From NCBI GenBank assembly GCA_903821875.1, contig CAIJMU010000144.1, forward strand, positions 1-43,664: a stretch of 43,664 bases of DNA, written 5' to 3'. The notes under the pieces are model-generated. The model had not been told where the DNA came from. It worked only from the letters and a program-made list of their open reading frames with translations, and made no database searches. Origin of the DNA: an uncultured Spirochaetota bacterium. Its GTDB lineage: Bacteria; Spirochaetota; Spirochaetia; Treponematales; Rectinemataceae. Shown piece by piece: positions 1 to 43,664 of the stretch (positions are counted from its first letter, which is position 1; the number at the start of each line of letters is the position of its first letter). The position numbers and the translations under genes were made by a program.

Positions 1-89
1 ACACTAGTCAACGCTCGGCCTGTGGGCCTCGCTATAGCCAACAAGGCTTTCGCCCTGGGCTACCACCTGTAATGGGCAAAAGCCTTGTT
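1..89. repeat. Direct repeat copy A (copy of rpsG 3' tail)
   Basis: An 89-bp sequence identical to 137-225, offset 136 bp. Positions 60-89 duplicate the last ten codons (with stop) of rpsG and the rest duplicates what follows that gene. It holds a near-perfect 16-bp inverted repeat (40-55 with 74-89). The copy starts at base 1, so it may continue outside the window. It could be a true tandem duplication or an assembly artefact at a contig end. Confidence 0.9.
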
Positions 90-98
90 TGGGGCCTC

Positions 99-130
99 AA
101 AAGCAGAAGGCCCGGAGTACCGGGCCTTCT
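99..130 (-). terminator. Terminator-like hairpin downstream of rpsG
   Basis: A perfect 11-bp stem (105-115 with 120-130) with a 4-nt loop lies between the two 89-bp repeat copies. Read on the minus strand it is followed by GC and then four T, a short U-tract. It is placed to end the rpsL-rpsG transcript, if fusA or another gene does not follow in the same operon. Confidence 0.6.
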
Positions 131-136
131 GGGTGT

Positions 137-225
137 ACACTAGTCAACGCTCGGCCTGTGGGCCTCGCTATAGCCAACAAGGCTTTCGCCCTGGGCTACC
201 ACCTGTAATGGGCAAAAGCCTTGTT
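137..225. repeat. Direct repeat copy B (rpsG 3' end and downstream)
   Basis: This copy is identical to 1-89. Positions 196-225 are the end of rpsG itself. The 16-bp inverted repeat (176-191 with 210-225) pairs the last rpsG codons with sequence just past the stop, so the rpsG mRNA would end in a stable hairpin with an 18-nt loop. Confidence 0.9.
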
Positions 226-666
226 GGCTTCAGCCATCTTATGTGTGTCTTCCTTCTTCTTTACGGCGGTGCCGGTGTTGTTGAAGGCGTCGAGGAGTTC
301 GTCGGCTAACTTGTCGGCCATGGCCTTGCCGGAGCGGTTCCGGGCGGCGGTGATGAGCCAGCGCATGGAAAGGGCCTCGCGGCGGCTGTCCCGGATTTCG
401 ATGGGCACCTGGTAGGTGGCACCACCGACGCGGCGGGACTTGACCTCGACCACTGGCTTCGCGTTCTCGAGCGCCTTCATGAAGACGTCGAGGGCGGGCG
501 TGTTGGCCTTCTTTTGCATGATCTCCATCGCGTCGTACACAATGCGCGCGCAGATGGATTTCTTGCCCTGCCAGAGCATGCGGCAGACGAACTTGGTCAG
601 GATGACGGAATTGTACTTGGTATCGGGCAAATGGCCGCGATCGATGGTCTTCTTTTTGCGTCCCAT
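196..666 (-). CDS. rpsG: 30S ribosomal protein S7
   Basis: Ribosomal protein S7 is a primary 16S rRNA-binding protein that organises the head of the 30S subunit. The 156-residue product has the family's usual length. It begins MGRKKKTIDRG and carries the conserved core with VPIEIRDSRR and MRWLITAARNRSGKAM. I chose the ATG at 664-666 because the product then matches S7 end to end; the open frame upstream of it is the rpsL coding region in another frame. It lies 10 bp after rpsL and is co-transcribed with it. The last ten codons sit inside an 89-bp repeat duplicated further downstream, and they pair with the sequence after the stop. The call is secure. Confidence 0.97.
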   Translation of the reverse strand: MGRKKKTIDRGHLPDTKYNSVILTKFVCRMLWQGKKSICARIVYDAMEIMQKKANTPALDVFMKALENAKPVVEVKSRRVGGATYQVPIEIRDSRREALSMRWLITAARNRSGKAMADKLADELLDAFNNTGTAVKKKEDTHKMAEANKAFAHYRW

Positions 667-676
667 GGTTCTCCCC

Positions 677-1051
677 CTAGGCCTTCGGCCGCTTGGCGCC
701 GTACTTGGATCGGCTCTGCTTGCGGTCTTCGACGCCGAGGGTATCCTTGGCTCCGCGGATGATGTGATAGCGCACACCAGGAAGATCCTTGACACGTCCA
801 CCACGCACGAGGACCACGGAGTGTTCCTGGAGGTTGTGGCCGACGCCGGGGATGTAGGCGGTGACCTCGGTCCCGTGGCTCAGTCGCACACGGGCGACCT
901 TGCGGAGGGCCGAATTCGGCTTTTTCGGCGTCACGGTCATGACGCGGGTGCAAACGCCACGGCGCTGGGGGCATTCCAGAAGCGCCGGAGCCTTGGTCCG
1001 CCAAGAGTTGACCTTGCGGCCCAGGCGGATCAGTTGATTGATTGTCGGCAT
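677..1051 (-). CDS. rpsL: 30S ribosomal protein S12
   Basis: S12 sits at the decoding centre of the 30S subunit and controls translational accuracy. The 124-residue product starts [13 protein letters not shown] and has the conserved [11 protein letters not shown] segment, with the lysine that is altered in streptomycin-resistant mutants still present, and the second conserved loop [10 protein letters not shown]. It is the first gene of the two-gene minus-strand unit rpsL-rpsG. In treponemes this unit follows rpoC directly; here three plus-strand genes lie between. A promoter-like element and two hairpins precede it (1116-1202). Confidence 0.97.
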
Positions 1052-1115
1052 TACGCTTTCGACTCCCTTGTGGTGCCCGGCCTCAGCATGACCAGAGCGT
1101 AGTTATGGTACACGA

Positions 1116-1167
1116 GCCCGAACCTCAGGTTCGGGCAGTCCCAGAGTCGAACCCTTAGACTCCGGGA
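1116..1167 (-). promoter_or_regulatory. Two hairpins in the rpsL leader
   Basis: A perfect 9-bp stem with a 3-nt loop (1116-1124 with 1128-1136) and a 10-bp stem with one G-U pair on the minus-strand RNA (1139-1148 with 1158-1167) lie one after the other upstream of rpsL. The G-U pair would be an A-C mismatch in plus-strand RNA, which suggests the structure works in the minus-strand transcript. Neither has a U-tract. They may form a ribosomal-protein leader, but no known leader family is recognised. Confidence 0.5.
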
Positions 1168-1172
1168 TGGTG

Positions 1173-1202
1173 ACTGTAGGCGGAAAGGGCGCTTGAGGTC
1201 AA
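1173..1202 (-). promoter_or_regulatory. Predicted promoter for rpsL-rpsG
   Basis: On the minus strand TTGACC (1197-1202) and TACAGT (1173-1178) are separated by 18 bp, a fair sigma-70-type match. Transcription would start near 1166, just at the first leader hairpin. With rpoC lying beyond three opposing genes, rpsL needs its own promoter. The rest of 1052-1354 holds no gene. Confidence 0.45.
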
Positions 1203-1354
1203 TAAGGGGAGGACCCTGTAACAGAATGGCAATCCTGAAGGGCGCCGGACTGTAGCTCAGGCGCCTTGTTCCCGGGAACTACCCCCGGCGCGGAGGACAA
1301 ACATCGCGACATCGAATAGAGTGTGATCCTCATGGAAAGGAAAGGGACTGACGT

Positions 1355-2872
1355 ATGACGGACTATTTCATGGGCATCGACAATGGGGGCACGACTACCA
1401 AGGTCTGCATCTTCGACGGCAATGGCAGGCAGGTCGGCAGTGCCTCTCGTTCCCTGCCCCTTTCCCTGCCTTTCAGCGGCCATACCGAGCGTGACATGGA
1501 AGTCCTCTGGAGAGCGAATTGCGAGGCGATCCGGGAAGCGATTGCAGGCTCCGGCATCGCGCCTGGCTCCCTCCGGGGACTCGCTTCGACCGGTCATGGC
1601 AAGGGACTCTATCTCTGGGGACGGAACGGCAAGCCCGCCCGTCCCGGCATCGTCTCCACCGACTCCCGGGCGACGGCGATCGTCGAGGCCTGGAAGCGCG
1701 ACGGCACCGCGCAGAAAGCCTTCGAGAAGACCTGCCAGAGCGTGCTTGCCTGCCAGCCTGTGGCCCTCCTCCGCTGGATCAAGGAAAACGAGCCTGGCGT
1801 CCTCGAGGCCACACAGTGGATCTTCGAGGTCAAGGACTACATTCGATTCCGCCTGACGGGAGAGGCCTTCGCGGAAACAACCGACTACTCCGGCTCATCC
1901 CTGATGAATCTGCGGGAAGGCCGCTTCGACGAGGAACTCCTCGAGCTTTTCGGCATCGGAGGTCTGGCGGACCGCCTGCCACCCCTCCGCGGCTCGACTG
2001 AAGCCTGCGGAAACGTGACCAGGGAGGCGGCGGAAGCCACTGGCCTCCCTGTCGGTCTTCCTGTCGCGGGCGGCATGTTCGACATCGATGCCTGTGCGGC
2101 AGCGGTCGATGTCCTCGACGAGACGAATGTCTGCGTAATCGCGGGAACCTGGAGCATCAACGAATACGTCTCGCCGAAGCCCGTGCTCGATGGGTCCATC
2201 ATGATGAACTCCATCTTCTGCGTTCCCGGTTACTTCCTCGTCGAGGAATGCAGCCCGACCTCGGCCGGCAACAACGAGTGGTTCACCTCTCTTTTCCTGG
2301 GCGAGGAGAGACGGGCTGCCGAGGCAGAGGGAGTGAGCATCTACGAATACGCTGGCCGCCTGGCCTCGGCGGTCCCTGCCGATGGCCAGGGCATCGTCTT
2401 CCTCCCCTACATTTTCGGCTCCCAGTATGATCCACGGGCGCGGGCCTGTTTTGTGGGGATGGAGCCTTCGACGACGAGGGCCGAACTCATCCGCGCAGTC
2501 TACGAAGGCATAGCCTTTGGCCACATGGTGCATCTTGAAAAGCTCCTTGCTTCCAGGAAGACGCCCAAGGCGATCCGCCTCGCCGGGGGAGCGGCCAAGT
2601 CGCCCCTCTGGTCACAGATCTTCGCAGACGTCATCGGGCTTCCAGTCGAGACAGTCGAGGCCGATGAACTCGGAACCCTCGGTTGCGCCATGGCTGCTGC
2701 GGTAGCCGCTGGGTTCCACCCCGACCTACGGACCGCAGCGACAAGCATGGTTCGGATAGGACGTCGCCACGAGCCAGACGCCGCCACGAGCACCATCTAC
2801 GCGAAAAAGCTGGCCCGGCACAGGGCTGTGTCCGAGGCCCTGTCGGGCCTCTGGAAAGGGGAGGGTTCGTGA
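1355..2872 (+). CDS. FGGY-family sugar kinase (L-xylulose kinase-like)
   Basis: A 505-residue FGGY carbohydrate kinase, which phosphorylates a pentose, pentulose or related polyol with ATP in the cytoplasm. The N-terminal phosphate-1 loop MGIDNGGTTTKV and the C-terminal nucleotide-binding segment RLAGGAAKSPLWSQIFAD are typical. The central GHGKGLYLWG and CQPVALLRWIKENEP segments resemble LyxK-type L-xylulose/3-keto-L-gulonate kinases, so a ketopentose-like substrate is my best guess. The start at 1355 follows an AAAGGAAAGG ribosome-binding site. It is the first gene of a plus-strand operon with a UroD-like protein and an RraA-like lyase, joined by GTGA and ATGA overlaps. This suggests a shared catabolic pathway whose substrate is unknown. 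Confidence 0.85.
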   Translation: MTDYFMGIDNGGTTTKVCIFDGNGRQVGSASRSLPLSLPFSGHTERDMEVLWRANCEAIREAIAGSGIAPGSLRGLASTGHGKGLYLWGRNGKPARPGIVSTDSRATAIVEAWKRDGTAQKAFEKTCQSVLACQPVALLRWIKENEPGVLEATQWIFEVKDYIRFRLTGEAFAETTDYSGSSLMNLREGRFDEELLELFGIGGLADRLPPLRGSTEACGNVTREAAEATGLPVGLPVAGGMFDIDACAAAVDVLDETNVCVIAGTWSINEYVSPKPVLDGSIMMNSIFCVPGYFLVEECSPTSAGNNEWFTSLFLGEERRAAEAEGVSIYEYAGRLASAVPADGQGIVFLPYIFGSQYDPRARACFVGMEPSTTRAELIRAVYEGIAFGHMVHLEKLLASRKTPKAIRLAGGAAKSPLWSQIFADVIGLPVETVEADELGTLGCAMAAAVAAGFHPDLRTAATSMVRIGRRHEPDAATSTIYAKKLARHRAVSEALSGLWKGEGS

Positions 2873-4083
2873 GTCCTCCAGCCTCACAAGGCATGACCCC
2901 TCAGGATCGCATGTATGCCGCAGTTTCCGGAGCCACTCCCGACCGTGTGCCCTACGCACCCAAGATCTGGATCGACCTCGCCGCCAACCTCCTTGGCGAG
3001 GATATGCTCGAGGTCATCGCGGACCCCAGGCGGGCCCTGGAGATAACCGCCCGGGCCGCTGTCGAGCTGGGCCTCGACGGAACGCGGATCTTCCAGCTCC
3101 CGCCACGCCGCCTCGAACGGGATGCGACGGGCCAGGCTGTAGAGCTGGACTCCAGGGGCAGGGTCCTGGGCCGAGTCGATGAGGCGGGAGGCTTTGCGAC
3201 CCATCTCGACGACCCGCGGTCGGTAGATCCCGGCGACCCCTTCTTTTCCGCCTGGCCCTGGTTCCGCTGTTCACAGGAAGCATTTGTTCGTAATTACGAT
3301 GATATAGCGGCTCTGGCCGTCCCCGATGCCTCCTTCTGGCAAGGCTCCGGCTTCCGCGACATCACGCTGGAGGCCATGCGGAAATACGGCGACAGGACTG
3401 CCCTCTTCGGTGACCTGGGATCGGCAACGGTTTCGTTCTGCATCGCGCTCCGGGGAATGGAGCGCACCCTCTATGACTTCATCGACGAACCCGCGCTCGT
3501 ACACGCCCTGATGGACAAGGGCGCAGCCATCGCCATCGCCAAGGCCCGCTTCCTTTTGGGCCTCGGGCTCAGGGTACTGCGCCTGAACGATTCGGCCGGC
3601 ACCATGACGCTGATATCCCCCGCCCTCTGGAGGGAGTTCGTGTTCCCGCGCTTCCGGGACGTGGCGGCCGCAGTCAAGTCGATCGATCCCGGAGCCCGGA
3701 TCTACTGTCACATCTGCGGTGATCTACGACCAATTGCGAATGATCTCGTCGAGGCCGGCATCGACTGCATCGCCCCCCTCGATCCGCTGGGAGGCTCTAC
3801 TGCTGGCGCCCTGCGCCGCCTCGTGGGGCCAAGGCAGGCCCTCATGGGCGGCATCGACACCATGAGTTTCCTCCGCTCGAGTGCAGAGGAGATCGCGCTT
3901 GAAGCCCGCAGCTGCATCCTGGAGGGCGGGGCGCAGGGGGCCTTCGTCCTCGGTTCGGGCTGTGCCCTGCCCCGAGGCAGCAAACGCGAAAACATAGAGG
4001 CTGCCCGCGACGTCGCGCTTTCCACCAGCTACAGCAAGGGCGGACTCGTATTCGCCGAAATACCTCCCAAGGAGACGCCATGA
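2869..4083 (+). CDS. UroD-family, cobamide methyltransferase-like protein
   Basis: A 404-residue member of the uroporphyrinogen decarboxylase superfamily. It keeps the zinc ligands of the MtaA/MtbA-type methylcobamide methyltransferases: H281 and C283 in the CHICGD segment and C365 in GSGC. True UroD lacks this set, so a role in methyl transfer from a corrinoid protein to a thiol is more likely than haem synthesis. I chose the GTG at 2869, which overlaps the kinase stop codon (GTGA) and follows GGGGAGG at the right spacing; the ATG at 2893 is the alternative. The next gene overlaps it by ATGA. No corrinoid protein is encoded in the window, so the partner must lie elsewhere. Being between a sugar kinase and an RraA-like lyase is consistent with metabolism of a methylated or branched compound, which is inference. 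Confidence 0.8.
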   Translation: MSPPASQGMTPQDRMYAAVSGATPDRVPYAPKIWIDLAANLLGEDMLEVIADPRRALEITARAAVELGLDGTRIFQLPPRRLERDATGQAVELDSRGRVLGRVDEAGGFATHLDDPRSVDPGDPFFSAWPWFRCSQEAFVRNYDDIAALAVPDASFWQGSGFRDITLEAMRKYGDRTALFGDLGSATVSFCIALRGMERTLYDFIDEPALVHALMDKGAAIAIAKARFLLGLGLRVLRLNDSAGTMTLISPALWREFVFPRFRDVAAAVKSIDPGARIYCHICGDLRPIANDLVEAGIDCIAPLDPLGGSTAGALRRLVGPRQALMGGIDTMSFLRSSAEEIALEARSCILEGGAQGAFVLGSGCALPRGSKRENIEAARDVALSTSYSKGGLVFAEIPPKETP

Positions 4084-4901
4084 GCGCCACAAGCATTCCT
4101 GACGCTGACACTCAGACCGCGAGGACCACAGGCCAGGCAGCAACAAAAGCACAATTATTAGGACCGGGCGCGATGCTCCGGCTCAAGCGCTGGAACACTC
4201 CCACGATCTACAACGGCTGGGAAGCCTGCACGAAGCGCGACCGCCTCGAAGGCCTGTGGAACCGCCAGGAAACCCGCGATTTCATGCCTTCCCTCGGTAC
4301 CATGGTCGGGAGGGCTGTCACCATCCGCATCGATCCCTGCAATCCTGCCCATCCCGGGAACAAGCCCGATGCCTGGGACCAGTGGTTCGCCCATGTCGCC
4401 TCGCTGCCGGGACCCAAGATCATCGTAATGCAGGATATCGGCAAGCCAGGAGCCCAGGGCTCATTCTGGGGAGAGGTGAGCGCCAATACCCACCGCAGCC
4501 TCGGCTGTGTGGGCACGATCGTGGATGGCTCCATCAGGGACCTCGATGAGATGACCAACGCCGGATTCAAGGCCCTCGCTCGGAGGCTCAGCGTTGGCCA
4601 CCTTCACGCATGGCCGGTGGACTGGGGCGGGGCCGTGGAGGTCTTCGGCACCCGGATCGAGGAGGGCATGCTGGTCCACGCCGACAAGCACGGCTTCATC
4701 GCCATCCCCCCCGAGGACGAGGAAAACCTCCTTGCTGCCGTCCTGGCCCTCGACAATGCCGAGTGCGAGACGGTCATTCCGGTAGCCCGCTTTTCCACGG
4801 GCCTCGACCATGATGCCATCCTCGAACGGCGCAGGGACGCGGCGGCGCGCTACGGCGAACTTGCCTCCGAGGTCAGGCGTGGCGCGGGCGAATGGCGCTG
4901 A
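4080..4901 (+). CDS. RraA-like lyase/aldolase family protein
   Basis: A 273-residue member of the RraA / 4-hydroxy-4-methyl-2-oxoglutarate aldolase superfamily. The metal- and substrate-binding signature is present as DGSIRD (D149 to D154), preceded by the conserved glycine-rich stretch near CVGTIVDG. Members cleave 4-hydroxy-2-oxoacids or decarboxylate oxaloacetate with a divalent metal; RraA of E. coli instead inhibits RNase E. Position in a sugar-kinase operon favours an enzyme. The product is longer than minimal RraA (about 160 residues), with an N-terminal extension of about 30 residues and a C-terminal helix region. The start ATG overlaps the upstream stop codon and follows AAGGAG. The operon ends here, convergent with rpoC. 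Confidence 0.8.
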   Translation: MSATSIPDADTQTARTTGQAATKAQLLGPGAMLRLKRWNTPTIYNGWEACTKRDRLEGLWNRQETRDFMPSLGTMVGRAVTIRIDPCNPAHPGNKPDAWDQWFAHVASLPGPKIIVMQDIGKPGAQGSFWGEVSANTHRSLGCVGTIVDGSIRDLDEMTNAGFKALARRLSVGHLHAWPVDWGGAVEVFGTRIEEGMLVHADKHGFIAIPPEDEENLLAAVLALDNAECETVIPVARFSTGLDHDAILERRRDAAARYGELASEVRRGAGEWR

Positions 4902-4956
4902 ATCTGCATCCTTCATTGGGATGATGCGGCAGGGAAAACACCGGCTCTGAAGCTCC

Positions 4957-4990
4957 GAAAACAAGACGCGGCTCCCCGAGGGGAGCCGCG
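4957..4990 (-). terminator. Rho-independent terminator of rpoBC
   Basis: An 11-bp perfect GC-rich stem (4967-4977 with 4980-4990, effectively a 4-nt loop) lies between rpoC and the convergent RraA-like gene. On the minus strand it is followed by TCTTGTTTTC, a good U-tract, so it ends the rpoBC transcript. On the plus strand there is no U-tract, so it is a weaker stop for the kinase operon. Confidence 0.8.
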
Positions 4991-5015
4991 CCAGTTCTCA
5001 TGATACGGATGATCT

Positions 5016-9404
<4,389 letters not shown>

Positions 9405-9494
9405 GTCAAATCCCCCCCGGTAGCCGGGCTGACGCAAGGCTACCCAGCAGTTCGCGCTGCGAACCGCGAATTTGAGATCCCTCGCAGCGGAAGC

Positions 9495-12400
9495 TCAAAA
9501 CGCACCCTGCTTGTTGATGATGTCCTCATCCCTCTCGGTGAGGGCGATCTGCTTGCCCTTGGCGTCGAAGACCCTGATGTCGAGGGCCAGGCCTCTGAGC
9601 TCCTGGACCATGACATTGAAGGCCTCCGGGATGCCGGCCGCCGTCTGCGGCTCTCCCTTGACGATGGCCTCGTAGACCTTGGCGCGACCCGTCATGTCAT
9701 CAGATTTAATTGTGAGGAGTTCCTGCAGCGTGTTGGCGGCGCCATAGGCCTCGAGGGCCCAGACTTCCATTTCTCCCAGGCGCTGGCCGCCGAACTGGGC
9801 CTTTCCGCCCAGGGGCTGCTGGGTGACCAGCGAGTAGGGACCGGTAGAGCGCGCGTGCATCTTGTCGTCGACAAGGTGGTGCAGCTTCATGAAATAGATG
9901 ATGCCGACCGTGATCGGATTCTTGAAGGGTTCTCCGGTCCTGCCGTCGCGCACCTGGGCCTTGGAGTTGACCGGAAGTCCTGCTTCCTTGAGCTTTCCCT
10001 CGATCTGTTCCTGCGAGGGTGACTGGAATATGTGGCAGGCGTACCACTCGTTGAGCGTGGATCCAGCCCAGCCGAGCTCCGTCTCCATGATCTGCCCGAT
10101 GTTCATCCGGGAAGGGACGCCGAGGGGGTTCAGGCAGATGTCGAGCGGGGTTCCGTCCTCGAGGTAGGGCATTTCCTCGATGGGCAGGACACGGGCAACT
10201 ACACCCTTGTTTCCGTGACGCCCGGCCATCTTGTCGCCTTCCTTAAGCTTGCGCTTGGCGGCGATGAGGACCTTCACCACTTCTTCGACTCCGGGAGACA
10301 GGTCGTCGTTCGCGCTGCGCTTCAGGCGCTGCACGTCGATGATCGTGCCTTCGATGCCGTGCGGGACACGCAGCGAGGAATCGCGGACGTCCTTGGCCTT
10401 CTCTCCGAAGATGGAGTTGAGGAGCTTGAACTCGGGCGTCGTCTCGGTCTCGCTCTTGGGCGTGACCTTGCCGACCAGGATGTCCCCGGCCTTGACCTTG
10501 GCGCCTACCCGGATGATGCCCTCTGCGTCGAGGTTGTCGAGGCTCTTCTCGCTGGTGTTCGGGATGTCGCGGGTGATGCGCTCGGGCCCCAGCTTGGTCT
10601 CGCGGACCTCGGTCTGGAACTCCTTGATGTGGATGGAGGTGAACATGTCCTCCTTGACCACCCGTTCGGAGATGAGGATGGCATCCTCATAATTGTAACC
10701 ATTCCATGGAACGAAGCCGGCCAGGATGTTGCGTCCCAGGGCAAGTTCGCCGTCACGGGTCGCCGGTCCGTCCGCCAGGACCTGGCCCTTCAGGACCTTG
10801 TCGCCCTTGTGGACGATGGGACGCTGCGTGTAGCAGGTATCCTGGTTGGTCCTCTGGTACTTCACCAGGGGATACTCGTCGCGGACCTTCTTGTCCTTCT
10901 CTCCCTCGGGGATGACCAGGACCTTGTAGGCGTCGACGAATTCGACGACACCGTCGCGGCGAGCCTTTACGAGGACGCCTGAATCGTAGGCGCACTTCTC
11001 CTCCATGCCCGTGCCCACGCGGGGCGGCTCGGGGAAGACGAGGGGAACTGCCTGCCTCTGCATGTTGGAGCCCATGAGGGCGCGGTTGGCGTCATCGTGC
11101 TCGAGGAAGGGAACCAATGCCGCTGAAACGGAGATGATCTGCTTCGGGGACACGTCCATGTACTGGAGTTCCTTGGCAGGCCTGGTCGTATAGTCGCCCT
11201 GGTGGCGGCAGGAGACCTGGTCGTCGAGGAACTCGCCCTTCTTGTCGATGCGGGCGGAGGCCTGGGCGATGTAGTACTTGTCCTCGTCCATGGCGGAGAG
11301 GTACTCGATGTGCTTGCTGGCCTTCCCCTCCTCCACCTTGCGATAGGGAGTCTCGAGGAATCCGTACTCGTTGACCGCCGTGTAGGTTGCCAAAGATACA
11401 ATGAGTCCGATGTTCGGACCTTCCGGAGTCTCGATGGGGCACATCCGGCCATAGTGCGTGTAATGGACATCGCGCACTTCGAAGCCGGCACGGTCGCGGG
11501 ACAGGCCGCCGGGACCGAGTGCGTTGAGCCTGCGCTTGTGGGTCAGTTCCGCCAGCGGGTTGACCTGGTCCATGAACTGTGACAATTGGGAAGAACCGAA
11601 GAATTCCTTGATCGCCGCGACGATGGGCTTGATCGACACGAGGTCCTGGGGACGGATCGTGTCCGTCTCCTTGAGGCTCATGCGCTCCTTGGCGATACGC
11701 TCCATGCGGCCGAAGGCGCTCTTCATCACGTTGGCCAGGAGTTCGCCGACCGAGCGCACGCGGCGGTTGCCGAGGTGGTCGATGTCGTCGACGTTGGACT
11801 CGCCGTAGTAGACGCACATCAGGTACTTCATCGTGGCGATGACGTCGTCGCGCATGAGGGTGAAGTCCTTGGAGGGCACCGCGTAGTCGAATTTCTTGTT
11901 GAGCTTGTAGCGGCCGACCTTGCCGAGGTCGTAGCGCCGCGCGGAGAAGAACATACCCGCGAGGTCGCGCTCGGCGTTCTCCACCGTGATGGGCTCACCA
12001 GGCATGAGGGTCGAATAGACCGCCGACAGGGCGTCGGCCTTGGAGGGCTCGTCCTGGCTCGGGTCTTCCTTGACGAGCTTGATGTCCTCCCGCTCGAAGC
12101 AGTTGAGGATCATGTCGAAGTGGAGGGAATCCGGGTGGCCGAAATCGATGAGCTCGAGGTCGCGGACGCCGATGTTGAAGAGTTCCTCGACATCGTGGAG
12201 GTGGAGCTTGTCGCCGGCGCGATAGAGCTTGCGGGTCTCCCCGTTGACCTCGGCGCGGACGGCCTTTGCCAGCACGCGGTTGACGGCACGGTCCTTCTCG
12301 GCACGGGTCTCGCCTATCGTCACCTTCTCGGCGACGTAGAAGGCCTTGACTATGTCCTCCCGGGTCTCGAAGCCGAGGGCGCGGAGGAACATCGTACCAA

Positions 12401-12995
12401 GTATGCGCTTTTTCCGGTCGATCTTCGCGTAGATGAGCTCTTTCTTCTGGTCGATCTCGAACTCGAGCCAGGAGCCCCTGTAGGGGATGATGCGCGCGGA
12501 ATAGATGCCCTTCTCGTGGGAGAAGATGACGCCCGGGGAGCGGTGGATCTGGGAGACCACGACGCGCTCGGCGCCGTTGATGATGAAGGTGCCGCGGTCC
12601 GTCATCAGGGGGATGTCCCCGAGATAGATCTCCTTCTGCCGGATCTCGCCCGTCTTCTGGAAGACGAGGTTGATCTTGGCCTTCAGCGGAACGGCGAAGG
12701 TAAGGCCCTTCTGCTTGCACTCGATCTCCGAGTACTTCATCGCGCCTTCGTCGAGGTGGTAGTTCTCGTACTCCAGGAGCATGTCACCGTTCGGGCTTTC
12801 GATCGGGAAGGTTGTGCGGAACACTTCCTCGATGCCCGCCTCGAGGAGGGCCTCGCCTTTGCGGAGCGTGTCACGCTGCAGGAATTTCTCGTAGCTCGAC
12901 AGCTGGATATCGATAAGGTCCGGAAGTCCCATGACTTCCATGTACTCCTTGCCGATGTACTGCCGCGATACCTTGTTCTCGGTATAGGCCATCAT
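9495..12995 (-). CDS. rpoB: RNA polymerase beta subunit
   Basis: The beta subunit of RNA polymerase, 1166 residues. The rifampicin-binding region is clear: [14 protein letters not shown] followed by [13 protein letters not shown]. The residue equivalent to E. coli Ser531 is Asn (codon at 11523-11525), the substitution held responsible for natural rifampicin insensitivity in Borrelia and Treponema, so resistance is predicted. The C-terminal [24 protein letters not shown] motif is intact. Two adjacent ATG codons (12995 and 12992) follow GGGAGAG; the second has the better spacing, a difference of one residue. The gene is separated from rplL by 302 bp containing a large hairpin, a common site for attenuation or RNA processing in this operon. 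Confidence 0.98.
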
Positions 12996-13221
12996 CTCTC
13001 CCTTGGCCCCCGCTTGGCGGCGGAGGCCCGTTCAGGTGTGGCTGTAACCATCGATCGGGCCTCCAACCGCGCGCGATGCCATACACGCGCGGACTACCGG
13101 CCCCTCGATGACACTGGAGGCTTCTTCATCGGCCACCGACAATCGTCGGGAGCCGGTAAAGAAGCCCTGGATCAGGCCGCCCCATGCGCGGTCCCCTGGT
13201 CATTCCCGAATGCCGACAACA

Positions 13222-13287
13222 CCGGTAAGGCAGGGGTCGTGGATGAAACGCGCCCTGCGGGCCTCATCCACGACTGCCTTCCCGGCA
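13222..13287 (-). promoter_or_regulatory. Large hairpin between rplL and rpoB
   Basis: An 11-bp perfect stem (13236-13246 with 13264-13274) is extended outward by about seven more pairs after a 2-nt bulge, giving a hairpin of roughly 20 pairs starting 10 bp after the rplL stop. No U-tract follows on the minus strand. In E. coli the same interval carries a partial terminator and an RNase III site, so a processing or attenuation role is likely. The remaining 12996-13221 contains no gene. Confidence 0.65.
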
Positions 13288-13297
13288 TCGTCGTCGA

Positions 13298-13678
13298 TTA
13301 CTTGATTTCGACGGAGCCGCCCGCAGCGGTGATCTGGCCCTTGATCTTCTCGGCGTCGGCCTTGGAAATGCCTTCCTTGAGAGCCTTGTCGCCGGCCTCG
13401 ACGAGGTCCTTGGCTTCCTTGAGTCCGAGGCCAGTGATGGCGCGGACTTCCTTGATGATGGAGATCTTCTTGTCGGCCGGGACACCGCCCTTGAGGACGA
13501 CGGTGAACTCGGTCTGCTCCTCGACGGCTGCGGCCGCAGGACCGGCGCCGGCTGCTGCCATGGGGGCTGCCGCAGTGACGCCGAACTTGGTCTCCATCGC
13601 CTTGATGAGGTCGGAGATCTCGGTGACTTTCATCTCGCCGATTGCATCGATGATCTGGTCGTGGGTAAGGGCTGCCAT
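13298..13678 (-). CDS. rplL: 50S ribosomal protein L7/L12
   Basis: L7/L12 forms the flexible multimeric stalk of the 50S subunit that recruits and stimulates GTPase translation factors. The 126-residue product has the N-terminal dimerisation helices, an Ala/Gly/Pro-rich hinge at about residues 37-52, and the globular C-terminal domain with [12 protein letters not shown] and ending in GGSVEIK. The length and the start at 13678 fit the family. It lies 125 bp after rplJ and is followed by a large hairpin before rpoB. Confidence 0.97.
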
Positions 13679-13803
13679 ATTATCTTCTCCTGGGAAAAAA
13701 TGACTAATTCATACGAACTAGCCGCGGCTCGGAAGCCGCCTGGTCGGAACCGCGACAGGTACGGCAGCTACTCCGAAGCCTGAAGCGGAAAAAAGGAAAC
13801 TGG

Positions 13804-14421
13804 TCAGGCCTGGGCTGGAGCCTCTGCCGGGGCAGCAGCCTCCGCTGGGGCAGCAGTCTCGGCCGGGGCCGGCTCTGCGGGTGGCGACCCTGCGGGCTCA
13901 GCGGCAGCCGGAGTACCGGCGGCCAGCTTCTCCTGCAAGGCGATGAGCGTGTACACGAGGTTCTGGACCGGGGCGCGCATGGTGGCCATGAGCATGGCCA
14001 GGAGCACGTTGCGACCAGGAAGCCTCGAGAAGGCGGCGATCGCCGCCTGGTCGAAGAACTCCTTGTCCACGACGCCGGCCTTCACCTTGAGCGCCGGGAC
14101 TTCCTTGGCGAAGTCGACGAGGATCTTGGCGACCTCGTTGGGTTCGCCCCTGGCGAAGGCAACGGCGGTCGGACCGGCGAGCATGGGCTCGACAGCCTTG
14201 GGAAAACCAAGCTGGTCGAAGGCGATGCGCGCGAAATTGTTCTTCACGACATGGAACTCCGCGTTCTTCGCGCGGAGCTGCTTGCGCAGGTTCGTGATCT
14301 GCTCGACGGTGAGACCTCGGTACTCGGCGAAGACGAAGTCCGTCGACGCGCCGATCTTGGTCTTGAGCTCGCCGATGGCGTCTGCCTTGGCGCTCTGGAT
14401 CTTGGAAGCTCTCATGGCCAT
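13804..14421 (-). CDS. rplJ: 50S ribosomal protein L10
   Basis: L10 anchors L7/L12 dimers to the 50S subunit and in other bacteria autoregulates its operon. The N-terminal domain (residues 1 to about 165) is typical, including FAEYRGLTVEQ, LRKQLRA and the C-terminal stalk helix region with RAPVQNLVYTLIALQEKL. The product is 205 residues because of a low-complexity Ala/Pro/Glu tail of about 38 residues, with repeats of the type PAEAAAPAEAPA, which most L10 proteins lack. GGAGAAG inside the end of rplA places the start at 14421; rplA ends only 3 bp before. Confidence 0.95.
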   Translation of the reverse strand: MAMRASKIQSAKADAIGELKTKIGASTDFVFAEYRGLTVEQITNLRKQLRAKNAEFHVVKNNFARIAFDQLGFPKAVEPMLAGPTAVAFARGEPNEVAKILVDFAKEVPALKVKAGVVDKEFFDQAAIAAFSRLPGRNVLLAMLMATMRAPVQNLVYTLIALQEKLAAGTPAAAEPAGSPPAEPAPAETAAPAEAAAPAEAPAQA

Positions 14422-14424
14422 GGT

Positions 14425-15108
14425 TTACTTCTCCATCTTCGCGATCGCGACGCGGACGCCGGGACCCATCGTCGAGGTGAGGAACACTGAGCCGACGAAA
14501 TCGCCCTTCGCGTCAGCGGGCTTTTTCCGCTGCACTTCGTGGATCAGGGTATCGACGTTCTCGGCTATCTGGGTGGCTTCCATGGACACCTTGCCGATGG
14601 CGAGGTGGATGATGCCTGACTTGTCGGTGCGGAACTCGGTACGGCCCTTCTTGAGCTCGGCTACCGCCGCCTTGAGGTCGTGGGTGACAGTACCGGTCTT
14701 TGGATTGGGCATGAGGCCCTTGCGTCCGAGAACCATACCGAGCTTGCCGACGTCCTTCATCATGTCCGGGGTGGCGACCGCAACATCGAAGTCGAGCCAT
14801 CCGCCCTTGATCTTTTCGATAAGCTCGTCGGAGCCCGCATAGGCTGCGCCAGCTTCCATGGCTTCCTTTTCCTTCTCGCCCTTGCAGAACACGAGGATCT
14901 TCTTCTCGCCCCGGAACTGGTGCGGTAGGACGACCGTGTCGCGCACGGACTGGCTTTTCTTGAGGTTGAGCCTGACGTGCACCTCGACGGTCTCGTCGAA
15001 CTTGGCGAAATGCGCGTCCTTGACGAGGGCGGCAGCGGCCGGTATTTCGAGCGCAACCTCGCGGTCGACCTTCTTCACTGCCTCGTTGTACTTCTTGCCA
15101 TGCTTCAT
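14425..15108 (-). CDS. rplA: 50S ribosomal protein L1
   Basis: L1 forms the mobile stalk next to the tRNA exit site and in many bacteria represses its own operon by binding the mRNA leader. The 227-residue product has the usual length and the conserved [10 protein letters not shown] and GRKGLMPN segments. Its ATG overlaps the rplK stop codon (ATGA), so the two are translationally coupled. A leader with alternative hairpins upstream of rplK (15613-15667) is a candidate target for L1 or L11 feedback, which is inference. Confidence 0.97.
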
Positions 15109-15542
15109 TTCGAGTACTCCGTCTCCACGCCCATCGAGCGCGCGGTGCCGGCGATGATCTTCTTCGCGGCTTCGAGGTCATTGGCCGAAAGATCGGACAT
15201 CTTCTGCTTTGCGATCGCCTCGAGCTTGTCCGTAGGGAGCCTGCCGACCTTGGTCTTGTGCGGGATCGGCGAGCCCTTTTCGAGCCCCATCGCCTTCCTG
15301 ATCAACACGGACGCGGGAGGCGTCTTCGTGATGAAGGTGAAGGTCTTGTCCTTGTAGACCGTGACGATGCACGGAATCGTGAGTCCTGCCTCCATTCCCT
15401 TGGTCCTGTCGTTGAACTGCTGACAGAACTGCGGGGCGGAGACGCCGTGCGGACCGAGCGCGGGTCCGACCGGGGGAGCTGGAGTCGCTTTCCCGGCGGG
15501 GCACTGCAGCTTGATGACCGCGGTGACTACTTTTTTCGCCAT
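15105..15542 (-). CDS. rplK: 50S ribosomal protein L11
   Basis: L11 is part of the GTPase-associated centre of the 50S subunit and is needed for RelA activation. The 145-residue product has the N-terminal proline-rich segment [19 protein letters not shown] and the C-terminal rRNA-binding domain ending in ARSMGVE. The start at 15542 follows AAAGGAGTG; the open frame continues upstream but without L11 similarity. It is the first gene of rplKAJL-rpoBC, 253 bp after nusG, which ends at its own terminator. Confidence 0.97.
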
Positions 15543-15612
15543 CCTTACACTCCTTTCGTGGTGTACCTGGTGCATCTCTGGAATGCTCCCCGCCATGGCT
15601 CTCGCCACGCGA

Positions 15613-15667
15613 AGTTTGCACGCCTTCGTTCGTTGACCAGGGTAGCGCTTGCACTATCGTGCAAACT
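15613..15667 (-). promoter_or_regulatory. Alternative hairpins in the rplK leader
   Basis: Two mutually exclusive stems share the same strand segment: a 10-bp pairing of 15613-15622 with 15658-15667, and a short perfect hairpin 15649-15654 with 15659-15664 (arms TTGCAC/GTGCAA). The element therefore holds three copies of the same hexamer in alternating orientation. It lies between the nusG terminator and rplK and could be a ribosomal-protein autoregulatory leader or an operator. No clear sigma-70 promoter was recognised in this interval. Confidence 0.5.
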
Positions 15668-15732
15668 CCCATCTAGGAGAGGTAACACCTCTCTATTGAG
15701 AAGCGCCGGTCATCGCTGGCCGGACGCCGCTT

Positions 15733-15767
15733 TTAAAAAGAACGCCGGCTGTCGCAGAGGACAGCCG
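15733..15767 (-). terminator. Rho-independent terminator of nusG
   Basis: An 8-bp perfect stem (15746-15753 with 15760-15767) with a 6-nt loop is followed on the minus strand by GCGTTCTTTTT, a classical intrinsic terminator 29 bp past the nusG stop. It separates the secE-nusG transcript from rplKAJL-rpoBC. Confidence 0.85.
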
Positions 15768-15795
15768 AGGCCACCTTGAGGCGGCCGAGAACCTG

Positions 15796-16353
15796 CTAAA
15801 TCTTTTCGACCTGGAGGATATCGACCTCCATCGGCGTGGCACGGCCGAAAATGCCGACCATGACCTTGAGCTTGTTCTTCTCGAGGTTTACTTCCTCGAT
15901 CGCCCCGGTGAAGGACTCGAAGGGCCCCTCGATGATCTTGACCTGCTCGCCCTGGGCAAAGGCCTGGCGGTTCCTGACCGGACGCTCGCCCTTGATCTCA
16001 CCAGCCCTCTGGAGGATGGACCTGGCTTCTTCGCCCGAGATCGGTGCGGGCTTCTTATGCTGCGTGGCACCCACAAAGCCCGTGACTCCGGTGATTTTCT
16101 TGATGGTGGAGCAGGAAGCCTTCCAGTTGTCATCGGGGAGGTCCATCTCGATCAGGATATAGCCCGGAAGGATCTTCCGGGATGTCGAGCGCTTCTTTCC
16201 GTCGCGGACATCCACCACATCCTCGGAGGGCACCTTGATATCGGTCACGACATCCTTGGAGAGGTCTCCATTGTCGATGTGCATGCGGATCGTGCGCTCG
16301 ATCTTGTTCTCGTAGCCCGAATAGACATGGAGTACGTACCAGGCCTTGGCCAT
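15796..16353 (-). CDS. nusG: Transcription termination/antitermination factor NusG
   Basis: NusG binds RNA polymerase, raises processivity and couples transcription to translation or Rho. The 185-residue product has the N-terminal NGN domain starting AKAWYVLHVYSGYENKIE, the conserved PGYILIEMDL strand and the C-terminal KOW domain with EGPFESFTGAIEEVN (about residues 135-150). The start at 16353 follows AGGAGAGG. It is 13 bp after secE and ends at an intrinsic terminator. Confidence 0.97.
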   Translation of the reverse strand: MAKAWYVLHVYSGYENKIERTIRMHIDNGDLSKDVVTDIKVPSEDVVDVRDGKKRSTSRKILPGYILIEMDLPDDNWKASCSTIKKITGVTGFVGATQHKKPAPISGEEARSILQRAGEIKGERPVRNRQAFAQGEQVKIIEGPFESFTGAIEEVNLEKNKLKVMVGIFGRATPMEVDILQVEKI

Positions 16354-16366
16354 TGCGGTACCTCTC

Positions 16367-16549
16367 CTACCTGAAGATGAAGTCTATGCCGGCGACCAGG
16401 ACGAAGTCGACAAAGCCAAGGACGAAGGCCATCACGACCGTTGAGATCACGACGACTTTGACGGAAGCACCCACATCCTCGCGGTTGGGCCATACAACTT
16501 TCCTGAGTTCGGCATAGCATTCCTTGATGAACTGGATGATCTTTTTCAT
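16367..16549 (-). CDS. secE: Protein translocase subunit SecE
   Basis: SecE clamps SecY in the SecYEG translocon of the inner membrane. The short 60-residue form has one membrane segment (about residues 33-56) preceded by the conserved amphipathic motif ELRKVVWPNRED. The ATG at 16549 was chosen because AAAGGAG lies just upstream and the product matches short SecE proteins; the longer open frame has no such support. It sits between tRNA-Trp and nusG in one transcript. Confidence 0.93.
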   Translation of the reverse strand: MKKIIQFIKECYAELRKVVWPNREDVGASVKVVVISTVVMAFVLGFVDFVLVAGIDFIFR

Positions 16550-16679
16550 GGCGGCTCCTTTCGTCGCAAACGGCATCTTTTGGACCCTGGAACCCTCCGA
16601 CCACGAGGTCTTCGGGCTCCCTACGGCCAGCATTGGTCCTCAAGGACCGCTAACCGATGTCGTTGGCCGCAATTTTCTC

Positions 16680-16752
16680 CAGGCCAGGAAGGATTCGAAC
16701 CCTCAACATCCGGTTTTGGAGACCGGCGCTCTACCATTAGAGCTACTGGCCT
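16680..16752 (-). tRNA. trnW: tRNA-Trp (CCA anticodon)
   Basis: A 73-nt cloverleaf on the minus strand with acceptor arms AGGCCAG and CTGGCCT, discriminator G, the anticodon loop CTCCAAA (anticodon CCA) and the T-loop TTCGAAT. CCA is not encoded. It lies between rpmG and secE, the usual place in spirochaetes. Two strong hairpins stand directly upstream of its 5' end. Confidence 0.95.
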
Positions 16753-16753
16753 T

Positions 16754-16818
16754 CGCGAAGGGAAAAGGCTCGTGAACCTTTTCCCTTCGCGAGAGGATTT
16801 CGCTTCGCGAAATCCTCT
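16754..16818 (-). repeat. Two adjacent perfect hairpins with TTCGCGAA ends
   Basis: A 15-bp perfect stem with 8-nt loop (16754-16768 with 16777-16791) is followed immediately by a 12-bp perfect stem with 3-nt loop (16792-16803 with 16807-16818). The palindrome TTCGCGAA occurs at 16752-16759 and 16804-16811, and a near copy (TTCGCGAG) near 16786. In the minus-strand transcript they sit just before tRNA-Trp, so they could guide processing of the rpmG/tRNA RNA; a REP-like palindromic repeat is the alternative. Confidence 0.8.
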
Positions 16819-16909
16819 GCTCTTCACCAACATCGCTGTCGTACACGTACAATCCGCGTCCGCTTTATAAATTCAGCACAGGGAGCGCCTCCCAAAGGCG
16901 CCTCAAAGC

Positions 16910-17083
16910 CTACTTGACCTTGGTTTCCTTGTGCAGGGTGTGCTTCCTGTCCCACTTGCAGTACTTCATGAGCTCGAGCTTTTCCTGCATGGTCTTGCGG
17001 TTCTTGCTCGTGGTGTAGTTCCTGCGCTTGCACTCGGTGCAGGCGAGAGCGATGATTTCGACGGTCTGTTTCTTGGCAGCCAT
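16910..17083 (-). CDS. rpmG: 50S ribosomal protein L33
   Basis: L33 is a small protein of the 50S E-site region. The 57-residue product (start [19 protein letters not shown]) is clear by sequence and length and by its place between tRNA-Thr and tRNA-Trp. Zinc-type L33 has two CxxC pairs. Here C15 and C18 are present and C42 is present, but the fourth position is Asp (D45 in YCKWD), so the zinc site is incomplete; zinc-free L33 forms are known. AAAGGAATGG precedes the start at 17083. Confidence 0.95.
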
Positions 17084-17212
17084 GGCCCATTCCTTTCATC
17101 GACAGGGTTCCGAGGCCTGCTGCCTCGATCGACAAACCCACCCATGCTGAAAATCGAAGCCAACGGCGCGCAGGGCCCCGTCGGCTTGAATCCCGCATTG
17201 TCTGGATTGTTG

Positions 17213-17285
17213 AGCCCTCGAACGGAATCGAACCGTTGACCTTATCCTTACCATGGATATGCTCTGCCAACTGAGCTACAAGGGC
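17213..17285 (-). tRNA. trnT: tRNA-Thr (GGT anticodon)
   Basis: A 73-nt cloverleaf on the minus strand with acceptor arms GCCCTTG and CGAGGGC, discriminator T, D-arm GTAGCTCAGTTGGCAGAGC, anticodon loop ATGGTAA (anticodon GGT) and T-loop TTCGATT. It is the first gene of the tRNA-Thr, rpmG, tRNA-Trp, secE, nusG unit, about 11 nt after the predicted start site. Confidence 0.95.
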
Positions 17286-17302
17286 ATGCGGAAAGCCCGC
17301 GA

Positions 17303-17331
17303 AATCTAGCACCGCCCCCCTGTCTTGTCAA
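17303..17331 (-). promoter_or_regulatory. Promoter for tRNA-Thr to nusG
   Basis: On the minus strand a consensus TTGACA (17326-17331) and TAGATT (17303-17308) are separated by exactly 17 bp. A G-rich spacer follows the -35 box. Transcription would start near 17296, just ahead of tRNA-Thr. This is among the best promoters in the window, as expected for translation genes. Confidence 0.75.
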
Positions 17332-17362
17332 GATACCCGGAGGATGGCATGGAACCACGCGG

Positions 17363-17408
17363 GCATCATGCAGGCCGGCGGCTGAGCATCATGCAGGCTG
17401 GCGCCTGA
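17363..17408. repeat. 23-bp tandem duplication at the murJ 3' end
   Basis: Two adjacent 23-bp units (17363-17385 and 17386-17408) differ at only two positions. The second unit covers the last murJ codons and its stop; the first lies just downstream. A recent slippage duplication of the gene end is the simplest reading. Confidence 0.8.
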
Positions 17409-19002
17409 ACCTCCGGGCAAGCGCCCGAGCGAGGGACCTGACGATTTCATCCTTGCCAATCCAGAGGATACCCAAAGCCAGCGCGCAGAAAACCAGGGCT
17501 CCGATGGCCATCGGCAGGCCTGAAGCCAGGAAGCGGTTGCCCGAATCCGACCACAGGAGGGCCAGTCGGGGTTCGAGGAACCAGACTGGTAGCACGGCTA
17601 CCGCCGAAACAGCCACGATCTTAAATCCATAACGGGCTGCGCCTGCCAAGGCCCCTCCCATCCCCTCAAAGTTCTTTCGGCCAAGATACCAGAGCAGGAC
17701 TCCGGTATTGACCGCAGCCGCGAAAGACAGGGCCAGGGCGATGCCTGCCCCGTGGAGGGGGCCGACAAAGAGGAAGGCGGCCGCGATGTTGACAGCGAAG
17801 GAGATCAAGCCTGCCTTGGTCGGGGTCTTTGTATCCCCACAGGCATAGAAGGCAGGGGCCATGACCCTGTTCATGGCTACAAAGACCAGCCCGAGCATGT
17901 GAAAGGAAAAGGCGGCTGTTGTCATGCGAACTGACTCATCACCAAACTCCCGGGCCTTGAACAGGAGGGAGACGATGTCCTTGCCTGCGACCAGGGAAAA
18001 GGCGGCCACCGGAAGGGTCACGAGGAGCATCGCCTTGAGTCCCTTCCCGAGATTCAGGGAGAACTCACCATGCCTGCCGGAAGCGAAGGATCCGGCGAGA
18101 TTGGGCAGGAGGACGGTACCGGCCGAGACCACGAAGATGCCAAGGACGAATTCCTGGAGGCGGAGCGAGTACTGGAGACTCGAGACAGCTCCGGTCCCGG
18201 CATTGGAAGCGAGGGAGGTCGAGACGAGGATGTTCACCTGGTAGGCGGCCATGCCGAGGATGGTAGGCCCGATCAGGCTCATGACCTTGCGCATTCCAGG
18301 ATTTGCAAGGGCGCGGCGGAGCCCGATGAAGCCGAAGCCCCAGCCTGCCTTGAGTACGGCCGGGAGCTGGATGAGGGCCTGGAGGAGACCACCGATGATG
18401 ACCCCGATGGCCATGGCACGAGCGGCGTTTCCAGCGGGCCCGGCAATCAGGTAGGGAAGCACGATGAAAACAACGTTGAAGGCGACCGGTGCGGCACCTG
18501 AAGGAGCAAAGATCCCGATCGAGTTGAGGATGCCCTGGAGGAAGGCCGAGATGGAAACGAGGGCCAGGAAGGGGAACATGATCCGGGTGAGGACCGCTGT
18601 CTCCACGGGCTCGGAACCGAAGAGCTTCACGATGAGGGGTGTGCAGGCGATGCCCAAGGCAACAGTGAGGGACACTGCGACGACGAGGATGGTAAAGGTG
18701 GCGGAGAGGAATTCCCGAGTCTTCTTGTCGTCCCCCTCGGCGAGATGGGCGGAAAAGGTCGGGATAAAGGCTGCCGACATCGAGTTTTCGGCGAAAAGGC
18801 GGCGCAGGAAGTTCGGGAGGTTGAAGGCAACAGTGAAGGCGTCCGCCAGGGCTCCCGTGCCCAGGAAGGCCGCACGGGTCATCTCCCTGACAAGGCCCAG
18901 GACCCGTGAGGCGAGCGTCAGGAGGGAGAGCTTGCCGCCCTCACGGACCATGGTGCCCATTCCGCTGGCTGGCTGGGGGGAGGGTCCGGGGGAATCTGAC
19001 AT
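17389..19002 (-). CDS. murJ: Lipid II flippase MurJ (MviN)
   Basis: MurJ flips lipid II across the inner membrane for peptidoglycan synthesis (MOP exporter superfamily). The 537-residue product has about 14 membrane segments and the family hallmark near the N terminus: GLVREMTRAAFLG, then FNLPNFLRRLFAENS and FIPTF. Length fits the family. The start is uncertain: ATG 19002 gives an N-terminal tail of about 15 residues before MGTMVREGGK, and ATG 18960 is an alternative; neither has a good ribosome-binding site. It lies 131 bp after the DUF4384 gene on the same strand. The gene end carries a 23-bp tandem duplication. Confidence 0.92.
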   Translation of the reverse strand: MSDSPGPSPQPASGMGTMVREGGKLSLLTLASRVLGLVREMTRAAFLGTGALADAFTVAFNLPNFLRRLFAENSMSAAFIPTFSAHLAEGDDKKTREFLSATFTILVVAVSLTVALGIACTPLIVKLFGSEPVETAVLTRIMFPFLALVSISAFLQGILNSIGIFAPSGAAPVAFNVVFIVLPYLIAGPAGNAARAMAIGVIIGGLLQALIQLPAVLKAGWGFGFIGLRRALANPGMRKVMSLIGPTILGMAAYQVNILVSTSLASNAGTGAVSSLQYSLRLQEFVLGIFVVSAGTVLLPNLAGSFASGRHGEFSLNLGKGLKAMLLVTLPVAAFSLVAGKDIVSLLFKAREFGDESVRMTTAAFSFHMLGLVFVAMNRVMAPAFYACGDTKTPTKAGLISFAVNIAAAFLFVGPLHGAGIALALSFAAAVNTGVLLWYLGRKNFEGMGGALAGAARYGFKIVAVSAVAVLPVWFLEPRLALLWSDSGNRFLASGLPMAIGALVFCALALGILWIGKDEIVRSLARALARRFRRQPA

Positions 19003-19133
19003 GGCGGGAAGGTACCGTCGGAAGGGCCCGGAGCGCAAGCGAGCGGCGGGCCTGCGGACCCGGAAGGTTCCGCGCCCGCCTTCTGGCTTGCCCCCAGGGC
19101 TACGCACGGGTCCGCTGGCTGGCCGGCTCCGGC

Positions 19134-20726
19134 TCACTTCCCCGCGGAAATCGTCGTAATTGTCAGGGATTTCTCGGCGAGGGGGACCACGGGAGCTCCA
19201 GCGGTGGCTCCGGTTCCGCCGGAGGCGCCTGCGGCTGGCTTCTTGGCACCCAGGCCGCGCGTGCGTGTCACGAAGGAATCGAAGCCCTCGGACAGGAGGG
19301 GATAGTCCACACCCTCGATGTTCCGCATCACGAAGGGCAGGGGCAGCTCGGCATCGGAGAAGAAGAACTGCGCGGTCTCGCTCCCGAAGGGGGGCTGGGC
19401 GGAAAGCTGCCCGAGAAAACTGACCACCTCGACAGGGATGCCTATGTTGGACTCGGTGATCCTGTAGTTCCTGATCAGTGTGGCCCGGAGGCGTTCGCTA
19501 CCCGCGAGGTGGTAGACCATCGAGACAAAGCCCGGACGGTCGACCTGCACGTAGAAGTGGACTTCCTCATCCTGCCTGAACACGAGTCCATCGGCGCCTT
19601 TCTGGGTGTATACCGAGAAAAAGACATCCCTGGGAGCCGGAACCGCCACAAAACGGTCGTGATCGGCTGCGGCTATGGCTATGTTTTCCGGCAGGAATCG
19701 CAGCTTCTGCCCGTCGACAAAGCGTTTCCCCAGATCGACTTCGTGGGTAGCGAGTACCTTTCCGGTTTTTGTATCGTTCAGCTTGTACACAAGACGGTAA
19801 CCATCCTTGATCTCAAAGAAGGAGCCCTTCAGGACAAAGCGGGCGTCGCTCGCTCCTGCATCTGCGAGCGCGATTCCAAAGTCGGAGGAGACGCGGTCCT
19901 CGAGACGGCCCTTCAGATAGAAGAAGTATTCCCCCGAGATGTCAGTCGTCTTCCAAAGTGCAGGCATGATGGCAAGCCTCGCGCCCGCGATGTCAGACCA
20001 AGTGAAGGCCCCGACGAGATCGGAGACGAGGTCGGAATCCGAGAGGACTTCCTTTGAGCGGACCATCGACCGAAGGTCGTCCTGCGAACGGTACCAGGCC
20101 TTCAGGGAATCCTCGAGGCCGGCGGACCCTCCCAGGACAAGGTCGATGCTCGCGTTGGCTGAAAGATCCGTCAGCGTCAGCGACATCGCGTCGAGGGTAG
20201 CCGCCAGGAGATCCTGGCGCCCCTTGCCCAGATAGTCCCTGGCTTCGCGGAGCTGGGACTCGAGCCGGCTTGTCAGCTGGCTCCGCTGCGTGGACAGGTA
20301 CTTCTGCTCCTGGGCCTTGTTGAGAACGCATAAGGCAAGCTGGCGACGCTGCTTCGGATCGTAGCGCGTCTCGTAGCTCTCCACGCCGCTGAGGTCGAGG
20401 CGGACGGTCGCGGTCACGTCACTTTGATAGGAGGAAAAATTCTCCTTGCCGAACTCGGAGGTCGTGATGCGCGAGGAACTGTCGATGGAGGTCTTCAGCT
20501 TTGATCCGAGATCGGCCAGGGCAGCCGACCTTGCCGAGGCGGCGCCTTCGGGAGTGTTGCCCTCCACGGCAGCAGTCCCGAAGCCGGTCATGTAGAGCGT
20601 GCCGTCATAGCCGGTCACGCGTCCCTGGCTATCGTACCAACTCTTTGCTTCACCGGAGGCAGCCGACATGGGTGCCGTAAGGGCCACGGCAGCGAGAACC
20701 CACGCAAGAACCTGCCTTCTCATCAT
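19134..20726 (-). CDS. Exported protein with LPP20-like and DUF4384 domains
   Basis: A 530-residue secreted protein with a signal peptide (residues 1 to about 24, cleavage near SAASG). Residues 45-150 resemble the LPP20/FlgT-N fold (TGFGTAAVEGNTPEGAASARSAALADLGSKL). Residues about 375-470 match a DUF4384-type domain (DVFFSVYTQKGADG then FYVQVDRPGFVSMVYH). The C-terminal tail is Gly/Ala/Pro-rich. It is the last of five co-directional genes for exported proteins and overlaps the FecR-like gene by an ATGA-type junction (20723-20726). Function is not known; an envelope or surface role fits the export signals. Confidence 0.7.
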   Translation of the reverse strand: MMRRQVLAWVLAAVALTAPMSAASGEAKSWYDSQGRVTGYDGTLYMTGFGTAAVEGNTPEGAASARSAALADLGSKLKTSIDSSSRITTSEFGKENFSSYQSDVTATVRLDLSGVESYETRYDPKQRRQLALCVLNKAQEQKYLSTQRSQLTSRLESQLREARDYLGKGRQDLLAATLDAMSLTLTDLSANASIDLVLGGSAGLEDSLKAWYRSQDDLRSMVRSKEVLSDSDLVSDLVGAFTWSDIAGARLAIMPALWKTTDISGEYFFYLKGRLEDRVSSDFGIALADAGASDARFVLKGSFFEIKDGYRLVYKLNDTKTGKVLATHEVDLGKRFVDGQKLRFLPENIAIAAADHDRFVAVPAPRDVFFSVYTQKGADGLVFRQDEEVHFYVQVDRPGFVSMVYHLAGSERLRATLIRNYRITESNIGIPVEVVSFLGQLSAQPPFGSETAQFFFSDAELPLPFVMRNIEGVDYPLLSEGFDSFVTRTRGLGAKKPAAGASGGTGATAGAPVVPLAEKSLTITTISAGK

Positions 20727-21541
20727 TTTCCCCTTGTGAAGCTGTCAATCGCCTCGCGCCAGGCTGCGTTTTCCTTTATCAGGAAGCGCCACAGCGAATC
20801 GATCTCCTCGAGTTCGAACAGGCGCCTGTCCTCGAGGTCGGCGGCGGTGAAGTCGGCGAAAAGCCGGTCCTGGCCCGCCTTCCAGTGGTCATACAGCGTG
20901 TCGGGCGATTTCCCCGCAGCCATCGCGTCGAGGGCGGCGAAATCGAAGTAGGCTTCATCGCCTGCGTCGAGCCGGACAGGCGGCTGGGGCGTCCCGCCAA
21001 AGCCGCTCTGGCGCTTGCTCCCCATCGGCACGATGAAGGGTTCCGGCTCGGCCCCCGGGATATCCTTGTCGACGCTCAGCACCTGTCCGTCCTTGACTGC
21101 CAACAGGGCTTCCCCGCCCGAGCCCGCAATCACGGCGAACTGGGTACCCCGGACTCCCATGAGCGATTCCTGGGTCCTGACCTGGAAACCCTTCCCTGCC
21201 GGCATGACCTCAGACAGGATCTTGCCGGTAAGGATGGTCACATGGTCGGGACTGGAGGATGCCCTGGACGAAGGCATGGCGGCTTCGAGCCGCAGCAGGC
21301 TGTTGGAAGAAACGAGGAGCCGGTAGGCATCCCGCCGGGTCAATTCGACACTTGAGCCCGGCCCTGTCCTGACGAAACCCAGGGCTCCGATGGATTGACC
21401 TGTCTCAAGGGTCTTCCATTGAGCGCTGAGCCCTGTCCTGAACGAGGCCTTTCCCGAGACGAAAACCACGGTCAACTGGGCTGAAAGCAGGACAGCAGCG
21501 ACAAGGCAGAGCGACGCCGCGAGGGTCAGTCGACGTGGCAT
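20723..21541 (-). CDS. FecR-domain exported protein
   Basis: A 272-residue protein with a signal peptide (about residues 1-21) and a FecR-type beta-helical domain (SLMGVRGTQFAVIAG is the diagnostic VRGT segment). Stand-alone FecR-domain proteins in spirochaetes are usually periplasmic or surface proteins and not sigma regulators; no sigma factor gene is nearby. The start at 21541 is 4 bp after the stop of the upstream YfaP-like gene; the open frame extends ten codons further without support. The C-terminal third is charged and predicted helical. Exact role unknown. Confidence 0.75.
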   Translation of the reverse strand: MPRRLTLAASLCLVAAVLLSAQLTVVFVSGKASFRTGLSAQWKTLETGQSIGALGFVRTGPGSSVELTRRDAYRLLVSSNSLLRLEAAMPSSRASSSPDHVTILTGKILSEVMPAGKGFQVRTQESLMGVRGTQFAVIAGSGGEALLAVKDGQVLSVDKDIPGAEPEPFIVPMGSKRQSGFGGTPQPPVRLDAGDEAYFDFAALDAMAAGKSPDTLYDHWKAGQDRLFADFTAADLEDRRLFELEEIDSLWRFLIKENAAWREAIDSFTRGK

Positions 21542-21545
21542 CGGG

Positions 21546-22301
21546 TTACCTGAGATACTTGATGGCGCCATTGGCGATCTTGAATATCGTCACCATCCGG
21601 TCTTTCACCTCGGGAATCAGGACAATGTGGTTGAGCGCTCCATTGATGTAGACGCTCACCTTCACCTTCTTCATCGGAGAGCCTCCGGAGTAATTTTGTA
21701 CATAGTACGTATATTCAGCTTCGGGAATTATGCCGGTGATCGTAATCGTCTCGGGGCCGTAGCCCGAGGTGGCGTCGCGGTCGAGCCTGGCCTTCCCGGC
21801 CATGGCCTTCGAGTCCCGGTAGGAGACATGGAAACCGGGGCCCAAAAGGTGGGCGTCGAGATCGGAGGGACTGCGATCCCATTCGAGGATGATCCGGGCG
21901 TCGCGGGGATCGATGATCTTGGACATGAGGAAGCGCTTACCCGTGGAGAGTATGCTTCCGTCGGCGATCATGACGCTGTCCGTGAGGGCCAGGAAGCCTG
22001 GGGCTGTGGCGCTCAACGCGAGAATGCTGTCCCCGATGGAACTGAGCTCGTCCGAGGGGAAGCGGGCAATGCCCCGCGCATCGGTCACCTTTGGAGCGAG
22101 GCCCTGGAGGGTAACAGTCACCTTCGGAATCGAATCGCCTGAAACGGCGTCCTTGAAGCGGAGCATGATGACTCCGTCGAGTTCGCCCTCTTCGAGCTCC
22201 GACATCTCCTGGGGGGTCCACATCGACTCGGCCCAGGCGCCGAAGACCGATGAAGCCAGCATCACAAGCACCATGAAAAGCGATTTGATCGGGTTGGTCA
22301 T
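21546..22301 (-). CDS. Exported YfaP-like (DUF2135-type) protein
   Basis: A 251-residue protein with a signal peptide ending near residue 24 (GAWAES). Residues 60-120 look like a carboxypeptidase-regulatory/Ig-like fold (PKVTVTLQGLAPKVTDARGIARF). Residues 138-235 resemble the YfaP/DUF2135 domain: ILEWDRSPSDLDAHLLGP, then YTYYVQNYSGG and KVSVYING. YfaP-type domains are found in secreted proteins of unknown function. The start codon overlaps the upstream gene's stop (ATGA at 22298-22301). Confidence 0.7.
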   Translation of the reverse strand: MTNPIKSLFMVLVMLASSVFGAWAESMWTPQEMSELEEGELDGVIMLRFKDAVSGDSIPKVTVTLQGLAPKVTDARGIARFPSDELSSIGDSILALSATAPGFLALTDSVMIADGSILSTGKRFLMSKIIDPRDARIILEWDRSPSDLDAHLLGPGFHVSYRDSKAMAGKARLDRDATSGYGPETITITGIIPEAEYTYYVQNYSGGSPMKKVKVSVYINGALNHIVLIPEVKDRMVTIFKIANGAIKYLR

Positions 22302-23074
22302 TTGAAACTCCGTATTGAGGATTCAGGGGCGCTGACAAGGACCATGCAGGTATCGCTCGAGGTATCGATCCAGCGCTCGAGGACCCGGAGGCCTCCAAGC
22401 TGGTACTTGAGGCGCACCCAGTCGATCTTGAGCATCGAATCATCCACCGCCCTGTCGTTTTCATTTTTCTCGACTTCGGTAATGGACCCGATCTGGATGC
22501 TGTAGGTTGTCACGAGGTTGAAAATGGCGTTGTCCTCGCATTTGACCCACGCGTCGGAGGAACGCCCCATGATGGAGAAAAGCCCGACTCCGTACACGAA
22601 GCCGTCCTTGATGAATCCCCCACGCCTGGTCCAATCGGGCCGGGAAAGGCTGGCAACGGCTATCTCAGCCTTGTCAGCAGCACTCAGCGACTGGCTCCTG
22701 CCCACCAGGAAGACATACTCTCCCGAAAGGAGTCGTATGGCCCAGGATGATAGCACCTTGACCTTGTTGCGCCATAGGGCGATATCCCTGTCCGTCGCGT
22801 AATAATAATATGCAGTATTGTTGTATGACTCATCCCGCAGGGCCGTGGAATAAAAGCGCTGGAAATCACCTTCTAGCCTGCATTGCTGATATGTCGCCAG
22901 GACCACCGCTCCGGAATCCAGGGCCTCCGCATCGCTTCGTGCAAATACGGCAACACTGTCTCCGGCCGGTGGGTGGAAGAACCAGGCAGGGTAGCTGATC
23001 TGCCCCGCAAGGGGCGAGGCAAGGAATCCGAGTCCTGCGACCATTGCGCACACCCAGACCTTCCCCGCCTTCAT
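22298..23074 (-). CDS. Exported protein of unknown function
   Basis: A 258-residue protein with a signal peptide (cleavage near LAGQ, residue 25). It begins after cleavage with ISYPAWFFHPP, the kind of opening seen in LPP20-type spirochaete proteins, and has a Tyr-rich stretch (NNTAYYYYATDRD, about residues 85-97). I do not recognise a named domain. It lies 15 bp after the lipoprotein gene and is translationally coupled to the YfaP-like gene, so the five exported proteins are likely made together. Confidence 0.7.
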   Translation of the reverse strand: MKAGKVWVCAMVAGLGFLASPLAGQISYPAWFFHPPAGDSVAVFARSDAEALDSGAVVLATYQQCRLEGDFQRFYSTALRDESYNNTAYYYYATDRDIALWRNKVKVLSSWAIRLLSGEYVFLVGRSQSLSAADKAEIAVASLSRPDWTRRGGFIKDGFVYGVGLFSIMGRSSDAWVKCEDNAIFNLVTTYSIQIGSITEVEKNENDRAVDDSMLKIDWVRLKYQLGGLRVLERWIDTSSDTCMVLVSAPESSIRSFK

Positions 23075-23089
23075 CCCCAGTCCTTTTTA

Positions 23090-23686
23090 TTACTTGCCGG
23101 CTGTCGAGGCTTCGATTTCCTTCTGGAGTTCATCGTAGGCCTGGGTCGCCCTGAAGCGCTCGTAAAGATTCGGAACCTTCTGCACCTCGCCGATGATGGA
23201 GGTGTTCACGGCCTTGGGATCGACGCCAAGGATGACATAGGCTACATAGCTCTTCTTGCCATCCTTGCTGGTCTCGAGGGTAACAATCGGATCGCCGAGG
23301 GACACGATGCCGGTAAGGGTCTTGGAGGTCGTGCTCTTGGTGACACTCGAGAAAGCCTCGTTGACCTCGGAGGTGGCGGCGGAGCCGATTTCCTCGACGA
23401 ATTTCTTGGTGAGGTTGTCAATCTTGGTCTGCATCGCCTGGGCGACCTTGAGACGGGCCTCGGTTTCAGCCTTCTGCATCGCGATGTCCTGGCGGGTGGA
23501 ACTGCCCATACCGATGCCGGCAATACCGCCAGCAGCGATGATATTGCGCTCGATTACCCTGAGCGCGGCAGCGGGATCGGCGATGACCTGCGGTCCTGTG
23601 GGAGCAGGGGGAGCGGAGGCACAGGAGGCCAGCACTGACATCACGACCAGCGTGACAACGAGAAGGACAGCATGAAATCGCTTCAT
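23090..23686 (-). CDS. LPP20-family lipoprotein
   Basis: A 198-residue lipoprotein with the lipobox LASC at residues 19-22 and an LPP20-type domain (SSTRQDIAMQKAETEARLKVAQAMQTKI is the typical helix). Its mature form would be anchored in the outer or inner membrane. The start at 23686 gives a clean lipoprotein signal; the upstream open frame has no similarity. It is the first gene of the exported-protein operon and follows a promoter at 23797-23825 with a leader of about 105 nt. Confidence 0.8.
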   Translation of the reverse strand: MKRFHAVLLVVTLVVMSVLASCASAPPAPTGPQVIADPAAALRVIERNIIAAGGIAGIGMGSSTRQDIAMQKAETEARLKVAQAMQTKIDNLTKKFVEEIGSAATSEVNEAFSSVTKSTTSKTLTGIVSLGDPIVTLETSKDGKKSYVAYVILGVDPKAVNTSIIGEVQKVPNLYERFRATQAYDELQKEIEASTAGK

Positions 23687-23796
23687 AATGGGCCTTTCGC
23701 GAGGCACGAGCCCCGCTTTTGAAAAATGTCGGGAAAGCCAGCCTTCGCTGACCAGGCGGGGCCTGTCCGACGGACAGATCCCGACCCTCCCATTGA

Positions 23797-23825
23797 ATAG
23801 TACGCAAAGCACTGACAGATCGCAA
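23797..23825 (-). promoter_or_regulatory. Promoter for the exported-protein operon
   Basis: On the minus strand TTGCGA (23820-23825) and TACTAT (23797-23802) have 17-bp spacing (4/6 matches each). It fits the lipoprotein gene at 23686. The divergent interval up to 24076 also serves the ThiF-like gene, where TACAAT (23907-23912) is a possible -10 box without a clear -35. Confidence 0.5.
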
Positions 23826-24076
23826 GGTGGATGCTCGGTATTCCTCTTCAAGGGTCCACAGACAGACCACTCCAGGCCGCGCCTATTCACGTGCTAAAAC
23901 CTCCCCTACAATGATGGCACATAATGTGTCCTTTTCAGGTCTGGAGCCGCAAAATGCGGACCTCGCCAGGAAAGGAGATGGATGGTGAAGGGCGACCGGA
24001 GTCGGCATGCCTGCTTGATCGCTGCACATGCAGGGCAGATGCTCCGTCCTGTCGGAGCCGAGGAACGAGGCGGGAA

Positions 24077-24895
24077 ATGAAGGAACTGTTTGAGCATCTC
24101 AAGGAGGGTCAGTCGGACGGCCTCGTGCCCTGGCAGGTTGAACTACAGGTGGCAGAGGCCACCGGGGCGGGATTCCGCGAGATCGAAGGCGCTGCACTGC
24201 GGGGCGGACTCCGCCTCGAGCGTTATGCGCGCAATTTCAGGACTATCGACATCGAGGGGCAGCTCCGGCTCCACGAGGGCAGTGTCGCAGTCATCGGGTG
24301 CGGCGGCCTCGGGGGCTACCTCATCGAGGAACTCGCGCGGCTCGGCATCGGCACCCTGATCGCCGTCGACCCCGACAGCTTCGAGGCAAGCAACCTCAAC
24401 CGGCAGATCCTCGCCACAGTCGCTGATCTCGGCAGGCCCAAGGTACAGGTCGCCGCAGAGCGGGTCCGGTCCATCAACCCGGCTACCGCTGTCATTCAGC
24501 GGCAGATCCGCTTTGACACAGGAAGCGCAGACCTCATCCTGGCCGGGGTCGATGTCGTCGCCGACGCCCTCGATTCCATACCCTCGCGGCTCGAGCTCGC
24601 CGCCGCCGCCGCCCGCCTGGGACTTCCCCTCGTGCACGGTGCGATCGCGGGCTGGTACATCCAGGCGACCACCGCCCTCCCCGGATCCGCTGCCATCGAG
24701 ACGCTCTTCGGCAGCGCAACGACGAGCCGTGGCATAGAGACCGAGACCGGAAACCCGGCCTTCGCCCCAGCGGTCGCCGCTTCGATCCAGGCGGCGGAGA
24801 TCACGAAGCTCCTCCTCGGCAGGCCGGCAGCCCTCGCAGGAAGGCTCCTCCACCTCGACCTCGAGCGCATGACGGCCATCACGCTGCCGCTCTAG
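24077..24895 (+). CDS. ThiF/MoeB/HesA-family adenylyltransferase
   Basis: A 272-residue E1-like enzyme. The Rossmann nucleotide-binding motif is GCGGLGG (residues 74-80), followed by the conserved DPDSFEASNLNRQ segment and by the RY-type entry RYARNF before it. ThiF/MoeB proteins adenylate the C-terminal Gly-Gly of a ubiquitin-like sulfur carrier. The CxxC zinc pairs of MoeB are absent, as in some HesA-like forms. No ThiS/MoaD-like carrier is encoded in the window. It is a single gene, divergent from the lipoprotein operon and convergent with hydA. The ATG at 24077 matches the family start. The 150 bp before it contain several short hairpins (one 6-bp perfect stem near 24041-24058), but no known riboswitch was recognised. 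Confidence 0.8.
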   Translation: MKELFEHLKEGQSDGLVPWQVELQVAEATGAGFREIEGAALRGGLRLERYARNFRTIDIEGQLRLHEGSVAVIGCGGLGGYLIEELARLGIGTLIAVDPDSFEASNLNRQILATVADLGRPKVQVAAERVRSINPATAVIQRQIRFDTGSADLILAGVDVVADALDSIPSRLELAAAAARLGLPLVHGAIAGWYIQATTALPGSAAIETLFGSATTSRGIETETGNPAFAPAVAASIQAAEITKLLLGRPAALAGRLLHLDLERMTAITLPL

Positions 24896-24950
24896 GCAAG
24901 GGCCTCGCGTCGTCCATGACGTGCCGGAGCTCCGCTCAGACGCCCCTGTG

Positions 24951-24970
24951 GCGCGACATCCATGTCGCGC
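24951..24970 (-). terminator. Hairpin between ThiF-like gene and hydA
   Basis: A perfect 9-bp palindromic stem (24951-24959 with 24962-24970) lies in the 80-bp convergent interval, 6 bp past the hydA stop. No U-tract follows on either strand, so termination by it would be weak or Rho-assisted. Confidence 0.4.
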
Positions 24971-24975
24971 AGCTC

Positions 24976-26751
24976 TCAATACCTCCCGCGCGGGGTGTAC
25001 TTTGTATGCAAGAGCTCGTGGGCCTTGTGGGAGTTCGGGGCGCCGAGGAAGTCCGCGTAGAGTTTCATGACAGCCGCGTTCTCGTGGGACTTCCGGATCT
25101 TGAAGCCCGAGTCCTCGGCGTAGATAGCCCTGGCGCGGGCCTCGCGTTTTTCAGGGGTGATCGGGAGGGGTTGGCCTCCCCCGCCGAGGCAGCCGCCCGG
25201 ACAGGTCATTATCTCGATGAAGTGCGGGGCGAGGGTGCCTGCCTTGACGGCCTCCATGACCGTCTTGGCATTGGCGGTGCCGTGCGCTATGAGGACCTTG
25301 AGCGTGACACCCTCGAGCCAGGAAAATTCCGGCTTGACGCCCGTGATGGTGAGGGCAGCCTCACGCACGCCCTCGAAGCCGCGCAATGGCGTGATGTCGA
25401 GGTGCTCGAAGGGGACTTCGCGGCCAGTGATGATTTCCCAGGCGCTGCGCAGGGCCGCCTCCATCACACCTCCGGTCGCAGCAAAGATCGTGGCGGCCCC
25501 CGTCGATTCGCCCAAGGGGCTGTCGAATTCGGAATCGGGAAGGGACTTGAGGTCGATGCCGGCCTGCTTGATCATCGCGGCGAGCTCGCGGGTGGTGAGG
25601 GCGAAGTCGACATCCTGGATGCCGTCGCGCCCCATCTCCGGCCGGCCGGCCTCGAATTTCTTCGCCGTGCAGGGCATCACCGAGGCGCAGTAGATATCCT
25701 GGGCCTTCAGCTTCATCCTGTCCGCCCAGTAGGTCTTCAGTAGTGCACCGAACATCTGCTGCGGTGACTTGCAGGTGGAAACATTGGGAAGGAGTTCGGG
25801 GAAAAAATGCTCCTGGAACTTGATCCAGCCCGGGGAGCAGGAGGTCGTCATCGGAAGGTTGGTACTCTTGCCTTCGACGAGGGCTCCCTTGAGGCGGGCG
25901 AGGAGCTCGTGGGCCTCCTCGAGGATCGTGAGGTCGGCGGTGAACTGCGTGTCGAAAACATAGTCAAAGCCCATCATCCGGAGGGCTGTCACCATCTTGC
26001 CGGTGACTCGTGTGCCGGGAGGATAGCCGAATTCCTCGCCGAGGGCGGCGCGGATGGCGGGCGCAGTCTGGATTGCGACGACCTTTCCGGGCTCGTCGAT
26101 GGCCTTCCAGACCTCCTCGACGGAGTACCTTTCATGGAGGGCTCCCGTGGGACAATGGGCGACGCATTGGCCACAATTGATACAGACGATTTCCGAGATC
26201 GGCTTGTTGAAGGCCGAACCGATGATCGTGCGGTCGCCCTTCCAGAGGTTCGCGAGGGCGCCGACACCCTGGAGGTCCTGGCAGGCCCGTATGCAGCGCT
26301 GGCAGAGGATGCACTTGTTGTTGTCGCGGACGAAGACCGGCGAGGACAGGTCGCGCGGGATGATCCTCTCGCGTCGCTCCTTCCAGCGCAGTTCCGTCAG
26401 TCCGTACTCGTTGGCGAGGCTCTGGAGCTCGCAGGAGAGGTTCTTCGGGCAGACCGTACAGTCGGTGTAATGGTTGGCCAGGAGGAGCTCGACGACGGTC
26501 TTCCTGGTGCGCCTCACCTTGTCGCCGGTCGTCATGACCTCCATCCCCTCCACCAGGGGCGTCGAGCAGGAGGCCTGGAGGGTCTTCGATCCCTTTACCT
26601 CGACGACGCAGATGCGACAGATTCCCTTGGTCCTGAGGTCGGGGTGGTCGCAGAGGGTCGGGACGTGGATGCCTTCGCGGCGGCAGAGCTCGAGGATGGT
26701 CATGCCCTCGGGGGCCTCGTGGTCGATCCCGTTTATCGTGACGTGGAGCAT
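24976..26751 (-). CDS. hydA: [FeFe]-hydrogenase catalytic subunit HydA
   Basis: The catalytic subunit of an NADH-linked [FeFe]-hydrogenase, 591 residues, cytoplasmic. Domains in order: N-terminal 2Fe-2S ferredoxin (C34, C45, C48, C62), His/Cys 4Fe-4S site (H94, C98, C101, C107), two 4Fe-4S sites (C147-C157 and C190-C200), H-cluster domain and C-terminal small-subunit domain. H-cluster motifs are TSCSPGW (303-309), MPCTAKK (359-365) and TCPGGCLGGGGQP (516-528). The first motif has Ser in place of one of the two adjacent cysteines of TSCCP; as far as I recall this variant is common in multi-subunit NAD(P)-linked enzymes. GGGGAGG precedes the start. It is the last gene of hydC-hydB-hydA; the HydEFG maturases are not in the window. 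Confidence 0.95.
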   Translation of the reverse strand: MLHVTINGIDHEAPEGMTILELCRREGIHVPTLCDHPDLRTKGICRICVVEVKGSKTLQASCSTPLVEGMEVMTTGDKVRRTRKTVVELLLANHYTDCTVCPKNLSCELQSLANEYGLTELRWKERRERIIPRDLSSPVFVRDNNKCILCQRCIRACQDLQGVGALANLWKGDRTIIGSAFNKPISEIVCINCGQCVAHCPTGALHERYSVEEVWKAIDEPGKVVAIQTAPAIRAALGEEFGYPPGTRVTGKMVTALRMMGFDYVFDTQFTADLTILEEAHELLARLKGALVEGKSTNLPMTTSCSPGWIKFQEHFFPELLPNVSTCKSPQQMFGALLKTYWADRMKLKAQDIYCASVMPCTAKKFEAGRPEMGRDGIQDVDFALTTRELAAMIKQAGIDLKSLPDSEFDSPLGESTGAATIFAATGGVMEAALRSAWEIITGREVPFEHLDITPLRGFEGVREAALTITGVKPEFSWLEGVTLKVLIAHGTANAKTVMEAVKAGTLAPHFIEIMTCPGGCLGGGGQPLPITPEKREARARAIYAEDSGFKIRKSHENAAVMKLYADFLGAPNSHKAHELLHTKYTPRGRY

Positions 26752-26764
26752 GTTTTCGCCTCCC

Positions 26765-27949
26765 CTATGCCGAAAGGATCTCGTCCCGGAACTTCGAGAC
26801 GATCGTGCGGAAGGAGTTGGGAACCGACTGGCCGAAGCCGCATTTCGAGGCGAGGCTCATCGTGTCCGCGAGCTCGAGGAGATCCGTGATGGTCCTGGAG
26901 TTGCCGTTGCCGGCCTCGAATTTCAGTATTCCCTCGGGCATGCGCGAGCAGCCCGCCCTGCAGGGCGTGCACTGCCCGCAGGACTCCTCCTGGAAGAACA
27001 TGACGAAGTTCTTGAGCATCTTGAACATCGAGCGGGACTTGTTAAGTATGATGATCGATCCCCCGGTCGGGATGCCTTCGAAGGCAAGGTGCTTGTCGAA
27101 ATCGTCAGCGCTCGCGCAGAAGCCCGAGGCTCCACCGATCTGCACTGCCTTGGTGTCGCCGTCGGCCTCCACCTCACGGAGGAGCTGCCTGATGGTGACG
27201 CCGTATTCGAACTCGTAGATGCCCGGCTTGGCACAGTCTCCGGACACAGAGAAGAGCTTTGAACCGGTTGAAACCGCGGTCCCGATCTGCCTGAACCAGT
27301 CCGAACCGTTGAGGATGATATGGGGTATGAAGGCCAGGGTCTCGACGTTGTTGACGACGGTGGGCATGCCGAGAAAGCCGTGCTCCACGGGGAAGGGCGG
27401 CTTGTTGCGCGGCTCGCCACGCCGTCCTTCGAGGGACTCCATGAGGGCCGTCTCCTCGCCGCAGACATAGGCGCCTGAGCCGAGGCGGAGCTCGAAGTCG
27501 AAGCAGAAGCCCTTGGAGTCGCAGATATTGTCGCCAAGGAGGCCGAGATTCCGCAGCTCCTCGATCTTCTGTGTTATGAGGGGTCTCATGTAGTCATACT
27601 CGCCGCGGAGATAGAGGAATCCCCGCGTTGCCCCTACGGCGCGGGCACCGATCACCATGCCCTCGACAACCTTGGCCGTGCGCTGCTCGAGGATCTTCTT
27701 GTCCTTGAAGGTACCCGGCTCGCCTTCGTCGGCGTTGCAGATGAAGCAGGCATCGTTCCCGGGCCGTGCGAGCATGTTCGCACGGGCGAATTTCCACTTG
27801 AGCCCCGTCGGGAAACCGGCCCCTCCCCTCCCCCGGAGGTTGGAGTCGGTCACGATCTTGATGATCTCGTCCTGACCCATCCCGAGGGCCTTCCGCAGGG
27901 CCAGCCCGGGTTCCAGCTCCGAGAACACGACGTCTATCTTTCGTGCCAT
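26765..27949 (-). CDS. hydB: Hydrogenase NADH-binding subunit HydB (NuoF-like)
   Basis: The FMN and NAD(H)-binding subunit, 394 residues, homologous to NuoF of complex I. It has the glycine-rich NADH loop GRGGAGFPTGLKW, the FMN-binding segment NADEGEPGTFKD, GAYVCGEETALMESLEG, and the 4Fe-4S cluster motif ESCGQCTPC with a further Cys in SKCGFG. The HydB of known electron-bifurcating hydrogenases has an extra N-terminal thioredoxin-like 2Fe-2S domain and a C-terminal two-cluster ferredoxin domain; both are missing here. This argues for an enzyme using NADH alone or with a simpler mechanism. The start at 27949 follows GAGGAAGGA, 11 bp after hydC. Confidence 0.93.
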   Translation of the reverse strand: MARKIDVVFSELEPGLALRKALGMGQDEIIKIVTDSNLRGRGGAGFPTGLKWKFARANMLARPGNDACFICNADEGEPGTFKDKKILEQRTAKVVEGMVIGARAVGATRGFLYLRGEYDYMRPLITQKIEELRNLGLLGDNICDSKGFCFDFELRLGSGAYVCGEETALMESLEGRRGEPRNKPPFPVEHGFLGMPTVVNNVETLAFIPHIILNGSDWFRQIGTAVSTGSKLFSVSGDCAKPGIYEFEYGVTIRQLLREVEADGDTKAVQIGGASGFCASADDFDKHLAFEGIPTGGSIIILNKSRSMFKMLKNFVMFFQEESCGQCTPCRAGCSRMPEGILKFEAGNGNSRTITDLLELADTMSLASKCGFGQSVPNSFRTIVSKFRDEILSA

Positions 27950-27960
27950 GGTCCTTCCTC

Positions 27961-28425
27961 CTACCTGTAGCCGCGGACGATGTCGACCGCCTTCGAGGGG
28001 GTGAGCCCGGCGTAGAGGTCTTCGTTCACCATCATCGAGGGCCCCTGGTCGCACATACCCATGCAATTGGCATAATCGAGGCTGTATCTGCCATCGGAGG
28101 TTGTTTCCCCGAGCTTGATGCCGAGCTCCGCCTCGAGGGCACGCTGCACCTTGTCCTTGTCCTTGAGGTCACAGGAGATCGTCCGGCAGATCCTGATGAC
28201 GAAACGCCCCCGCTTCTGGAGGTTGAGGAAGTGGTAGAAGGAAGCAACGGAAAATACCTCGGTCTGCGAAAGGCTGAATTTTCGGGCGACCTCGTTCACG
28301 ACCTCCTCGCCGATGAAGCCATATTCACGCTGGAGGCCCTGAAGGACGGGGAGCAGGGCCTCGCGGCCGTCCCCATGCTTGCGTTCGAGCTCCTCGATCT
28401 TCATGAGGAGCGACTCTCTCAACAT
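27961..28425 (-). CDS. hydC: Hydrogenase 2Fe-2S subunit HydC (NuoE-like)
   Basis: A 154-residue thioredoxin-like 2Fe-2S subunit homologous to NuoE. Four ligands are visible as CRTISC (about residues 79-84) and CMGMC (about 120-124). It passes electrons between the FMN subunit and HydA. The N-terminal helical domain (EALLPVLQGLQREYGFI) is complete. A strong AAGGAGGAAG site precedes the ATG. It is the first gene of the operon, 104 nt after the predicted transcription start. Confidence 0.93.
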   Translation of the reverse strand: MLRESLLMKIEELERKHGDGREALLPVLQGLQREYGFIGEEVVNEVARKFSLSQTEVFSVASFYHFLNLQKRGRFVIRICRTISCDLKDKDKVQRALEAELGIKLGETTSDGRYSLDYANCMGMCDQGPSMMVNEDLYAGLTPSKAVDIVRGYR

Positions 28426-28497
28426 GCCTTCCTCCTTTTCCGTCCACGCCAGGGTTCCAGCTCACGAAAGGATTCTCCCATGCAGAGGACAACGGGT

Positions 28498-28519
28498 ATT
28501 CGATAATTTGTAATCGAAT
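28498..28519. promoter_or_regulatory. Candidate operator palindrome for hydCBA
   Basis: A perfect 7-bp inverted repeat ATTCGAT/ATCGAAT with an 8-bp spacer lies about 10-31 nt downstream of the predicted hydC transcription start. The position suits a repressor. It is not the Rex or Fnr consensus; a single Rex-like half site TTGTTAA (28558-28564) overlaps the -35 box. Confidence 0.45.
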
Positions 28520-28535
28520 GGATGCGGAAAAGCAA

Positions 28536-28564
28536 AATATATATTAAAGAATCGTGATTGTTAA
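28536..28564 (-). promoter_or_regulatory. Promoter for hydCBA
   Basis: On the minus strand TTAACA (28559-28564) and TATATT (28536-28541) are separated by 17 bp, each 5/6 to consensus, in an AT-rich island within GC-rich DNA. It lies between the pgsW stop (28572) and hydC, so hydrogenase expression need not depend on the upstream operon. Confidence 0.7.
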
Positions 28565-28571
28565 TTTTGTA

Positions 28572-29744
28572 TCAGGGGTTCCCCGAAGAGCCTGCAGTAG
28601 CTATGTACTTATATAAAATGATATTAGCAAAACGCCGCGTCAGAAACCCCGAAGCCAAGGCAAGAGTGGCAAACAAAAAGACCCAGGCTGCGGGGAGCCT
28701 CGCCGGCAGACCGGGATCGGAGGGCCAGGAATCGGGATCCCAGGGAAGCCCATAGGAGGCAGAGAGATCCTTCACGTCGATGAGCCGGATGACGGGAATC
28801 CCCTCGGCAAGAAAGGACTGGACAAGCCCCCTTCCAGGCGCCTTCCCGGCAGGGAAGTCCCGCGGCCAGAGGATGCCCGACCGCCCGGCCAGGACGTCTC
28901 CAGGGCCTGTCGAGGCCAGGTTTCCGCCAATTGACACAATCGCGGCAAGGCGGCTGTCGCCTCTGAGCCCATCGATGAAGGCGCGCCGCAGGCCAATGGC
29001 CTCGTCGAGCGTGCCGGAGGACAGGAGCCTTGCCCCTCCCGCGACGGCTCGGTCGAGGACCCTGGCGAGGGCGTCTGGCTCGAGGTCGAGGCCACGGTCG
29101 AGGGCCCCTCCCGGGCTTACTGCATCGACCCTTCCATCGAGGATCCCGCGCCGGGACAGGGCGCCAACCATGTCGGCTAAGGAAAATTCCGGCCTGTTGG
29201 CGCCCCAGGTGGATGAGCCTGCCGAGGCGATAAAAATCGTCGTAATGCCCAATTCCTTGGCTGCAATAAGGCTGGCGATGGCGAAGCCCGGGAAGGAGGC
29301 AGAGCTGTCTATGGCCACGGTGTCGCCAGGCCTTGCACCAGCCCGGACGAGGAGGCGCACCAGGAGGGCGGCCGTAGCAGGTTGTGCGGCACTGCGCTTG
29401 GCCTCGAGGCTGCCGAGCGTGCTGGTGAGCCCTGACCAGCTGAGGCCGATGAGTCCCGAGCCCAGCGGATCGGAGGTGGGGTCGATGGAAAGGCCCCGGG
29501 CAGCGAGCTCTTCGGCGATGGCCGCCATGGCTGTCCGCATCCCTGCCGCAGCCTGGAGCTCCGCCTGAGCGGTCGGACCCGCCACGGAGAGGCCTGGCAG
29601 GACGAGGAAGGCTATAATGATAACTAGTACGAAAGCCCCGAGTCCCGCCAGCTCTCCGGCCTCCCCTGTGCGGGAGGCTGCGCCCGCCTGCAGGCGCGGG
29701 GCCAGGGACTTCCGCAAAGCGCCTCCCCTGCGCAGCTCCCTCAT
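28572..29744 (-). CDS. pgsW: Poly-gamma-glutamate system protein PgsW
   Basis: A 390-residue membrane-anchored protein of the family known as poly-gamma-glutamate system protein (TIGR04332, PgsW), found with PgsB and PgsC in spirochaetes and fusobacteria. It has an N-terminal transmembrane segment (about residues 34-56), a long external domain with conserved IDSSASFPGFAIASLIAAKELG and IASAGSSTWGANRPEF, and a second membrane segment near the C terminus (about 350-370). The start at 29744 overlaps the pgsC stop (ATGA). The enzymatic role is unknown; it takes the place where PgsA/CapA would be expected. Assignment rests on sequence recognition and the strict pgsB-pgsC-pgsW order. Confidence 0.85.
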   Translation of the reverse strand: MRELRRGGALRKSLAPRLQAGAASRTGEAGELAGLGAFVLVIIIAFLVLPGLSVAGPTAQAELQAAAGMRTAMAAIAEELAARGLSIDPTSDPLGSGLIGLSWSGLTSTLGSLEAKRSAAQPATAALLVRLLVRAGARPGDTVAIDSSASFPGFAIASLIAAKELGITTIFIASAGSSTWGANRPEFSLADMVGALSRRGILDGRVDAVSPGGALDRGLDLEPDALARVLDRAVAGGARLLSSGTLDEAIGLRRAFIDGLRGDSRLAAIVSIGGNLASTGPGDVLAGRSGILWPRDFPAGKAPGRGLVQSFLAEGIPVIRLIDVKDLSASYGLPWDPDSWPSDPGLPARLPAAWVFLFATLALASGFLTRRFANIILYKYIATAGSSGNP

Positions 29745-30175
29745 GCCCCGAGCCCCATCCACAGGAGGCGGACAAAGGCCGCCCCCGCAGCGAGCGCAAA
29801 CAGCGTTCGCAGCGGGCCCTGGCGATCGGCTTCTGCGGCGATGATGCCGGGAACCAGCCAGCCCACGGCGGCAAACAGCGGAGCCTCGGGTGCCAGGCCG
29901 GGCAGGACCCGCTCGAGAAGGAAGCGCGCGATGAAGCCAGCCAGCAGGAAGGAGGCGTAGCGCCGCCTTCCGAAGAGGATGAGCTGTCCGCCAAGGAGCC
30001 TCACGGCAAGGAGGGCGAAGGCAGCATCGGCCAGGGTTGCGGCGAGCCTGAGCGGGGAGTCCGCATAGAGGGCGATAAAGCCCGGGACGATGACCCCTCC
30101 GGGCGACAGGCCGATGAGTTCGGTCATGAGGAGGCTCGTGACGACTCCGAGCACCAGGATATATTCAGAATTCAT
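29741..30175 (-). CDS. pgsC: Poly-gamma-glutamate biosynthesis protein PgsC
   Basis: A 144-residue integral membrane protein with about four or five hydrophobic segments and the family's usual length (about 149). The conserved opening is YILVLGVVTSLLMTELIGLSPGGVIVPGFIALY. In Bacillus, PgsC/CapC associates with PgsB/CapB to form the membrane-bound ligase that polymerises glutamate through its gamma-carboxyl group. The start at 30175 lies inside pgsB (11-nt overlap) and follows GGAAGGATCC, implying translational coupling. Confidence 0.9.
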   Translation of the reverse strand: MNSEYILVLGVVTSLLMTELIGLSPGGVIVPGFIALYADSPLRLAATLADAAFALLAVRLLGGQLILFGRRRYASFLLAGFIARFLLERVLPGLAPEAPLFAAVGWLVPGIIAAEADRQGPLRTLFALAAGAAFVRLLWMGLGA

Positions 30176-31325
30176 GGGATCCTTCCGCCAGCAGTGGTCC
30201 GACACCCTTCCAGTTGCCGACAGCCACGACGATGCTGCCACCCGCCAGCGTCGCAAGCCTGTCGGACAGCTGACGTCGGGCAACGTGGCGGACGCGTTGG
30301 TGCCCAGGGCCAGGGGGGAGGGCCGAGCGGAGACAGAGCCAGGAGGCCAGTGAGGGGAATCCCGAGAGCAGCACTTCATCCCAATTAGCTGCATTGGCGG
30401 CTGCCCAGCGGGCGAAGGCCTGGCTGCGGTCGGGACGGTCGGCGCGGCAGGCGATGAGGAGGACGCGCCGTGCGGAAGGCGCATCGCCTTCGGACCGCGG
30501 GCTGGCTGGCCGCCACCCGGCTGGCCCGATGAGGGCCTCGGTAGAGGCGACATCGTTGGCGGCGAGGGCATTGAGGATGGTGAGCTCGCCTCCGTCGCGG
30601 GTTGGCAGGCGACGGATGGAGAAGGCGCCAGGATCCGGGAGGAAGTTCCGCATTGCGACAATCGAGGCTTCGTTGGATGCACCTACAGCACGCGCTACGG
30701 CGAGGGCCAGGCCGGCATTGTCAGGAACGACGGCACTGCTGCCTTCGAGGGGAACCGTGAGCATGAGCTCAGCGCCTGCGGCGGCTGCTGGCCCTGCGAA
30801 GGCCTTGGCCACAGCAGGATCGGAGGTCAGTACCTGACCACCGACAGGGATGCCTCGGGAAAACACCTCCATCGTAGTGGCGACATCCCCGAGCTCAAGA
30901 CGGTGGTCGGCCCGGACGTTGGTGACCGCGAGGATGGAAGGCGAGAGGAAGGCATCGGAAGCGTACTGCGCGTCGGCCCTGACGGCCATGCACTCGGCCA
31001 CAAGGGCTTTTGCTCCGAGCCTCCGTGCCTCGAAGAGGAGCCAGCGCTGCTCGCGCACATCCGCTGCACCCCTTCTCCGCAGACGGATCTCATTCCCATC
31101 GGGAAGGATCAGCCTCGGCTCGGTGCCCGTGGTCTTGGCCAGGGTCCTGATGCCCGAAGCCCTGAGCGCGGCGGCGATGAGGCGCGTCGTCTCGGACTTG
31201 CCCCGTGTTCCATTGACGTGGATGACGACAGGGACTCTGGCGCGGGCACGGGCCAGAAGGAAGCGCTCCCCGAAAAGGAAGACGAACCACCCAATTGCCA
31301 GAATAAAGGCGAGCCACCCGATCAT
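30165..31325 (-). CDS. pgsB: Poly-gamma-glutamate synthase PgsB
   Basis: The ATP-dependent amide ligase of poly-gamma-glutamate synthesis, 386 residues, related to Mur ligases and folylpolyglutamate synthase. An N-terminal membrane anchor (residues 3-20) is followed by the P-loop NGTRGKSETTR (38-48), then TTGTEPRLI, the VAECMAV segment and TNVRADH, all typical of PgsB/CapB. It is translationally coupled on both sides (ATGA with the upstream M14 gene, overlap with pgsC). Whether the product is a true polymer or short gamma-glutamyl chains cannot be told from sequence. Confidence 0.92.
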   Translation of the reverse strand: MIGWLAFILAIGWFVFLFGERFLLARARARVPVVIHVNGTRGKSETTRLIAAALRASGIRTLAKTTGTEPRLILPDGNEIRLRRRGAADVREQRWLLFEARRLGAKALVAECMAVRADAQYASDAFLSPSILAVTNVRADHRLELGDVATTMEVFSRGIPVGGQVLTSDPAVAKAFAGPAAAAGAELMLTVPLEGSSAVVPDNAGLALAVARAVGASNEASIVAMRNFLPDPGAFSIRRLPTRDGGELTILNALAANDVASTEALIGPAGWRPASPRSEGDAPSARRVLLIACRADRPDRSQAFARWAAANAANWDEVLLSGFPSLASWLCLRSALPPGPGHQRVRHVARRQLSDRLATLAGGSIVVAVGNWKGVGPLLAEGSHEF

Positions 31326-32095
31326 GGGGAAAGGAGCCCGAGGGCGGAAAGGAGGGCAGTGACTGCCATGGTCTGGAGCTCCAGCCGTTCCGGGAGAGGC
31401 AGGCGCGCAGGGACCTCTATGGTCACGGCCGCCGTCCCGACCTGTCCAAGCTCATGATTAAGACTGCCATGGGGTGCGCCGCCGGTGAAGGCGAAGCCCG
31501 CCTCCGAAAGCCCCTTCCCTTCCCCATCGGAGCCTTCAAGCGCCGCGAGGGCGATAGCCGCCGACTGGGCATTGGTGACAAGGGTGGGCCTGTCGGACTC
31601 GAGCCAGGCGAGGCCCTCCTCGTGGAGGTCCAGGACGAGGTCATAGCCGCGCAGTGCCGCAAACAGATCCCTGGCTCGGACAGCCTCGGGGCTGGAACTT
31701 CCCTCCCCTCCCGGGAAAAGGCGGTTCAAGTCGAGCCCCGAGGGACCGCTCCTCGAGGCAGCGGCGAGCGGATTTGCGACAGCAACGACCATGACGGTGC
31801 CGCAAGCCAGGCGGCCCGAAAGCCAGGCAGGCAGGGCCTCTGCCGCAGCGATGCCCGAGGACTCATCCCAATGGATGCCACCGACGATGGCTACCCTCGG
31901 TCCGGGCTTCCCCGACTCGATCTGGACCGCGTCTGCGAGGGCCGGCAGCAGGTCTGCCGCCGGCGCGCTCTTCGGCGAAACGCGTGCAGCCGAATTGCCC
32001 ATAGCCGGCAAACCTGCGCAGGCGGTGAAAAACACGAGCACGAGGGCCAGCGCCACTGTTGCCCTGGACAGCTGCGCCGCGTCCGGGCGCCTCAT
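31322..32095 (-). CDS. M14 aspartoacylase-like lipoprotein (second copy)
   Basis: A 257-residue member of the succinylglutamate desuccinylase/aspartoacylase branch of M14 zinc enzymes. Zinc ligands are H75 and E78 in GGIHWDES and H158 in LDLHEEG; the substrate-binding LDLNRLFPG follows the family pattern. The N terminus has a signal sequence ending in FFTAC (C26), probably a lipoprotein. I chose the ATG at 32095 (7 bp after the previous stop) because the longer frame reads through another gene. Family members hydrolyse amide bonds next to acidic residues, and phage gamma-PGA hydrolase PghP is also M14-like, so cleavage of gamma-glutamyl bonds is a reasonable proposal. Confidence 0.82.
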   Translation of the reverse strand: MRRPDAAQLSRATVALALVLVFFTACAGLPAMGNSAARVSPKSAPAADLLPALADAVQIESGKPGPRVAIVGGIHWDESSGIAAAEALPAWLSGRLACGTVMVVAVANPLAAASRSGPSGLDLNRLFPGGEGSSSPEAVRARDLFAALRGYDLVLDLHEEGLAWLESDRPTLVTNAQSAAIALAALEGSDGEGKGLSEAGFAFTGGAPHGSLNHELGQVGTAAVTIEVPARLPLPERLELQTMAVTALLSALGLLSP

Positions 32096-32102
32096 CCCGC
32101 TC

Positions 32103-33236
32103 TCACAGTAGCTTGCCGAGGCCCCCGGCGACGAACTCGTCGTAACTGGGAATACCCTCGTAGGTGATGGGTCGATCGGGGTGCTGCTCCGACCAGGCAG
32201 CGAATATCGCCGCGAGTCCCGCCGCATGGCGCCCGACCCGCGTTTCCAGGGGCCAGCCCTTCGCGTCGTAGGGCACAAAGAGGCGGCCGAGGGCCTTGGC
32301 CTTGAGATAGAAGGGGTCCTGACCCTTGAGGATGAGGGCCTCGTCAGTAACGCCCCGCAGCCTGCCCTGGGAGGGATTGGCAGCCTCCATGAGGATGGCG
32401 AGGGTATCGGTCGCGTCCCCGAGCTCTCGGTGCGACAGCCCGTGGAGTTTCACCGGGGAGGGTTCGAGGCCCATCGTAACCCCGTCGAATTCGAGGTTGA
32501 GCACTGCCACCGAGGCGACCTTCATCGCCCTGTCGTGGGCGACGATGGCGTTGATGACCGGATACTCGGGGGAGGCCTCGTGGAGGTCGACCGTCACGTC
32601 GATCCTCTCGGCCAGTATCATGCTAGTTATGGCAAACGTCACCTTTTCGGTGAAGGTACCGTCGGGCCTTCCGGGGTAGGCCCGGTTGAGGTTGCGCGTC
32701 TCCGAGCCGGAGAGCCTCTGGCCAGAGGCAGCATGGACGTAGATGTCGGGATCCGGCCACTGGTCGACGGGACTCGTTGCCCTCGAGCCGAAGCGGAACT
32801 TCCTCGGGCCCGAGGCCCCCAGGATGGTGAAGTGCCGGGGTTCACCCTCCATGTAGTCGGTATGCGTAAAGCCGGATGCATTGGCATTCGTAATTATGAA
32901 GAGTTTTCCCGATTCTGGCTTCGCGTTCTCGACGAGGATGATGGCCGTCATCCAGCCGGCGGGCTCGTTGGGGTGGGTGCCGCCGATGACGAGGGCCGAG
33001 CCGCCCGGCTTCCCCGAGTCCAGGACATAGACCTCCGAGTCACCGGCAGAGCCCTTGAGGCCAGGAAACCAGTCGGAAAGCCGCTTCACTTCGGTGACGC
33101 CAGGACCCTTCCTGATCGTATCGGGCTTCCGCATCTCGAGGTCGGAGGGGATCACGAGTCCCAGCACGAGGCATACCGCCGCGACCAGGCCGAGGGAAAG
33201 GGGAAGCCTGGGGAATTTCTTCACAGTGCTGTCCAT
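32103..33236 (-). CDS. Membrane-anchored M14 aspartoacylase-like protein
   Basis: A 377-residue protein with an N-terminal transmembrane anchor (about residues 12-30) and an M14 succinylglutamate desuccinylase/aspartoacylase-like domain. Zinc ligands H88 and E91 in GGTHPNEPAG and H219 in VDLHEAS are intact, and RNLNRAYPG (181-189) matches the substrate-binding segment. The catalytic domain should face the periplasm. It precedes the smaller M14 lipoprotein by 7 bp. Two paralogues in tandem suggest different chain-length or end specificities on a gamma-glutamyl substrate, which is inference from the operon. Confidence 0.83.
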   Translation of the reverse strand: MDSTVKKFPRLPLSLGLVAAVCLVLGLVIPSDLEMRKPDTIRKGPGVTEVKRLSDWFPGLKGSAGDSEVYVLDSGKPGGSALVIGGTHPNEPAGWMTAIILVENAKPESGKLFIITNANASGFTHTDYMEGEPRHFTILGASGPRKFRFGSRATSPVDQWPDPDIYVHAASGQRLSGSETRNLNRAYPGRPDGTFTEKVTFAITSMILAERIDVTVDLHEASPEYPVINAIVAHDRAMKVASVAVLNLEFDGVTMGLEPSPVKLHGLSHRELGDATDTLAILMEAANPSQGRLRGVTDEALILKGQDPFYLKAKALGRLFVPYDAKGWPLETRVGRHAAGLAAIFAAWSEQHPDRPITYEGIPSYDEFVAGGLGKLL

Positions 33237-33246
33237 CCTGCCCCCC

Positions 33247-33393
33247 CTACGCGATCATGAGGGCGCGGAGCGCCAGCGGCACCAGGATGATCGCCGCATT
33301 GATCTTGAGTTTTGCGCTCTTCTGGCTGAAGAGCTCGGCCATCACAAGGACGGCCGCGAGGACGACGATGAGCCTGTAAATAATGGTGATCAT
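33247..33393 (-). CDS. Small two-helix membrane protein
   Basis: A 48-residue protein, MITIIYRLIVVLAAVLVMAE then a short Lys-rich loop and a second hydrophobic stretch. It has two predicted membrane segments (about 4-20 and 31-47). The start codon is 2 bp after the permease stop and follows CTGGGAG, so it is clearly part of the operon. I do not recognise a family. It could be an accessory subunit of the permease, standing in for the small DctQ subunit of TRAP transporters, or of the Pgs complex. Confidence 0.7.
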   Translation of the reverse strand: MITIIYRLIVVLAAVLVMAELFSQKSAKLKINAAIILVPLALRALMIA

Positions 33394-33395
33394 GG

Positions 33396-34670
33396 TCACA
33401 CTCCCAGGAACTTCGCGATGGGATTGGCCCACACGAGCATGGCAACTCCCACCAGGACGGCGAGGACCGCGGGCAGGAGCGCCAGCTTCACGATGCGCCC
33501 GTATCGCGGCTCGCAAATGAGCTGTGCAGTGACTACCGGCGTGAGCGCGACCGGCGGCATGTAGCTGCCCATGGCGCCGATCAGCGAGAGGGCGGAAAGC
33601 ACGACGATCTGGTTCTGCCCCAGGAGGGCGAGCGCGAAGGGTACACCGAGGACGCTCGCTCCGCCGTAGACGGAGATGCCGCCAAAGAGGGGCAGCGATA
33701 CGGCGATGACAGCGAGCATGAGGGCCGGTGGTACGGAGAGGGCTCCCACCACGATGGCGCCACGGATCCCGGTCATCGTCATCATCTCGATGAGCATGCC
33801 GACACCAAAGAGGATGCCCACCACGGGGAGGATCTCGCTCACGCCAGCGCGAGCGGCCCTGACCACGTCGAAGCGCCTCCCTACGAGGAGCCCCGAGGCG
33901 GCCGAGATCATGAAGGTGAGGGGCATCCGGGGATCGGGGAACCAGGTGGGAAAGGCCTTAGGCCCCACCATGAGGATGACTGCGACCAGGAGGGGCAGGT
34001 AGGCGGCCAGGCCGACGGAACCTGTCTCCGCCCGCTTCGATTCGATCACATTCGCGAGGGCAGTGCGGTCGACGTGCCTGTATCCGATGATCAGCGTCGT
34101 GAGGATCGCCAAAGGAAAGGAGACCAGGGCCAGGACGCCGTCGAAGCCTATGTAGGGCAGGTCGATGCCCCCACCGATTATCATGATTGGTATGTTTACC
34201 GGAGGGGCGATCATGCCGTAGACGGCTGCGCTCGAGATCACTGCACCGACCACAGGCAGGGGCATCCCCATGGCCAGGAGGATGGGCGATACCAGCGTCC
34301 CGGTCCCCAGGACGCTGGCAGTGCAGGAACCGGTGATCATGCCGGGAAACATGATGACGATCGTGAGCGCCACCAGCAACAGGAGGGGGGAGCTGCCGAA
34401 GCGCAGCGTGATGGAACGCGTGAGCCCGGCCAGAAGTCCGTTCCCCTCGATCACCTTGAGGAAGATCATGGCAGTTATGAGGACCAGCCCGGTATCGAGG
34501 TAGCCGAACATCCCTTCGACGAGCTGGTCGAGGGGAATGCCCCTCCCCGCCAGGAGTGGAAGCGCCACGGCGGTGATCACGAGGCTGAGCGATACCGGCA
34601 GCTTCGCGACGAGCACGAGGCCGACAAAGGCCAGCACCATGAAGGCGAGGAGGAGGAACTGGGTCGTCAT
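33396..34670 (-). CDS. DctM-like large permease (TRAP/ion-transporter superfamily)
   Basis: A 424-residue polytopic membrane protein with about 11-12 hydrophobic segments. Features such as FPGMITGSCTASVLGTGTLVSPILLAMGMP and the AAVYGMIAPPVNIPIMIIGG repeat region resemble the DctM subunit of TRAP transporters and related ion-transporter superfamily members. No DctP binding protein or regular DctQ subunit is encoded nearby. The substrate is likely an anionic amino acid or dicarboxylate; inside this operon glutamate or gamma-glutamyl oligomers are plausible. It starts 9 bp after the DUF6305-like gene. Confidence 0.78.
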   Translation of the reverse strand: MTTQFLLLAFMVLAFVGLVLVAKLPVSLSLVITAVALPLLAGRGIPLDQLVEGMFGYLDTGLVLITAMIFLKVIEGNGLLAGLTRSITLRFGSSPLLLLVALTIVIMFPGMITGSCTASVLGTGTLVSPILLAMGMPLPVVGAVISSAAVYGMIAPPVNIPIMIIGGGIDLPYIGFDGVLALVSFPLAILTTLIIGYRHVDRTALANVIESKRAETGSVGLAAYLPLLVAVILMVGPKAFPTWFPDPRMPLTFMISAASGLLVGRRFDVVRAARAGVSEILPVVGILFGVGMLIEMMTMTGIRGAIVVGALSVPPALMLAVIAVSLPLFGGISVYGGASVLGVPFALALLGQNQIVVLSALSLIGAMGSYMPPVALTPVVTAQLICEPRYGRIVKLALLPAVLAVLVGVAMLVWANPIAKFLGV

Positions 34671-34679
34671 GTCACATCC

Positions 34680-35252
34680 CTACTTGAAGGCCTTGAAGAG
34701 TGGATCACCAGCCTTCGTGATCTTCTCCACAGAGTCGAGGGGGATCTTCGCGGCCGCGCAGAGCTTTGTGAACAGCCCGTCGGCATTGCCCTCGGCCACG
34801 ACGATCACATAGTCGCAGGAGGCAACCGTAGCCAGGATGAACTTGTCGGAGAGTTCGCCACGGCGGGCCTCACCGCCGACATGGATGCCGATGATCTTAA
34901 GACCTAGTTTTTTTGCCTCGGCCAGGAGGACCTTGGCCCGGTCGAGCTCGGCGTCGGCGGAGATGCCCGCGGCACCGAGGCCCTTGGAGGAGCCACCTAT
35001 CGCAATTATGAGGGTCTTTGCCCCGGAGGCCGCAAGGCCACCTGCCTTGACCTGCGGATCGGCCTTGTAGTCGAGCTTGGAGCGGTCGAGGAGGACCTTC
35101 ACCATCTCGACATCCGCGCTCTGGCCTATGGATATGAGGAGGGCGGGCTTCGAGGCGATGGGCGCCTTCAGCGTGTAGGTCTGGGCCGACAGCGATGCTG
35201 ATAGAAGGAGGAGTGCCGGGAGGAAGGTCAGGGAGCGGGATGGCAAACGCAT
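34680..35252 (-). CDS. Exported DUF6305-like protein
   Basis: A 190-residue protein with a signal peptide (cleavage near SLSAQ, residue 24). The mature part has a conserved ALLISIGQSADVEMVKVLLDR opening and a Rossmann-like alternation (TLIIAIGGSSKGLGAAG, KIIGIHVGGEARRGELSD). I associate this pattern with the family called DUF6305, which occurs next to pgsBCW genes; this is recognition from memory. Function unknown. It may be a periplasmic binding partner for the permease that follows. The start follows AAGGTGAAAG. Confidence 0.7.
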   Translation of the reverse strand: MRLPSRSLTFLPALLLLSASLSAQTYTLKAPIASKPALLISIGQSADVEMVKVLLDRSKLDYKADPQVKAGGLAASGAKTLIIAIGGSSKGLGAAGISADAELDRAKVLLAEAKKLGLKIIGIHVGGEARRGELSDKFILATVASCDYVIVVAEGNADGLFTKLCAAAKIPLDSVEKITKAGDPLFKAFK

Positions 35253-35309
35253 GCTTTCACCTTGTACGGAAAGGATGGCACCGAGGCGGCTCGTCGCCGC
35301 CCTGGCGCC

Positions 35310-35337
35310 GTGAAGCGGCAGCAGAGTGCCGCTTCAC
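35310..35337 (-). promoter_or_regulatory. Perfect hairpin after ggt
   Basis: An 11-bp perfect stem (35310-35320 with 35327-35337) with a 6-nt loop lies 6 bp past the ggt stop and 57 bp before the DUF6305-like gene. No U-tract follows on the minus strand. It probably stabilises the ggt mRNA 3' end or partly attenuates downstream genes. Confidence 0.6.
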
Positions 35338-35343
35338 AGTGGG

Positions 35344-37092
35344 TCAGTAGGCAACTCCCTGTCCGTCGCGGCGGGGGTCGGCGCCGGCGTAGAGGGTCTT
35401 GGTCGCATAGTCATAGAGACAGCCCTGGGATACGCCCTGAGAGGGCGAGTAGTCGTCCTGGAAGAGGAGCTTGTGCCCGAGCGCTGTCAGGCCGTTGGTG
35501 GTCGACACGGGAATCCGGCCTTCGACGTTGTAGTCGGAGGTATTGGTACGATATATGCGCGGGGCGCTGATGGCAGCCTGGATGGACATGCCATGGTCGA
35601 CGACGTCGGAGATGATCTGGGCGACTGCGGTGATGATGCGCGTAGCGCCGGCAGCGCCGAGGGTCATGAAGGAGCGGCCCTGGGGATCGAGCACGAGGGT
35701 CGGGCTCATCGAGGACAGGGGGCGCTTCTTGGGTTCGACGGAGTTGACCGAACCGGGCTTGAGGACGAAGTCGTCCATGTGGTTGTTCATCACGATGCCG
35801 GTGCCGGGAATGACGACGCCTGAACCGAAGAAATAATTGATCGACTTGGTGCAGGCGACCATGTTGCCGTCCTTGTCCATGACGGAGAAGGAGGTCGTCG
35901 AGCCACTCTCATACTTGGAAGGATCGCCGGGCGCGACGGGGGTCGGCATTACCTTGTCGAGGGCGATGAGGGCCGCAAGGTCCTTGGCGTAGGCCTTGGA
36001 AGTGAGTCCCGTAAGGGGCACCTTCACGAAGGCGGTATCGGCCATGAACTGCGCACGGTCCGCGTAGACGAGCCGCATCGCCTCGCCCCAAAGCTGGAGG
36101 GACTTGGCGGTGTTCTGCCCGTAGGACTTCATGTCGAAGTTCTCGAGGATGTTGAGGAGCTGGATGATGTGCGTGCCACCCGAGGAGGCAGGAGGCGTCG
36201 ATATGATGGTGTAATTGCGATAGGTTCCGGTAACGGGCTTGCGGGCCTCGACCTTGTATCCGCGCATGTCGGCCAGGCTCAGGATGCCACCCTGGGCAAG
36301 GACCTCGGAAACGACGGCAGCCGCGATCGGCCCCTCGTAGAAGGCCTTGGCGCCGTCGGCCTGGATGGCCTTCAGTGTGGCCTGGAGATCGGGGTTCTGG
36401 ATCGTGTCGCCGATGTCGTAGGGAAGGCCGTCCTTCAGGTAGAGGGAGGCTGCGGCGGGGAACTGCTTGATCTTGTCGAAGTTGTCCTTGATGGCCCCTG
36501 CGAGGTTGGAGGTCACGGGAACCTTCATCGCCCAGTCGACGGCGGGCTGCATGACAGCCTGGCGAGTCATGGTCTTCCCGGTCTTCTGCGCCACCGAACC
36601 ATAGTTCTCAAGGGCATAGAGGAGGCCGGCCACATCTCCAGGTACACCGGAGGCGAGTCCTCCGACCTGGGAGCCTGGCCCGACGATCGCGCTGGCGGTG
36701 GAGTCGGTCCGCTTGGCGGGCAGCTGGGTCTTGCCATCCTCGCTATACTTGAACATATCTGGTTTCGAGGCGATGGGAGCCATCTCGCGGAAGTCGATGA
36801 CGATGGGATCCTTGCCGACGAGCTTGATGGTAATGAAACCGCCGCCGCCGAGGCCGTTGGCGTTGGGCTCAAGGACGCCCTGGGCGAAGCCGATGGCCAC
36901 TGCCGCATCGACGGCGTTCCCGCCCTTCTTGAGGATATCGATTCCTACCTGGGCTGAATCGGGTTTCGCCGTGGCGACGACACCGTTGGCGCCCTGCGCC
37001 CCCCGCGTATGGAGATTTGCGGGCACGGCCTGTCCGAAGGCGACCGAGACGGCACCGGACAACGCTATCCCGATCACAATGATTCTATTCAT
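35344..37092 (-). CDS. ggt: Secreted gamma-glutamyltransferase
   Basis: A 582-residue N-terminal-nucleophile enzyme that cleaves and transfers gamma-glutamyl groups; homologues PgsD/CapD process poly-gamma-glutamate. A signal peptide (about 1-20, SVAFG) sends it to the periplasm. Autocleavage is predicted before T399 in GSTTSFSV, giving large and small subunits; the PLSSMSPT segment and GAAGATRI oxyanion region follow. The usual His after the Thr pair (TTH) is Ser here. AGGAGG precedes the ATG. It is the first gene of the operon ending in pgsW, with a promoter at 37127-37155. Context makes gamma-PGA a likelier substrate than glutathione. Confidence 0.92.
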   Translation of the reverse strand: MNRIIVIGIALSGAVSVAFGQAVPANLHTRGAQGANGVVATAKPDSAQVGIDILKKGGNAVDAAVAIGFAQGVLEPNANGLGGGGFITIKLVGKDPIVIDFREMAPIASKPDMFKYSEDGKTQLPAKRTDSTASAIVGPGSQVGGLASGVPGDVAGLLYALENYGSVAQKTGKTMTRQAVMQPAVDWAMKVPVTSNLAGAIKDNFDKIKQFPAAASLYLKDGLPYDIGDTIQNPDLQATLKAIQADGAKAFYEGPIAAAVVSEVLAQGGILSLADMRGYKVEARKPVTGTYRNYTIISTPPASSGGTHIIQLLNILENFDMKSYGQNTAKSLQLWGEAMRLVYADRAQFMADTAFVKVPLTGLTSKAYAKDLAALIALDKVMPTPVAPGDPSKYESGSTTSFSVMDKDGNMVACTKSINYFFGSGVVIPGTGIVMNNHMDDFVLKPGSVNSVEPKKRPLSSMSPTLVLDPQGRSFMTLGAAGATRIITAVAQIISDVVDHGMSIQAAISAPRIYRTNTSDYNVEGRIPVSTTNGLTALGHKLLFQDDYSPSQGVSQGCLYDYATKTLYAGADPRRDGQGVAY

Positions 37093-37126
37093 GGAAGCCT
37101 CCTGGGGAAATTTGTGAGACCGCTAA

Positions 37127-37155
37127 ATATCAAGCCCCGGGCCCACGCCTGTCAA
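37127..37155 (-). promoter_or_regulatory. Promoter for the ggt-pgsW operon
   Basis: On the minus strand a consensus TTGACA (37150-37155) lies 17 bp from a weaker TGATAT (37127-37132). The predicted start is near 37120, about 28 nt before ggt. Confidence 0.55.
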
Positions 37156-37202
37156 CACGCATGGCGACGGCTTTGGAGGCCTAGGCCAGACTCTATCGAC
37201 GA

Positions 37203-38132
37203 TCAGGGGATCGACGCTTCGAGCGCTGCTCCGATTTCCGGAAACCTGAATGAGTAGCCTGAGTCGAGGAGCCGGCGCGGTTCAGCGCGCACGCCCAGAA
37301 GGAGGGTGTCGGCCATCCCACCGAAGGCCAGGCGAAGGGCAAAGGAAGGGAGCGGCAGCCAGGAGGGACGGTGGAGGACCCGGCCAAGGGCCGCCGACAA
37401 TTCAGCATTGCGAAGACTTCCGGGAGCCACGAGGTTGAAGGCCCCGCGAGCCTGGCTATCCATTGCAAGATGGCGAAGGCCGCCCACCAGGTCGGCGAGC
37501 GCCACCCAGGACATCCACTGCCTGCCCGAGCCCACAGGGCCGCCGGCGCAGAGCCGGTGCTGGAGGAGGAGGGGAGAAAGGACGGGGCTCCCGGAGCCGA
37601 GGACGGGACCGAGCCGAGCGACGATCCTCCGTACTCCAAGGGATTCGACTGCTTCGGTGGAAGACTCCCAGTCCTCGGCGACGAGGCGCGAGAGGAAGCC
37701 TGTGCCAGGCGCGTCCCCTTCTCGGGCAAGGCCCTCGCCTGGGGGGTAGTAGTCGATCCCTGAAGCCTGGATAAAGACGCCTGGCCTCACCGAGGCGGCC
37801 ATGATGGCCTCCACCAGGGCGCAGCCCGCATCACGCCGACTTTCCTGAAGGAGACGCCTCCGGGCGGGAGTCCATCGGTAGGCAGGCGAGGGTCCGGCGA
37901 CGCGCTCGCCGGCGAGGTTCACCACGAGGTCTGCGCCATCGACGGCATGCGACCACAGGCCCTGCGTCTTTCCGTCCCAGAGCAGGACCTGCGGTCCCTG
38001 CTCCACCCCTGCGCGTGCCTCCGCGCTGGCTCCGCCCCGCGACAGGACGAGGACCTCGTCCCCTGTTGCCAGAAAGGAAGCTGCCAAGGCACGCCCCACA
38101 TAGCCGGTCCCGCCGGCGATGATAATCTTCAT
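37203..38132 (-). CDS. TIGR01777-family NAD-dependent epimerase
   Basis: A 309-residue short-chain dehydrogenase of the extended, epimerase-like TIGR01777 (YfcH/SulA-like) family. The nucleotide-binding motif is GGTGYVGRALAASF near the N terminus, followed by NLAGERVA and QASGIDYYPP (the Tyr of the active-site region) and the DUF1731-type C-terminal segment. Physiological substrate is unknown for the family. The ATG at 38132 overlaps the stop of the Aat-like gene (ATGA), so they are co-translated. The ORF extends upstream but only as the shadow of that gene. Confidence 0.87.
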   Translation of the reverse strand: MKIIIAGGTGYVGRALAASFLATGDEVLVLSRGGASAEARAGVEQGPQVLLWDGKTQGLWSHAVDGADLVVNLAGERVAGPSPAYRWTPARRRLLQESRRDAGCALVEAIMAASVRPGVFIQASGIDYYPPGEGLAREGDAPGTGFLSRLVAEDWESSTEAVESLGVRRIVARLGPVLGSGSPVLSPLLLQHRLCAGGPVGSGRQWMSWVALADLVGGLRHLAMDSQARGAFNLVAPGSLRNAELSAALGRVLHRPSWLPLPSFALRLAFGGMADTLLLGVRAEPRRLLDSGYSFRFPEIGAALEASIP

Positions 38133-38929
38133 AGTACCTTCTTTCCCGCAGATGCCACCCGGCCCGCGGCAGCGGCGCGCTCCACGGCATTCCCGACCAG
38201 CGCCCCTGCGCCAGAGGGGAGGAACCCGAAGTCCGGGGTGCCGGCCGCGTCCCGCGCTGCGCGGAAGGCCGCGAGGAAGGCGGCACGGTCGACAGTGACG
38301 GATCCGAGCGCTGCCTTGTACCCGAGCGGCATGCCGAGGTCCCAGAGGCGGATCCCCGCACCCGCGAGGGCGGATGCCAATGCAACTAATTGCACCGTTC
38401 CGGAGCCGTCCTCGGAGCGGAAGCCCGAATAGCTCGTCCAGGATGCCCCCACGAGGGCGCCTAACTCTCCCGCCACGAGGGTTCCCCCGCGCAGGAGCTC
38501 GAAGGACGCGAGCCTGACCCCGGCGCCCTGTCCGCGCGCGGCGAGTTCCCGCAAGGCAGCCACCAGCGGCGGCCTCAGCCATCCGTCGCCGTGGGTCGCG
38601 AGGCAGCGGTCGAGGACCTCGTCGAAGGCGCTGTTGAAATGGAGGGTGTAGGCCCTGGCCGAACGCATCGCGCTTTTCGTCATGTGAACCGCCGCCGGGT
38701 CGAGGATCGCACGCTCGGTGTGGAGCTTAGGGGTCAAAAGATCGATGCCCTCATGCTCGAAGGCCATCGGGATGAATCCCTCGCGGACCAGGCCGGCAAT
38801 GAGGCCGGGTTCGAAGCTCGCGCAGGCACAGAATTCGTGGGGATAGCCGCGCTCGAAGGCCCGCACGAGGGCGAGGGGATCGACCGAATCGGGGACAAGG
38901 GCGATCGCAGGGCCACCGGAAAGACGCAT
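38129..38929 (-). CDS. Leucyl/phenylalanyl-tRNA transferase-like (Aat) protein
   Basis: A 266-residue protein resembling the C-terminal GNAT-like domain of Aat: LVAGELGALVGASWTSYSGFRSEDGSG corresponds to the GGLYG...GESMF region and IRLWDLGMPLGYKAALGS to the DCQ...HLxSLG region, followed by R and F in VDRAAFL. Aat transfers Leu or Phe from tRNA to N termini for N-end-rule degradation. The N-terminal part is diverged. ATG 38929 follows AGGATGG; ATG 38938 and 38965 are alternatives. A generic GNAT acyltransferase is the other possibility. It is coupled to the epimerase gene. Confidence 0.6.
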   Translation of the reverse strand: MRLSGGPAIALVPDSVDPLALVRAFERGYPHEFCACASFEPGLIAGLVREGFIPMAFEHEGIDLLTPKLHTERAILDPAAVHMTKSAMRSARAYTLHFNSAFDEVLDRCLATHGDGWLRPPLVAALRELAARGQGAGVRLASFELLRGGTLVAGELGALVGASWTSYSGFRSEDGSGTVQLVALASALAGAGIRLWDLGMPLGYKAALGSVTVDRAAFLAAFRAARDAAGTPDFGFLPSGAGALVGNAVERAAAAGRVASAGKKVL

Positions 38930-38948
38930 CGATACCATCCTAAGCGTC

Positions 38949-38978
38949 TTGCACCTTCGAGGCAACCGCCCCTATCCT
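38949..38978 (+). promoter_or_regulatory. Possible promoter for the ABM/Fe-ADH pair
   Basis: TTGCAC (38949-38954) and TATCCT (38973-38978) with 18-bp spacing precede the ABM gene start at 38996 and sit in the short divergent interval with the Aat-like gene. Both boxes are 4/6 matches. Confidence 0.35.
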
Positions 38979-38995
38979 CCCTGCATGGAGGCACC

Positions 38996-39313
38996 ATGAT
39001 CACGCTCATTGTCCGCATCAGGGTCAGGGAGGAAGCCCTCGAAGCATGGGTCGCAGCCACCCTCGCCAACGCCGCTGAAAGCCGCAAGGAAGCAGGCATC
39101 CTGTCCTTCGAGCTCCTCGCAGACAGGGACGACCCGATGCGCTTCGCCCTCGTCGAGCGCTACCGCGACGAGGCTGCCATTACCGCACACAAGCAGACGA
39201 AACACTACGCGCACTGGGTCGAGTTCACCGAGCCTCTCCAGGCCGAGCCCCGGACACGCGCCTTCTATACGAGCCTCGAACATGCTGGGCCCAGACCCGG
39301 AAATCCGGCATGA
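38996..39313 (+). CDS. ABM-domain monooxygenase (YgiN-like)
   Basis: A 105-residue antibiotic biosynthesis monooxygenase-fold protein, a small ferredoxin-like dimer. The pattern ITLIVRIRVREEALEAWVAAT, then EAGILSFELLADRDDP, FALVERYRDEAAITAHKQTKHY is typical of YgiN-type quinol monooxygenases and their relatives. GGAGG precedes the start. It overlaps the alcohol dehydrogenase gene by ATGA, so it may act on the same compound, perhaps a carbonyl or quinone. The substrate is unknown. Confidence 0.82.
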   Translation: MITLIVRIRVREEALEAWVAATLANAAESRKEAGILSFELLADRDDPMRFALVERYRDEAAITAHKQTKHYAHWVEFTEPLQAEPRTRAFYTSLEHAGPRPGNPA

Positions 39314-40512
39314 ACTTTGAATTTGCTACAGCCTCCCGCATCCGCTTCGGGCCCGGCACGCTCGCGGAGGCGGGGACCATCGCAGCGGGCATCGGGCGTC
39401 GGGCCTTCGTAATTGGAGGCCGGGACCTCGGGCGCCTCACTTCCCTGATTGCGCGGCTTAAGGCAGCCGGTGTCAGCTGCGCGACCGCTTCGACCCCGCC
39501 CGAGCCGGACTTTGATTCGCTCCGTAGCCTTGCGGAGGCTGCACGGGCCTTTGGCCCCGACCTCGTGATCGGCATGGGTGGAGGCTCGGCTATGGATGCG
39601 GCCAAGGCTGTCGCAGCCCTGGTCACGAACGGGGGAGATCCCCTCGACTATGCGGAAACCGTCGGGAAGGGACTTCCCCTGGCCAGGCCCTCCCTGCCCT
39701 GCATCGCGATTCCGACTACGGCAGGCACGGGCTCAGAGGTCACGCGCAATGCGGTGTTCACCTCCCATGTCGCCGGAGGGCCCTCCCTCAAGTTCAGCCT
39801 CCGTTCGCCGACCATGCTGCCTGTCGTCGCCCTCGTCGATCCAGAGCTGACCCTGGGACTGCCCTGGAAGCTGACCCTCGGGCCCGGCCTCGACGCGATC
39901 GCACAACTCGTCGAGCCCCTGGTTTCGGCCAGGGCCAACCCCCTCGTCGACTCCTTCTGCCGCGAGGGCCTGTCGCGCGCGCTTCCGGCCCTCCTCAGGA
40001 TGGCGGCAGGGAAGGACGCTGCATCGTTCGGGGACGAAATCGGCGCACGGGAGGAACTGTCCTTCGCGAGCCTCCTCGGAGGCCTGGCCCTCGCCAACGC
40101 GGGCCTCGGCGCGGTCCACGGCATAGCCGGCCCCCTTGGGGGCGCCAGCGGCGCTGCCCACGGCGCCCTCTGCGGCGCCCTTCTCGGAGCAGTGGTGGAC
40201 GGCAACGTGGCGGCCCTCCTCAGCCGCGCCCCTGGCTCTCCGGCCCTCGCCAGGTACGCAGAGGTCGCGGCTATCTTCGCCCGGGCTCTCGGGGAGCCCG
40301 AGCTGCCCGGGGCGCCAGCGGCGGCCGCGGCCGTGCAGCTCGTCACGCGTTACACGAAACAACTACATGCTCCGAGCCTGCGGGACCTGGGCATCGATGC
40401 CTCGACCTTCGCGGTGCTGGCTCCCCGTGCCCTCGCTGCGAACTCCATGAAGGGCAATCCCATTCCGCTCACCGAATCGGAGGTCAGGGCCATCCTCGAG
40501 GCTGCCTACTGA
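39310..40512 (+). CDS. Iron-type alcohol dehydrogenase with altered metal site
   Basis: A 400-residue group III (iron-containing) alcohol dehydrogenase. The NAD-binding GMGGGSAMDAAKA and PTTAGTGSEVT motifs are intact. By comparison with E. coli FucO, ligands D195, H270 and H284 are kept, but the second ligand position is Gln (Q199 in DAIAQ, normally DxxxH) and the catalytic His position is Gly (G274). The DA-x-x-Q version also occurs in other family members I recall, so it may be a real subfamily with changed metal or chemistry. Substrate unknown. It is translationally coupled to the ABM gene and converges on the AAA gene. Confidence 0.85.
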   Translation: MNFEFATASRIRFGPGTLAEAGTIAAGIGRRAFVIGGRDLGRLTSLIARLKAAGVSCATASTPPEPDFDSLRSLAEAARAFGPDLVIGMGGGSAMDAAKAVAALVTNGGDPLDYAETVGKGLPLARPSLPCIAIPTTAGTGSEVTRNAVFTSHVAGGPSLKFSLRSPTMLPVVALVDPELTLGLPWKLTLGPGLDAIAQLVEPLVSARANPLVDSFCREGLSRALPALLRMAAGKDAASFGDEIGAREELSFASLLGGLALANAGLGAVHGIAGPLGGASGAAHGALCGALLGAVVDGNVAALLSRAPGSPALARYAEVAAIFARALGEPELPGAPAAAAAVQLVTRYTKQLHAPSLRDLGIDASTFAVLAPRALAANSMKGNPIPLTESEVRAILEAAY

Positions 40513-40534
40513 CCTGTCGCGCCTGTGCCTGTGA

Positions 40535-42322
40535 TCACAGCCCCGGCAGGTCTGATTCCTCGATGGTCGACAGCATTTCCGCAGTGAGCTCCGGGAAGGG
40601 GGCGAGGCGGTCCGCCTGCCGCTCGAGGGCGCGTTCGAAATAATTGCGAACAAAGCGGCCATTGCCGAAATTGGTATCCCTGGAGTCGTAGGCCACCCTG
40701 AGGAAGACGCGGAGCTTGCCCTGCGCGCCCCCGGTCAGGCTCATGCCCGTCCCCTCGACAAAGCGGTAGAAGATCTCCTCAAGCTCCTCGGGCGGGAAAT
40801 CGTCGAAGGCGAAGCGCCTGCCGAAGCGGCTGGCGAGGCCGGGGTTGGAGTCCAGGAAGCGCGTCATCTCCTGGGGATAGCCGGCAACTACGACGACCAG
40901 GCGCTCGCGGAAATCCTCCATGCGCTTGAGCAGGGTATCGACGGCCTCGGAACCAAAATCGTTGCCGCCCTCCTCGGGTACGAGGGAGTAGGCCTCGTCG
41001 ATGAAGAGCACGCCATCGAGGGCCTTGCCGACGATCTCGTCTACCTTCATCGCCGTCTGTCCGACAAAGCCGGCGACAAGCCCGGAGCGGTCCGTTTCGA
41101 TGAGATGCCCTTTTGAGAGAAAGCCCTGGGCGCGGAAGATCTCGCCGAGGAGCCTGGCCACAGTTGTCTTGCCGGTGCCCGGGCCTCCGGTGAACACGGC
41201 GTGGAGCGTGATGCCTGGCACCTTCATGCCGAGGTCGAGCCTGCGTTTATGAACACGCATGAGGTTCGACAGGCTCTTCACCTGCTCCTTGATGGGCTTC
41301 ATGCCGGTGAGTGCGTCAAGGCGGGCGATGGCCTCGGCCAAGGCCCTTCCTGGGTCGGGGGCTCCTGCGTCGCCGGCGGCTGCCCCAGCCGCAGCGCCCG
41401 AGGCTGAGGAGTTAGCTGACATGGATGCTGCCGGCGCCTCGGCCGGGTTCAGGATCCGGCGGTTGAGGCTGCGGATGAAGTCGGCGTCGCCCTCCCCCAT
41501 CCCGCCTGCGGTGACGTAGACGTCAGCCCACTGTACGAAGGCTTCGGCAGCGCGATGGAAGCCCGCCCTGCCTTCCTTTTCCTCGCGCTCGCGGAGCCGG
41601 GCGAGGCCCCCTCCCCAGGGCGTCATGCGCCTGGCCGCGATGAGCGATTCGACCGCAGCAGCGTGGCCAAGGAGGATGGAGCGCTCCTCGTCGCCCAGGA
41701 TCTCGTCGCGGAAAAAGCGGTTCATGCCGTCAGGGCCGGGACCGTAGTCCTTCATAAATGGGAGAAAGCTGAGGGCTGCGAGGATCCTCCGCTCCGGGGC
41801 CTCCATGCCGACGCGGTCGAAGCAGGAAGCTGCCAGTCCCCATGCGTCGCCCTGGAGGATGGAATAGTCGGCGACCACAGCCTCCATGAGCCTGCGCGCA
41901 GCCGGGACGAGGGGGGATTTTCCACTGCTGGACGTGGCACTGGAAATTGGACCTGCAGGCTTCGCGGTCGCCGCGCCGGTCGCTTGGACAGGAGCCGCAA
42001 CTGGATTGTCGAGCTTCCAGGAGAGGGCAGCCTGGGACCATGAACAGCCAGGCGAAAGCGGAAGGGAGGGCCCGCCTGCTGCAAGGCCGCTGACCGACCA
42101 CACGCGTATCGGCCCTGTTGGGACGCCTACAAAGGAGAGGTTCCCTCCCGCGAGCACGAGGACGCCGTTCTCGCCGCCGAGGCTGCCCCAGGCAGCTCCA
42201 GCAACCTGGGTGCCTTCAGGGAGCACGAGCTCTTCAAGGCGGGCATGGACTGCTTCGGGCTGAGGACCCAGATCGAGGCTGCCAAGGAGGGAAAAAGCCC
42301 GTTTCCAGCTGTCGCGTTTCAT
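40535..42322 (-). CDS. CbxX/SpoVK-type AAA+ ATPase with long N-terminal region
   Basis: A 595-residue protein. The AAA module of the CbxX/CfqX/SpoVK type is in the C-terminal half: LTGMKPIKEQVKSL, Walker A GGPGTGKT (379-386), Walker B VLFIDEAYSL (about 438-447), and an arginine-finger segment NPGLASRFGRRF. The N-terminal part (1-105) has a beta-rich SLGGENGVLVLAGGNLSFVG stretch, then a Ser/Ala/Pro linker, a helical region (140-290) and a second low-complexity linker (295-325). Such ATPases remodel partner proteins, for example in type VII secretion or Rubisco activation; no partner is nearby. I chose the ATG at 42322; an upstream TTG is possible. Confidence 0.8.
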   Translation of the reverse strand: MKRDSWKRAFSLLGSLDLGPQPEAVHARLEELVLPEGTQVAGAAWGSLGGENGVLVLAGGNLSFVGVPTGPIRVWSVSGLAAGGPSLPLSPGCSWSQAALSWKLDNPVAAPVQATGAATAKPAGPISSATSSSGKSPLVPAARRLMEAVVADYSILQGDAWGLAASCFDRVGMEAPERRILAALSFLPFMKDYGPGPDGMNRFFRDEILGDEERSILLGHAAAVESLIAARRMTPWGGGLARLREREEKEGRAGFHRAAEAFVQWADVYVTAGGMGEGDADFIRSLNRRILNPAEAPAASMSANSSASGAAAGAAAGDAGAPDPGRALAEAIARLDALTGMKPIKEQVKSLSNLMRVHKRRLDLGMKVPGITLHAVFTGGPGTGKTTVARLLGEIFRAQGFLSKGHLIETDRSGLVAGFVGQTAMKVDEIVGKALDGVLFIDEAYSLVPEEGGNDFGSEAVDTLLKRMEDFRERLVVVVAGYPQEMTRFLDSNPGLASRFGRRFAFDDFPPEELEEIFYRFVEGTGMSLTGGAQGKLRVFLRVAYDSRDTNFGNGRFVRNYFERALERQADRLAPFPELTAEMLSTIEESDLPGL

Positions 42323-42403
42323 GGGAAGGATAGTAGCGGGGGGTCGGGACAGAGGCAAGGCGGCGCCGACGGGCGCGGCGGCCGAGTTTCTCGTTTTGCC
42401 ATT

Positions 42404-42443
42404 TTGTCATTCCGGCTTTTTGTGATACTATTCCAACAGGAGG
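42404..42443 (+). promoter_or_regulatory. Promoter and RBS of the toxin-antitoxin pair
   Basis: TTGTCA (42404-42409) and TACTAT (42426-42431) with 16-bp spacing precede a perfect AGGAGG (42438-42443) placed 6 bp before the antitoxin ATG. Confidence 0.65.
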
Positions 42444-42449
42444 CGTATA

Positions 42450-42716
42450 ATGCTTGTTACCATCGATAAGCGAGGCAGCGTCGGCATTCCCCAATCCGTC
42501 CGAAAGGCCCTCGAACTCGAAGCAGGAAGTACCCTCAACCTCGAAGTCGAAGCCGGAGGCACGATCACCCTGAGTCCCACCGTGGTTTTCGGAACCGTTC
42601 GACTTTCCGAAACGGGGCTTAATAAGCTAGCTGAAGCTCGAGACAGCGGGACCGCTCCCCTGCCAGGCTGGCTGCGAGAAGCGATGAACAATGCCGAAGC
42701 TGATCCCGTCGAATAA
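42450..42716 (+). CDS. AbrB/MazE-type antitoxin
   Basis: An 88-residue protein with an N-terminal swapped-hairpin AbrB fold (VTIDKRGSVGIPQSVRKALEL, then STLNLEVEAGGTITLSP). The C-terminal tail (about 50-88) would bind and block the toxin. It is encoded first, has a strong ribosome-binding site and overlaps the next gene by 26 bp, the standard arrangement for type II pairs. It likely represses its own promoter. Confidence 0.82.
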   Translation: MLVTIDKRGSVGIPQSVRKALELEAGSTLNLEVEAGGTITLSPTVVFGTVRLSETGLNKLAEARDSGTAPLPGWLREAMNNAEADPVE

Positions 42717-42993
42717 GTTTCTCGCCGACGCCCAGCGATTCGCAAGGAATTCCGTCCTCCGTGGCACACTCGCAAAGGTCCTCCTTCAATTGGAAGCAAA
42801 TCCCGCTCAGCCTGGGCTCCACATAGAACGCATTGTCAACGATCCCTCCGCCTGGTCGGCGCGCGTCGACAGCCGCTACAGACTATCCTTCGAGCCCGGC
42901 GCCCGGCACGAAAACGGCTTCCCCGACTGGAGATCGCCCATCCTCCTCCTTCGCGTCCTCGATCACGATGACCTGTACAGGATGCCGAGGTGA
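42691..42993 (+). CDS. RelE/ParE-superfamily toxin
   Basis: A 100-residue basic protein with the RelE/ParE core pattern: helices at the N terminus, then AWSARVDSRYRLSFEP and ILLLRVLDHDDLYRMP at the end. RelE-type toxins cut mRNA at the ribosome; ParE-type block gyrase; the sequence does not decide between them. An AbrB-type antitoxin with a RelE-type toxin is an accepted mix. Start and stop are intact. Confidence 0.78.
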   Translation: MPKLIPSNKFLADAQRFARNSVLRGTLAKVLLQLEANPAQPGLHIERIVNDPSAWSARVDSRYRLSFEPGARHENGFPDWRSPILLLRVLDHDDLYRMPR

Positions 42994-43043
42994 TAAGTAT
43001 GGAACATGGTCCTGGCGTACGAGTAAGTCAATGCTGAAACGTT

Positions 43044-43199
43044 TCAACTCGTTGAACCCACCTGCGTTTTCTTCGAGGTACTGAGGGTACCGAAAACCCC
43101 CAGCATGGACAGGTCATCCGCGATCTTGTTCTTACCGATCCCTTTCGCTAAGTCAACACGTCGCCCCTTGACCGGGAGTCGCCAGGTCGCGATGGCTGG
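43044..43199 (-). pseudogene. Possible gene remnant without a start codon
   Basis: A 51-codon open stretch on the minus strand, closed by a stop at 43044 and preceded by a stop at 43200, reads like a real protein (ATWRLPVKGRRVDLAKGIGK, then KIADDLSMLGVFGTL). It has no ATG, GTG or TTG at its head. I do not recognise the family. It could be the tail of a gene destroyed by rearrangement. The rest of 42994-43283 shows no gene. Confidence 0.25.
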
Positions 43200-43283
43200 C
43201 TAGCAATCACCCGGCGAATCCCACAAGTTTGATTCTATTCGAGCGGGGGAATGATCTTCGAGGGCAGGTCGTTCCTGGCCCGG

Positions 43284-43664
43284 TTACTGAAGAGCCTCGA
43301 CTTCCTCCTCCGTAAGGCCGGTAGCCTGGCAGAGTTGCGACAAAGGCATCCCAAGCTTCCTAAGCCGCTTCGCAATAGCCAGCTTTTCTGCGAGTTCACC
43401 TTCTGCCTTACCCTGGGAGATGCCTTGGGAAATACCCTGGGAAATACCCTGGGAAATACCCTGGGAGATACCCTGGGAAATACCCTGGGAGATTCCTTCA
43501 GCCTTTCCCTCTTCCTTACCCTGGGCCTTGCCGCGGGCTATCAGCATTTCGGCGGTGCTCATGATGTCCTCCTTGAGCCAATTGTCAGTCAGTAGTTGAT
43601 TGATGGTATTGATCAGTTCCTCTGGCGTAAGGCTGGAACTGGCCAACAGGTACAGCTCGATCTC
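43284..43664 (-). CDS. Rpn/PD-(D/E)XK-family protein, C-terminal part (partial)
   Basis: The C-terminal part of a protein of the Rpn recombination-promoting nuclease / putative transposase family. The frame is open to the right window edge, so the N-terminal nuclease domain lies outside. It includes LTPEELINTINQLLTDN, AEMLIARGKAQGKEEGKAEG, seven tandem GISQ units, and the C-terminal KLGMPLSQLCQATGLTEEEVEAL helix pair typical of these proteins. A TTG at 43646 could be read as a start but the frame has sensible sequence upstream of it. Genes of this family are often mobile and variable. Confidence 0.75.
   Translation of the reverse strand, partial: EIELYLLASSSLTPEELINTINQLLTDNWLKEDIMSTAEMLIARGKAQGKEEGKAEGISQGISQGISQGISQGISQGISQGISQGKAEGELAEKLAIAKRLRKLGMPLSQLCQATGLTEEEVEALQ
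43413..43496. repeat. 12-bp tandem repeat encoding GISQ x7
   Basis: Seven adjacent 12-bp units, nearly identical (variation mainly at one synonymous position), encode seven GISQ motifs within the Rpn-like gene. The unit keeps the reading frame, so copy-number changes by slippage would lengthen or shorten a helical linker without a frameshift. Confidence 0.95.

Follow-up and report, generated by a model that had tools for sequence, protein, structure and literature searches.

A putative non-bifurcating, NADH-dependent [FeFe]-hydrogenase operon in an uncultured spirochaete

The closest described system is Hyd1ABC of Syntrophomonas wolfei, whose HydB1 subunit has 407 residues and lacks both the N-terminal [2Fe-2S] and the C-terminal [4Fe-4S] cluster. 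After purification, this enzyme passed electrons between NADH and H2 in the absence of ferredoxin, and it did not reduce ferredoxin (Losey et al. 2017, PMC5626996). HydAB of Syntrophus aciditrophicus also produces H2 from NADH without ferredoxin (PMC7311640). An earlier note on the DNA studied here predicted such chemistry “as proposed for some syntrophs”; in both organisms it is more than a proposal, having been measured with purified enzymes. Three later papers describe the additional clusters of bifurcating HydBs as essential, conserved or apparently necessary for bifurcation (PMC9499530, PMC9304861, PMC11406978), and structural and family papers report that they are absent from non-bifurcating enzymes (PMC9499530, PMC9304861). 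A counter-example to the N-terminal part of this argument is the enzyme of D. fructosovorans, which has a HydB homologue without the N-terminal [2Fe-2S] cluster (PMC5626996) and is called bifurcating in a later abstract.

Losey et al. 2020 (PMC7311640) set out how bifurcating beta subunits can be told from non-bifurcating ones, cautioning that the count of Fe-S domains alone is insufficient and that three residue regions are more diagnostic. Near the NADH site, bifurcating subunits have A or E together with M, whereas non-bifurcating subunits have T or S together with K, S or A; near FMN, F contrasts with Y; and in the third region, bifurcating subunits have GGPSG where non-bifurcating subunits have other sequence. 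The same paper lists Spirochaeta among the genera with predicted non-bifurcating enzymes, notes that some genomes hold both types, and suggests that these are used according to H2 level. An uncultured Spirochaetota class expresses butyrate and isobutyrate degradation, and an uncultured Treponematales family is predicted to degrade amino acids with release of formate (PMC7382037); the parts of that paper on spirochaete syntrophy hold no description of the operon presented here. A limited search for spirochaete non-bifurcating HydB hydrogenases, by title and the start of the abstract, found no publication on it. The architecture and function of such HydABC enzymes are already published for S. 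wolfei Hyd1ABC; the present locus is a further member of the non-bifurcating class, clear and conserved, from uncultured spirochaetes.

We describe here the gene order, domains, residues and tree position of this operon, which lies in a 43.7 kb stretch of DNA from an uncultured member of the Rectinemataceae (“the window”, the whole stretch analysed). Its genes are as follows.

27961..28425, minus strand: hydC, 154-residue NuoE-like [2Fe-2S] subunit with a thioredoxin fold (PF01257, 149 bits; also position and spacing)
26765..27949, minus strand: hydB, 394-residue bare NuoF with an FMN/NADH domain and one [4Fe-4S] region (PF01512 and PF10589 only)
24976..26751, minus strand: hydA, 591-residue [FeFe]-hydrogenase catalytic subunit (PF02906, 312 bits; PF02256, PF13510, PF10588 and Fer4 families)

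The order hydC-hydB-hydA, with gaps of 11 bp (hydC/hydB) and 13 bp (hydB/hydA), is that of a tight operon. AGGAGG-like sequences lie upstream of hydC and of hydB, and hydB starts with ATG. A longer HydB of 433 residues, from a TTG at 28066, gains no domain and would run 106 bp into hydC; we rejected it. HydA carries Fer2, a NuoG-type [4Fe-4S] domain, two further [4Fe-4S] clusters and the H-cluster domain by Pfam, with the H-cluster motifs TSCSPGW, MPCTAKKFE and CPGGCLGGGG. Convergent with hydA is a ThiF-family (E1-like) gene on the plus strand (23924-24895) with no evident link to a hydrogenase.

How does this HydB compare with that of bifurcating enzymes? Its Pfam matches are Complex1_51K (residues 33-209) and NADH_4Fe-4S (residues 311-392), and nothing else. 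Aligned with the 626-residue HydB of T. maritima, it spans only T. maritima residues 175-553; hence, both ends are missing. A full-length HydB on contig C54 of the same genome served as a control, and in that protein C-terminal Fer4 domains were detected by Pfam at 549-598 and an N-terminal 2Fe-2S ferredoxin domain by NCBIfam at 15-92. Neither of these matches was found in the HydB of the window. The earlier note had called the subunit a bare NuoF of 394 residues lacking both terminal domains, and both points are borne out. The one remaining cluster region is complete.

26840..26980, minus strand: HydB cysteines C324-x2-C327-x2-C330 ... C370, all present (within PF10589)

We take these four cysteines to be the [4Fe-4S] ligands, as in NuoF. 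The earlier note had also reported that no ferredoxin gene is adjacent. No [4Fe-4S] ferredoxin gene emerged from a six-frame motif scan of the window, a search that is blind to [2Fe-2S] ferredoxins and variant motifs; of its four matches, two lie in HydA, HydB accounts for one, and the last is in a spurious-looking 92-residue frame on the plus strand. Among the ten flanking ORFs searched with Pfam, seven matched families unrelated to electron transfer, none of them a ferredoxin, and three had no match, in agreement with that report.

The residues of the subunit core point in the same direction as its domains. By the criteria of Losey et al. 2020, HydB is non-bifurcating at all three regions and has none of the three bifurcating signatures.

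27701..27730, minus strand: HydB NADH-site segment DEGEPGTFKD (T80 and K82, non-bifurcating)
27455..27475, minus strand: HydB FMN-site segment GAYVCGE (Y161, non-bifurcating)
27122..27136, minus strand: HydB SLBB segment GGASG (GGPSG in bifurcating subunits)

In the HydB tree described below, all 25 genome rows that belong to the bifurcating clade have A with M, F and GGPSG; in the group of the window, T or S with K, and Y, occur in all ten rows and GGPSG in none. GGPSG is not specific to bifurcation, because beta subunits of the HoxF group have it too: it accompanies the T/K pattern in 15 of 17 such subunits from the class (rows within L061-L083). We therefore rejected GGPSG as a stand-alone criterion.

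The HydB tree comprises 66 rows, 60 from loci and six references, and was built without S. wolfei and S. aciditrophicus, whose non-bifurcating [FeFe]-enzymes have been assayed, and without T. maritima. Rows were gathered with the HydB of the window as query, the root is for drawing only, and several long branches were flagged. The input held 64 locus rows, from which L069, L070 and L077 (motif not found) and L072 (frame cut by a stop) were dropped; L017 was excluded as an apparent duplicate of L005, both contigs being 12,243 long. The HydB of the window falls in a group of ten rows (support 96/86) that adjoins the HoxF group, and a branch with 100/99 support separates this pair of groups from the side that holds NuoF and the bifurcating HydBs. 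All nine other HydBs of its group have an [FeFe] HydA alongside. The bifurcating clade has 28 rows (100/99) and includes the references from A. woodii, T. kivui and A. mobile together with the paralogues on contigs C44 and C54. Placement inside such a clade is what the earlier note had named as evidence against its reading; we looked for it in the 66-row tree and did not find it, the HydB of the window lying outside that clade. Exclusion from the bifurcating clade is as far as the tree goes.

The operon is conserved among its nearest relatives. The HydBs of L005-L008 are 71-76% identical to that of the window (L006-L008 are titled Spirochaetes and L005 “bacterium”), the next-nearest, from a Gastranaerophilales genome (L009), is 51% identical, and the order hydC-hydB-hydA is common to all five loci. 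These nearest HydBs point to a spirochaete as the host. In the family sample (30 genomes searched at E <= 1e-80, 30 loci read), a short HydB lies beside an [FeFe] HydA in six of the 30 genomes: G000, G001, G005, G013, G023 and G027. Since the short HydBs of G005, G013, G023 and G027 group on the NuoF side of the tree, apart from the group of the window, short HydBs belong to more than one lineage. Three of these, L019, L020 and L030 (from G005, G023 and G027), form a separate short-HydB lineage beside [FeFe] HydA, in which GGGSYVVGDETAL replaces the usual GAYVCGEETAL at the FMN site. The locus from G013 (L085) holds, in one stretch, a hydC-like gene, a HydB fused to a GltD-like module, a second hydC-like frame, a shorter HydB and hydA; the fused HydB has bifurcating residues and the shorter one has T/K/Y residues. 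In the class sample (297 genomes, E <= 1e-105), 26 genomes have a HydB match, and an [FeFe] HydA lies beside it in five of the 26 (G000, G073, G123, G141 and G246). Among the remaining 21, 17 belong to the HoxF group and four were not placed.

The earlier note had proposed phylogenies of both HydB and HydA as a check. HydA does not discriminate. In the HydA tree, from which three of 16 loci (L090, L091 and L093) were lost to the motif filter, the HydA of the window groups with those of L005-L008 (99/99) and more weakly with L009 and L092 (91/91), and the next neighbour of this group is HydA1 of the bifurcating enzyme of A. woodii (89/86). The family model NF040763 (“NADH-dependent group A6”) scores above its cut-off in six of six HydAs scanned, including two beside bifurcating-type HydBs. 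We rejected HydA as a discriminator, since NF040763 matches both types. For annotation, the caution is that neither a HydA-based family name nor GGPSG alone separates bifurcating from non-bifurcating enzymes.

Together, these observations make it very probable that the product of hydC, hydB and hydA is a heterotrimer, namely a non-bifurcating, NADH-dependent [FeFe]-hydrogenase like Hyd1ABC of S. wolfei. The sequence tests (domains, residue criteria and HydB phylogeny) support the predicted NADH-dependent H2 chemistry; the cofactor content, electron path and ferredoxin independence of HydABC are inferred from the enzyme families named above. NADH would donate a hydride to FMN in HydB, and electrons would leave FMN singly, passing through the [4Fe-4S] cluster of HydB and the cluster chain of HydA to the H-cluster, where H2 would be made in a reversible reaction. 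Ferredoxin would be neither needed nor reduced, because this HydB lacks the additional clusters of its bifurcating counterparts; a point against this reading is that ferredoxin could dock directly on HydA. H2 would equilibrate with the NADH/NAD+ pool, and would therefore be released only at low H2 pressure and taken up at higher pressure.

The likeness to S. wolfei Hyd1ABC lies in the three subunits, a HydB of about 400 residues, the same two missing cluster regions and a single flavin site, and is one of description rather than of direct sequence comparison. S. wolfei differs in belonging to another phylum and in using fatty acids exclusively, and the present genome also has bifurcating-type HydABC and Rnf genes. 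With HydAB of S. aciditrophicus the operon shares the non-bifurcating residue pattern, but there a single chain combines HydC with HydB, and here they are separate; another genome of the class has a fused HydC-HydB frame (L062/L093) adjoining HydA. Bifurcating HydABC enzymes (T. maritima, A. woodii, T. kivui; BfuABC) share the architecture of HydA and HydC and the NuoF core of HydB, but the HydB of the window lacks their N- and C-terminal Fe-S domains and all three residue signatures. HoxF of NAD-reducing [NiFe]-hydrogenases has the same T/K/Y residue pattern and forms the neighbouring group in the HydB tree. It differs in that, at the one locus checked (L102), it has a NuoE-like fusion and [NiFe]-hydrogenase genes, and is not paired with an [FeFe] HydA.

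The genome (4.68 Mb, 193 contigs) contains four matches to the [FeFe] catalytic domain and four to the [4Fe-4S] region of NuoF. On contig C54 are a hydC-like gene, a small gene judged by eye to encode a [2Fe-2S] protein, the full-length HydB and HydA; the match of this HydB to that of A. woodii extends from end to end (814 bits). On contig C44 (L054:8691-11948), HydA adjoins a HydB of 1085 residues that includes a fused GltD/NfnB-like module. Both HydBs have every bifurcating residue. Complex I genes including NuoF are on contig C5, and the gene order on contig C10 reads as rnfCDGEAB (RnfC by Pfam, the other names by eye). HydF, for H-cluster assembly, is present, scoring above the cut-off once its two pieces are joined. 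POR_N has seven matches, and the [NiFe]-hydrogenase family has one, at 40 bits. The acyl-CoA dehydrogenase family has three, and one family is too little to judge fatty-acid oxidation. Since bifurcating-type enzymes coexist in the cell, HydABC is probably an H2-pressure-dependent alternative and not the only hydrogenase. The earlier note's expectation that H2 is released only at low H2 pressure may hold for the enzyme, but it does not transfer to the organism, in which bifurcating-type HydABC sets and Rnf genes are present as well.

A variant of the non-bifurcating reading, which we regard as possible though distinctly the less likely form of it, is that HydABC works mainly as an H2-uptake NAD+ reductase whose NADH would feed complex I or biosynthesis. 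The S. wolfei enzyme is faster in this direction (94.5 U/mg for H2 to NAD+ vs 6.6 U/mg for NADH to H2; PMC5626996), complex I genes, NuoF included, are present in the genome, and the HoxF group, with a [NiFe]-hydrogenase gene confirmed at one locus, is the neighbour in the HydB tree. However, direction depends on H2 pressure and the NADH/NAD+ ratio and is not readable from sequence. It is very unlikely that the enzyme is a bifurcating one in disguise, with a subunit encoded elsewhere supplying the missing clusters and ferredoxin still the partner. Bifurcating-type HydB genes are indeed present elsewhere in the genome, domain number alone is not diagnostic (PMC7311640), and the D. fructosovorans enzyme, whose HydB homologue has no N-terminal [2Fe-2S] cluster, is described as bifurcating; but the core residues of the HydB of the window are also of the non-bifurcating type, its tree position is outside the bifurcating clade, and no ferredoxin-like gene was recognized in the window. 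Least probable of these readings is that the enzyme belongs to a larger assembly, for instance one in which a formate dehydrogenase connects formate with NADH and H2. S. wolfei Hyd1ABC co-purified with a formate dehydrogenase (PMC5626996), but no such gene is among the ten flanking ORFs scanned.

What might a non-bifurcating HydABC contribute to a cell that also has bifurcating-type enzymes? One speculative proposal, to which we give little weight, is that H2 serves as a redox currency inside the cell, shared among the non-bifurcating, canonical-type and GltD/NfnB-fused HydABC enzymes, Rnf and complex I. If so, bifurcating enzymes would make H2 from ferredoxin and NADH, and the non-bifurcating HydABC would return H2 to NADH. 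This would amount to a soluble ferredoxin-to-NAD route with its direction set by ambient H2, and the cell would not be committed to syntrophy. Because bifurcating-type HydBs are in the same genome as the non-bifurcating one, the two offer a natural pair to test which parts of HydB create ferredoxin coupling.

The fused HydB on contig C44 combines bifurcating residues with a lack of the usual C-terminal ferredoxin motifs, and may link NADP(H) to H2. Long frames like it, recognized only from their length, motif and place in the tree, are found at L024-L026, L028, L034, L038, L041, L044 and L045. A fourth, more distant protein with an [FeFe]-hydrogenase domain (93.5 bits, in a 696-residue frame) is encoded on contig C155 (L004/L057).

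What the first reader, a model, noticed from the sequence alone, without database searches (positions are those of the whole stretch)
28572..37155. A nine-gene gamma-glutamyl polymer system: ggt, DUF6305-like, permease, 48-aa protein, two M14, pgsB, pgsC, pgsW
All nine genes are on one strand. Most junctions overlap or are under 12 bp; the largest gap (91 bp) follows ggt. PgsB and PgsC make the ligase core and PgsW replaces PgsA/CapA. Two zinc amidohydrolases and a secreted gamma-glutamyltransferase could cut the product, and a DctM-like permease with an exported DUF6305-like protein could move glutamate or oligomers. The pgsBCW core is known by name, but a joined make-trim-transport-degrade cassette in a spirochaete is to my knowledge not characterised. 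A proposed role is an envelope or osmoprotective gamma-glutamyl polymer that is also recycled.
Basis: partly seen in the sequence, partly recalled or inferred. Interest (0 to 1): 0.8.

Follow-up and report, generated by a model that had tools for sequence, protein, structure and literature searches.

The report
Conserved γ-polyglutamate make-and-recycle operon
This spirochaete carries a nine-gene operon that probably builds a chain of γ-linked glutamates and also cuts it and takes the pieces back up; the same gene set recurs beside the polymer-making genes in spirochaetes, acidobacteria and clostridia, and I found no description of it as one system.

Summary
Nine ORFs lie on the minus strand with gaps of 91, 9, 2, 10, 7, -4, -11 and -4 bp, behind one promoter-like site. 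Profiles identify GGT, DUF6305, a distant DctM-like permease, two AstE/AspA-type zinc amidohydrolases, PgsB, PgsC and the TIGR04332 protein ("PgsW"). The 48-aa ORF is a real gene (dN/dS 0.1-0.4, three phyla). No CapA/PgsA family member was found in the genome.

The module ggt - DUF6305 - permease - 48-aa - M14 recurs next to pgsBCW in Spirochaetota, Holophagaceae and Clostridia. All 14 strong DUF6305 genomes among 393 Spirochaetota carry PgsW (p = 4e-20), and the permease is equally tied to it. Gene order and strand vary while adjacency stays. The permease tree mixes phyla, which suggests cassette transfer.

So this is a separable synthesis core plus a turnover/uptake/sensing module.

Polymer identity, re-uptake and substrates are inferred. 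Novelty: new variant of a known kind (Pgs/Cap), with a candidate TRAP-like transporter of unfamiliar parts.

The parts
37126..37155 (-). promoter-like site TTGACA-18-GATATT upstream of ggt
   Evidence: 10/12 consensus matches; consensus only
35344..37092 (-). secreted gamma-glutamyltransferase (582 aa; Sec signal peptide; nucleophile Thr399, Arg102)
   Evidence: PF01019 2.6e-146, TIGR00066 5e-143; Thr399 aligns with residue 1 of the mature small chain of solved GGTs; T399 invariant and R102 97% in 30 cassette GGTs
34680..35252 (-). DUF6305 exported protein (190 aa), putative ligand-binding partner of the permease
   Evidence: PF19823 2.2e-48; signal peptide; lipobox in clostridial orthologues; single alpha/beta domain, pLDDT 83.7
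33396..34670 (-). DctM-like permease (424 aa, about 11 TM)
   Evidence: PF06808 3.7e-5, just under cutoff; profile matches the M domain of isethionate TRAP transporter 9pym over 15-418, E 0.003
33247..33393 (-). 48-aa two-TM protein, putative small subunit of the permease
   Evidence: conserved between permease and M14a in three phyla; dN/dS about 0.1-0.4; two hydrophobic segments
32103..33236 (-). M14a: signal-anchored AstE/AspA-type zinc amidohydrolase (377 aa)
   Evidence: PF24827; H88, E91, N182, R185, H219, E220 invariant and E284 99% in 74 sequences
31322..32095 (-). M14b: exported, lipoprotein-like AstE/AspA-type zinc amidohydrolase (257 aa)
   Evidence: PF24827 4.4e-14; HxxE, DLNR, DLHE and Glu invariant
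30165..31325 (-). PgsB/CapB ligase (386 aa; NGTRGKSE P-loop)
   Evidence: TIGR04012 8.1e-64; G39, R41, G42, K43 invariant
29741..30175 (-). PgsC/CapC membrane subunit (144 aa)
   Evidence: PF14102 1.4e-30, TIGR04011 3.9e-27
28572..29744 (-). PgsW (TIGR04332), TM - exported alpha/beta domain - TM (390 aa)
   Evidence: TIGR04332 8.1e-81; model pLDDT 75.6 with N- and C-terminal TM helices

Best explanation
An operon for a complete gamma-glutamyl polymer cycle. PgsB (ATP-dependent gamma-glutamyl ligase) and PgsC polymerise glutamate at the inner membrane. PgsW, anchored by a TM helix at each end with an exported domain, takes the structural or export place of PgsA/CapA. Outside the membrane the polymer is cut: GGT removes or transfers single gamma-glutamyl residues, and two AstE/AspA-type zinc amidohydrolases (M14a membrane-anchored, M14b lipoprotein-like) cut gamma-glutamyl amides next to a free carboxylate. 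Glutamate or short gamma-glutamyl oligomers are bound by exported DUF6305 and imported by the DctM-like permease with its 48-aa two-TM subunit. Shown: gene content, operon layout, intact catalytic residues, conservation of the association in three phyla, DUF6305-M14 fusion and DUF6305-kinase pairing elsewhere. Inferred: polymer identity, direction of transport, ligand, and physiological role (a removable envelope, matrix or reserve polymer).
For: Family and active-site evidence. No PGA_cap family member in the genome. Neighbourhood conserved with changing order and strand in Spirochaetota, Holophagaceae and Clostridia. DUF6305/PgsW co-occurrence 14/14 in Spirochaetota, p 4e-20. In a Bacillota sample 23 of 25 PgsW genomes have DUF6305, p 2e-22; the contigs of the two exceptions start or end at the pgs genes. 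The permease in spirochaetes occurs in 13 PgsW+ genomes and one PgsW- genome, whose hit is on a 3.9-kb contig, p 1e-17. DUF6305-M14 fusion in pgsBCW operons. Biochemical precedents: GGT removes single residues from gamma-PGA, and PghP, a Zn enzyme related to carboxypeptidase A, hydrolyses it (PMC4497714).
Against: No member of the operon was assayed and no product is known from any of these organisms. DUF6305 does not have the two-lobed binding-protein fold; fold searches gave only generic alpha/beta matches. M14a/M14b resemble N-acyl-amino-acid deacylases and are not PghP (PF05908) members. pgsBCW occurs without the module in nine spirochaetes. In G342 the two parts lie on different large contigs.
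Confidence: 0.6

Rival explanations
1. Cap-like attachment system: GGT works mainly as a CapD-type transpeptidase that anchors or sizes the polymer on the envelope, the M14 enzymes trim the anchor peptide, and the permease only supplies glutamate to PgsB.
For: CapD of B. anthracis is a GGT-family enzyme encoded in the cap operon and anchors gamma-PGA (PMC4497714, PMC3815933). CapD is among the solved-structure matches. Solved relatives of M14b include the murein peptide amidase MpaA, which by general knowledge cuts a gamma-D-glutamyl bond in wall peptides.
Against: The closest solved relatives are canonical GGTs, not CapD (E 1e-108 against 1e-41), and canonical substrate residues are kept. It does not explain the DUF6305-M14 fusion or the tight permease/48-aa/M14a linkage.
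Confidence: 0.2
2. Glutamate-supply and scavenging module: the exported hydrolases, DUF6305 and permease digest and import environmental gamma-glutamyl peptides (such as glutathione) or N-acyl amino acids as a feedstock, and PgsBCW stores the surplus; the own polymer is not their substrate.
For: M14a/M14b profiles score best against deacylases such as DoeB and AstE. Free-standing DUF6305 genes lie beside peptide ABC transporters. pgsBCW can exist alone.
Against: The permease is nearly absent from spirochaetes without pgsW, whereas a general scavenging system should not depend on pgsBCW. The DUF6305-M14 fusion gene directly follows or overlaps pgsW in the same operon.
Confidence: 0.15
3. Chance neighbourhood of unrelated genes on one strand.
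For: In spirochaetes of families f38, f25 and f59 pgsBCW stands alone.
Against: Repeated adjacency in three phyla with altered order, p-values from 1e-16 to 1e-22, and a gene fusion.
Confidence: 0.02

Closest known systems
Bacillus pgsBCA(E)/pgdS and B. anthracis/Staphylococcus capBCAD poly-gamma-glutamate operons
   Same: PgsB and PgsC core; a GGT-family enzyme in the operon (as capD); linked polymer-cutting enzyme
   Different: PgsW (TIGR04332) with no PgsA/CapA found in the genome; AstE/AspA-type M14 hydrolases in place of PgdS; a permease, a 48-aa membrane protein and DUF6305 in the operon
TRAP transporters (DctP/DctQ/DctM)
   Same: About 11-TM permease remotely homologous to DctM/IseM over its full length; an exported protein and a small membrane protein encoded beside it
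   Different: Weak DctM score, under the Pfam cutoff; no DctP or TAXI binding protein; a 48-aa two-TM protein in place of DctQ; DUF6305 is a small single-domain alpha/beta protein
PghP-type gamma-PGA hydrolases (PF05908, M14-like zinc enzymes)
   Same: Zinc hydrolases related to carboxypeptidase A with an inferred gamma-PGA substrate
   Different: The cassette enzymes belong to AstE_AspA_cat (PF24827), not PF05908; exported and encoded with the synthase
AstE/AspA/DoeB deacylases
   Same: PF24827 domain; HxxE...NR...DLHE...E active site conserved
   Different: Exported or membrane-anchored, linked to polymer synthesis; far below the DoeB, AspA and AstE curated cutoffs

Membership tests
Pgs/Cap poly-gamma-glutamate synthase system | PgsB ligase with P-loop | tested here: met
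   TIGR04012 E 8.1e-64, 7 bits under the curated cutoff; NGTRGKSE motif, G39/R41/G42/K43 invariant in 51 sequences
Pgs/Cap poly-gamma-glutamate synthase system | PgsC/CapC subunit next to PgsB | tested here: met
   PF14102 over cutoff, overlapping pgsB by 11 bp
Pgs/Cap poly-gamma-glutamate synthase system | PgsA/CapA (PF09587) subunit (accessory in CapsuleFinder, PMC5542703) | tested here: not met
   No PF09587 match in the whole genome; control genomes ring. A TIGR04332 protein stands in its place
Pgs/Cap poly-gamma-glutamate synthase system | Produces gamma-PGA | not testable with these tools
   Needs chemistry
TRAP transporter | DctM large subunit | tested here: inconclusive
   PF06808 23.2 bits against cutoff 23.8; profile E 0.003 to 9pym, full length
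TRAP transporter | DctQ small subunit (PF04290) | tested here: not met
   The 48-aa protein has no DctQ match; only two TM segments
TRAP transporter | DctP or TAXI-type extracytoplasmic binding protein | tested here: not met
   The exported protein of the operon matches DUF6305 (PF19823) only
GGT (T03) | N-terminal nucleophile Thr and gamma-glutamyl-binding Arg | tested here: met
   T399 at the start of the mature small chain in solved GGTs; T399 100% and R102 97% in 30 sequences
M14 AstE/AspA | HxxE + H zinc ligands, NR carboxylate site, catalytic Glu | tested here: met
   Invariant or nearly so in 74 M14a sequences and invariant in 9 M14b sequences
PghP gamma-PGA hydrolase (PF05908) | PF05908 domain | tested here: not met
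   M14a and M14b match PF24827 only

The most novel reading that the evidence does not exclude
DUF6305, the DctM-like permease and the 48-aa two-TM protein form a new class of tripartite TRAP-like importer dedicated to gamma-glutamyl oligomers. With the M14/GGT trimming enzymes, and in Clostridia a DUF6305-linked histidine kinase/response regulator that reads the same ligand, it makes a make-trim-sense-reimport cycle for a bacterium's own gamma-PGA, spread between phyla as a cassette.
Probability: 0.35. Interest if true: 0.75.

Novelty: new variant of a known kind. Interest (0 to 1): 0.6.

Why it matters
Bacterial γ-PGA is studied almost only in Bacilli as a one-way product (capsule or slime). 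A conserved operon that pairs the synthase with exported hydrolases and an importer would make it a recyclable polymer in diderm and clostridial anaerobes. It would also give candidate functions to DUF6305, to PgsW, to a 48-aa membrane protein and to an M14 subfamily for which I found no characterised member, and supply new γ-PGA depolymerases.

Tried and rejected
Structural assignment of DUF6305: a good model (pLDDT 83.7) but only generic alpha/beta neighbours (best Z 9.7, rmsd 3.0, 143 aligned, tied among kinases, a UDP-GlcNAc epimerase and others), so no family was assigned. PgsW model (pLDDT 75.6): no match under E 0.001 and best Z 7.5, within background. Common origin of DUF6305 and PgsW: hhalign probability 3%, rejected. 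Sequence search of PDB with DUF6305 and PgsW profiles: only weak, unrelated hits. Chance clustering: rejected. DUF6305 as strictly a permease partner: rejected, since 23 pgsW-minus clostridial genomes carry DUF6305 and no permease-module gene was found around the 20 or so such loci that were fetched. Literature: no paper names PgsW as a protein, DUF6305 or TIGR04332, and none joins γ-PGA, GGT and TRAP transporters. A broader γ-PGA plus TRAP search returned two papers whose abstracts are unrelated; they were not read in full. Only open-licence papers were searchable.

Full report
OBSERVATION. The nine genes exist as described, all on the minus strand, 37092 down to 28572. Gaps in order are 91, 9, 2, 10, 7, -4, -11 and -4 bp. 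This fits one transcription unit bounded by other operons; transcription itself was not tested.

IDENTITIES. Profile searches give GGT (PF01019), DUF6305 (PF19823), a DctM-like permease just under cutoff, two AstE_AspA_cat zinc enzymes, PgsB (TIGR04012, slightly under cutoff), PgsC (PF14102 over cutoff, TIGR04011 slightly under) and the TIGR04332 "poly-gamma-glutamate system protein". The permease profile matches the M domain of the isethionate TRAP transporter over its whole length (E 0.003). Catalytic residues are intact: GGT Thr399 and Arg102; M14a H88/E91/N182/R185/H219/E284; the same set in M14b; the PgsB P-loop. GGT, DUF6305, M14a and M14b carry export signals, and clostridial DUF6305 orthologues have lipoboxes. 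No PGA_cap (CapA/PgsA) gene was found in the whole genome.

THE 48-AA GENE IS REAL. It sits between permease and M14a in Spirochaetota, Holophagaceae and Clostridia, has two hydrophobic segments, and shows dN/dS of about 0.1-0.4 against close relatives.

NEIGHBOURHOOD TEST. PgsW (TIGR04332) occurs in 23 of 393 sampled Spirochaetota genomes, strong DUF6305 in 14, and all 14 are among the 23 (Fisher 4e-20). In nine of the 14 the two gene sets lie within about 10 kb; in four a contig end intervenes; in one (G342) they lie on separate large contigs. The permease subfamily, searched independently, occurs in 13 PgsW+ genomes and one PgsW- genome, where the hit is on a 3.9-kb contig that also holds orf48 and M14a (p 1e-17). 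In 398 genomes of the phylum of Pygmaiobacter (Bacillota), 25 have PgsW over the cutoff and 23 of these have DUF6305 (p 2e-22). At least 18 of the 25 have DUF6305 or the permease within about 7 kb of pgsBCW. The two PgsW genomes without a DUF6305 hit have contigs that break off at the cassette or the pgs genes. Holophagaceae contigs show ggt-DUF6305-permease-48aa-M14a-pgsBC(W). Order and strand change between lineages (convergent in L040, divergent in L179) while adjacency stays, which argues for functional linkage.

MODULARITY AND TRANSFER. Nine PgsW spirochaetes lack the module, so the synthase core is separable. In a permease tree the window's protein groups with Holophagaceae (100/100), away from other spirochaete clades, and the spirochaete label needs at least five changes on well-supported branches. 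Horizontal transfer is the likely reason, though paralogy is not excluded.

CLUES TO DUF6305. (i) In three clostridial genomes (L130, L133, L135) DUF6305 is fused to a complete M14 domain, and that gene directly follows or overlaps pgsW. (ii) In pgsW-minus Clostridia a divergent DUF6305 has no permease module but lies beside a multi-TM histidine kinase in most fetched loci, with a response regulator where read and often an oligopeptide ABC transporter. (iii) The same kinase type lies near pgsW in L037-L039, L130, L131, L133-L135, L145, L178, L188 and L189. A small exported protein that pairs with a permease, a hydrolase and a sensor kinase is most simply a ligand-binding protein; ligand binding itself is inferred. 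The predicted fold is a single alpha/beta domain without a specific known match, so it is not a classical two-lobed binding protein.

MECHANISM. PgsBC(W) synthesis follows from established Pgs/Cap biochemistry. That GGT removes single residues from γ-PGA, and that zinc enzymes related to carboxypeptidase A hydrolyse it, is established for other proteins (PMC4497714). TRAP-type carriers are importers by general knowledge. Put together: make, cut outside, bind, re-import. The identity and stereochemistry of the polymer, transport direction and physiological role are not shown. A C69 dipeptidase in 21 of the related loci adds another exported peptidase to many cassettes.

LITERATURE. CapsuleFinder models PGA capsules on CapABCDE, with CapB and CapC mandatory (PMC5542703). 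The γ-PGA hydrolase survey used PgsB/PgsC and PghP only (PMC4497714). Fusobacterium nucleatum is the Gram-negative producer listed in PMC3815933, and Cloacimonadota carry capBCA (PMC13082233). No paper found names DUF6305, TIGR04332 or PgsW as a protein, or describes this operon; only open-licence papers were searchable.

VERDICT. It is a new variant of the Pgs/Cap kind with an uncharacterised, TRAP-like but not TRAP-conforming, transport and sensing module.

Noticed in passing
L130:9813-11021, L133:11120-12328, L135:11360-12562: DUF6305-M14 (AstE/AspA) fusion protein encoded directly after pgsW in three clostridial genomes.
   Followed up: yes
L132, L138, L140, L142, L143, L144, L148, L163: DUF6305 without the permease module, beside a multi-TM histidine kinase and, where read, a response regulator, often near an opp-type peptide ABC transporter.
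   Followed up: partly
L055, L056, L058, L059, L154, L130 and others (21 loci): Exported C69-family dipeptidase genes lie within or beside the cassette in one branch of Spirochaetota and many Clostridia.
   Followed up: partly
L042:5262-6547: Permease gene broken by an in-frame stop beside pgsBCW; an intact copy lies elsewhere in the same genome (L174).
   Followed up: no
window 24976-28425: Downstream operon for an NADH-dependent group A6 [FeFe] hydrogenase (NuoE-like, NuoF-like, HydA), with its own promoter-like site at 28564.
   Followed up: partly
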